Origin: Nitrospirota bacterium
Lineage (GTDB): Bacteria; Nitrospirota; Thermodesulfovibrionia; Thermodesulfovibrionales; Dissulfurispiraceae
Assembly (NCBI GenBank): GCA_021791055.1
Contig: JAJYXI010000031.1
Coordinates: 1-38,777, forward strand
Direction of reading: 5' to 3'
DNA: 38,777 nt
Below are positions 1 to 38,777 of this stretch, piece after piece. How positions within the stretch are numbered: the first letter of the stretch is position 1; each line of letters opens with the position of its first letter. The position numbers and the translations under genes were made by a program. The notes under the pieces were generated by a model, which worked only from the letters and a program-made list of their open reading frames with translations, was not told the DNA's origin and searched no databases.

Positions 1-49
1 CTTCAAATCTCATCTTCCGCACCTCCTGCAGTATTTTTGTCCTTTTCAT
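1..49 (-). CDS. Transposase N-terminus, ISNCY-like (partial)
   Basis: Only the first 16 codons are present, reading MKRTKILQEVRKMRFE on the minus strand. From memory, this opening matches transposases of the ISNCY group with an N-terminal helix-turn-helix and an integrase core, which commonly begin with a 'LQEVRKMRFEE' segment. A strong Shine-Dalgarno (GGAGGG, plus positions about 56-61 in complement) precedes the ATG at 49. The remaining protein runs off the window, so catalytic residues cannot be checked. Confidence 0.6.
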   Translation of the reverse strand, partial: MKRTKILQEVRKMRFE

Positions 50-122
50 GGATAGCCCTCCTTGCTATCCAATCTTAACCGGACAGTTTATGTGCTACAG
101 ATGCGGACAGTTTATGTGTTCT
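1..122 (-). mobile_element. Left-edge insertion sequence end (ISNCY-type), truncated by window
   Basis: The minus strand carries the start of a transposase gene (49 to 1) preceded by two direct copies of the 15-mer CGGACAGTTTATGTG (plus-strand positions 80-94 and 104-118, period 24). Repeated binding-site-like motifs just outside a transposase start are typical of an IS terminus. The element boundary is put near 118-125 by the end of the second copy; the other end is outside the window, so the terminal inverted repeat cannot be confirmed. Confidence 0.6.
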
Positions 123-143
123 CTACAACCCTCTCCAAAAACC

Positions 144-172
144 TTGAGATTTTTATATAAGACTGTTAGTAT
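144..172 (+). promoter_or_regulatory. Sigma-70 type promoter for yajC-secDF
   Basis: TTGAGA (144-149) and TAGTAT (167-172) are separated by exactly 17 bp. A transcript would start near 179, about 110 nt before yajC, so the octamer repeat at 190-272 would lie in its leader. It stands just inside the gap left by the IS end. Confidence 0.5.
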
Positions 173-189
173 ATAAGTCAATTTAAAAT

Positions 190-272
190 GTGAATGAGCG
201 TATGAGTGAATGGGTAGATGAGCGGAGTTTTTTACCCATATACTCATTAACTCTTTTACTCATTAACTCAAA
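190..272 (+). repeat. Octamer tandem repeat pair in yajC leader
   Basis: Left arm: four 8-bp units of the type GTGAATGA/GTGAATGG at 190-221. Right arm: four units at 241-272, TACTCATT, AACTCTTT, TACTCATT, AACTCAAA, which run roughly complementary to the left arm across a loop of 19 nt. A short ORF that can be read from 190 is a by-product of the repeat. The left arm is nearly identical to the arm at 24101-24122. Confidence 0.75.
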
Positions 273-290
273 AACAATTGGAGGTGTCGA

Positions 291-644
291 ATGTTTTCCC
301 TATTTAATTTCGTTACAGAGGCGTATGCCATGGGACCTGCTCCGCAGGCAGGAGGACAGGCAGGTGGAGCGCAGGGCATGATTGCGAGTCTTCTTCCTTT
401 AATACTTATTTTTGTGGTCTTTTATTTTCTTCTCATAAGACCCCAGCAGAAAAAGGCAAAGGAACACAGACAGATGCTCGAAAACATTAAGAAAGGCGAT
501 AAGGTGGTAACTGCCGGCGGAATCTATGGGGTTGTTGACAGCGTCGGCAATAACACCATTGTCTTAAAGATAGCAGAGAATATAAAGGTGAAGTTCGGGA
601 AAGGCTATATCGCTGCTGTAAGACCAGCATCTGACGAAGACTAA
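291..644 (+). CDS. yajC: Preprotein translocase subunit YajC
   Basis: A 117-residue protein of normal YajC length. One hydrophobic membrane segment at about residues 28-48 (ASLLPLILIFVVFYFLLIRP) is followed by the family signature 'RPQQKKAKEHRQML' and a small cytoplasmic beta domain with 'GDKVVTAGGIYGVV'. YajC joins SecD and SecF in the accessory membrane complex of the SecYEG translocase. The N-terminus is extended by a Gly/Ala/Gln-rich stretch before the membrane helix, as in many YajC proteins. The start at 291 has the Shine-Dalgarno GGAGG at 280-284. Gene order yajC-secD-secF is the standard one. Confidence 0.95.
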   Translation: MFSLFNFVTEAYAMGPAPQAGGQAGGAQGMIASLLPLILIFVVFYFLLIRPQQKKAKEHRQMLENIKKGDKVVTAGGIYGVVDSVGNNTIVLKIAENIKVKFGKGYIAAVRPASDED

Positions 645-654
645 AATGAAGCAA

Positions 655-722
655 ATTCTAAATAAGAAATCCTAAATCCTGAACTGTTTTGGATTCTGAA
701 TATTCGAATTTAGGATTTTAAA
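655..722 (+). repeat. Imperfect inverted repeat in yajC-secD spacer
   Basis: The sequence around 665-680 (AAATCCTAAATCCTGAA) is largely the reverse complement of 703-720 (TTCGAATTTAGGATTTTA). The 8-bp spacing of the 'AATCCTAA' blocks suggests a decayed octamer repeat like the one before yajC. The secD Shine-Dalgarno (GGAGG, 726-730) lies just beyond the right arm. Confidence 0.5.
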
Positions 723-741
723 TCCGGAGGATATGATATAG

Positions 742-2364
742 ATGAAGAAGGGTGTATTGTGGAAGGCAATCCTTATAGCTCTTACTGTTGTTGTTTCTAT
801 AATTTTCTTTTTGCCTAACATTCCGTTATTTCAAAGTATGCCTGACTGGTGGAAGAAGTCCATGCCGAATAAAGGCATAGTCCTTGGACTCGACCTGCAA
901 GGCGGATTGCATCTCGTCTTTGAGGTTGAAGGAGACAAGGCTACTGAAATCGCAACCGAAAGGATTGCATCTTCCTTAAACGGTGTATTTGAAAGAAAGA
1001 AAATCAAGGCCGGCGTAAGACGGGACGGACTGTTTGTTGTAGTGACACCTGCAAATATGGATGTCAGAAAGGCAATAGAAGAGACATATCCAGTGTTGAC
1101 GCTTGTGGATAGCAAGGATGTGCTTAAATACAAGCTTTCTGCAAAGGAAGTACAGAGGATTAAGGATACAGCCACAGATCAGGTGCTTGAGATTATAAGG
1201 AACAGAATAGACCAGTTCGGCGTTGCAGAGCCGACCATTCACAGACAGGCGGAAAATGAAATCGTTGTACAGCTTCCGGGAGTAAAGGATCCCAAAAGGG
1301 CGGTGGAGATTATCGGTAAGACAGCATTGCTTGAATTCAAGCTTGCCGATGACGAATCACCTCTCGCTGCAGAACTGCCTGCTTCCATCATGCCAGGAGA
1401 AGAGACGCAGCTTTTCGAAAGATTCAAAAATAGAATCCCTGAAGGGGATGAGATGCTCTTCCAGAAGGTTATAAACAAGGAGACAGGCGTTGTTACCAAG
1501 AGACCGGTGCTCCTTAAAAAGGAAACACTCCTTACAGGCGATCTTTTGACAGAGGCAAGGATCAACATAGACGAGAGGTTCAACGAGCCGTATGTCTCCA
1601 TTAGATTTAATCCTGCAGGCGCAAAGATATTCGAGGATATAACAGGACAGAATGTAAAGAAGAGGCTTGCCATAATCCTCGATGGAAATGTGTATTCCGC
1701 ACCTGTGATTCAGGAGAGGATAAGCGGAGGAGATGCCCAGATAACAGGAAGCTTCACAATGGATGAGGCAAAGGATCTTGCAATAGTATTGAGGGCGGGT
1801 GCACTGCCTGCGCCTCTCAAAACCCTTCAGAATGTGACAGTAGGACCGTCCCTCGGAAGGGATTCCATCGAGGCAGGCAAAATGGCAGGTATTGTGGGCA
1901 CAATCCTTGTTATCGCATTCATGATTTTCTATTACAGGCTTTCAGGAGTTATAGCTGATTTTGCACTCCTTCTGAACATAATACTCCTTTTGGGCGCAAT
2001 GGCTTCGCTCAACGCAACCCTTACAATGCCAGGTATTGCAGGTATAATCTTAGCAATAGGTATGGCTGTTGACTCCAATGTCCTTATGTTCGAGAGGATG
2101 AGGGAGGAGATAAGGGCAGGCAAGACCCCAAGGGCTGCAGTGGAGAGCGGATATAAAAAGGCATTCTGGACAATATTCGATTCCCATATAACAACCCTTA
2201 TCACTGCTGCCGTATTGTTCCAGTTCGGCACAGGACCCATAAAAGGCTTTGCGGTTACATTGAGCCTCGGCGTTGCCATAAATCTCTTCACAGCGCTCAT
2301 AGGTACGAAGACTGTCTTTGACATCATCCAATCCAAGAAAGAGGTCAAGAGGTTGAGCATATGA
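742..2364 (+). CDS. secD: Protein translocase subunit SecD
   Basis: A 540-residue RND-type membrane protein that, with SecF, uses the proton gradient to pull exported proteins through SecYEG. TM1 lies at about residues 8-27. It is followed by the SecD signature [14 protein letters not shown] (about 49-62), a large periplasmic domain, and five C-terminal helices from about residue 375. The conserved fourth-helix motif [17 protein letters not shown] is at about 440-456. The length is typical. The start ATG at 742 follows GGAGGATATG. SecF follows after a 61-nt gap with a strong hairpin. Confidence 0.96.
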
Positions 2365-2367
2365 ACT

Positions 2368-2394
2368 CACAAGGGGGACTCTGTCCCCCTTGTG
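2368..2394 (+). other. Perfect 12-bp hairpin between secD and secF
   Basis: CACAAGGGGGAC (2368-2379) is followed by a TCT loop and its exact reverse complement (2383-2394), starting four bases after the secD stop. There is no T-run, so it is not a good intrinsic terminator. It may protect the upstream mRNA end, set the SecD:SecF ratio, or be a copy of a dispersed G/C-tract repeat related to the one in nnrD. Confidence 0.6.
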
Positions 2395-2425
2395 ATAACC
2401 CCCTTAAAAAAGCGGAGGACAGATA

Positions 2426-3322
2426 ATGATTGAGTTAGTAAAAGGCACGAAAATAGATTTCATGGGAAAGAAGATATATGCCTTTATTATATCCGGTATT
2501 TTCTCAGTGCTCGGCATTATAGCCATAGTCCAGATAGGGCTCGATAAGGCAAACTTAGGTGTTGATTTTGCAGGCGGCACAGCCGTCCAGATTAAATTTA
2601 CCCAGTCTGTCCAGCTTCATGATGTGAGGATTGCATTAGAGGAGAGCGGACTGAAGGACTTTGACCTTCAGGATTTGCCCACAGAAAACAAGGTTCTGAT
2701 AAGGGTGAAGAAGCAGGAAGAAAGGCTCGGCGGCTTCTCTGAGAGGATAACCCAGATACTCTCGCAGAAGTTCTCTGACAAAAAACCTGTGATTGACTCC
2801 ACGACCGAGATAGGGCCAAAGGTGGGTTCGAAATTGAGAAAGGATTCTTTATGGGCTATACTCGTGGCTACAGGAGGTATACTGGTATATGTTGCGTGGA
2901 GATTCCAGTTCAGATTCGGAGTGGGTGCAACCATTGCAACATTCCATGATGTCCTTGCAGTGCTCGGAATTTTCTATATTCTCAACAAGGAGATAAATCT
3001 TATCCTCTTAAGCGCACTGCTTACAATTGCGGGCTACTCGCTTACCGATACAGTTGTTGTATTTGACAGGATAAGGGAGAATATAAAGAGATATATAAAG
3101 GAGCCTGTTGAGGTTGTTATAAACAGGAGCATCAATGAAGTGCTTTCGAGGACAATTGTCACATCATTGACCGTTTTTCTTTCAGCGCTTGCATTATTTC
3201 TGTTCGGCGGAGAGGTTATACACGACTTTGCCCTCGCCATGTTAATAGGCGTAGCAATCGGAACATATTCTTCTATTTTTGTTGCAAGCCCTGTTGTTGT
3301 GCTTCTTGGCAAAAAGAGGTAA
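2426..3322 (+). CDS. secF: Protein translocase subunit SecF
   Basis: A 298-residue protein with six membrane helices and the SecF signatures VDFAGGTAVQIKF (about 46-58) and TDTVVVFDRIRENI (about 207-220). It partners SecD in the Sec accessory complex. Shine-Dalgarno GGAGG precedes the ATG at 2426. Length and order are normal, and its stop at 3320-3322 is followed within 13 nt by the recJ start, suggesting cotranscription. Confidence 0.96.
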   Translation: MIELVKGTKIDFMGKKIYAFIISGIFSVLGIIAIVQIGLDKANLGVDFAGGTAVQIKFTQSVQLHDVRIALEESGLKDFDLQDLPTENKVLIRVKKQEERLGGFSERITQILSQKFSDKKPVIDSTTEIGPKVGSKLRKDSLWAILVATGGILVYVAWRFQFRFGVGATIATFHDVLAVLGIFYILNKEINLILLSALLTIAGYSLTDTVVVFDRIRENIKRYIKEPVEVVINRSINEVLSRTIVTSLTVFLSALALFLFGGEVIHDFALAMLIGVAIGTYSSIFVASPVVVLLGKKR

Positions 3323-3332
3323 GGAGCTCCAG

Positions 3333-5093
3333 GTGCTTAACAGCACAGAATGCAAATGGCTGGTAAATAGAACCAATCCTGAGTATGTTGATTATATTTC
3401 GAGGGTCGCCACTGTATCTCCGGCATTTGCACAGGTATTGATCAACAGGGGAATAAAAACTCCTGAACAGCTCGATTCCTTTCTCAATTCTGATATTAAC
3501 AAACTGTCAGACCCGTTTGAACTGCCTTGTATTAAAATTGCAATAGATAGAATCAGAGAGGCAAAAAGGCAGGGAGAGAGGGTGCTTGTCCATGGAGATT
3601 ACGATGCAGACGGTGTTACTGCGACAGCCATAATGGTTGAGGGTCTCAGGAAGATTGGCTTGGATGTCCACTATTTCATACCAAACAGGATGTCCCACGG
3701 TTACGGTTTTGGCAGTGCAGGAATTGAAAAGGCAAAAGAGGTGGATGCGAAGCTCATAATCACTGTGGATTGCGGCATTACATCCTTTGATGCTGTTTCC
3801 GAAGCAAACTCTCTCGGGATAGATGTGATAATCACCGACCATCATGAACCACTCAGAGTCCAGAGTCTGGAGTCCGGAGTTAAGAGTGAAGAAGAATTGG
3901 AGTTTTTACTGCCAGAGGCAATTGCCGTAGTAAATCCTAAACTCTTAACTCATAACTCTCAACTCTCAATTCTTTCCGGTGCAGGCGTTGCTTTTAAACT
4001 CATACACGGTCTTTTTGAGAATAACATCGATGATGTATATGAACTCTTTGACCTCGCTGCTATTGGAACTGCTGCTGATGTGGTTCCTGTGGTTGGAGAC
4101 AACAGGGTTATCCTCAAAGAAGGCATCAAGCTAATACAGTCAGGAGAGAGGGCTGGTATCAGGGCGCTCAAGGATGCATCGGGAATAAGGCCCGACTTCT
4201 TTAAAACATCCTTTTTGTATTACACCATTATACCGAGAATTAATGCTGCAGGCAGGATGTCGGATGCAACCGATGTTGTCAGGCTTTTAACCACAAAATC
4301 TGAGGCAGAAGCTGAAGAGCTGTCCAAATGGCTTAATGAACTGAATTCCAAAAGACAGGAGATAGAGGGATCCGTTTATGATGATGCGATAGAGATGCTC
4401 AATCTAATGGGCAACAGCCACGGCGCTATTGTCCTTGCATCAGAGGGCTGGCATCATGGTGTGGTCGGTATTGTGGCATCGAGGATTGCAGAGCAATACT
4501 ACAGGCCGACATTTATACTTTCCATAGAAAACGGCGTGGCTAAAGGCTCTGCAAGGAGCATACCGTCTTTTGATATTCATTGCGGTCTTACGCTCTGCAA
4601 GGATATTCTCAAAAGATTTGGCGGCCATAAGCAGGCAGCGGGACTGAGTCTTTCTTTGGAGGATATCGAGAGATTCAGATTAAGGATATCCGAGGTTGTG
4701 AATAATGCCCTTTCGGATAATGACTTCATTCCTGCCTTGCATATTGATGCTGTTGTCAATATCTCTGATATAAGCATTGGACTTATAGATGAGCTTGCAA
4801 GGCTTGAGCCCTTTGGCTGCGGCAATGAGGAGCCGTTGTTTGGTGCAAAAGGGCTGGAGGCAATAAAACCAAGGGTTGTAGGAAATAACCATCTCAAAAT
4901 GCATCTGAAACAGAACGGCCGCAGAATAGACAGCATCGGTTTTGATTTCGGAGGATTATTGGACAGCATTGAAGATAATCCATTAATTGACGCTGCCTTT
5001 CTGCCGATAATAAATGAGTGGGACGGAGGGAGATACCTGCAGTTGAATCTGAAGGCGATAAGGCCGAATCAAAGTAATGGGGTAATGGAGTGA
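3333..5093 (+). CDS. recJ: Single-stranded-DNA-specific exonuclease RecJ
   Basis: A 5'-3' ssDNA exonuclease of the DHH family, acting in recombination and mismatch or base-excision repair. Visible motifs are GDYDADG (about 88-94), the VDCGIT motif, DHH (about 169-171), [10 protein letters not shown], the DHHA1 motif [10 protein letters not shown], and a C-terminal OB-like domain. The GTG at 3333 is chosen because AAGGAG (3321-3326) precedes it by 6 nt; the frame is also open upstream into secF. This gives 586 residues, a normal length. Two heptamer-repeat segments are translated in frame right after DHH (residues about 176-187 and 203-214), flanking the conserved [11 protein letters not shown]. 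Confidence 0.95.
3858..3974 (+). repeat. Heptamer repeat pair inside recJ
   Basis: Left arm: five 7-bp units at 3858-3892 (AGTCCAG, AGTCTGG, AGTCCGG, AGTTAAG, AGTGAAG). Right arm: five units at 3940-3974 (AACTCTT, AACTCAT, AACTCTC, AACTCTC, AATTCTT). The arms are equal in number and partly complementary (GAGTTAAGAGT pairs with ACTCTTAACTC), and the 47-nt loop encodes conserved RecJ residues. Confidence 0.8.
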
Positions 5094-5097
5094 TGAA
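5074..5097 (+). repeat. Three octamer units across recJ end and panB start
   Basis: GTAATGGG, GTAATGGA and GTGATGAA follow one another at 5074-5097. They match the octamer type at 190-221 and 24090-24129. The block supplies the last RecJ codons, the recJ stop and the panB start codon. There is no facing arm. Confidence 0.5.
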
Positions 5098-5887
5098 AGT
5101 TACAATTAATGATTTTTTGAAGATGAAACCGGAGGGGAAGAAGATTACGATGCTTACTGCATACGACTATCCTTTTGCCCAGATCGTTGATGAGGCGGGT
5201 ATGGATGCTATTCTCGTAGGAGATTCCCTTGCAATGGTTGTTCAGGGGCTCGAAAACACCCTGCCTGTTACTATGGATGAGATGATATACCATACAAAGA
5301 TGGTTTCGAGGGCGGTGAAGAGGGCTATGGTTATCGGTGATATGCCGTATCTTTCATATCAGGTAAGCGTTGAAGATGCAGTAAGAAACGCAGGCAGGTT
5401 TATTAAAGAGGCTGGCGCACAGGCCGTAAAGATCGAAGGCGGAAGGGAAGCAGCAGAAAAGGTTGAGGCAATGACAAAGGCAGAAATTCCTGTGATGGCT
5501 CATATAGGGCTCACTCCGCAGGCAGTCCACAGGATGGGAGGATATAAGGTGCAGGGCAGGACAGAGGAGGCAGCAAAGACGCTTTTAGAGGATGCAAAGA
5601 TTCTTCAGGATGCAGGCGCATTCTCGCTGCTCCTTGAGGCAATCCCTGCAGAACTTGCGGCACAGATAACAAACGGGTTGTTTGTTCCCACAATCGGTAT
5701 AGGCGCAGGTCCTCACTGTGACGGACAGGTTTTGGTTATTCATGATGTGCTCGGGTTGTTTGAAAGGTTTGTGCCCAAGTTTGTAAAGCGCTATGCAAAC
5801 TTGAAGGAAGAGGCTCTAAAAGCAATTAAACAGTATAAAGAGGAAGTCGAGAAAGGCATCTTCCCTGGCAAAGAACACTCTTTTTAA
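5093..5887 (+). CDS. panB: 3-methyl-2-oxobutanoate hydroxymethyltransferase
   Basis: PanB transfers a hydroxymethyl group from 5,10-methylene-THF to 2-oxoisovalerate, the first committed step of pantothenate and CoA synthesis. The 264-residue TIM-barrel protein shows [40 protein letters not shown] and [11 protein letters not shown], all family signatures. The ATG at 5093 overlaps the recJ stop (TGATG), and a GTG three bases upstream is also possible. The start lies in octamer repeat units. No panC or panD is adjacent. Confidence 0.95.
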
Positions 5888-5930
5888 GAGAGAAGATGAA
5901 TACCTTTAAAGAGGTTTTTAAAAAGGAAGA

Positions 5931-5949
5931 TTGAGGGGCAAGCCCTCAA
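5931..5949 (+). other. Hairpin before the receiver-like gene
   Basis: TTGAGGG (931-937) pairs with CCCTCAA (943-949) across a 5-nt loop. It abuts the Shine-Dalgarno AAAGGAG of the next gene and could affect its translation, but it is short and may be incidental. Confidence 0.3.
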
Positions 5950-5959
5950 AGGAGAAGGT

Positions 5960-6385
5960 ATGTCAAAGAAATCTGTTTTAGTATGCGTAAAGAAGGATAT
6001 AGTTCATCCCATAAGCTGGGCATTGAGAGAATTTGAGAAGCAGATAAGCGTAAGGTATTTTGATACGACAAGACAGCTCGGGATGGTTCTTGGGGATGTG
6101 GAGAACTGCTGCGCCGTTATACTGGATTCCATTATCGGGGATGAGTCAACACTTGACTTTGCAAAGGAGATAAAGAATGACAAGCCGTCCCTCAAAATCC
6201 TTCTAATAGCTTCTTCAGGGACTACAAAGGAGGAGATAGTAGCCTTTATCCAGTCAAAGATAGTGAGCGGCGTTCTTATCAGGCCTTTTACGGCAGAGCA
6301 GGTGAGCGATTACATTTACAAGCTCTGCGGTTTCCAGAAGCCGACAGAGGTTCCGTGGTATATGCAGACGGGGCTGAAACCGTGA
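5960..6385 (+). CDS. Degenerate response-regulator receiver-like protein
   Basis: A 141-residue protein with the alternating beta/alpha pattern of a receiver domain and no output domain. An Asp sits at the expected phospho-acceptor place (VILDSIIGDES, D56) and a Ser/Thr at the switch place (LIASSGT). However, the acidic pair near the N-terminus is missing (VLVCVKKD) and the conserved Lys is Arg (GVLIRPF). Phosphorylation is therefore doubtful. It has a good Shine-Dalgarno (AAAGGAGAAGGT) and overlaps the next gene by GTGA. Its partner is unknown. Confidence 0.6.
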   Translation: MSKKSVLVCVKKDIVHPISWALREFEKQISVRYFDTTRQLGMVLGDVENCCAVILDSIIGDESTLDFAKEIKNDKPSLKILLIASSGTTKEEIVAFIQSKIVSGVLIRPFTAEQVSDYIYKLCGFQKPTEVPWYMQTGLKP

Positions 6386-7977
6386 AAGTCATCACTGCCG
6401 ATGAAATGAGAGAGATTGACAGGATTTCCATCGAGGAGTACGGCATTCCGGGCATTGTCCTCATGGAAAGGGCCGGGCTTGCAGTTGCTTTAAAAGTAAA
6501 GGAGTTCTATCCAGATAAAAAAATTCTTGTCCTTTGCGGAGGCGGCAATAACGGCGGAGACGGACTTGTGGCAGCGAGAAATCTCCATAACAGGGGATTT
6601 AAGGTAAGTGTATTAATATTTGCAAAAAAGAACTCTCTTAGTCCTGATTGTAATGCTCAATATCAAATAGCAAAAAAGATTGGTATTCCAGTTGAATTCC
6701 GTAAGGATTTGAATGAGAGAGATGTTCATGGCGCTGTTTTGATTGATGCAGTCTTCGGCACCGGTCTCAGCAGGCCTGTAAAAGGAAGTCTCGCCGGAGT
6801 TTTTGCCTTTATAAATGATTCGGATGTTCCTGTTGTTGCAGTGGATATTCCATCGGGAATCTCTTCCGATACAGGAGAGATTCTGGGAGAGGCTATAATG
6901 GCTGACTACACCGTAACCTTTGGCTTGGCGAAGAGAGGCCATCTCCTCTATCCCGGCGCAGAATATACGGGCAGGCTTTTTGTTGAAGACATCGGATTCC
7001 CTGCGAAGATACTTGCATCAGAAAAAATAAATGTTGATATGATTGACAGGGAAATGGTGTCAGGCTTGATTCCTCTAAGACCGAAATATTCACACAAAGG
7101 CGATTATGGCCATGTCCTTATTGTTGCAGGTTCGCGCGGCAAAACAGGCGCTGCATTGATGGCTGCAAAGGCGTGTTTAAGAAGCGGCTCCGGCCTTGTA
7201 ACTTTGGCTGTCCCTGAGTCATTGATGAATATTTTTCAGGGCAGGGTCACAGAAGAGATGACATTACCGTTGCCTGATGATGGCAGCGGTGTGCTTTCAT
7301 CAAAGGCGATAGATGTCATTTTAAATTTTGCTGCTCAGAAAATCGATGTTATTGCAATTGGTCCTGGAATTGGAGTTTCAAACGATACAGAAAAGATTAT
7401 GAACGAGCTTATCCAGAAATCAACAGTTCCGATGGTGATAGATGCAGATGCTATAAACTCGATAGCACCCCCCCATCCCCCCCTTGGCAAGGGGGGGCAA
7501 AGGGGGGGTATTTCTAAAGGGGCAATAGGTCTTTTAAGAAAGGCAAAGTCGCCTATTGTTATTACTCCTCATCCGGGGGAAATGGCAAGACTTTTAAGTC
7601 AGGAGTCAGAAAAAGAAATAAAGATAAAAATAGAGAAAGACAGAATTGATACCGCAATGTCATTTTCAAAAGAGACAGGGACATATCTTGTTTTAAAAGG
7701 AGTGCCTACCATTGTTACAGAGCCTGAAGGCAGGGCATTCATAAATACTACAGGAAATCCTGGAATGGCCACTGCCGGCTCAGGCGATGTCTTAACAGGA
7801 ATGATAGCCTCGCTGTTAGGGCAAAGTTTAAATCCTGTTAATGCCTCTTTGCTTGGAGTCTACATTCATGGTTTTGCAGGAGATATGGCAGCAAAGGGAA
7901 AAGGGGAGCATTCCTTGATTGCTACAGATATTATAGATTCCTTGCCGGATGCATTTGTGCAATTGCTTGACAGGTAA
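6382..7977 (+). CDS. nnrD: Bifunctional NAD(P)HX epimerase / ADP-dependent dehydratase
   Basis: The enzyme repairs hydrated NADH and NADPH. An N-terminal YjeF_N epimerase (NnrE) half has CGGGNNGGDGLVAARNL at about residues 52-68. A C-terminal ADP-dependent (S)-NAD(P)HX dehydratase (NnrD) half has AGSRGKTGAALMAAKACL, ITPHPGEMARLL and NPGMATAGSGDVLTGM. GTG at 6382 is preferred because it makes a GTGA overlap with the upstream stop and opens with MKVITADEMREID, as in relatives. The 531-residue length is normal apart from about 15 residues (PPHPPLGKGGQRGG-like, about 362-376) encoded by an inserted G/C repeat. Confidence 0.93.
   Translation: MKVITADEMREIDRISIEEYGIPGIVLMERAGLAVALKVKEFYPDKKILVLCGGGNNGGDGLVAARNLHNRGFKVSVLIFAKKNSLSPDCNAQYQIAKKIGIPVEFRKDLNERDVHGAVLIDAVFGTGLSRPVKGSLAGVFAFINDSDVPVVAVDIPSGISSDTGEILGEAIMADYTVTFGLAKRGHLLYPGAEYTGRLFVEDIGFPAKILASEKINVDMIDREMVSGLIPLRPKYSHKGDYGHVLIVAGSRGKTGAALMAAKACLRSGSGLVTLAVPESLMNIFQGRVTEEMTLPLPDDGSGVLSSKAIDVILNFAAQKIDVIAIGPGIGVSNDTEKIMNELIQKSTVPMVIDADAINSIAPPHPPLGKGGQRGGISKGAIGLLRKAKSPIVITPHPGEMARLLSQESEKEIKIKIEKDRIDTAMSFSKETGTYLVLKGVPTIVTEPEGRAFINTTGNPGMATAGSGDVLTGMIASLLGQSLNPVNASLLGVYIHGFAGDMAAKGKGEHSLIATDIIDSLPDAFVQLLDR
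7466..7510 (+). repeat. Nested G/C-tract hairpin repeat inside nnrD
   Basis: Seven C, AT, seven C, TTG-G-CAA, seven G, CAAA, seven G: inner arms 7477-7486 and 7488-7497 are exactly complementary, and outer arms 7467-7474 and 7502-7509 pair as well. The element is read in frame. Repeats encoding 'PPLGKGGQRGG' are familiar as dispersed elements in several bacterial groups. Confidence 0.75.
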
Positions 7978-8024
7978 GGCATTTCATGATATGTTAAACA
8001 CAATTCACATTACAAGGAGGCTTA

Positions 8025-10154
8025 ATGGCAGGAGCATTATGGTTTTTATCGATAGTTTTTGCCTTGCTATTCCCCGGTATCAGCATCGCATCAGAAGCCA
8101 CGAATAACCCATCTCAGGATAAAATAAAATTTGCATCAAAAAACTCCCCGACTAAAAACACCACAAAGGAAGAACTGCTTTTATTCTATGAAGAAAAAGA
8201 CCTTGTGGTGGCCACAAAACGGAAAATACCTCTCGGTAAGGCGCCTGCAATTGCAACAGTCATAACTGCCGATGAGATTAAGAACATGGGTGCAAGGAAC
8301 CTCATGGATGTATTGAAGATGGTTCCAGGAATGGGAGTCTCTATAAATGAGTACGGTAGATACATGTTTGAGGTGAGAGGTATAAGGACAGCAACATCAG
8401 AGAAAATACTGGTTATGATAGATGGACACAGATTGAATGAATCCTATACAGGAAGCGCTCTTGCCAATGTCTACAATGACCTTCCCATAGAGAACATAAA
8501 ACAGATAGAGATAATAAGAGGCCCCGGTTCTGCACTTTATGGAGCAAATGCCTTTGCGGCTGTCATAAACATTGTTACAAAAGATGCGGATGATATAAAA
8601 GGTGTGGCTGTATCTGCTACAGGAGGAAGTTTCGATACCAAAAAGTTCAATGTCCTCGGCGGCAAGTCATTGGGTGAGTTTCAAATATCGGGCGCTGTTG
8701 ATTATATAAATACCAACGGGCCAAAGCTCGTAATAGACAAAGACAGGTTTGCGGGACAATCATATACGGCAGCTCCGGGAAGAACAGACGCGAGCCTCGA
8801 AAAGACGGATATCTTTCTAAAGGCATCATACGGCAATCTTGGCTTTAAAGGCCAGTATATAAACAAAAGCAGAGGGGCGTACATCGGTAATGCCTATGCC
8901 CTCACGGATGAAAACTCGATAAATTTTATCGACTTCTGGAATGAATTAAGTTATAACCAATCCATTACAGATAGCCTTTCTGCAAAATTAAGGGTGTATC
9001 TTGACCAGTTTGAGCAGGACGCAAGGCTTGAGATTTTCCCCGAAGGATTTACCTCAAGTAGTGGTGCAAACGTATTCCCCGATGGTGCGCTTGCAAAACC
9101 TCTCCTTAAAAACAGGACACTCGGCACAGAACTCCAGATCGATTTCGATCTCTTTGAGGATAATCACTTAATCATTGGCGGCCTTTATGAAAATATAAGG
9201 CAGTTTGATGTAAAGCTCTACACAAACTATGATCCGACGACTACTACAGCAAATCTCCTTCCCCTCGGCTCGTTTCAGGATGTGACATCATGGGCAAACT
9301 TCAATAAGGATACAAAGAGGGAAATATGGGCTGCATTTATTCAGGATGAATGGGACATCATGGATAATTTGAATGTTACAGCAGGGGGCAGATACGACCA
9401 CTACAGCGACTTCAAGGATACCTTTAATCCGAGGGTCGGTGTTGTGTGGGGCTTTATGGAGAATGCAGATTTGAAACTACTATATGGACAGGCATTCAGG
9501 GCGCCGAATTTTGTTGAATTATATAATGCCAATAACCCCACTGTTATAGGCAATCCAAACCTGAAACCGGAAAAAATAAGGACTTACGAAGCGAGTGTGG
9601 GTTACCGGTTTACGGATAACTTCAGAGTTGATATGGATTATTTTATAAACTTGATTGATGACCTTATTGTCAGAGATGCAACAGTATCTCCCGCACAATA
9701 TGCAAACAAAGAGGGAGCGAGGATCAGGGGCATTGAGATAGATCTGACAGGAAACTATACCCCTTCGAATTACTGGAAGGTGAGTTATACATATCAGGAG
9801 CCGAAGGACTCCGACACAAAGAAGAGGCTGCCTGATGTGCCTTCTCAAAGGGCGACAGCCAGTTTGAATTACGGGCTTTCAAAGTATCTGATTTCACATA
9901 TCGATGTAGTATGGACAGGCTCCAGACCCAGGGCTTCGGGGGATACAAGGGGAAATACTCCATCTTATACCACTGTGGATTTAAACCTTATTGCCAAAAA
10001 TATCTATAAAAATCTTGAGATAAAAGGCTCTGTGCACAATCTCTTTGATAAGAGATACAGGGATCCAGATACATCGGGTTCTTCAAAACTTATACTCAAT
10101 GATTTTCCGCGGGAAGGCATTTCTGCTTTGATAAGTATTAGTTACAAGTTTTAA
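8025..10154 (+). CDS. TonB-dependent outer-membrane receptor
   Basis: A 709-residue outer-membrane transporter. It has an N-terminal signal peptide (hydrophobic stretch about 5-22, cleavage near ISIAS-EA). A plug domain covers about 60-175 (TVITADEIKNMGARNLMDVLKMVPGM, then VMIDGHRLNE and IEIIRGPGSALYGANAFAAVINIVTK). The 22-stranded barrel follows and ends in aromatic SYKF. Shine-Dalgarno AAGGAGG precedes the ATG. The substrate cannot be told: no siderophore, cobalamin or ABC genes are adjacent. The plug resembles colicin I/vitamin B12 type receptors. It ends one base from the convergent FabH-like gene. Confidence 0.92.
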   Translation: MAGALWFLSIVFALLFPGISIASEATNNPSQDKIKFASKNSPTKNTTKEELLLFYEEKDLVVATKRKIPLGKAPAIATVITADEIKNMGARNLMDVLKMVPGMGVSINEYGRYMFEVRGIRTATSEKILVMIDGHRLNESYTGSALANVYNDLPIENIKQIEIIRGPGSALYGANAFAAVINIVTKDADDIKGVAVSATGGSFDTKKFNVLGGKSLGEFQISGAVDYINTNGPKLVIDKDRFAGQSYTAAPGRTDASLEKTDIFLKASYGNLGFKGQYINKSRGAYIGNAYALTDENSINFIDFWNELSYNQSITDSLSAKLRVYLDQFEQDARLEIFPEGFTSSSGANVFPDGALAKPLLKNRTLGTELQIDFDLFEDNHLIIGGLYENIRQFDVKLYTNYDPTTTTANLLPLGSFQDVTSWANFNKDTKREIWAAFIQDEWDIMDNLNVTAGGRYDHYSDFKDTFNPRVGVVWGFMENADLKLLYGQAFRAPNFVELYNANNPTVIGNPNLKPEKIRTYEASVGYRFTDNFRVDMDYFINLIDDLIVRDATVSPAQYANKEGARIRGIEIDLTGNYTPSNYWKVSYTYQEPKDSDTKKRLPDVPSQRATASLNYGLSKYLISHIDVVWTGSRPRASGDTRGNTPSYTTVDLNLIAKNIYKNLEIKGSVHNLFDKRYRDPDTSGSSKLILNDFPREGISALISISYKF

Positions 10155-10155
10155 A

Positions 10156-11178
10156 TTACTTGCCCCATCTCATGACGACTGCTGAATAATGGAATCCTGC
10201 GCCAGGGCCGCACATAACTACTAAATCGCCGTCTTTTATCTTTCCCATTGTAACAGCTTCGTGCAGATTTGCGCCTATTGAGGCTGCGCTCATATTGCCG
10301 TATTTTTCTATTGTGACATGCATTTTTGCATCTGGAACATCCAGTGCCTTTTGCCATGTATCCACAAGTATCTGGGTCGGATTATGCAGTATTAAAAAAT
10401 CTATGTCTTTCTCTGTATTTCCTGTTTTTGCAAGGGCTTTTTTAGCAGCTTCCGGTATTTTAGTAGGGCCGTAGCGCCTTATTTTTTCGATACCGGAATC
10501 GCCTCGGTCGATGTAAAAGAATACTTTTTCTCTCGGTCCTTCAAGATAACTGCCTGCTCTATAATTTTCTATAAGTGCCCTTGGAAGCCTGAAGTTTCTA
10601 CCTACAGCGCTCCAGCAACTCCCGTCGGTCTCGAGATGGGTGCTTACTATTCCCCTGCTATCGCTTACCGGCTGCATTATAAGGGCTGCTGCGCCGTCAC
10701 CAAGAAACATGCAGTTCTTCTCCGTATAATCTGCTGTTACAGTCCAGTTCGATGCACCTATGCATGCTATGGTATTGTACATGCCGCTTCTTATAAGTGC
10801 CCAAGCAATGGTAATCTGCGAGAGCAGGGATGTGCATGCGCTCTCCACATTTATCGCAGCGGCGTTTTTGGCCCCTGATTTATACTGCACAAGGGCAGCA
10901 TTGCCCGGCTGCGGCTGATCATGGAGGTTCGGGCCGTCGAGTATTAACTCCACATCTTCAATGCTGATACCTGCATTTTCAACTGCTGCCAAAAGTGCCT
11001 TTGTCTCCATATCAGAGGACTTTTCTCCCTTTGCGCAGACCCTTCTTTTCATAACTCCTGCATTGTCGAAGAGATCATCAAAAGGCAATAAGTCAAACTG
11101 TTTGAACCAGTCATTGGTTCTTATCTCCTCAGGCACATAGATACCTGTTCCCACAATTCCCACAGACCTCATTTTCAT
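10156..11178 (-). CDS. FabH-like 3-oxoacyl-ACP synthase III family protein
   Basis: A 340-residue thiolase-fold condensing enzyme. The catalytic triad is present with FabH spacing: Cys115 (VESACTSLLS), His265 (FLILHNPTQ) and Asn295 (EKYGNMSAAS). The ending GPGAGFHYSAVVMRW is also typical. It differs from housekeeping FabH in its opening (DLLPFDDLFDNAGVMKRRVCAKGE) and stands outside any fatty-acid operon, so a specialised acyl substrate is likely. AAGGAG precedes the ATG by 6 nt. It diverges from the ThDP enzyme gene across a shared promoter region. Confidence 0.8.
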   Translation of the reverse strand: MKMRSVGIVGTGIYVPEEIRTNDWFKQFDLLPFDDLFDNAGVMKRRVCAKGEKSSDMETKALLAAVENAGISIEDVELILDGPNLHDQPQPGNAALVQYKSGAKNAAAINVESACTSLLSQITIAWALIRSGMYNTIACIGASNWTVTADYTEKNCMFLGDGAAALIMQPVSDSRGIVSTHLETDGSCWSAVGRNFRLPRALIENYRAGSYLEGPREKVFFYIDRGDSGIEKIRRYGPTKIPEAAKKALAKTGNTEKDIDFLILHNPTQILVDTWQKALDVPDAKMHVTIEKYGNMSAASIGANLHEAVTMGKIKDGDLVVMCGPGAGFHYSAVVMRWGK

Positions 11179-11203
11179 GGCAATCTCCTTTATTGTAGAG
11201 AGT

Positions 11204-11231
11204 ATATTAATTTTATCAGAAAAACTTGCAA
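11204..11231 (-). promoter_or_regulatory. Promoter for the FabH-like gene
   Basis: On the minus strand TTGCAA (11231-11226) and TAATAT (11209-11204) are 16 bp apart, giving a start near 11197 and a leader of about 20 nt that contains the AAGGAG ribosome site. TTGCAA is its own reverse complement and may serve the opposite direction too. Confidence 0.5.
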
Positions 11232-11235
11232 ATTA

Positions 11236-11263
11236 TTGCTTTGTCTGAAGTTTTTTGTTATAT
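11236..11263 (+). promoter_or_regulatory. Promoter for the ThDP enzyme gene, possibly leaderless
   Basis: TTGCTT (11236-11241) and TTATAT (11258-11263) are 16 bp apart. The predicted start falls at about 11270-11273, on the ATG itself, and no Shine-Dalgarno precedes that ATG. This suggests a leaderless transcript, but the -35 match is weak. Confidence 0.35.
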
Positions 11264-11272
11264 TTCCTTCAG

Positions 11273-12973
11273 ATGACCACTGCAGAGCTTATAGTCAAAT
11301 GCCTTGAAAATTATGGAGTCGAATATATCTTCGGCATACCTGGCGGGGCATTAGAACCTCTGAATAATGCCTTATACAAAAGCAAAATCAAAGTAGTCGT
11401 TACAAAACATGAAGAAGGCGCTGCATTTATGGCAGACGGGTATGCGCGATTAAGCGGCAAGATAGGAGTATGTTTTGGTACAACAGGCCCCGGTGCTACG
11501 AATCTCATAACAGGCATCACATCTTCTCATGCAGATTCCATTCCTGTGCTTGCACTCACGGCTCAGGTTGCTACGGCTGTATTTGGCAAGGGAGCGGTGC
11601 AGGAATTTGCGGGTGAAAGTTTGAGTATCGTTAATATGTTCAGGAGGATCACAAAATACAGTGATATCATAATAAACGAAAAAAAGGCTCGGGATGTGAT
11701 ATCAAAGGCATTGAGAACTGCATTAACAGGGAAGACCGGACCGGTGCATATAAATCTTCCAACCGATATTATGAAGCGAGAGACCGCAGAAAGAGATAGC
11801 GTAAATTATATAGGACAGACGATGGTTTTTGACAGAGAGGGCGTGAAAAGGGCTGCGAGCATCCTTCTTAAGGCAAAAAGACCGGTGATTTTAGCAGGAT
11901 GGGGTGCGGTGCTTTCGAGGGCTGATAGGGAGCTTAAGGAACTGGCAGAACTCATGGGCATACCTGTTGCCACATCCCAGAAAGGGAAAGGTATTTTTAA
12001 TGAACTCCATCCCCTTTCTCTGGGCGTGTTTGGTTTTGCAGGTTCACCTGCGGCAAGAGAGTATATAATCGAAGCAAATAATATCGATGTCATGCTTGCT
12101 ATAGGTACGAGTTTTAATGAATGGATGACATCGAGCTGGGATAAAAGGTTACGCCCAAAGAAATCGATGATTCAGGTCGATATATATCCTGATGAAATCG
12201 GAAAGAATTATCCTGTAGCTGTTGGTATAACAGGAGATGCAAAGGTTGTTTTGCGGGAGCTTATTTACGAGTTAAAGAGGCAGTCAGGCAAAAATAAATG
12301 TGGATGTTCTTTCGAGAGAGAGGTGAAAAAACTTAAAGAGAGATTTTGGACAGTCGCAGAGAGGAGAATCATAAAATCGAATAGGGTGCCGTATAAGCCG
12401 CAGAGATTGATGAAAGACCTCATGGACAGTTTGCCGGCTGATGCTATATATTTCACAGATATCGGCAACAATATGGCGTGGGCTTTACGATATATTAATA
12501 TCGTAAGGCCATATTCTTTTTATATACCCCTCGGCTTTGCCTCGATGGGTTTTGGCGTAGCGGCGCCTATTGGAGCAAAGCTGGCTATGACTGACAGGCC
12601 TGTTGTCGCCATAGTCGGCGATGGAGGTTTTTTGATGAATGGTATGGAGGTGTCCACAGCGGTTAACTATAATATTCCTGTGATATGGGTGATAATGAAC
12701 AATTCCATGCTCGGAATGATATACCACGGATTGAAGCTTCTCTCCAGTCCTGAAGGTATTCCTTCTAAATTTAAGCAGGTGGATTTTGTTAAGATTGCAG
12801 AAGGACTTGGCGCAAGGGGAATCAGGATTACCAGACCTGGAGAAATTAATAAAAAGATGATAGATGATATAATTTCATCAGGGGCTCCTACTGTTCTGGA
12901 TGTGATAATAGATCCGGAAGAGGTTCCGCCAATTCAATCGAGAGTTGAAACACTTGAGAAACTTTATACGTAA
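11273..12973 (+). CDS. Thiamine-diphosphate enzyme, acetolactate synthase-like
   Basis: A 566-residue ThDP-dependent enzyme with the three usual domains. The N-terminal PYR domain carries the catalytic Glu (TKHEEGAAFMADGYARLSG, E47); a central FAD/nucleotide-like domain and the C-terminal ThDP/Mg motif (GDGGFLMNGMEV ... IMNNSMLGM, about 449-479) follow. It resembles the IlvB large subunit, but no small regulatory subunit is adjacent and the usual 'DAFQE' motif reads AVQEF, so the substrate is open. ATG at 11273 starts the conserved MTTAELIVKCLENYGVEYIFGIPGG; a TTG at 11255 is possible. The substrate-binding protein gene overlaps its end. Confidence 0.8.
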   Translation: MTTAELIVKCLENYGVEYIFGIPGGALEPLNNALYKSKIKVVVTKHEEGAAFMADGYARLSGKIGVCFGTTGPGATNLITGITSSHADSIPVLALTAQVATAVFGKGAVQEFAGESLSIVNMFRRITKYSDIIINEKKARDVISKALRTALTGKTGPVHINLPTDIMKRETAERDSVNYIGQTMVFDREGVKRAASILLKAKRPVILAGWGAVLSRADRELKELAELMGIPVATSQKGKGIFNELHPLSLGVFGFAGSPAAREYIIEANNIDVMLAIGTSFNEWMTSSWDKRLRPKKSMIQVDIYPDEIGKNYPVAVGITGDAKVVLRELIYELKRQSGKNKCGCSFEREVKKLKERFWTVAERRIIKSNRVPYKPQRLMKDLMDSLPADAIYFTDIGNNMAWALRYINIVRPYSFYIPLGFASMGFGVAAPIGAKLAMTDRPVVAIVGDGGFLMNGMEVSTAVNYNIPVIWVIMNNSMLGMIYHGLKLLSSPEGIPSKFKQVDFVKIAEGLGARGIRITRPGEINKKMIDDIISSGAPTVLDVIIDPEEVPPIQSRVETLEKLYT

Positions 12974-13865
12974 GAAAAAATATTTGGTCAATAGTAGTAA
13001 TTTTCTATTGTTGCTGGTTCTCGCTTGCGCGGTACTGTTTTCCGCATCTCCCTGCGAATCAGCGGATGTGATTATTGTTGGCGATACTCATCTTAAACCT
13101 GTAAACGATATTATTTCGGGTGTAAGGGAGAAACTCGATTCTCCTGTAAAGATATATAATCCATCAGATGTTAAAGGCAGGTTAAAGGGCATTGCAGCAA
13201 AGGAGGAGGCAAGGGTTGTCATAGCGCTGGGGAGGGAAGCCATGGAGGAAGCGCTTAAGCTTTCGCCATCCATTGCCGTGATTTATGACCTTGTCATAAC
13301 ACCCCCGGAGATTGACAGGCCGAACACGACAGGCGTTTATATGGCCACGCCTGTGAGAGAATATGTCGACATTGTTAAGGGTTACCTGCCGTCAATCAGG
13401 CGGATAGCGGTCATCGGCAGTCATGATTTGATGAAGATACTGGACGGGACTGCCAACCCGCAGGTTTTAGCCTACAGCGTAAGAAGCTCATTTGAGTTCG
13501 TGAGCGCTGTCAAACGGGTTGATTCAGACGGTGCTATTCTGCTTCTGCCTGATGTAGGTCTGCTTACCTCCACAACCATAGAAGAGGTTTATCTGGTGTC
13601 GTTCAGGAAAAATATTCCCATACTGGGCATCTCGGAAAAGCATGTAAAACAGGGCGCTCTCTTTGCCCTTGCATTTAATCCTGTAAGCGTTGGCAGGCAG
13701 TTGGGCGAAAAGGCATCAAAGGCCCTTAATGGCATGGATGTGGGACAGATTCCTCCGTCTCCGTCCCGCGAGTTTGAACTGTATATCAATACAGATACGG
13801 CAAGGAAAATGGGCATCCACATCCCTGCCGAGCTTTTAAGAAAGGCCAAGAGGATATACCCATGA
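12954..13865 (+). CDS. Periplasmic ABC-type substrate-binding protein
   Basis: About 303 residues with a basic N-terminus, a hydrophobic stretch (FLLLLVLACAVLFSA) and a signal cleavage near CESA-DV, followed by a two-lobed periplasmic binding fold of the PF04392 type. Features such as VVIALGREAMEEAL, TTGVYMATPVREYVDIVKGYLP and KASKALNGMDVGQIP fit that family. The start is uncertain: TTG at 12945 or 12954, inside the previous gene, with no good ATG. It overlaps the following sensor kinase by ATGA and no ABC permease is present, so it probably feeds ligand information to the kinase rather than a transporter. Confidence 0.75.
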   Translation: MRNFIRKKKYLVNSSNFLLLLVLACAVLFSASPCESADVIIVGDTHLKPVNDIISGVREKLDSPVKIYNPSDVKGRLKGIAAKEEARVVIALGREAMEEALKLSPSIAVIYDLVITPPEIDRPNTTGVYMATPVREYVDIVKGYLPSIRRIAVIGSHDLMKILDGTANPQVLAYSVRSSFEFVSAVKRVDSDGAILLLPDVGLLTSTTIEEVYLVSFRKNIPILGISEKHVKQGALFALAFNPVSVGRQLGEKASKALNGMDVGQIPPSPSREFELYINTDTARKMGIHIPAELLRKAKRIYP

Positions 13866-16087
13866 GATTGACATTCAGAAAAAAGGCTCTCTTATTCATA
13901 ATACCGATACTGGTTCTTGTCTCGTTTGTGTATACCTATGATGCGATAGAAACAGAGAAAAAACTGACAAGAAAAGAGCTTATAAAGAGGTCAGAGGTTA
14001 TAACGACATTGGCAAGCAAAACAGGAGAGCTGCCGATTCTTTCAGGAAATGCCGAGCTTCTGAGGAAGACCGCATCATTTATCAAAAACTCTCCTGATGT
14101 CGCATTTGTCTCCTTCTACGACAAAAAAATGAACCTCCTGATGCACGACGGCGTTTCATTTGCAGGAAAGCTTCCAGAGTTGTCTTCGAGCTCGCCGATG
14201 TCTTTCTTTGAGGAGGGCGAGTTCTTTATTTTTTACGCCCCTGTTTTTACTGTCAGGGCATCGGAGGACATAGGCATATTCCAGGAAGATGCCTTAAAAC
14301 AAACAAAGGAGACAATCGGATGGGTGAGGATAGGCTTTTCAAAATCCACAATGAAAGAGACTGAAGAAAGTATTGTCTTCAGAGGCCTGATGCTTGCCCT
14401 TATATTTTCGATAGGCAGCAGTATTATTGTTTCTATTTTAATAACAATAGCCACAAGACCTTTGGTGATGCTTTCCGGAGCTGTGAAAAGGCTTAAAGAG
14501 GGAGAGTACCCTGAGATAAAAATAGACCCTACCAGCGATGAGATCGGAGAACTCTCTGTGGAGTTTGGCAGGATGACACGGGCTATAAAAGACAGGGAAT
14601 TGAAACTTATCGAGTCCGAAAAAAAGATAAGAGATCTCTTCGAAAGGGTTGAACATGCCATCTTCAGGCTCGACAAAGACGGCAATATAGTTGAGACCAA
14701 CAGGAAATTCGACGAGCTCTGCGGCGGAACAAACAGATTCTGCGGATTGTTTTCATCCAACATGGAAGGGCTTAGGCTCCAGAAGGCAATATCCAATGGG
14801 ATGAAGAATTCCGAGGAAAGGATTATTGGCAGCGATGGCAACGAGCTTATTGTTCTTATGAGCGTGTACCCGGAATTTGACGAGCAGGGCAATATTACAG
14901 GCTTTGACGGTTACTTTGTTGATATAACAGAGAAGAAGAGGCTTGAGGAGACCCTTATACAGACGCAGAAATTGGACAGCCTCGGTATGCTTGCAGGCGG
15001 AATCGCTCATGACTTCAACAACATTCTTACAGGTGTCTTGGGATATGCATCCTTGTTAAAGAGCACAGTGTCTGAGACAGACAAGACATACAAATATATA
15101 GATACGATAGAGAAGTCTGCTTCAAGGGCTGCAAACCTTGCGCAGCAGCTTCTTGGTTTTGCAAGGAAGGGCAAATATATAATGACAAAGCTGTCAATAA
15201 ATGACCTCGTGAAAGAACTTGCATCATTCGTAAAGGAGACATTTGACAGGAGCATAACCATAGTTTTAGACTGCGAAGAAAATCTCCCGCCTGTGGAGGG
15301 TGACAGCAATCAGCTTTATCAGGCAATAATGAACCTCTGCATAAACGCAAGGGATGCAATGCCTGAAGGGGGAAGGCTTTATATAAAGACGGAATATTAC
15401 CTGCTTCACGATGAAAAAGTGGTCGATTTCTTCCAGATCCCTGCCGGCGGATATGTGAGGGTGAGCGTCACGGATACCGGAGTTGGAATGCCTCCTGATG
15501 TTAGGAAGAGGATATTCGAACCGTTCTACACAACAAAGGGTATTGGAAAGGGAACAGGACTCGGTCTTGCCATGGTATATGGAATAGCCAAAAACCATGA
15601 GGGCTATATCACTGTCTATTCAGAGATAGGGCTGGGAACCACTGTGCGCTTATATCTGCCAAAGGCAGACGGGACAGTGGAGGAGAAAAGGAGGGATAGA
15701 GTTATGAATGAAAGACCCAGAAAGGGGACAATCCTTCTTGTTGACGATGAGGAGGTGGTAAGGGAGCTCGGAAAAGATATTCTTGAGGCATACGACTATG
15801 AAGTGCTTCTTGCTGTTCACGGAAACGAGGGAGTGCGTATATTCAGCGAAAATAAGGACAGGATTAATCTTGTAATTCTTGACATGGTAATGCCTGAAAA
15901 AGGCGGCAGACAGACATTTAAGGAGATAAGAACTCTAAAGCCTGATGCAAAGGTGCTTATATGCAGCGGATATGGAGAGGAACAGTATTTTTATGAATTG
16001 TTCGAAGCAGGTGCAGCCGGCTTCCTACAAAAGCCTTTTCAACACACGGAGCTGCTGAGCAAGGTTGAGGATGCAATGGCAAGGTAG
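13862..16087 (+). CDS. Hybrid sensor histidine kinase (HAMP-PAS-HisKA-HATPase-REC)
   Basis: A 741-residue membrane kinase. TM1 is at about 9-25, a periplasmic sensor region at about 26-172, TM2 at about 175-197, HAMP at about 197-250 and PAS at about 255-360. HisKA carries the phospho-His in GGIAHDFNNILTGVLGYA (H383). HATPase motifs are NLCINARDAMPEGG, VTDTGVGMPP and GTGLGLAMVYGI. A C-terminal receiver has DDEE, D674 (VILDMVMP) and K724. The start overlaps the binding-protein stop (ATGA). No separate output regulator is adjacent, so signalling must pass to a distant partner. Confidence 0.93.
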   Translation: MRLTFRKKALLFIIPILVLVSFVYTYDAIETEKKLTRKELIKRSEVITTLASKTGELPILSGNAELLRKTASFIKNSPDVAFVSFYDKKMNLLMHDGVSFAGKLPELSSSSPMSFFEEGEFFIFYAPVFTVRASEDIGIFQEDALKQTKETIGWVRIGFSKSTMKETEESIVFRGLMLALIFSIGSSIIVSILITIATRPLVMLSGAVKRLKEGEYPEIKIDPTSDEIGELSVEFGRMTRAIKDRELKLIESEKKIRDLFERVEHAIFRLDKDGNIVETNRKFDELCGGTNRFCGLFSSNMEGLRLQKAISNGMKNSEERIIGSDGNELIVLMSVYPEFDEQGNITGFDGYFVDITEKKRLEETLIQTQKLDSLGMLAGGIAHDFNNILTGVLGYASLLKSTVSETDKTYKYIDTIEKSASRAANLAQQLLGFARKGKYIMTKLSINDLVKELASFVKETFDRSITIVLDCEENLPPVEGDSNQLYQAIMNLCINARDAMPEGGRLYIKTEYYLLHDEKVVDFFQIPAGGYVRVSVTDTGVGMPPDVRKRIFEPFYTTKGIGKGTGLGLAMVYGIAKNHEGYITVYSEIGLGTTVRLYLPKADGTVEEKRRDRVMNERPRKGTILLVDDEEVVRELGKDILEAYDYEVLLAVHGNEGVRIFSENKDRINLVILDMVMPEKGGRQTFKEIRTLKPDAKVLICSGYGEEQYFYELFEAGAAGFLQKPFQHTELLSKVEDAMAR

Positions 16088-16093
16088 TATATG

Positions 16094-16798
16094 ATGACCT
16101 CCGGAATAGTTGTCCCTCCTATCTTCCAGAGTTTTTCTGTAAAGGCTTTTTTTACCACGAAGATGTCGGGCAGCAGCAAGGAGACCGTCTCTAAGATGGC
16201 TGATGTGCCCTTGAATAATATATACCTCCCGGTACAGAGACATACGGATAAGACCTTAGTATTGGATTATGATTTTGAGCCGAAGATAGCCGATGCTGTC
16301 ATTACAAACAGAAAGGGCATCTTGATAGGAGTCCAGGTAGCAGACTGCGTCCCTGTTCTCTTATATGATATTAAAAAGCATGTTGTCGGAGCTGTACATG
16401 CAGGCTGGAGGGGGGCTGCAGCAGAGATCCTGAAAAATACAATAAAGGCAATGACAGAGAGATTCTGCTCATTGCCGGGTGATATATTGGTCGCCATAGG
16501 CCCTGCCATAAGAGGGTGTTGTTACGGGGTCGGCTACGAGGTAATAGAGGCGGTTGAGAAAGTGACGAGTTCAGAGTTAAGAGTTAAAAGTTCAAAAGAC
16601 TACATAATTAGAAAAGGTGAAAAATACTGTCTTGATTTACCCACTGCCAATAAATATCAGGCCATTTCTTCAGGCGTCAAAACGGAAAATATATGGGTGT
16701 CCGATGAATGCACCTTCTGCCTTCCTGAAAAATATTACTCATACAGGTATGCAAAGGGGACTACAGGCAGGCAGTGCGGATTTATAGGAATTGTGTGA
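16094..16798 (+). CDS. pgeF: Purine nucleoside phosphorylase / laccase-domain protein YfiH
   Basis: A multicopper-oxidase-like (DUF152) protein of 234 residues. Members are known as purine nucleoside phosphorylases or peptidoglycan-editing factors. Metal-site and family motifs are seen: QVADCVPVLLYD, GAVHAGWRGAAAEI and AIGPAIRGCCYGVGYEV. The start is one of two adjacent ATGs (16091 or 16094). A 28-bp heptamer repeat is translated in frame as SSELRVKSSKD at about residues 158-168. It follows the kinase gene by a few bases. Confidence 0.88.
   Translation: MTSGIVVPPIFQSFSVKAFFTTKMSGSSKETVSKMADVPLNNIYLPVQRHTDKTLVLDYDFEPKIADAVITNRKGILIGVQVADCVPVLLYDIKKHVVGAVHAGWRGAAAEILKNTIKAMTERFCSLPGDILVAIGPAIRGCCYGVGYEVIEAVEKVTSSELRVKSSKDYIIRKGEKYCLDLPTANKYQAISSGVKTENIWVSDECTFCLPEKYYSYRYAKGTTGRQCGFIGIV
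16567..16594 (+). repeat. Four heptamer units inside pgeF
   Basis: GAGTTCA, GAGTTAA, GAGTTAA and AAGTTCA follow directly, period 7. The unit is the same type as AGTTAAG in recJ. Only one arm is present; no complementary arm follows. Confidence 0.75.
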
Positions 16799-16819
16799 TT
16801 TGATTATGTTGTTTATAAT
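16791..16819 (+). promoter_or_regulatory. Promoter for the CBS gene
   Basis: TTGTGT (16791-16796, over the pgeF stop) and TATAAT (16814-16819) are separated by 17 bp, giving a start near 16826 and a 26-nt leader with AAAGGAG. The perfect -10 makes this one of the better promoters in the window. Confidence 0.6.
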
Positions 16820-16851
16820 AAAGAATCTAAAATCGACCCAAAGGAGATAAA

Positions 16852-17301
16852 ATGCAAAAGGCAAAGGATATAATGATAAGGGATGTGATAACAGTAAAGC
16901 CTGCCACTACCATAGAAGATCTGGCGCGGATATTTATAGAGAAGAATATCAGCGGTGCGCCTGTTGTTGATGATAATGGCGATTTGATCGGTATTGTCAC
17001 AGAGAACGACCTCATAAGCCAGAACAAAAGACTGCATATCCCGACGGTCGTGAGACTGTTTGACGCCTTTATTATGCTCGAAAGCCCCGGAAGGATAGAG
17101 AAAGAGATAAAGAAAATGGCTGCAGTTACAGTGGATGATATATGCACAAAGGATGTTATAACCGCTACCGAAGATATGCTGGTAGAGGATATAGCCACTA
17201 TCATGTCTGAGAAGAAGGTACATCTGATTCCTGTTGTGGATGGCAGGAAGGTTTGTGGCATAATCGGGAAGATGGACTTAATCAAGGGGATGGTGAAATA
17301 G
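16852..17301 (+). CDS. Tandem CBS-domain protein
   Basis: A 149-residue protein made almost only of two CBS domains (about 1-58 and 93-149), as in KDIMIRDVITVKPATTIEDLARIF and DICTKDVITATEDMLVEDIATIM. Such stand-alone pairs bind adenine nucleotides or S-adenosylmethionine and act as energy-state sensors, but the partner is not shown here. AAAGGAG precedes the ATG. Its stop codon TAG overlaps the start of the heptamer array at 17301. Confidence 0.88.
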   Translation: MQKAKDIMIRDVITVKPATTIEDLARIFIEKNISGAPVVDDNGDLIGIVTENDLISQNKRLHIPTVVRLFDAFIMLESPGRIEKEIKKMAAVTVDDICTKDVITATEDMLVEDIATIMSEKKVHLIPVVDGRKVCGIIGKMDLIKGMVK

Positions 17302-17371
17302 CTGATAGCTGATAGCTGATAGCTGATAGCTGATAGCAAAAGACTATGAGCTATGAGCTATGAGCCATGAG
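17301..17371 (+). repeat. Heptamer repeat pair across the tsaE start
   Basis: Left arm: five exact GCTGATA units, 17301-17335. Right arm: three CTATGAG units and one CCATGAG, 17344-17371. The reverse complement of the right arm (GCTCATA phase) differs from the left at one base per unit, so the arms pair with one mismatch every 7 bp over an 8-nt loop. The repeat contains the tsaE start codon. Confidence 0.85.
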
Positions 17372-17815
17372 CTGCGAATTATTGCTAAATCGCCGTCAGA
17401 GACCGAGGGTGTTGGTTTTAAACTCGGAATGTTTTTAAAAACACACGGCAGGGCAACTGTTTGTCTTTATGGAGACCTCGGCGCTGGAAAAACAACTCTA
17501 ATCAGGGGAATTGCATCGGCTTTCGGCATCCCTGAAAGAGATATAGGCAGCGCCAGCTTTGTTATAATTGCAGAATACGAGACCTCGCCTCCTTTTTATC
17601 ATATAGATCTTTACAGGATCGAGAGGGAAGATGACATCGAGGAATTGGGAGTTTGGGAATATATAAATTCGGGGGGGATTGCTGTTATCGAATGGGCTGA
17701 AAGGCTTTCCGAAATCCCTGAAGGTGCAATTACGGTAAAGATAAATTATATAGATGAGAAATCGAGAGAGATAATCATTGAGGGGATAGATGAAAAAGAT
17801 TGGAATAATATGTAA
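17360..17815 (+). CDS. tsaE: tRNA threonylcarbamoyladenosine biosynthesis ATPase TsaE
   Basis: TsaE is the ATPase that cycles the TsaB-TsaD complex in making t6A37 of ANN-decoding tRNAs. The 151-residue protein has the P-loop LYGDLGAGKTTLIRGIA (about 36-52), a Thr/Ser-rich SASFVIIAEYE segment in place of the usual SPTF, and HIDLYRI. The only ATG in frame (17360) lies inside the heptamer array, and no Shine-Dalgarno precedes it, so the first residues (MSHEL) come from the repeat. It overlaps nadK by 26 bp. Confidence 0.9.
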   Translation: MSHELRIIAKSPSETEGVGFKLGMFLKTHGRATVCLYGDLGAGKTTLIRGIASAFGIPERDIGSASFVIIAEYETSPPFYHIDLYRIEREDDIEELGVWEYINSGGIAVIEWAERLSEIPEGAITVKINYIDEKSREIIIEGIDEKDWNNM

Positions 17816-18641
17816 GATCGGAAGACCGGAGCCCTTAGAGATATTGAAGGAGTTTCTCCCGTGGCTCAGGGAAAGGGGCTATGATGTATTTCTGGATTCT
17901 GAAACAGCAGGACTTCTTAATATGGAGGGTTATTCGAGGCCTCAGATACCCGCTCTGGTTGATGTAGTTATAGTCCTCGGCGGCGACGGGACAATGCTCG
18001 GCGTTGCCAGACTTGTCGGCGATAAAGGAGTCCCTATTCTCGGCGTCAATCTCGGAGGACTCGGCTTTATTACAGAGGTGAACAAGGATGAGATATTTGA
18101 TGCTGTGGAGAAGGTGCTCGCAGGGAGCTGCTCCATAGAAGAACGTATAATGCTTACTGCCGTCGTCCATCGACATAGTGAAAGGATTGCCGACTTTGTG
18201 GTCTTAAACGATGTTGTTATAAACAAGGGCGCTCTGGCAAGGATAATAGACCTTGAGACATATATTAACAACTCTTATGTGACGACATTTAAGGCCGATG
18301 GTCTCATTATTTCAACACCCACAGGCTCGACAGCCTATTCCCTGTCTGCCGGAGGTCCTATCCTTTATCCCACGCTGAACAGCATTGCCCTGACGCCTAT
18401 CTGTCCGCACACCCTTACAAACAGGCCTATTGTCCTGCCTGATGATTTCACTATAGAGATTATTCTAAGGTCTGAGAGCGAAGATGTTTTTTTAACTCTC
18501 GACGGGCAGGTTGGATTCTCTCTGAGAAAGAACGATACTATCGAAGTCAAAAAATCAGAGTTTACAACCAAGCTTCTCATGCCGTGTGAAAGGGATTATT
18601 TTCAGGTCTTAAGGACAAAGCTGAAATGGGGTGAAAGGTAA
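17790..18641 (+). CDS. nadK: NAD kinase
   Basis: ATP-dependent phosphorylation of NAD to NADP. The 283-residue protein has the GGDGT motif (VIVLGGDGTMLG, about 60-71), GVNLGGLGFITEV, LNDVVINKG and the glycine-rich region DGLIISTPTGSTAYSLSAGGPIL. ATG at 17790 follows GAGGGGATAG inside the end of tsaE, pointing to coupled translation. Length is normal. Confidence 0.95.
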   Translation: MKKIGIICKIGRPEPLEILKEFLPWLRERGYDVFLDSETAGLLNMEGYSRPQIPALVDVVIVLGGDGTMLGVARLVGDKGVPILGVNLGGLGFITEVNKDEIFDAVEKVLAGSCSIEERIMLTAVVHRHSERIADFVVLNDVVINKGALARIIDLETYINNSYVTTFKADGLIISTPTGSTAYSLSAGGPILYPTLNSIALTPICPHTLTNRPIVLPDDFTIEIILRSESEDVFLTLDGQVGFSLRKNDTIEVKKSEFTTKLLMPCERDYFQVLRTKLKWGER

Positions 18642-18654
18642 GGATAAAAATATA

Positions 18655-20964
18655 ATGAATTGCATTATGATTTATTTAAAAAGGATTTTTATTTATATGC
18701 TCCCACTCTTTCTGATGATTTTTACTTTATGCCACGAAGCCTCGGCAGAATACGGCACCAATCAGACAATCCTCCAGAAGATACGGTACATTGACGCCAA
18801 GCAGGAGCATGTTATCAAAGCGGCATATATAATTACCGAAATCAAGGAGACAAGATACATCGGAGAGGGAGTGTTTTCAAAGAAGGCTGATGGAAAGTTT
18901 ATAGTTGTAAGGTTTAAGGTCCACAACAAAGGCAGCATTGCGATTCCGACAAACACCCTTACAGACCTTATGCTGATTGACGGCAAAAAGAAGCGCTGGG
19001 ATTACTCTTTGGGCGCAACAGGCTCTATGAGGCTTGGCACAGAGAGTTTTGGGAGAATGGAGATAGCCCCTGATAAAGGGATAGAAGATGTTGTAGTATT
19101 CGAAGTCCCGGAAGATGTGCGTGATTATCTTATCCTTCTTCCCGGCGGCGCAAAGGTATCTGCTCCCAAAAAGCAAGAAAATGCGAAGAGCGAAGAACCG
19201 AAATCAGAGGGCAAAAAAAACATAAAAATCATAACCAACTCCGCAACTCTGAGGTCAAGACCATCCTTTGGCTCCCAGCCTGTCACATGGGCTGTAAAGG
19301 GAGCAGTATTTGATGTTATAAGTGAGATTACTGACAGCGAAGGCAGAAAATGGTATAGGGTGAAAACCTCTGACGGCCGGGAAGGCTGGATAAAAGATAA
19401 GGTTGTCAGTCTGTCGTCATTTAAGTCAGAAGATAATCAGGATAAAGTTAAAAAGGCTGACGCTGCCAGCTTAAAAGCTGAAGAGAAGGTGGAAACGAGG
19501 GCGGAGGAAAAGATAAAGGAGAAAGGAGTTAAGGAAAAAACAAAAAGGGATGGCAGACAAAAGGAACAAGCCTCTGCAAAAACTGTTAAAAATAAGTCAG
19601 ACAAAAAATCCCTGCAGGAACTGCTGGATGCGGCAGGTATATTTTACAGGGAGGGAAAGTGTAAGGACTTTATCAATGCCAATGAGAAGGCCATCGAAAT
19701 AGCCTCAAGACAAAACAATATTGCAGTTGAAGGAAAGCTCCATTACAATGTGGCAGAATGCTACGCAAGGTTAAATAGATATGATGAGGCCCAAAAACAT
19801 CTTGACAATGCCGTCAACATCGCTGCAAGGCTAAATGACTCAGAGCTCGAAATCCTTGCCCTGATTGACAAGAGCAGGGTGCTTGCTGCTAAAGGAGACA
19901 AAAGAAGCTCGGCAGAAATTTTTAAGATAGCCTCTGAGAGGGCAAATAAGGAGATATTCCTGAATCTCGCAGTTAAAGATGATATAAAGGCGCTTGTTTC
20001 ACTGCAGATTGCCCACATTCTGTTTGACATGGGAGAAAAGGATAAGGCCAAAGAGAGACTTGAGTATGCCTTAATGGTGAATCACGATTTTAATCTTGAG
20101 AAGAGCATTGTAAGCACTTTGAAGTCATCAGATATTGAGATGCATAAGGAGATATCCGATATAGACGGGAGGCTTGACGAGGCATGGGCATCTTATGAGA
20201 GGGGCGATTATAAAGACATGGAGAGGATTTCAAGAGACGCCGCTGATACAGCAAAGAGATTAGGTTATAAGAGAGGAGTATTCGGCGGTAATTACTACCT
20301 TGCCATGTCATTTATAAACATCGATGAGTACGACAAGGCGATAGATCATGCACTGCTTGCTCAGGAGATGTCTGAAAAAGGCAATGACGAAACGAGGCTT
20401 GGCATGGTCTACAACCTTATAGGGAATATCTTCAAACAGAAGAAGGCATACGAAAAGGCATTGTATTATTACAACAGATACCTTGATAGCGTGAAGAAGA
20501 CAGGGAACAGGGAAGGAGAAGCAGTGGCGCTGAACAATATCGGGAATGTGCTGCTGGATAAAGGGGAATACAGGGCTGCACTTAAGTATTATGAGGATTC
20601 CCTGAAGATAAGTATCGAAATAGGAACCGTCAGACATATGATTGCTCAGGAATACCTGAGCATAGGCCGTGCATTGAAGAAGCTCTCTGATTATAAAAAT
20701 GCGGAGAAGAGTATAAGCATTGCGATGAATATATTCAAGGACCTGGGGAATGAGGGAGGCGAGATTGTAGGCCTTCTGGAGATGGCGGATAATTATGCGC
20801 TTCAGGCAGAATATGCCTCTGCCATAGAAATCCTTGAGAATAATCTCAGCCGTGCAGAGAGATTCGGCATGAAGCAGAGCTTCATAGACAATCTCATAAA
20901 CAATTCTGAAAAAAACAGAGACTATTTAAGGGCAGAGAAATACAAAAAGGCGAAGATTGACTGA
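18655..20964 (+). CDS. Exported SH3b and TPR repeat protein
   Basis: About 769 residues. A signal peptide has a hydrophobic core IFIYMLPLFLMIFTLC and cleavage near ASA-EYG. Next comes a DUF4352/TRF2-like beta domain at about 40-150 (GKFIVVRFKVHNKGSIAIPTNTL). A bacterial SH3 domain lies at about 185-245 (ATLRSRPSFGSQP ... GREGWI), then a Lys/Glu-rich linker and about ten TPR units to the end (AVALNNIGNVLLDKGEYRAALKYYED). ATG at 18655 with AAGGA upstream gives a proper signal peptide; a GTG at 18631 is less likely. A periplasmic scaffold near peptidoglycan is plausible, but the function is unknown. Confidence 0.75.
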   Translation: MNCIMIYLKRIFIYMLPLFLMIFTLCHEASAEYGTNQTILQKIRYIDAKQEHVIKAAYIITEIKETRYIGEGVFSKKADGKFIVVRFKVHNKGSIAIPTNTLTDLMLIDGKKKRWDYSLGATGSMRLGTESFGRMEIAPDKGIEDVVVFEVPEDVRDYLILLPGGAKVSAPKKQENAKSEEPKSEGKKNIKIITNSATLRSRPSFGSQPVTWAVKGAVFDVISEITDSEGRKWYRVKTSDGREGWIKDKVVSLSSFKSEDNQDKVKKADAASLKAEEKVETRAEEKIKEKGVKEKTKRDGRQKEQASAKTVKNKSDKKSLQELLDAAGIFYREGKCKDFINANEKAIEIASRQNNIAVEGKLHYNVAECYARLNRYDEAQKHLDNAVNIAARLNDSELEILALIDKSRVLAAKGDKRSSAEIFKIASERANKEIFLNLAVKDDIKALVSLQIAHILFDMGEKDKAKERLEYALMVNHDFNLEKSIVSTLKSSDIEMHKEISDIDGRLDEAWASYERGDYKDMERISRDAADTAKRLGYKRGVFGGNYYLAMSFINIDEYDKAIDHALLAQEMSEKGNDETRLGMVYNLIGNIFKQKKAYEKALYYYNRYLDSVKKTGNREGEAVALNNIGNVLLDKGEYRAALKYYEDSLKISIEIGTVRHMIAQEYLSIGRALKKLSDYKNAEKSISIAMNIFKDLGNEGGEIVGLLEMADNYALQAEYASAIEILENNLSRAERFGMKQSFIDNLINNSEKNRDYLRAEKYKKAKID

Positions 20965-20968
20965 AATT

Positions 20969-21736
20969 ATGGATACACGAGACAGCTTGAAAATCGTGCT
21001 TGAGTTTTATAAAGAACTCGGTTTTGAGAGACTACCCCTTAGTATGGAGTGTTGGGGTGATGGAGTGATGGGTGAAAGTAGAGGGTTATCCAATACTCCA
21101 ATACTCCAACACCCCAATTTGCCACCGCAGGTTAGCGGTTACGATAAAGCCAGCGCATTGGAAGCCCTCCGTGAGGAGATAGGCGACTGCCGGAGATGCA
21201 AGCTCTCAAAAGAGAGGACGCACATTGTCTTTGGCGAAGGCAATGCAGATGCCAGAATAATGTTTATCGGCGAGGCGCCAGGAAGGGAAGAAGACCTTCA
21301 GGCAAGACCGTTTGTGGGAGATGCAGGACAGATTCTCACAAGCCTCATCAATAATATGGGCAAGGCATCAGGACTTAATTTCAAGCGGGAAGATGTTTAT
21401 ATCGCCAATATCGTGAAGTGCAGGCCGCCTATGAACCGCGACCCGCAAGATGATGAGATGGCCGCCTGTCTGCCCTTTCTTGAAAGACAGATAGAGATAA
21501 TTTCTCCGAAAGTAATAATGGCGCTTGGAAAGGTATCTGCATATACGCTTTTGGGCATTAAAGGGCCGATGAGTAAATTCTCGATAAATAAGGCAAGGGG
21601 TAAATTTTTTGAATATAGGGGAATACCTGTTATGCCGACATTCCATCCGGCATATTTTTTGAGAAATCCGAAGGATAAGCCTTTGACATGGGCTGATGCA
21701 CAGGCAGTGTTGAAAAAACTAAAAGGAGAAGAATGA
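20969..21736 (+). CDS. Type-4 uracil-DNA glycosylase (4Fe-4S)
   Basis: Removes uracil from DNA. Four cysteines expected to bind an iron-sulfur cluster are seen: C74 and C77 (CRRCKLS), C151 (VKCRPP) and C167 (MAACLPF). The motif GEAPGREED (101-109) and the HPAYFLRNP motif near the end also fit family 4. The 255-residue form includes about 26 residues (29-54) encoded by an octamer repeat between the short N-terminal helix and the catalytic domain. The start is ATG 20969 without a clear ribosome site; TTG at 20957 is possible. It overlaps the HIT gene by 4 bp. Confidence 0.92.
   Translation: MDTRDSLKIVLEFYKELGFERLPLSMECWGDGVMGESRGLSNTPILQHPNLPPQVSGYDKASALEALREEIGDCRRCKLSKERTHIVFGEGNADARIMFIGEAPGREEDLQARPFVGDAGQILTSLINNMGKASGLNFKREDVYIANIVKCRPPMNRDPQDDEMAACLPFLERQIEIISPKVIMALGKVSAYTLLGIKGPMSKFSINKARGKFFEYRGIPVMPTFHPAYFLRNPKDKPLTWADAQAVLKKLKGEE
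21044..21121 (+). repeat. Octamer repeat pair inside the uracil-DNA glycosylase gene
   Basis: Left arm: ATGGAGTG, TTGGGGTG, ATGGAGTG, ATGGGTGA (21044-21075). Right arm: CCAATACT, CCAATACT, CCAACACC, CCAATTTG (21090-21121). Four units each, period 8, and complementary apart from wobble and some mismatches, with a 14-nt loop. It is translated in frame. Confidence 0.8.
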
Positions 21737-22224
21737 AGACTATCTGGGCGCCATGGAGAATGGAATATATCCTTTCTGAAAAGGGAGGGGAGTGTTTGTT
21801 CTGCGTGAAGCCCAAAGAGAGTAATGACAGGGACAACCTGATCCTTTACAGGTCCGAGAATGTCTATGTGATAATGAATAAATACCCTTACAATAACGGC
21901 CATCTCATGGTCGTCCCGTATTTTCACACATCCTCTTTAGATTGTCTTTCCGATAATGTTATGTCAGAGCTTGCACTGATTACCAGATATTCTGTTGATT
22001 GTCTCAGAAAGGCTTTTAATCCGGAGGGTTTTAATGTCGGGATTAATATCGGCGAGGTTGCAGGCGCCGGAATAAAAGAGCACATCCATATCCATATTGT
22101 CCCGCGGTGGGCAGGAGATGCAAGCTTTATGACAGTGCTCGGTGAGGTGAGGGTTGTGCCCGAGCATATACTCGAGACATACGATAAGCTTTTTCAGATT
22201 TTTAATCCTCCCCTTTTCCCTTGA
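21733..22224 (+). CDS. HIT-family nucleotide hydrolase/phosphorylase
   Basis: A 163-residue histidine-triad protein. The catalytic motif is HIHIHIVPRW (about 117-126), with NKYPYNNGHLMVVPYFH earlier in the fold. The opening MKTIWAPWRMEYI and the CLFC motif (about 22-25) are typical of the Ap4A phosphorylase-like HIT branch that hydrolyses dinucleoside polyphosphates or AMP adducts. ATGA overlap with the glycosylase gene; AAAGGAG upstream. Confidence 0.92.
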   Translation: MKTIWAPWRMEYILSEKGGECLFCVKPKESNDRDNLILYRSENVYVIMNKYPYNNGHLMVVPYFHTSSLDCLSDNVMSELALITRYSVDCLRKAFNPEGFNVGINIGEVAGAGIKEHIHIHIVPRWAGDASFMTVLGEVRVVPEHILETYDKLFQIFNPPLFP

Positions 22225-22256
22225 CTATGAAGTTTTATCTTTAGTAGACTATTTTC

Positions 22257-22841
22257 ATGGAAAGAAAGATAATCAAGGCATTTGAAGACAGCATACAGGT
22301 AAAGGGAAAATTCGTCAAAGAGAATGCAGCGCTTATTGCAGAGGTGTCGAAATTGATAGCCGATGCCTTTAATGAAGGCAAAAAAATTCTGCTTTTCGGC
22401 AATGGGGGAAGCGCCTGCGATGCATCTCATATTGCAGCAGAGTTTGTCAATCGCTTTAAAAAGGACAGGCCGGGACTTCCTGCGATTGCATTGAACACAG
22501 ATGTTGCTGTATTGACATCAATATCGAATGATTACGACTATTCAGAAATATTTGCAAGGCAGGTTAAGACATTGTCGGAGCCCGGAGACATCGCCATAGC
22601 AATAAGCACAAGCGGGAGTTCAAAGAATATTCTCAAGGCCGTTGATGTGGCAAAGAAAAAGGGCCTCAAGACGATTGCCTTTACAGGTCTTAAGGGCGAT
22701 AAATTCGCTTCAAAAAGCGATTATGCATTTGTTGTTCCGTCTGACGACACTCCAAGGATTCAGGAGACCCATATAACCCTTGGACATGTCTTATGCCAGA
22801 TGGTGGAAGAGATACTCTTTGAAGCGCCGAGAAAAAGATGA
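22257..22841 (+). CDS. gmhA: Sedoheptulose 7-phosphate isomerase
   Basis: Converts sedoheptulose 7-phosphate to D-glycero-D-manno-heptose 7-phosphate, the first step to the LPS core heptose. The 194-residue SIS-domain protein shows GNGGSACDASHIAAEFVNRF (about 43-62), ALNTDVAVLTSISNDY, ISTSGSSKNILKAV and the C-terminal helix HITLGHVLCQMVEEILF. No other heptose genes are nearby. It supports a Gram-negative LPS-bearing cell. Confidence 0.93.
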   Translation: MERKIIKAFEDSIQVKGKFVKENAALIAEVSKLIADAFNEGKKILLFGNGGSACDASHIAAEFVNRFKKDRPGLPAIALNTDVAVLTSISNDYDYSEIFARQVKTLSEPGDIAIAISTSGSSKNILKAVDVAKKKGLKTIAFTGLKGDKFASKSDYAFVVPSDDTPRIQETHITLGHVLCQMVEEILFEAPRKR

Positions 22842-22863
22842 CGGCCAGATAAAAGATGGGGGA

Positions 22864-23379
22864 ATGAGGATCCTCGGCATCGATCCCGGAAGCGTGAATT
22901 GCGGATACGGGCTAATTCTTTTTCAGAAGTCAGAAAAAAAGCTCTCAACTTCTCGATCAGCGAACTCTGAACTAAAATATTTCTCATCGGGCAGGATAGT
23001 TATGCCTGCAAGCAAGCCACTCCATGCAAGACTTAAAGAGCTTTACGCATCTCTTGTAGATGTAATTTCAGAATATAAGCCTGACGAAATAGCGATAGAA
23101 AAGATATTTTTTGCAAAAGGGACAAAGGCAGCGCTCAGCCTTGGTCATACAAGGGGAGTTGTGCTCCTCGCCGCTGCATTAACAGGGCTCTCGATTTATG
23201 AATACAGCGCCCTTGAGGTCAAAAAGGCAGTAGTGGGCTATGGAAGGGCAGACAAAAATCAGGTTCAGAAGATGGTTCGGGAGATATTGAGAATAAATAA
23301 TTCATTATCTCCCGACAGCGCAGATGCCCTTGCACTGGCAGTCTGCCATGCGAATACGAGACAGCTAATCAGCAGATAG
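22864..23379 (+). CDS. ruvC: Holliday junction resolvase RuvC
   Basis: Endonuclease that cuts Holliday junctions delivered by RuvAB. The acidic active site is complete: D7 (GIDPGS), E79 (IAIEKIFF), D151 and D154 (SPDSADALALAVCHAN). ATG at 22864 after GGGGGA gives 171 residues, the family length. Between the first two strands about 18 residues (21-38, QKSEKKLSTSRSANSELK) replace the usual short turn and come from a probable decayed heptamer repeat. Confidence 0.95.
   Translation: MRILGIDPGSVNCGYGLILFQKSEKKLSTSRSANSELKYFSSGRIVMPASKPLHARLKELYASLVDVISEYKPDEIAIEKIFFAKGTKAALSLGHTRGVVLLAAALTGLSIYEYSALEVKKAVVGYGRADKNQVQKMVREILRINNSLSPDSADALALAVCHANTRQLISR
22921..22975 (+). repeat. Probable decayed heptamer repeat in ruvC
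   Basis: TTCAGAA, GTCAGAA and later TCAGCGA, ACTCTGA, ACTAAAA recur with period about 7, and CAGAAG/CTTCTG-like halves face each other. Identity between units is low, so this rests on comparison with the clear examples. Confidence 0.35.
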
Positions 23380-23388
23380 GCAAATCCC

Positions 23389-23411
23389 ACTTTTGCCTTC
23401 AGGGCAAAAGT
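23389..23411 (+). terminator. Hairpin after ruvC
   Basis: ACTTTTGCC (23389-23397) and GGCAAAAGT (23403-23411) form a perfect 9-bp stem with a 5-nt loop, 10 nt after the ruvC stop. No T-run follows, so it is at best a weak intrinsic terminator or an mRNA 3'-end stabiliser. Confidence 0.35.
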
Positions 23412-23474
23412 TCGGATCACAGACCCGTGAATTTCACTGCGAATTCACTCTGACAATCCCTTTGAATTTCTGTC

Positions 23475-23516
23475 CTGACTTTAGCTGCTGACTACTGGCT
23501 GCTGTATACTGTATAC
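23475..23516 (+). repeat. Heptamer array just upstream of ruvA
   Basis: Six 7-bp units: CTGACTT, TAGCTGC, TGACTAC, TGGCTGC, TGTATAC, TGTATAC. It ends 7 nt before the ruvA ATG and occupies the place where a Shine-Dalgarno should be; none is seen. No facing arm. Confidence 0.65.
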
Positions 23517-23523
23517 TAATGCT

Positions 23524-24093
23524 ATGATTGCATCGCTGCGTGGAAAGCTCATATCAAAAAAGCCCGACAGCCTGATAATCGATGTGGCTGGTGTCGGCTA
23601 TAGCGTTCAGGTTCCATTAACCCTCCTTTCATCCCTTCCTGAGGAGAATAGAGATGTCTTTCTTTACATACACACACATGTGAGAGAGGATGCCATACAG
23701 CTTTATGGTTTTCAGACAGCGGATGAGAAAAGGATATTCACCACGCTCATAGGCATATCAGGAATAGGGCCGAAGGTAGCATTAAATATACTCTCAACTA
23801 TTCCGCCGGATAATTTTCACAATGCAATAAATTCCGAGGATGTGGACATCCTCTGCAGGGTGCCGGGACTCGGCAAGAAGACAGCCCACAGATTAATCCT
23901 TGAACTGAAGGGAAAGCTTCCATCCATTAAAGAAAAGAAAGACACAATCTATGACGACACGCTGTCAGCCCTTGTAAACCTTGGCTATAAAAAGAACATT
24001 GCTCAGGACGCCCTTGAAAAGGCATGCAACATCGGCTACAAGGATATTGAAAGTCTTTTGAGAGAGGCATTAAAATATCTAACAAAGGAGTAA
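23524..24093 (+). CDS. ruvA: Holliday junction branch migration subunit RuvA
   Basis: The tetrameric junction-binding subunit that positions RuvB. The 189-residue protein has the OB-fold start MIASLRGKLISKKPDSLIIDVAGVGY, two helix-hairpin-helix motifs (GISGIGPKVALNILS and VPGLGKKTAHRLILELK) and the C-terminal RuvB-binding domain DDTLSALVNLGYKK. Length is normal. The ATG lacks a ribosome site because a heptamer array precedes it. Confidence 0.95.
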   Translation: MIASLRGKLISKKPDSLIIDVAGVGYSVQVPLTLLSSLPEENRDVFLYIHTHVREDAIQLYGFQTADEKRIFTTLIGISGIGPKVALNILSTIPPDNFHNAINSEDVDILCRVPGLGKKTAHRLILELKGKLPSIKEKKDTIYDDTLSALVNLGYKKNIAQDALEKACNIGYKDIESLLREALKYLTKE

Positions 24094-24190
24094 ATGGGCA
24101 TATGAGTGAATGGGTGGATGAGCATGTGCGTTTTGATAATATTTCAAAGTATACTCATTTACTCATCAACACATTTACTCATATGCGACT
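24090..24190 (+). repeat. Octamer repeat pair in the ruvA-ruvB gap
   Basis: Left arm: GTAAATGG, GCATATGA, GTGAATGG, GTGGATGA, GCATGTGC (24090-24129). Right arm: ATACTCAT, TTACTCAT, CAACACAT, TTACTCAT, ATGCGACT (24151-24190). GCATATGAGT to GATGAG pairs over 25 nt with four mismatches, mostly wobble. It fills nearly the whole gap and ends 6 nt before the ruvB ATG, with no Shine-Dalgarno in between. Confidence 0.85.
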
Positions 24191-24196
24191 AATAAT

Positions 24197-25219
24197 ATGA
24201 GAATAGAAGACAGTGAAATAGGCCCACTTTCTCCTGAAGGAAGTCAGGAGGAGCTTACATATGAGATAAACCTCAGGCCACGCTCACTTGATGAATTTAT
24301 CGGACAGGAGCAGATTAAAGAGAATCTCAAGGTTTTTATTGCTGCGGCACGGCTCAGAAATGAGCCCCTTGACCATGTCCTTTTCTGCGGGCCTCCGGGA
24401 CTTGGAAAAACGACCCTTGCCACAATCATAGCCAATGAGCTGATGGTCAATATAAAAACAACATCCGGGCCTGTGCTCGAAAGACCCGGTGATCTGGCTG
24501 CAATACTCACCAATCTTTCTGACCGCGATATCCTGTTTATAGATGAGATTCACAGGCTGCCGAGGATTGTGGAAGAGGTTCTATACCCTGCGATGGAAGA
24601 CTATAAACTTGACATAATCATCGGACAGGGGCCTAACGCAAGGACACTGAAGCTCAATCTACCGAGATTTACCCTGATAGGCGCAACAACAAGGACAGGG
24701 CTTTTGACATCGCCACTAAGAGACAGATTCGGCGTTATATGCAGGCTTGAGTTTTATAATCCAGAAGAATTAAAGGAGATAGTAAGCCGTTCTGCCCATC
24801 TTCTTGAGATAGAGATAAAAGGCGATGCAGCCATAGAGATTGCAAAGAGGTCGAGAGGTACGCCAAGAATTGCGAACAGGCTCTTAAAGAGGATAAGGGA
24901 TTTTGCTCAGGTAAAAGGTGATGGAATTATTGATATGAAAATAACAAAGGATGCCCTCCTTGCCCTTAATGTTGACGGTCTTGGCCTTGACGAGATAGAC
25001 AGGAAACTGCTTCTGACAATAATAGAAAAATTCAGCGGAGGGCCTGCAGGAATTGATGCTATTGCCGCATCTTTAAGAGAGGACAGAGAGACAATAGAGG
25101 ATGTATATGAGCCTTATCTTTTGCAGGAAGGCCTGATTGAGAGGACATCGAGAGGAAGGCTCGCCACAAGACTGGCTTACGAGCATTTAGGGAGGAGTCT
25201 GCCTCAAGGGTTGTTTTGA
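24197..25219 (+). CDS. ruvB: Holliday junction helicase RuvB
   Basis: AAA+ motor of the RuvABC complex. The 340-residue protein opens its conserved part with [19 protein letters not shown]. It has Walker [10 protein letters not shown] (about 65-73), Walker [12 protein letters not shown], sensor 1 GATTR ([11 protein letters not shown]), the arginine finger region LRDRFG and the C-terminal winged helix ([28 protein letters not shown]). The ATG at 24197 directly follows the octamer hairpin. The next gene starts within 35 nt. Confidence 0.96.
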
Positions 25220-25251
25220 AAGGGAGCAATGACAGTAATGGGCGTTTATCA

Positions 25252-25779
25252 ATGAAGCTTTTGATGCATATATGCTGTGCCAATTGCGCTTTATATCCGC
25301 TGACCGTCATAAGACAGAAGGGCATTGATGTAAAGGGTCTCTGGTTTAATCCCAACATCCATCCATACACAGAATATAAAAGCAGACTGGATGCCCTTAA
25401 AAAGCTCGAAGCCCTGTGGGTTCTGAATGTGGAGTATATAGACTACTACGGGTTAAAAGAATATCTGCGAAATGTTGTCGGCAACGAAGACAACAGGTGC
25501 GAATATTGCTATACAGTGAGATTGGAGGAGACTGCTAAAAAGGCCAGAGAGATTAATGCCGATGCATTCACCACATCTTTACTGGTGAGTCCGTATCAAA
25601 AATTTGATATGATTATAGATATAGGAAGGATGATGCAGGACAGGTATTCTATCGAGTTTTACTTTGAGGATTACAGGAAGGGATTCAATGACGGTAGGAG
25701 GATGTCAAAGGAGCTTGAGCTTTACAGGCAGAAGTATTGCGGATGCATATATTCGGAGATGGAGCGGTATGGATATTAG
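25252..25779 (+). CDS. queH: Epoxyqueuosine reductase QueH
   Basis: QueH (former DUF208) performs the last step of queuosine synthesis, reducing epoxyqueuosine in tRNA, and replaces QueG in many bacteria. The cysteine clusters of the iron-sulfur and metal sites are present: HICCANC (C8, C9, C12), CEYC and YCGC near the end, along with WFNPNIHPYTEYKSR and LLVSPYQ. ATG at 25252 gives the family-typical start MKLLMHICCA; an upstream TTG at 25216 overlapping ruvB is less likely. QueA lies two genes downstream. Confidence 0.92.
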   Translation: MKLLMHICCANCALYPLTVIRQKGIDVKGLWFNPNIHPYTEYKSRLDALKKLEALWVLNVEYIDYYGLKEYLRNVVGNEDNRCEYCYTVRLEETAKKAREINADAFTTSLLVSPYQKFDMIIDIGRMMQDRYSIEFYFEDYRKGFNDGRRMSKELELYRQKYCGCIYSEMERYGY

Positions 25780-25789
25780 GGAGGAGATG

Positions 25790-26827
25790 ATGAGGAAGGG
25801 TCAAGGGTCAAGGGTCAAGGGTCAAGCAAAAAACTTTAGGATATTTGTTTTTTCTTATTTTCTTGTTACTTGTTACTTGCTACTTGCTACTGTCTCTTTC
25901 GCCGAGACTACCATAAGGGTTTTGCTTGTAGACGGAAAAAACTCAAAGATTCCAAAGAAGGATGAAAGGATTGAGAGATTCGGCAATGCAAAAGGAGATG
26001 TGCTTTTGAGCGGACTGAAATATTCAGGAGTTATTGAGGTCTGGAAAGGGGAAGGCGGTCTTTATATCGTGAATGAAATTCCTCTTGAGAATTATATAAA
26101 AGGCGTTGTTGCAGGCGAGGTGGGAAACAGCTGGGATATAGAGGCGTTGAAGGCACAGGCTGTTGTGGCAAGGACTTATGCGCTGCACCAAAAATTGAAT
26201 AACGGCAAGATGCCTTATCATCTTACATCATCCGTTTTACATCAGGTTTATAAAGGCGGCAATATCCCTGAAAACATAGCAAAGGCTGTAAATGATACAA
26301 AAGATGAAGTGTTGACATATGAAGGCAGGCCGATAATTGCATATTATCATTCCACAAGCGGCGGCATGACAGAAGACCCTGCCGAGGTATTTGGAAAGAG
26401 CTATCCATATTTAAAGCCTGTTGAAACGAGCTGCGAGCTTTCTCCTTTCTATATGTGGGAAAAGCGCATACCGGTATCGGAGGTCGAAAGGATATCGAAT
26501 ATAAGTGGCATAAAGGAGATCATTATAGATTCTCTTACGGTTTCGAATCGCGCAAAGGACTTGAAGATTATTACAGAGAGCGGCGAATATAAAATCCCTG
26601 CCAAAGACTTAAGGAAGAACCTCGGATGGGATAAGCTGCCGAGCACAATGATAACAAGTATCACAAGGGATGAGGATATATTCATATTTGAGGGCAAAGG
26701 ATATGGTCACGGCGTCGGCATGTGCCAGTGGACTGCCCTTGATATGGCAAAGAAGGGAATGAATTACAGAGAGATACTTTCAAAGTTCTATCCCGGAGCC
26801 GTTATAGAACTATATGAAAACCGCTGA
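25790..26827 (+). CDS. SpoIID/LytB-domain exported protein
   Basis: A 345-residue exported SpoIID-family protein. These are lytic transglycosylases or amidase activators acting on peptidoglycan, with amidase-enhancer relatives in non-sporulating Gram-negatives. Family motifs: IPLENYIKGVVAGEV, EALKAQAVVARTYAL, YYHSTSGGMTEDPAEVF and GKGYGHGVGMCQWTALDMAKKG. ATG 25790 is chosen for GGGAGG 5 nt upstream; it gives a clear signal peptide ending VSFA-E. The positive region (KGQGSRVKGQ) is encoded by GGGTCAA heptamers, and the end of the hydrophobic core (LVTCYLLLATV) by facing heptamers. Confidence 0.88.
   Translation: MRKGQGSRVKGQAKNFRIFVFSYFLVTCYLLLATVSFAETTIRVLLVDGKNSKIPKKDERIERFGNAKGDVLLSGLKYSGVIEVWKGEGGLYIVNEIPLENYIKGVVAGEVGNSWDIEALKAQAVVARTYALHQKLNNGKMPYHLTSSVLHQVYKGGNIPENIAKAVNDTKDEVLTYEGRPIIAYYHSTSGGMTEDPAEVFGKSYPYLKPVETSCELSPFYMWEKRIPVSEVERISNISGIKEIIIDSLTVSNRAKDLKIITESGEYKIPAKDLRKNLGWDKLPSTMITSITRDEDIFIFEGKGYGHGVGMCQWTALDMAKKGMNYREILSKFYPGAVIELYENR
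25798..25890 (+). repeat. Heptamer repeat pair in the SpoIID signal-peptide coding region
   Basis: Left arm: four exact GGGTCAA units, 25798-25825. Right arm: CTTGTTA, CTTGTTA, CTTGCTA, CTTGCTA, 25862-25889. Equal number and period; CAAG in every left unit faces CTTG in every right unit (4 of 7 bases pair in each unit). The loop is about 37 nt. Confidence 0.85.
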
Positions 26828-27854
26828 TTTTGACTTTTACCTGCCAAAAGATTCGATTGCATTAAGACCTCCTGAAAAAAGAGATGATTCGAGGCTTCTC
26901 GTTCTCCACAGGGATGGAGCTGTCGAACACAGGAGATTTTCTGACATTGTCGAATATCTGAAAGAAGGGGATATGCTTTTGCTGAACAACACAAAGGTAT
27001 TTCCCGCGCGGATTATTGTTACAAAACCTTCAGGCGGAAAGGTTGATATCCTGCTTGTTAGAGAAATGGATGGAGACGGGACATGGGAGGTAATGTACAG
27101 GGGAAGATTCAGCGGAGTATTGGCTATAGGAAACGATATTAAGGCAGAAGTGCGGATAGAAAAGAATGGAGATGGCAGAAGGAAGTTTCTGAGATTTTTA
27201 AATATTGAGCCATCAGAGGTAAGAGATGCGCTCTGGCAATACGGCTATATGCCTTTGCCGCCGTATATAAACCGCATGCCTGATGAAGGAGACAAACAGA
27301 GATACCAGACCGTTTATGCGGAAAATCAGGGATCAATAGCTGCCCCAACAGCAGGGCTCCATTTTACCGAAGATCTTCTTAATAGGATAAAAGCTAAAGG
27401 GGTACATGTTGAGGCATTGACACTTCATGTAGGCGCCGGTACATTTAAACCTATAAAAACAGAGTCTTTAGAAGAACATAAAATGGATCCGGAATATTTT
27501 GAGATAAAAATGTCACTGATAGAAAAAATAGAGAGGGTAAGAGAGTCGGATAGCAGGATTATAACTGTCGGGACAACGGCAACAAGGGCAGTGGAGGGTT
27601 TTATGAGCGGTATCTATCAGAGATGCGGCTCTTTAAACGGTTTTTTGCATGGATATACGGATATATTTATTTGTCCTGGGTACAAATTTAAGGCAGTGGA
27701 CAGCCTTGTAACCAATTTTCACCTGCCCTGCTCAACACCTCTTATGCTTGCATCTGCATTTTGCAGTTTCGAAAAGCTATTGAATGCCTACAAGGAGGCG
27801 ATTGCCATGGGTTATAGATTTTTTTCCTATGGTGATGCTATGCTCATTCTATGA
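26814..27854 (+). CDS. queA: S-adenosylmethionine:tRNA ribosyltransferase-isomerase QueA
   Basis: Adds the epoxycyclopentanediol part to preQ1 in tRNA, making epoxyqueuosine, which QueH then reduces. The 346-residue protein shows FDFYLPKDSIALRPPEKRDDSRLLVL, NNTKVFPARI, YGYMPLPPYINR, YQTVYAENQGSIAAPTAGLHFT, LHVGAGTF and NFHLPCSTPLMLASAF. It starts inside the end of the SpoIID gene (14-bp overlap) and its stop overlaps the next start by ATGA. Confidence 0.96.
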   Translation: MKTADFDFYLPKDSIALRPPEKRDDSRLLVLHRDGAVEHRRFSDIVEYLKEGDMLLLNNTKVFPARIIVTKPSGGKVDILLVREMDGDGTWEVMYRGRFSGVLAIGNDIKAEVRIEKNGDGRRKFLRFLNIEPSEVRDALWQYGYMPLPPYINRMPDEGDKQRYQTVYAENQGSIAAPTAGLHFTEDLLNRIKAKGVHVEALTLHVGAGTFKPIKTESLEEHKMDPEYFEIKMSLIEKIERVRESDSRIITVGTTATRAVEGFMSGIYQRCGSLNGFLHGYTDIFICPGYKFKAVDSLVTNFHLPCSTPLMLASAFCSFEKLLNAYKEAIAMGYRFFSYGDAMLIL

Positions 27855-28624
27855 GGGTTAGAGGTCCAGAGAGGTCTTCCATTTTACTCCTCGGCAGAAG
27901 CACCGTAATTATCGGTGCCATTGTTATTACCCTGCTCAGTTTCGGTCTGGGCTATTTCTGGGGGTACAAGGGAAGCGATGTTGCTGATACAGAAAAAGAG
28001 ACTGCGAGCAGCGCTGAATCGAGAGTAAACATACCTCCGGAGGACAAAAGGGTATTGGAGCCTGCTCCCAAGGATTCATCCATAGCGCCTTCTATCAAGC
28101 CTCCGGAATTCCCTCATGAGGTCAAACCACAAAAACCGGATGAGCCTGAAAAAGAGCCTCCAAAGGAACAAAAATCTGTTGAAGCCCAAATAGATAAGAA
28201 CAAGATAGATAAAAAGAGCATAGAGGTTGCCGAGGAAAAGACCGGGCAGGCTGACATTAAACAGCCTGTTGATAAAATCTCTCCCGAGCCGAAAGTCTCC
28301 GAAGAAAAAAGGAGCAAGACTCCTAAGACTGCAAAGAAGAAGGCATCAAAATCTTACGGCAAAGCGGCAAACAGCGAGAGTGCCGTATCCTCAAAGAAGG
28401 CTTACACTATCCAGTTTGGCGCTTTTCCCAATAAAGAAGGGGCAGAGCAGTTGCAGCAGAGCCTGAGGGCAAAGGGCATCAAGGCATATATTGTCAGCAG
28501 GAGCGACAGCGACCCTTATTTCAGGGTCAGGGCGGGGACATTCAAAAGCAAGAGAGAGGCCGATTTTGCAGCGGTATCATTGCAGAAAAAGACCGGTATG
28601 CAAAACTTTGTAACTATAAAGTAG
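27851..28624 (+). CDS. SPOR-domain membrane protein
   Basis: A 257-residue protein with a short cytoplasmic N-terminus, one membrane helix (about 14-37, VIIGAIVITLLSFGLGYFWGYKG), a long Pro/Glu/Lys-rich linker (about 40-175) and a C-terminal SPOR domain (YTIQFGAFPNKEGAEQLQQSLRAKGIKAYIV ... YFRVRAGTFKSKREADF). SPOR domains bind denuded glycan at the division septum, which fits the neighbouring SpoIID-type transglycosylase. ATGA overlap with queA. Confidence 0.88.
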   Translation: MRVRGPERSSILLLGRSTVIIGAIVITLLSFGLGYFWGYKGSDVADTEKETASSAESRVNIPPEDKRVLEPAPKDSSIAPSIKPPEFPHEVKPQKPDEPEKEPPKEQKSVEAQIDKNKIDKKSIEVAEEKTGQADIKQPVDKISPEPKVSEEKRSKTPKTAKKKASKSYGKAANSESAVSSKKAYTIQFGAFPNKEGAEQLQQSLRAKGIKAYIVSRSDSDPYFRVRAGTFKSKREADFAAVSLQKKTGMQNFVTIK

Positions 28625-28633
28625 GAGGTTTTT

Positions 28634-29605
28634 ACGAAGACCATAGAGCTTGAGCTTGACGAAGAAAGGGAATATCCATTTCTTCACGGCGGAATAGACA
28701 AGACCCTGAAGATTATTGAAAACTCACTCGGTGTTGCTGTCAGTGTCAGGGGTAATAGACTTTTAATTCAGGGCGAAGACGGAAATGTTGAAAGGGCAGA
28801 AAGGTTAATTCAGGAAATAAGGGAAGTAAACAGAAACGGATATATTTTAAAACCCGAGGACATCAGCTATGCCGTTAAATCCATGTCAGAAGGCAAGGAT
28901 ATCTCTGTAAAAGAGCTTTTCCATGGAAGCATTCCAATTGCATCAAAAAAGAGGTTTATAATTCCGAAGACAGAGATGCAGAGGCAATACATAGACTCTA
29001 TAAACGAGTACGATATAGTATTCGGCATCGGGCCTGCAGGCACAGGAAAGACATATCTTGCAATGGCGATGGCCATAAATGCCTTTCTCTCGAAACAGGT
29101 GTCGAGGATTGTACTTGTAAGGCCTGCTGTCGAGGCAGGCGAGAAATTAGGCTTTCTGCCGGGAGATATAGCGGAAAAGGTCAGCCCTTATTTAAGGCCG
29201 CTGTATGATGCGCTTTTCGATATGATGGAGATAGACAAGGCTTCTAAGCTGATAGAGCGCGGCATTATCGAGATCGCGCCCCTTGCGTTTATGCGGGGCA
29301 GGACGCTTAATGATTCATTTATAATTCTTGACGAGGCTCAGAACACAACATCGGAACAGATGAAGATGTATCTGACGAGGCTTGGCTTTGGCTCAAAGAC
29401 AGTAATCACAGGAGATATTACACAGATAGACCTTCCTTCAGGCAGGGTCTCAGGGCTTGTTGAGGCGATGAGGATACTTAAAGATGTAGAAAATATAAAG
29501 ATAGTCTATTTCTCTGAGAGAGATGTTGTCAGACACAGGCTTGTTCAGGAAGTTGTAAGGGCATATGAAAGATATGAAAAACGGAGCTCAGAAGAGCAGC
29601 AGTAA
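28634..29605 (+). CDS. phoH: PhoH family ATPase, apparent ACG start
   Basis: A PhoH-like P-loop protein linked to RNA metabolism. Walker A is GPAGTGKTYLAMAMA (about 133-147) and Walker B is FIILDEAQNTTSEQMKM. The coding frame is open from 28625 and contains the family's N-terminal KH-like domain (LELDEEREYPFLHGGIDKTLKIIENSLGVAVSVRGN). No ATG, GTG or TTG exists in frame before 28883, which would remove about 83 residues. The strong Shine-Dalgarno TAGGAGG (28622-28628) lies 5 nt before ACG at 28634. That start gives 323 residues, the usual size. Confidence 0.88.
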   Translation, partial: TKTIELELDEEREYPFLHGGIDKTLKIIENSLGVAVSVRGNRLLIQGEDGNVERAERLIQEIREVNRNGYILKPEDISYAVKSMSEGKDISVKELFHGSIPIASKKRFIIPKTEMQRQYIDSINEYDIVFGIGPAGTGKTYLAMAMAINAFLSKQVSRIVLVRPAVEAGEKLGFLPGDIAEKVSPYLRPLYDALFDMMEIDKASKLIERGIIEIAPLAFMRGRTLNDSFIILDEAQNTTSEQMKMYLTRLGFGSKTVITGDITQIDLPSGRVSGLVEAMRILKDVENIKIVYFSERDVVRHRLVQEVVRAYERYEKRSSEEQQ

Positions 29606-31229
29606 AGGTCTCCAGAAGTTTTTTCATCTGAAGCCTTTCTGGAGCAGGCTCAAGGAATACAGCGAAGAACATAAAGACGATATGCGCAGGACAGGGGTAC
29701 TGGTTGTTCTTAGCCTTATCTCAGCCTTGGCAATTCAGGAAAGGCTTGGCATTGACCGCTTTGCTGGAAGCTTTCTGATGGCAGCGGTAATTCTGTTCAT
29801 CTTTTACAAAGACATAAAGCGTTACAAGCCGGGCTATATGAAGGATTACAAGATGCTGCTTCTTTTAGGCCTGCTTGTGACAGGCACACTCCTGTTGGGA
29901 AGGATATTTGAATATCTGCTTTCGGGGCTCCATAGGGGTCTCAGCTTCCCCATTAGCAATGCCTTTGTCTACGGTATACCTATCCCTGTAGGGGCGATGC
30001 TTGTAAAACTCATATTCGATTTCCATACATCCATAATATTTTCATTCGCAATAAGCCTCCTGACCGGCATATGGTTTAACGATCCGTTATATACGGTATA
30101 TGTATTTATCGGAAGCCTGACTGCCTCATTCAGTGTTATGAGATGCAGAAGGCGCTCGGCGCTTATAAAGGGCGGCGTATATGTGAGCGCTGTGAATATC
30201 GTTACCGTGGGCATTATATTGCTTCTTAAGGGAAATCTTATCTCTCCAATATCACCGTCTTCTTTTCTGTTCGCTGCCATATCCGGAATTATGGTTTCTG
30301 CAACGGTCTCTATAATGCTTCCTGTTATTGAATATGTTTTTGGAACAACAACCGACATAAGCCTTGTAGAGCTGCTCGACCTTGATCAGCCTTTGATGCG
30401 CAATCTTATGATAGCAGCACCAGGAACTTATCACCACAGCGTTATTGTTGGAAACCTTGCCGAGGCAGCAGCAGAGGCAGTGGGAGCAAACCCTCTCCTT
30501 GCAAGGGTAACTGCATATTATCATGACATCGGTAAAATGAAGATGCCCGAGTATTTTGTGGAAAATCAGGCAGGCATGGTAAGCAAACATGAAAGGCTTA
30601 TGCCACATATGAGCAGTATGATACTGACCTCGCATGTCAAAGAGGGCGTTGAGCTGGCAAGGCAGTATAAATTGCCGAGACTGGTCATAGACATCATACA
30701 GCAGCACCACGGTACAAGTCTCATAACATATTTCTATCAGAAGGCGATAGAGCAGGCTTCGAGCGTGTCTCAGGAAAACTATCGATACCCCGGTCCAAGA
30801 CCGCAAACGAGGGTGGCAGCCCTTGTCATGATGGCGGATGCTGTGGAGGCAGCCTCACGAACTCTTACCGAGCCCACGCCTGCAAGAATTTCAGCCCTTG
30901 TGGACAGGATAATAAATAACATCTTTCTTGATGGACAGATAGATGAATGCGAGCTCACGCTGAAAGATATATCAGAAGTAAAGAAGCGATTCACATATAT
31001 CCTGACCAGCATCTTCCACAGGAGGATAGAATATCCGGAGCTTGATGTAAAAGCCATACCGCACAGGACAGAGAAGACAATAGCCGAGGCAGGCGCTTCT
31101 AAAAACCCCGGCGTATCATTAACACAGGACAATGGAAATAATAATAAAGAACAGCCAAAGACTGATAAGGATAAACCGGCAGAGAATAGAGAGCATACTG
31201 AAGAAAGCCCTGAAGCACCTGGCTCATAG
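29565..31229 (+). CDS. pgpH: PgpH-like 7TM HD phosphodiesterase, no ectodomain
   Basis: A membrane c-di-AMP phosphodiesterase-type protein. About eight hydrophobic helices lie between 43 and 260, followed by a cytoplasmic HDIG domain: TYHHSVIVGNLAE, YYHDIGKMKMPEYF (H320, D321), PHMSSMILTSHVKEG, QQHHGT and ADAVEAASRT. Typical PgpH proteins carry about 250 extracellular residues (7TMR-HDED) after the first helix. Here helix one is followed directly by the 7TM part, giving 554 residues. It overlaps phoH by 41 bp and ybeY by 98 bp; its last 40 residues are low-complexity. Confidence 0.87.
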   Translation: MKDMKNGAQKSSSKGLQKFFHLKPFWSRLKEYSEEHKDDMRRTGVLVVLSLISALAIQERLGIDRFAGSFLMAAVILFIFYKDIKRYKPGYMKDYKMLLLLGLLVTGTLLLGRIFEYLLSGLHRGLSFPISNAFVYGIPIPVGAMLVKLIFDFHTSIIFSFAISLLTGIWFNDPLYTVYVFIGSLTASFSVMRCRRRSALIKGGVYVSAVNIVTVGIILLLKGNLISPISPSSFLFAAISGIMVSATVSIMLPVIEYVFGTTTDISLVELLDLDQPLMRNLMIAAPGTYHHSVIVGNLAEAAAEAVGANPLLARVTAYYHDIGKMKMPEYFVENQAGMVSKHERLMPHMSSMILTSHVKEGVELARQYKLPRLVIDIIQQHHGTSLITYFYQKAIEQASSVSQENYRYPGPRPQTRVAALVMMADAVEAASRTLTEPTPARISALVDRIINNIFLDGQIDECELTLKDISEVKKRFTYILTSIFHRRIEYPELDVKAIPHRTEKTIAEAGASKNPGVSLTQDNGNNNKEQPKTDKDKPAENREHTEESPEAPGS

Positions 31230-31614
31230 TCATCCAAGGAAATGCTATGGCTTTCTCGAATCTGCCGAGGTAAGCGTTCTCTTTGTAAATGACACGAAAA
31301 TGAGGGAACTGAACCGGCAGTATCGCGGGAAGGATAAAACCACCGATGTCCTTTCATTTCCGCAGATTAAACGATTTGAACGGTTTGAACAACTTGAACT
31401 ATCCCCTATCCCCCTCGGCGATATAGTCATTAACCTCCATCAGGCAAAGAGGCAGGCAAAGGAGCACGGGTTAAGCTTTTATGACGAAGTCTCATGGCTT
31501 TTAATCCACGGACTTCTTCACCTCTTGGGCTATGACCATGAAAAGAGCAAATATCAGGCAAGGAAGATGAGGGAGATGGAGAGGGAACTGCTTGAGGTCA
31601 TGGGTATTAGGTGA
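31132..31614 (+). CDS. ybeY: Endoribonuclease YbeY
   Basis: Metal-dependent RNase for 16S rRNA 3' maturation and ribosome quality control. The zinc motif is HGLLHLLGYDH (H126, H130, H136), preceded by VSVLFVNDTKMRELNRQYRGKDKTTDVLSFP and PLGDIVI. The 160-residue length is normal. Residues 81-89 (RFERFEQLE) are a nonamer repeat filling the variable loop between these motifs, and the stop codon lies in a heptamer palindrome. The start lies within the pgpH tail after ACAGGACA. Confidence 0.95.
   Translation: MEIIIKNSQRLIRINRQRIESILKKALKHLAHSHPRKCYGFLESAEVSVLFVNDTKMRELNRQYRGKDKTTDVLSFPQIKRFERFEQLELSPIPLGDIVINLHQAKRQAKEHGLSFYDEVSWLLIHGLLHLLGYDHEKSKYQARKMREMERELLEVMGIR
31372..31398 (+). repeat. Three nonamer units inside ybeY
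   Basis: CGATTTGAA, CGGTTTGAA, CAACTTGAA: period 9, hence in frame as RFE-RFE-QLE. No facing arm. This is the only clear 9-bp unit in the window. Confidence 0.6.
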
Positions 31615-31639
31615 TAGGTGTCACCTATGACCTATAACC
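31605..31639 (+). repeat. Heptamer palindrome across ybeY end and ligase start
   Basis: Five 7-bp units TATTAGG, TGATAGG, TGTCACC, TATGACC, TATAACC. The first two are the inverse of the last ones around a centre near 31621, giving a palindrome with almost no loop. It holds the ybeY stop (31612-31614) and the ligase start (GTG 31618 or ATG 31627). Confidence 0.75.
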
Positions 31640-32571
31640 TAAACATTAAGCCCATGCTTGCAAAATCATCCAATCCGTTCGACTCTGAGAATCACATCTT
31701 TGAATTGAAATGGGATGGGACACGCTGTATTGCCTTTGTGGATAAAAGCCATCTCAGTCTCAAAAACAGGAGACTCCTTGATATAACCCACAGGTATCCG
31801 GAATTTCAACAACTAAAGAAACATCTAAAAGTAAAATCTGCTGTCTTTGACGGGGAGATTATCGTTTTAAAGGAAGGCATACCGAATTTTGAAAGACTTC
31901 AGCAGAGGGAGCATATAGAGGATATAGGAAGGATCGAGATATTGTCAGGACTTATCCCTGCCGCATATGTGGTCTTCGATCTTCTGTATTTAAATGGAAA
32001 GTCCCTGATGAAGAAGCCTCTTATAGAGAGGCGTGACTTGCTTAAAGAACTATTTCCCATGTCTGAGAATGTCATATTGTCAGAATCCTACAGCGAAGGG
32101 AGAAAACTTTTTAAGATGGCGTTGAAAAAAGGATTCGAAGGTATCATGGCAAAGGAAAAGACAAGCCCCTATCTGTCCGGTGAAAGGTCAGGATACTGGT
32201 TAAAAATTAAGAAGTCCTTTGATATCGATGCGGTTGTGTGCGGTTATCTTGAAGGGGAGGGCAGCAGAAAGGATTATTTCGGCTCTCTCATCCTTGGTGT
32301 GTATGATAACGGGGAATTAATACATATCGGTCAGGTAGGCACCGGTATTGATGAAAAGACGATAAAACATCTATTCAATATATTGAGCAGTATGAAAACA
32401 GACACGGCTCCCTTTGACATAATTCCTGAATTAAAGAGAAGGGCATTCTGGTGCAGGCCTGAAGTTGTCGTAAGGGTGGGGTATCAGGAATGGACAAAGG
32501 ATAATAGGTTGAGAATTCCTGTATTTAAAGGCATCAGGGATGATAAGGGGCCGGAAGAGTGTATAATTTAA
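31618..32571 (+). CDS. ligD: ATP-dependent DNA ligase, LigD ligase-domain type
   Basis: A 317-residue ligase containing only the nucleotidyl-transferase and OB domains. The AMP-accepting Lys is K31 in FELKWDGTRC. Further motifs are LKNRRLLD, VFDGEIIVL, VFDLLYLNG, GFEGIMAKEKTSPY and WLKIKK. The C-terminus (FWCRPEVVVRVGYQEWTKDNRLR) matches the LigD ligase domain; no polymerase or phosphoesterase domain is attached. The start is within the heptamer palindrome: GTG 31618, or possibly ATG 31651 at MLAKSS. Its stop codon shares bases with the ku stop on the other strand, indicating a bacterial NHEJ pair. Confidence 0.9.
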   Translation: MSPMTYNLNIKPMLAKSSNPFDSENHIFELKWDGTRCIAFVDKSHLSLKNRRLLDITHRYPEFQQLKKHLKVKSAVFDGEIIVLKEGIPNFERLQQREHIEDIGRIEILSGLIPAAYVVFDLLYLNGKSLMKKPLIERRDLLKELFPMSENVILSESYSEGRKLFKMALKKGFEGIMAKEKTSPYLSGERSGYWLKIKKSFDIDAVVCGYLEGEGSRKDYFGSLILGVYDNGELIHIGQVGTGIDEKTIKHLFNILSSMKTDTAPFDIIPELKRRAFWCRPEVVVRVGYQEWTKDNRLRIPVFKGIRDDKGPEECII

Positions 32572-33341
32572 ACCGCTTTTTTCTTCTTTTCGAGGCTCTT
32601 TTTGAGGGCATCCATCAGGCTGACGACTTTCTCTACTTCTTTTTTCGGAGCAATCTTAATCTCCCTGCCTGCTATCTTGGCCTTGATTAATTCCATTAAA
32701 GAGTCCCTGAATTCATCATGATAGGCATCGACATTGAACTTGCCGAGGAAGTGCCTTACGAGTTCTGTTGCGAGGGAAAATTCTTTGCTGTCGAGTGTAA
32801 TTTTTTTAGGGATATTCAGGGCCTCTGGTTTTACAATTTCATCTGCATAAAATAGTGTGTGTAACATGAGTGTATCGTGGAATACCCTCAGAACAGCTAT
32901 ATGCTCTTTATCCTTGAATGTAATCTTTGATAGGGCGACTTTTCCTGCCTCCTTCATTGTCTCCCTTAAGAGTGCGTATGCCCTTTCTCCTCCCTCAACA
33001 GGTTCGAGGTAATATGATTTGTCATAATAGATGGGGTCAATATCTTTTGTATCGACGAATCGCAAAATGTCTATGCTTTTGGAACTCTTTACAGGGATAT
33101 GTTCAATCTCCTCATCGGATATAACGACAAATTTCCCTTTTTCATATTCATAACCGTGTGTGGTATCTTCCCATAAAACTTCGGTCTTGCATGTAGTGCA
33201 ATATCTCTCATAGGTCATAGGAGTTGAGCATTTTTTGTGAAGGAGGTGGAAGCCTATATCCCTCTTGTGGGATGCGCCGTAGAGCTTAACAGGGATGTTT
33301 ACGAGGGCAAAGCTTATACTGCCTTTCCATAATGCCTTCAT
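32568..33341 (-). CDS. ku: NHEJ DNA-end-binding protein Ku
   Basis: Homodimeric ring that binds double-strand ends and recruits the ligase. The opening MKALWKGSISFALVNIPVKLYGA is the family signature, followed by FHLLHKKCSTPMTYERYCTTC (possible zinc-like Cys pairs), YEYEKGKFVVISDEEI, VDTKDIDPIYYDKSYYLEP and FHDTLMLHTLFYADEI. The Met at 33341 is chosen over the one at 33359 because it begins the conserved block; length is then 257 residues. The Lys-rich C-terminus (LEKKKKAV) is usual in bacterial Ku. It converges with the ligase gene. Confidence 0.95.
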   Translation of the reverse strand: MKALWKGSISFALVNIPVKLYGASHKRDIGFHLLHKKCSTPMTYERYCTTCKTEVLWEDTTHGYEYEKGKFVVISDEEIEHIPVKSSKSIDILRFVDTKDIDPIYYDKSYYLEPVEGGERAYALLRETMKEAGKVALSKITFKDKEHIAVLRVFHDTLMLHTLFYADEIVKPEALNIPKKITLDSKEFSLATELVRHFLGKFNVDAYHDEFRDSLMELIKAKIAGREIKIAPKKEVEKVVSLMDALKKSLEKKKKAV

Positions 33342-33369
33342 AAATAAATGATAGCACATTAGTTTGGGT

Positions 33370-33375
33370 TATAAT
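33370..33375 (+). promoter_or_regulatory. -10 element for the dgkA-PAP2 gene, possibly leaderless
   Basis: A perfect TATAAT ends 5 nt before the ATG at 33381, so transcription would begin at or within a base or two of the start codon. No Shine-Dalgarno is seen and no clear -35 box is present. The complementary TATTAT could serve ku in the other direction. Confidence 0.4.
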
Positions 33376-33380
33376 AGACT

Positions 33381-34079
33381 ATGCCTTTAAGAAAATGGAT
33401 AGACAGTACAAATAATGCCATAGAGGGGATTCTGCATGCCGCAAAGACCCAGAGGCATCTCAGGTACCATTTCTACTCAGCAGTTGCAGTCCTTGTTTTA
33501 AGCTATATCCTCGGCGTGGAGCGGACTGATTTTCTGATTATCTCCATTGCTGTCATCCTTGTCCTGCTTGCAGAGATGTTTAATACAGCCATCGAATATG
33601 TGGTGGACATGCTTTCACCTGAACACAGCGAAAAGGCAAGGGTTGCAAAGGATGTGGCTGCCGGAGCGGTTTTAATCACTGCATTTGGCGCTGCAGTCCT
33701 TGGATACATAATACTGTTCCCCTATTTCAGCAGGGCGTTTGAGCAGGGTATCGATGTTGCCAAACATTCGAAGGAAGAGATCACGCTTATCGCTGTTATC
33801 CTCGTTTTGATTATTGTGGTGGTGCTCAAGGCATATTCAGGCAAGGGGCATCCCCTGCGTGGAGGCATGCCCAGCGGTCATTCTGCGATAGCATTCTCAG
33901 CATGGGTTGCTGTTACCTATATCACAGAGAGTTTTATTGCCTCCCTCCTCAGTTTTCTGTTGTCCGTTCTCATAGCCCAGAGCAGGATAGCTGTAAAAGC
34001 GCATTCTCCTTTTGAGGTAGTCGCTGGTGCAGTTTTAGGTGCAGGACTCACACTTTTATTGTTCCTGATCTTCTACTGA
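33381..34079 (+). CDS. DgkA-PAP2 fusion: lipid kinase and phosphatase
   Basis: A 232-residue membrane protein. The N-terminal half is a DgkA-family (undecaprenol or diacylglycerol kinase) domain with AEMFNTAIEYVVDML (64-78) and KDVAAGAVL. The C-terminal half is a PAP2 phosphatase with KAYSGKGHPLRGGMPSGHSA (about 149-168) and SRIAVKAHSPFEV (about 197-209). In the last motif Glu takes the place of the common Asp after His. Joined kinase and phosphatase domains for undecaprenyl or other lipid phosphates are known in other bacteria. Six to seven membrane helices. Confidence 0.88.
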   Translation: MPLRKWIDSTNNAIEGILHAAKTQRHLRYHFYSAVAVLVLSYILGVERTDFLIISIAVILVLLAEMFNTAIEYVVDMLSPEHSEKARVAKDVAAGAVLITAFGAAVLGYIILFPYFSRAFEQGIDVAKHSKEEITLIAVILVLIIVVVLKAYSGKGHPLRGGMPSGHSAIAFSAWVAVTYITESFIASLLSFLLSVLIAQSRIAVKAHSPFEVVAGAVLGAGLTLLLFLIFY

Positions 34080-34203
34080 TTAACCGCATGTTTCCTTATC
34101 CCTGAGTTGTTGTATATCAACCCGGAAAAAAGGGAAAACAACTTATCGTCTATATAAAAATCCAGGCCTTTAGATTCTTCAATTTGATCTATCATTGTTA
34201 TTT

Positions 34204-34231
34204 ATGCGAGGCCCGTTTACGAACCTCGCAT
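34204..34231. terminator. Hairpin between convergent genes
   Basis: ATGCGAGG (34204-34211) and CCTCGCAT (34224-34231) form an 8-bp stem with further CGT/ACG pairing inside the loop. It lies 13 nt beyond the end of the minus-strand MCP fragment and about 125 nt after the dgkA-PAP2 stop. T/A-rich flanks make it a possible two-way terminator, though neither side has a long T-run. The rest of 34080-34244 shows nothing recognisable. Confidence 0.45.
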
Positions 34232-34244
34232 TGATAATTTAGAG

Positions 34245-35057
34245 TTAGAACTCTTCAAAACCTCCGTCTGACTTGTCTTTTTCGTTTCCATGCGATATTG
34301 CGCCTGCAGGCTCGTGTGCAGCATGATGCGCTGCATGGAATGCTTTTTTCTCCTCTTTCTGTGTTGTTCTGACCAACTGCTGCTTTACAGGCTTCGCTGC
34401 TGCCTGAAGTTGTGAATGATGGATGACAGCAGGTCTGCTCTTTGTCGTCATTTTCTCGTCAACCTTAAAGAACGCAATCAGGTTCATCATCTCCTTTGCC
34501 TGCGCTGCAAGTTCCTCAGATGCAGATGCAGTCTCCTCTACAATGGATGCGTTCTGCTGTGTTGCCTGGTCTATCTGTGTCATTGCTGTGTTGACCTGGT
34601 TCGTCCCTGTTGCCTGTTCCTGTGCTGCGGCTGCCACTTCATCCATCAGGTCGGCTACCTTCTTTACACTGCCCTCTATTTCCCTCAGTTTTGTGCTGAG
34701 CTCCTGTGCAAGCTGCACTCCCTTGCCTGTCTTCTCACCACTGTCCTCTATGAGCCCTGTTATCTCTTTTGCTGACTGTGAAGCCCTCTGTGCAAGATTC
34801 CTTATCTCCGATGCCACCACTGCAAAGCCTTTGCCGTGCTCCCCTGCCCTCGCTGCCTCAACTGCTGCATTCAGTGCAAGAAGGTTTGTCTGAAATGCTA
34901 TCTCTTCTATTACATTTGATATGTTTGCTATTTTACTGGATGACTTGTTTATATCATCCATCGCCTTTATGGTATCGTCCATAACAGAACTGCCCGATTC
35001 CGCAATGCCCTTTGTGTTCTGGGCGAGTTTGTTAGCCTCCCTTGAGCGCAGGCACAT
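34245..35057 (-). pseudogene. Methyl-accepting chemotaxis protein, C-terminal fragment
   Basis: About 265 residues of an MCP signalling domain, beginning at ...[15 protein letters not shown] without sensor, membrane helices or HAMP. The hairpin tip is intact ([40 protein letters not shown]). The C-terminus ends DGGFEEF, and the GFEEF matches the x-[HFYW]-x-x-[HFYW] pentapeptide that tethers CheR/CheB in other MCPs. The upstream part is replaced by a cheA 5' fragment in another frame. An ATG at 35057 within cheA could start it, but with a poor ribosome site. Rated a fusion remnant. Confidence 0.8.
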
Positions 35058-35730
35058 TATCCGTAAGCCCTTTTATATCCGCAATATGGCCGATATTTTT
35101 CAGGTCGTTTATTATGATTGACGGGTCTATGCCCCTTCTGAGGAGGTCAGGGGAAGGGACAAAGATAATCCTGAAAGTTCTGCTGCTGTCATTGATAGCC
35201 CCTTCGCTTTTGTCATTCTGAGCGTAGCGAAGAATCTCGTCTTGAGATTGCTTCGGAGTTTCCTCACTTCGTTCGGAACCCCTCGCAACAGGGTCCCCAG
35301 AAAGTCGCAGACTTTCTGGGGTGCGAATGACATACCCCCTTTCTTCCTGATTCTTTATTTCTTCCATCCTTTTTATCAAATCCCCGCACCTGCTGAATTC
35401 AAATGGTGTGTTCGCTGCTACTGCCTCGACCATTTCTTTTATCATGTCTGTGGCATCAAGGAGGACAGTGATTAATTCTTTATCAGGATGCAGTTTCTCC
35501 TGCCGCACCAGGTCAAGTATCTCCTCCATGTGATGGGTGAATGCAGATATATCTTTCAATCCCAGACTTCCGCTTGAGCCCTTTATGGTGTGTGCTGCCC
35601 TGAAAATGGTGTTGATCAGTTCTTTGTCGTCAGGGTATTTTTCAAGCCGCAGCAAGCCGTCCTCAAGCTCTGCAAGCCTCTCCATTGCCTCATCTACAAA
35701 AACACCGTATAGTTTTTTATAGTCCACCAT
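35032..35730 (-). pseudogene. cheA: CheA N-terminal fragment (Hpt domain)
   Basis: A 232-residue reading frame with the phosphotransfer domain of CheA: FRAAHTIKGSSGSLGL with H47, then KDISAFTHHMEEILDLVR. A spacer carries a structured repeat read as SERSEETPKQSQDEILRYAQND, and the next conserved piece is FRIIFVPSPDLLRRGIDPSIIINDLKNIGHI. After DNVPAL the homology stops and the frame ends within MCP sequence. Dimerisation, kinase and CheW-like domains are all absent, so it cannot signal as a kinase. ATG GTG start overlaps the upstream small ORF. Confidence 0.82.
35211..35332 (-). repeat. Structured MITE-like repeat inside the CheA fragment
   Basis: About 122 bp bounded by TGTCATTC (35211-35218) and GAATGACA (35325-35332), exact inverse ends. 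Inside is a perfect 12-bp stem (CCCCAGAAAGTC / GACTTTCTGGGG, 35295-35321) and smaller hairpins (AATCTC/GAGATT). Read in frame it gives the familiar SERSEE..PKQSQDEILRYAQND peptide, seen as an interspersed repeat in many bacterial proteomes. Confidence 0.75.
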
Positions 35731-35845
35731 CTCTGAGTATCTCCATGTTTTTCATCCAGTTCTCACATTCGGAAAAATCAAAGCTCAATCCTGAAACCGC
35801 GGATTTAACCATCAGGTGACTCTGAAACGTTTCTGAACCAACCAT
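35717..35845 (-). CDS. Small ORF in the chemosensory operon, unknown
   Basis: A 42-residue frame (MVGSETFQSHLMVKSAVSGL..., ending NWMKNMEILRDGGL) with GGAGG 8 nt before the ATG at 35845; an in-frame ATG at 35863 would add six residues. Its end overlaps the cheA start by 14 bp, as expected of a coupled gene. I do not recognise it. It may be a deletion remnant like its neighbours: the operon shows two other internal losses. No hydrophobic segment. Confidence 0.4.
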   Translation of the reverse strand: MVGSETFQSHLMVKSAVSGLSFDFSECENWMKNMEILRDGGL

Positions 35846-35870
35846 ATCATTGGCCTCCGTCATGAGATAT

Positions 35871-35968
35871 TTACCTTGCAAATTTTTTAACAACATCTAT
35901 CAATTGCTCCGGCGTGAAAGGTTTCACAATCCAGCCTAATCATCAACTATCAATATTGTTTTTGGCAT
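35871..35968 (-). pseudogene. CheY with its middle deleted
   Basis: The start reads MPKTILIVDD from ATG 35968, with GGAGG 8 nt upstream inside the end of the previous gene. The sequence then jumps to the end of a receiver domain in another frame: GWIVKPFTPEQLIDVVKKF followed by AR and stop (35873-35871). Roughly 90 codons, including the phospho-acceptor region, are missing and the join creates an immediate stop. Both ends are clearly from receiver domains, so this is a deletion derivative. Confidence 0.75.
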
Positions 35969-36359
35969 GTTTGATACCTCCACTTTTCAAAACTCTGTCT
36001 ATATTTTTTCTCAACATCTCAAGGGTGAAGGGCTTGACTATGTATCCGTTAATCCCTGCCTGGATGGCTTCCAGTACCTTTTTGCTCTCCGCCTCTGCCG
36101 TTATCATGATGAACGGCAATGACTGCAGTTTGTCGTTCTCCCTTATTTTTTTTAGGAGTTCCATGCCGCTCATATTAGGTATATCCCGGCCTGCAATAAC
36201 GAGTCCATAATCTCCGCTTTTAAGTTTTTCCATCGCCTGCAGCCCGTCTCCTGCTTCGTCTGCATCATTGAACCCCATATCTTTCAGGAGGTTTCTGACG
36301 ATATTCCTTATCGACGGCAAGTTGTCAACTACAAGAACTTTTATTTCCATGGTATTCAT
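35943..36359 (-). CDS. CheY-like receiver lacking the phospho-acceptor Asp
   Basis: A 138-residue single-domain receiver. The fold, the switch region (FIMITAEAE) and the conserved Lys (GYIVKPF, K109) are present. The phospho-acceptor strand, however, reads LVIAGRDIPNMSG where CheY has LVISDWNMPxMxG, putting Gly57 at the Asp position. The N-terminal acidic pair is DN rather than DD. It therefore probably does not accept phosphate in the normal way. Start ATG 36359 follows GAGGAGA and overlaps the upstream small ORF by ATGA; the start of the next cheY lies within its end. Confidence 0.82.
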   Translation of the reverse strand: MNTMEIKVLVVDNLPSIRNIVRNLLKDMGFNDADEAGDGLQAMEKLKSGDYGLVIAGRDIPNMSGMELLKKIRENDKLQSLPFIMITAEAESKKVLEAIQAGINGYIVKPFTLEMLRKNIDRVLKSGGIKHAKNNIDS

Positions 36360-36457
36360 TCTCCTCTGCTATTGAAGGATAGGTACATCTCCGGGCCGTG
36401 GAATTGCCGGAAAATCTCCTGAATTAGTTTTGCTGCTCCGGAATTGACGGCCATCAT
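36356..36457 (-). CDS. Small ORF between STAS and cheY genes, unknown
   Basis: A 33-residue frame (MMAVNSGAAKLIQEIFRQFH..., ending MYLSFNSRGE) joined to STAS upstream and to cheY downstream by ATGA-type overlaps at both ends. That spacing suggests a real cistron or the ends of a larger gene whose middle was lost in frame. No family recognised. Confidence 0.4.
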   Translation of the reverse strand: MMAVNSGAAKLIQEIFRQFHGPEMYLSFNSRGE

Positions 36458-36711
36458 AATTCAATCCCGATGGATGACAGGTTGCTCGCAACCGTATCAG
36501 GTATCCTGAAAGTAACCCTGCGCCCTATGTTCTCGCACTCTTTTTTTGCAGCTACCAGTATTTGTATGGCTGCAGCGTCAATAATTTTTACATCGGTGAG
36601 CTCAATAACCACCTCTTCATTGTTTTTGATGACCTCTTTAAGGTTGTAAATAAAATTCGATACAAGGTTTACTGTAAAATCATCCTTAAATGTTACTATC
36701 CCTGCCATCAT
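36454..36711 (-). CDS. STAS-domain protein (MlaB/anti-sigma antagonist type)
   Basis: An 85-residue stand-alone STAS domain. The core VVIELTDVKIIDAAAIQILVAAKKECENIG matches STAS proteins found in chemotaxis operons, but the residue usually phosphorylated (Ser/Thr after the Asp) is Ala. AGGAGGTG precedes the ATG ATG start. It is the first gene after the sigma-54 promoter and probably heads the operon. Confidence 0.8.
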   Translation of the reverse strand: MMAGIVTFKDDFTVNLVSNFIYNLKEVIKNNEEVVIELTDVKIIDAAAIQILVAAKKECENIGRRVTFRIPDTVASNLSSIGIEL

Positions 36712-36771
36712 ACACCTCCTGTTTGCAATAGAGAATTTTGTTATTGAGAATTATTGTCGCCCTTTGTTACA

Positions 36772-36784
36772 GCAGTATTACTGC
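36772..36784. promoter_or_regulatory. Small dyad in the operon leader
   Basis: GCAGTA-T-TACTGC, an inverted repeat about 50 nt downstream of the predicted transcript start and 60 nt before STAS. A second hairpin (TTATCC/GGATAA, 36816-36832) overlaps the predicted start. Both could be RNA hairpins or operators; no further support. Confidence 0.3.
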
Positions 36785-36841
36785 AAAGTGAAACTCCCGT
36801 TAAAATAGATAATTTTTATCCTGAATGGATAATCACTTATG

Positions 36842-36857
36842 TGCAAAGAGGATGCCA
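36842..36857 (-). promoter_or_regulatory. Sigma-54 promoter of the chemosensory operon
   Basis: The minus strand reads TGGCATCCTCTTTGCA, with TGGCA and TTGCA matching the -24/-12 consensus and the GG-to-GC spacing exact. Predicted start is about 36831, leaving a leader of about 120 nt before STAS. The gene directly upstream encodes a sigma-54 activator. No competing strong sigma-70 promoter is seen in 36712-37081. Confidence 0.75.
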
Positions 36858-36913
36858 TGTTGATAACTTGTTGAATATTTGTGAAAACTGCAAAAGGATG
36901 GATAAAAAATGGT

Positions 36914-36930
36914 TGTAACAGTTTTTTACA
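36914..36930. promoter_or_regulatory. Dyad TGTAA-N7-TTACA, copy 1
   Basis: A 17-bp dyad (extendable to TTGTAA-N7-TTACAA, 36913-36931) centred about 91 bp upstream of the predicted sigma-54 start. The same arms and spacing recur at 37070-37086, so both are candidate enhancer sites of the adjacent activator. Confidence 0.5.
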
Positions 36931-37069
36931 AATTCGATATGAATTTAAATTGGGAAACGGCCTAAGAAGAGTTTAGAGGTTATTGTTTTTCTAAACATAG
37001 GATTGATTGGGGATTGAGTGGCTAAACTCTAAGATTTAGAATTAAGCAAATTACAAAATTAAACCATAC

Positions 37070-37086
37070 TGTAAAAAATTGTTACA
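37070..37086. promoter_or_regulatory. Dyad TGTAA-N7-TTACA, copy 2
   Basis: Same arms and 7-bp spacer as copy 1, centred about 247 bp upstream of the predicted start and overlapping the stop codon of the activator gene. The centres are 156 bp apart, close to 15 helical turns. Confidence 0.45.
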
Positions 37087-38485
37087 ACCCTACGCCTTTT
37101 TGAGCATTGTCCTCTTTAAGCCTTCTATTGAGCGTTTGTCTGGTAATGCCGAGTATTGATGCAGCAATGCCTTGATTGCCGCCTGCAAGCCTTAATGCTT
37201 CTGACATATGAAAATCCTCCATTTCTTTTGCAGTAGGAAAATGTCCGAAGATTGCATTCAATGGAACCGGTTCATCTCCGAAAAGTTTCAGACTTGTCTG
37301 TTGAGAAGGAATTTCATGTTTGATGACCTCTTTAAAGCTCTCCATTGACAGTATTCCTGATCTATGTCTGGCAACTGCGTCATAGATCATTGCCTGAAAT
37401 TCACGGACATTTCCATGGAAGTCATATATCGATAGGAGGTTTATCAGTTCAGGCGGCGGTGTGGGCTTTTTCTTTCCCATGGACTTTGCTGCTTCCCCAA
37501 GGAAATAATCCAGTAAAAGAGGAATATCCTCCTTTCTTTCTCTTAAGGGCGGTATATGAATGTGATGAGTCTTAAGCCTGTAGTACAAATCTTTTCTGAA
37601 GTCATCTGCCTTGCGAATATCTTTATTTGTAGCCACAATAATGCGGGCATCCGTATGTTTTGGGACATCAGAGCCGAGGGAATAATAGATATGTTCCTGC
37701 AACAGGCGAAGGAGTTTGACCTGAGATGAACCGCTTAAGTCGCCTATCTCGTCAAGAAACAGAGTGCCGCCTGATGCCTGTGCGATCAGTCCTTCTCTAT
37801 TGCCCATTGCACCTGTGAATGCGCCTTTTTTATGTCCAAACAGTGTATCTGAAAACATGGTATCATCAAGCCCTGCTATATTTACAGCGATAAACCGGCC
37901 TTTTCGTTGGCTTAGCTTGTGTATAACCTCTGCTATTAGTTCTTTGCCGACCCCGGTTTCCCCTGTTATGAGGACGGGCTGATTCGAAGGTGCGATTGCT
38001 TCCACATACTGGAAGATTTTAAGCATCTTTTTGTTTTTTGTGACAACCACTGAGAAGGCATCCACATGTTTTAATTCATCGGAAAAAATAAGATTCCTTA
38101 CCGAGGATATCTCATCGCGCAGACTGCGGAACTCCAGAGCCCTTTTGAGGCATGAAAGAAAACGGTTCATTTCCACAGGTTTTACAAGATAATCAAAGGC
38201 GCCTATTTTCATACAATCCACAGCTGTTTCGATATAATTAGCAGAGGTCATTATAACAACAGGAATCTCCGGGAAGTCCAATCTAATGCGGGAAAGGATC
38301 TCGATCCCTGCAACATAAGGCATAAAGAGGTCTAATACAACCACGGATATATTTTGTTTTTCCAGAAAAGGTATTACATGTCTGCTGTCGTTAAGTATGT
38401 GTACATCCTTTATTCCCGAGTGGTGCAGGATATCTTTATAGCTCAGCAGTATAGTGGTTTCGTCGTCAACAAGAAGAACTGACAT
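37082..38485 (-). CDS. Sigma-54-dependent response regulator (NtrC family)
   Basis: A 467-residue activator. The receiver has VDDE, D52 (VVVLDLFMP) and K102. The AAA+ domain has Walker A GETGVGKE (175-182), the sigma-54 contact loop GAFTGA (221-226), Walker B TLFLDEIGD (241-249) and LYYRLKTHHIHIPPLRER. The Fis-type HTH is GGNQGIAASILGITRQTLNRRL near the end. It is followed by a sigma-54 promoter and paired dyads, so it probably drives the chemosensory operon. No cognate kinase is visible; the upstream side is cut by an IS. Confidence 0.94.
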   Translation of the reverse strand: MSVLLVDDETTILLSYKDILHHSGIKDVHILNDSRHVIPFLEKQNISVVVLDLFMPYVAGIEILSRIRLDFPEIPVVIMTSANYIETAVDCMKIGAFDYLVKPVEMNRFLSCLKRALEFRSLRDEISSVRNLIFSDELKHVDAFSVVVTKNKKMLKIFQYVEAIAPSNQPVLITGETGVGKELIAEVIHKLSQRKGRFIAVNIAGLDDTMFSDTLFGHKKGAFTGAMGNREGLIAQASGGTLFLDEIGDLSGSSQVKLLRLLQEHIYYSLGSDVPKHTDARIIVATNKDIRKADDFRKDLYYRLKTHHIHIPPLRERKEDIPLLLDYFLGEAAKSMGKKKPTPPPELINLLSIYDFHGNVREFQAMIYDAVARHRSGILSMESFKEVIKHEIPSQQTSLKLFGDEPVPLNAIFGHFPTAKEMEDFHMSEALRLAGGNQGIAASILGITRQTLNRRLKEDNAQKGVGL

Positions 38486-38609
38486 GGAAATATCCTCTCT
38501 CTTTTTTAAATTTGCTTTTCATAAACAGCGAGGGGTAGAAAGAGACAGGATGCATGGAATATAACTTCTTGCTTTATCATGTTTTTTTACATCCTGTGTC
38601 ATTGGTTAA

Positions 38610-38638
38610 ATATTATCAAATGCTATTATTGGTGTCAA
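38610..38638 (-). promoter_or_regulatory. Sigma-70 promoter of the activator gene
   Basis: On the minus strand TTGACA (38638-38633) and TAATAT (38615-38610) are 17 bp apart, giving a start near 38603 and a leader of about 118 nt. The leader has GAGAGGAT as ribosome site. The -35 box lies only about 14 bp from the putative IS end, so the insertion stopped just short of it. Confidence 0.7.
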
Positions 38639-38696
38639 CTTTTTCATCCGAAAGGTAGCGTAAAATTCTCTGTGTAAATTTTGATTAATAAAAAGA

Positions 38697-38747
38697 AGGG
38701 TGTATTCTCCATTGATCGGCAAATCAATTTTAAGGAGGATACACCCT
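38697..38747 (+). promoter_or_regulatory. Hairpin covering the transposase ribosome-binding site
   Basis: AGGGTGTATTCTCC (38697-38710) pairs with GGAGGATACACCCT (38734-38747) as 14 bp with one G-U. ATTGAT (38711-38716) and ATCAAT (38723-38728) add 6 more pairs, leaving a 6-nt loop and a 5-nt bulge. The downstream arm contains the GGAGG ribosome site and ends at the ATG. Confidence 0.75.
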
Positions 38748-38777
38748 ATGAAAGAATTAACAGAAGTAACATTAACA
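38748..38777 (+). CDS. Transposase N-terminus (partial)
   Basis: Ten codons, MKELTEVTLT, before the window ends. GGAGG lies 9 nt upstream of the ATG. Several IS256-family transposases open with a similar 'xxITEVxLTxxEL' segment, but ten residues are too few for a firm family call. Confidence 0.5.
   Translation, partial: MKELTEVTLT

Follow-up and report, generated by a model that had tools for sequence, protein, structure and literature searches.

Probable rewriting of a spoIID signal peptide by a genome-wide family of paired heptamer arrays in a Nitrospirota bacterium

In this study, we analysed a stretch of DNA of 38,777 nucleotides from a Nitrospirota bacterium (the window, meaning the whole stretch) that contains a SpoIID-family gene whose predicted signal peptide is partly written by tandem 7-nt repeats. 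Its nearest named relatives likewise point to Nitrospirota, with Thermodesulfovibrio at 46-49% and a Nitrospirae MAG at 46%; a further MAG stands at 67%. We consider it probable that this signal peptide has been rewritten by a paired-array element found throughout the genome, and that such elements are kept at the starts of exported proteins where they spell a basic stretch followed by a hydrophobic one. Read directly from the DNA, and described below, are the arrays with their frame, polarity and distribution, the differences between orthologues, and the way in which hydrophobic arrays are sorted into predicted signal peptides.

The SpoIID signal peptide and its orthologues

The features of the locus are collected in Table 1; membership of the product in the SpoIID family is indicated by its Pfam match (6e-27). 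An earlier, sequence-only reading had described four GGGTCAA units encoding a charged n-region, KGQGSRVKGQ, and four CTTG(T/C)TA units encoding the end of the hydrophobic core. Both descriptions agree with our analysis, in which the four GGGTCAA copies, all exact, lie at 25798-25825 and the four CTTG(T/C)TA copies at 25862-25889, both in frame with the SpoIID-family ORF read from ATG 25790, and in which the tandem units exceed chance, as is required of heptanucleotide simple sequence repeats (SSRs). Translation from this ATG gives MRKGQGSRVKGQAKNFRIFVFSYFLVTCYLLLATVSFA followed by ETTIRV. The predicted peptide has a basic n-region of net positive charge (MRKGQGSRVKGQAK), a hydrophobic core (IFVFSYFLVTCYLLLATV, the pyrimidine-rich arm having a mean KD of 2.1 in frame) and small residues at -3 and -1, with SFA preceding ETTIRV; in most close orthologues, too, the mature part is preceded by A. 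It resembles Sec signal peptides in its n-region, its h-region and the small residues before the predicted cut, and differs from them in that the DNA of the n- and h-regions consists of tandem heptamers. No RR, as expected of a twin-arginine (Tat) motif, is present within the predicted signal peptide.

Table 1. Positions in the window of the spoIID signal peptide, its gene and neighbours, and of sister arrays
Feature	Position	Strand	Remarks
queH	25216-25779		Directly upstream of the spoIID gene; Pfam QueH 3e-57
GGAGG ribosome-binding site	25780..25784	+	5 nt 5' of ATG 25790 (sequence)
Alternative start, ATG	25787		
Start used, ATG	25790		
SpoIID-family protein gene, 345 aa	25790..26827	+	Pfam SpoIID
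Predicted signal peptide, 38 aa	25790..25903	+	Cleavage after SFA inferred
Purine-rich arm, AAGGGTC x4.4	25796..25826	+	TRF; period 7, 100% match; encodes KGQGSRVKGQ (n-region)
Spacer, 35 nt	25827..25861	+	Encodes AKNFRIFVFSYF (h-region start)
Pyrimidine-rich arm, CTTG(T/C)TA x4.3	25862..25891	+	TRF; period 7, 95% match; encodes LVTCYLLLAT (h-region end)
queA-like gene (presumed; name read off the protein)	26814-27854		Downstream of the spoIID gene
Sister element, CAGAGTC arm + AACTCTT arm	3854..3973		Inside ORF 3279-5093
Sister array, GAGTTAA	16567..16596		Inside ORF 16091-16798
Sister element, ATAGCTG x5 / CTATGAG x4	17298..17372		Between ORFs 16852-17301 and 17360-17815
Sister octamer element, TGGAGTGA / TCCAATAC	21045..21117		Inside ORF 20957-21736

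Judging from the available start codons, the arms are almost surely translated, because the only in-frame start codon 3' of the first arm and before the mature domain is a lone TTG inside the second arm, and a start there would leave no n-region. A translation start downstream of the repeat, one of two outcomes that the sequence-only reading had named as refuting it, was rejected on this ground. Read in the three frames, the purine-rich arm gives KGQGSRVKGQ, RVKGQGSRVK or GSRVKGQGS and the pyrimidine-rich arm LVTCYLLLAT, LLLVTCYLL or CYLLLATCY. The earlier description of the arms as facing each other holds in part: two arms are present and in frame, but they form a poor hairpin pair, since their units are complementary at 4 of 7 positions and single-strand folding exceeds that of shuffled sequences only slightly (z -2.0 on the + strand and -1.2 on the - strand). 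A perfect hairpin as the common structure of the element was rejected for the same reasons.

Of 60 relatives searched with the mature part as query, 56 have an orthologue of SpoIID. The sequence upstream of a conserved AETTIRVLL varies greatly among the 30 nearest loci, and arrays of other units stand at the signal-peptide site in some of them: arrays of GGCAATA/TTGCCTA, found in two genera (L019, L021), arrays of AGCGTTG, then CTCGTTA, then TTCACTA (L033), an AATTTCA array (L022), ACACAGA/TCTGTCT arrays (L024), a GGCTAAA array (L032) and TTCACTA arrays (L017, L018). In most of the other loci the predicted signal peptide is plain, with about 25-37 residues counted from inferred starts. The comparison with orthologues that the sequence-only reading had proposed thus shows other heptamers at the same place, and no orthologue with the same residues but no repeat was found among them, the residues being different and the repeats different or absent. 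When one detection rule was applied to 140-nt windows, with other windows of the same loci as controls, 7- or 8-nt arrays were found in the signal-peptide window of 10 of the 30 SpoIID loci as compared with 15 of 740 control windows (2%; Fisher 3.6e-9, an indicative value that is overstated by the relatedness of the loci); the same rule detected none in the mature coding regions of the 30 loci. Arrays at this site appear to turn over fast, because a maximum-likelihood tree built from the mature protein requires at least four changes in their presence or absence and at least nine in their unit type, assigned by hand, while the mature SpoIID proteins of the seven closest loci are still 82-86% identical to that of the window.

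Immediately 5' of spoIID, close relatives fall into two types, with either a queH-like gene or the end of another gene (L017, L018 and L021 versus L016, L019, L020 and L022), and SpoIID itself stays close among them despite the two upstream types. Around spoIID-like genes of other phyla, 7-nt arrays were also seen in L149, L150 and L131 (cyanobacteria) and in L136 and L141 (Omnitrophota), L136 carrying the same GGGTCAA unit as the window.

Arrays across the genome and within coding sequence

We sampled about 906 kb of stretches from the same genome, the first 304 kb of which were partly chosen by GGGTCAA matches. Autocorrelation over the 906 kb gave 90 arrays at lag 7 and 33 at lag 8, with 0-6 at each of lags 3-6 and 9-13, and the first 304 kb held 50 lag-7 arrays versus one in a third-order Markov sequence of equal size. 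At a stricter threshold 99 arrays with 7- or 8-nt units remained, or about 110 per Mb. The heptamer arrays have a median length of 32 nt (quartiles 30-34), and the 73 heptamer arrays comprise 43 different units, a common family sequence being absent. Where arrays lie close together, a purine-rich arm precedes a pyrimidine-rich arm in 22 of 24 pairs, and in each of these 22 the two arms share one period. Complementarity between the arms is 0.73 as against 0.617 for re-paired arms, a level reached by none of 5000 re-pairings. In relatives, the purine-to-pyrimidine order is seen in 15 of 18 pairs and a common period in 12 of 19.

Two further octamer arrays of the window lie outside the listed long ORFs, TTTACTCA at 231-270 and TACTCATT at 24152-24182, the latter shortly 5' of an ORF at 24197. 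In L204 of the relative G005, heptamer and octamer arrays of several kinds are stacked at 2261-2470 and 12385-12674; this is the densest sample (10 arrays in 13 kb), and its genome has no Y1_Tnp match.

Many of the 7- and 8-nt arrays lie in frame within genes and others in intergenic DNA. Of the coding arrays, 52 of 73 lack stops in each of the three frames of the coding strand, versus 13 of 73 on the opposite strand; for intergenic arrays the count is 9 of 46 strands. Compared with solved structures, the array-coded stretch aligns with nine extra residues in Dxs and six in LolD; ProC (L098) was rejected as a further case of insertion, as it has only about two extra residues relative to solved structures. 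The GGGTCAA unit also writes KGQGSRVKGQ-type peptides in a HemD-type protein (L059) and in 5-FTHF cyclo-ligase (L060). Since this peptide occurs in cytosolic enzymes and arrays occur in Dxs and LolD, the element has no special link to export, and signal peptides are one tolerant and well-matched landing site and not its purpose. A single ORF of 1381 aa in L059 (2603-6262) contains five in-frame arrays.

Predicted signal peptides carry more arrays than other coding sequence (0.75 per kb versus 0.10-0.13 per kb, a 6-7-fold difference), and 12 of 181 genes with a predicted signal peptide bear an array versus 10 of 631 others (p 8e-4), although these calls rest on a crude home-made rule applied to crude gene calls and at least two look false (L088 and the HisA-like gene of L093). 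The enrichment is confined to predicted signal peptides, as N-terminal windows taken together hold 18 of 99 arrays in 16% of the sequence and are barely enriched. It is the hydrophobic arrays that are sorted: they account for 6 of the 11 arrays within predicted signal peptides and for 3 of the 62 at other coding sites (p 1.9e-4). Stop-free purine-rich arms have a mean KD of -1.8 and a net charge of +1.5, and stop-free pyrimidine-rich arms a mean KD of +0.7 and a net charge of about 0. The search among other exported proteins of the genome, also suggested by the sequence-only reading, found several with similar arms. Eight of the nine other array-bearing signal-peptide candidates have Pfam domains of exported families (OEP, SBP_bac_5, DPBB_1/SPOR, M16, M23, ApbE, ZnuA and TPS), the ninth, L062, having no Pfam match, and in most of these candidates the purine-rich arm precedes the pyrimidine-rich arm. 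A 27-nt TTCACTA pattern is present in 13 of 296 genomes of the phylum. At five of eight inspected loci such arrays write the h-region of an exported protein, for example LLFTIHYSLFTAYA; from their sequences we take these proteins to be TolB-, CbiM-, SpoIID- and Lpt-like and a lipoprotein. Another of the eight loci lies within an RsmE-like protein.

Proposed explanation and alternatives

The proposed element is made of two short tandem arrays with units of 7 nt (elsewhere 8 nt), the purine-rich arm preceding the pyrimidine-rich one. Codons rich in purines yield K, R, E, Q, S and G, and those rich in pyrimidines L, F, C, T and V. Neither 7 nor 8 is a multiple of 3, so that a near-identical peptide cycle is read in all frames, and because a purine-then-pyrimidine order reads the same on either strand, an insertion tends to give a charged and then a greasy stretch. 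Any stop-free element therefore tends, at whatever site it enters, to encode polar and basic residues first and more hydrophobic ones after them. At the beginning of an exported protein the result would be a usable Sec signal peptide, which would be kept, and inside cytosolic proteins mostly hydrophilic arrays would survive, in loops. The overall process would be a repeated arrival of array elements, which probably enter whole, followed by a filter on peptide properties in which selection presumably does the sorting, and the array-coded peptide would then function in export. The sequence-only reading had spoken of the recruitment of a repeat as an export signal. Both the n-region and the end of the h-region are indeed encoded by the arms, but with the GGGTCAA peptide also present inside cytosolic enzymes, recruitment is best read as tolerance together with a property match kept by selection. 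A bolder form of the proposal, in which the paired heptamer and octamer elements are a strand- and frame-independent generator of signal peptides, Nitrospirota lineages repeatedly replace or create export signals by their insertion, and each element is copied and spread as a whole, is one that we hold only tentatively and think rather unlikely as a whole.

Tolerance alone might suffice, random arrays surviving in signal peptides, which are loosely constrained in sequence, while the match to a charged and a greasy region brings no advantage. We give this somewhat less than an even chance: many arrays also occur in intergenic DNA and in protein loops, but the sorting of hydrophobic arrays into predicted signal peptides argues that peptide properties act as a filter at the least. 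Between a filter and an advantage, the same data fit both. A role exerted mainly at the DNA or mRNA level, through a translation-controlling hairpin at the spoIID start or through copy-number switching, with the peptide as a by-product, is improbable. The arrays do follow directly on the ribosome-binding site and have 4-bp blocks capable of pairing, and heptamer arrays near start codons of Beggiatoaceae have been proposed as translation regulators (PMC4679880). Against this stand the weak folding and partial complementarity of the spoIID arms, the many arrays deep inside genes and the freedom from stops that marks the coding strand.

With respect to origin, each array could have been built from resident sequence by local replication slippage alone, which is compatible with the explanation of the effect that we favour. 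A period of 7 or 8 without other periods fits a polymerase footprint, and the long simple repeats of most genomes are most often heptanucleotides (cited in PMC4679880). We nonetheless find this doubtful: paired arms share their period and run from purine to pyrimidine, and pairs of arrays with identical units number 60 among the 73 heptamer arrays compared with 5.9 expected from shuffled units, and still 21 among 49 arrays when the window and the GGGTCAA-picked contigs are left out, an excess that speaks against purely local slippage. Movement by a Y1 (IS200/RAYT-like) transposase would be suggested by the four Y1_Tnp genes of the genome and by the paired short arms, which recall REP hairpins, but it is very improbable and was rejected as the driver. 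Array density does not co-vary with Y1_Tnp (Spearman 0.30, p 0.07), G005 reaches 77 arrays per 100 kb in a 96% complete genome without the gene, and the arrays have varying units and no common sequence. No array lies within about 3 kb of two of the four Y1 loci; the third has one weak octamer array and the fourth three arrays, none adjoining the gene. With neither co-variation nor adjoining arrays, the elements differ from a REP/RAYT system, in which hairpins have a Y1 transposase partner. Inverted repeats of at least 14 nt were absent near three of the four Y1 genes, and one was found near the fourth.

Relation to known repeats and implications

The commonness of heptanucleotide repeats is known, and polymerase slippage has been put forward as their cause (Mrazek 2007, cited in PMC4679880; PMC4692102). 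As described there, prokaryotic long heptanucleotide SSRs are 7-nt tandem units in few copies, scattered and phylogenetically patchy, like those described here, and units of multiples of three are the likeliest in coding regions. The arrays studied here differ in that there are many different units in one genome, paired purine and pyrimidine arms and 8-nt sisters, and in that they are often in frame. Rickettsia palindromic elements likewise occur both between genes and in frame inside them (Ogata 2000, cited in PMC1950309), but their families share a sequence, whereas here only the architecture is shared, the units vary and the arms are tandem arrays. The TAACTGA repeats of Beggiatoaceae form heptamer arrays of 2-6 copies at more than 100 per genome, but with one fixed unit that is mainly intergenic and upstream of start codons, and their description, as read here, mentions neither a paired arm nor a signal peptide (PMC4679880). 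PARCEL repeats, which are also coding, show dyad symmetry and are linked to membrane-targeted proteins, but they consist of a 25-residue motif in long tracts and are not the signal peptide itself (PMC2996958). While heptanucleotide repeats and in-frame elements are already known, paired purine/pyrimidine arms and a repeat-built signal peptide are apparently new, as we found no description of either, or of heptamers in Nitrospirota, in a literature search that covered few subscription papers.

For annotators, these findings are a warning that many odd in-frame inserts (SQKSEVRSQK, KGQGSRVKGQ, LLFTIHYSLFTAYA) are repeat DNA. More generally, the origin of new targeting signals is an open question that is usually argued from random-sequence experiments. 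The arrays described here would represent a natural and repeated source of predicted signal peptides that is visible in the DNA, and the simple reason why such a source works may lie in repeat units whose length three does not divide, together with purine/pyrimidine polarity.
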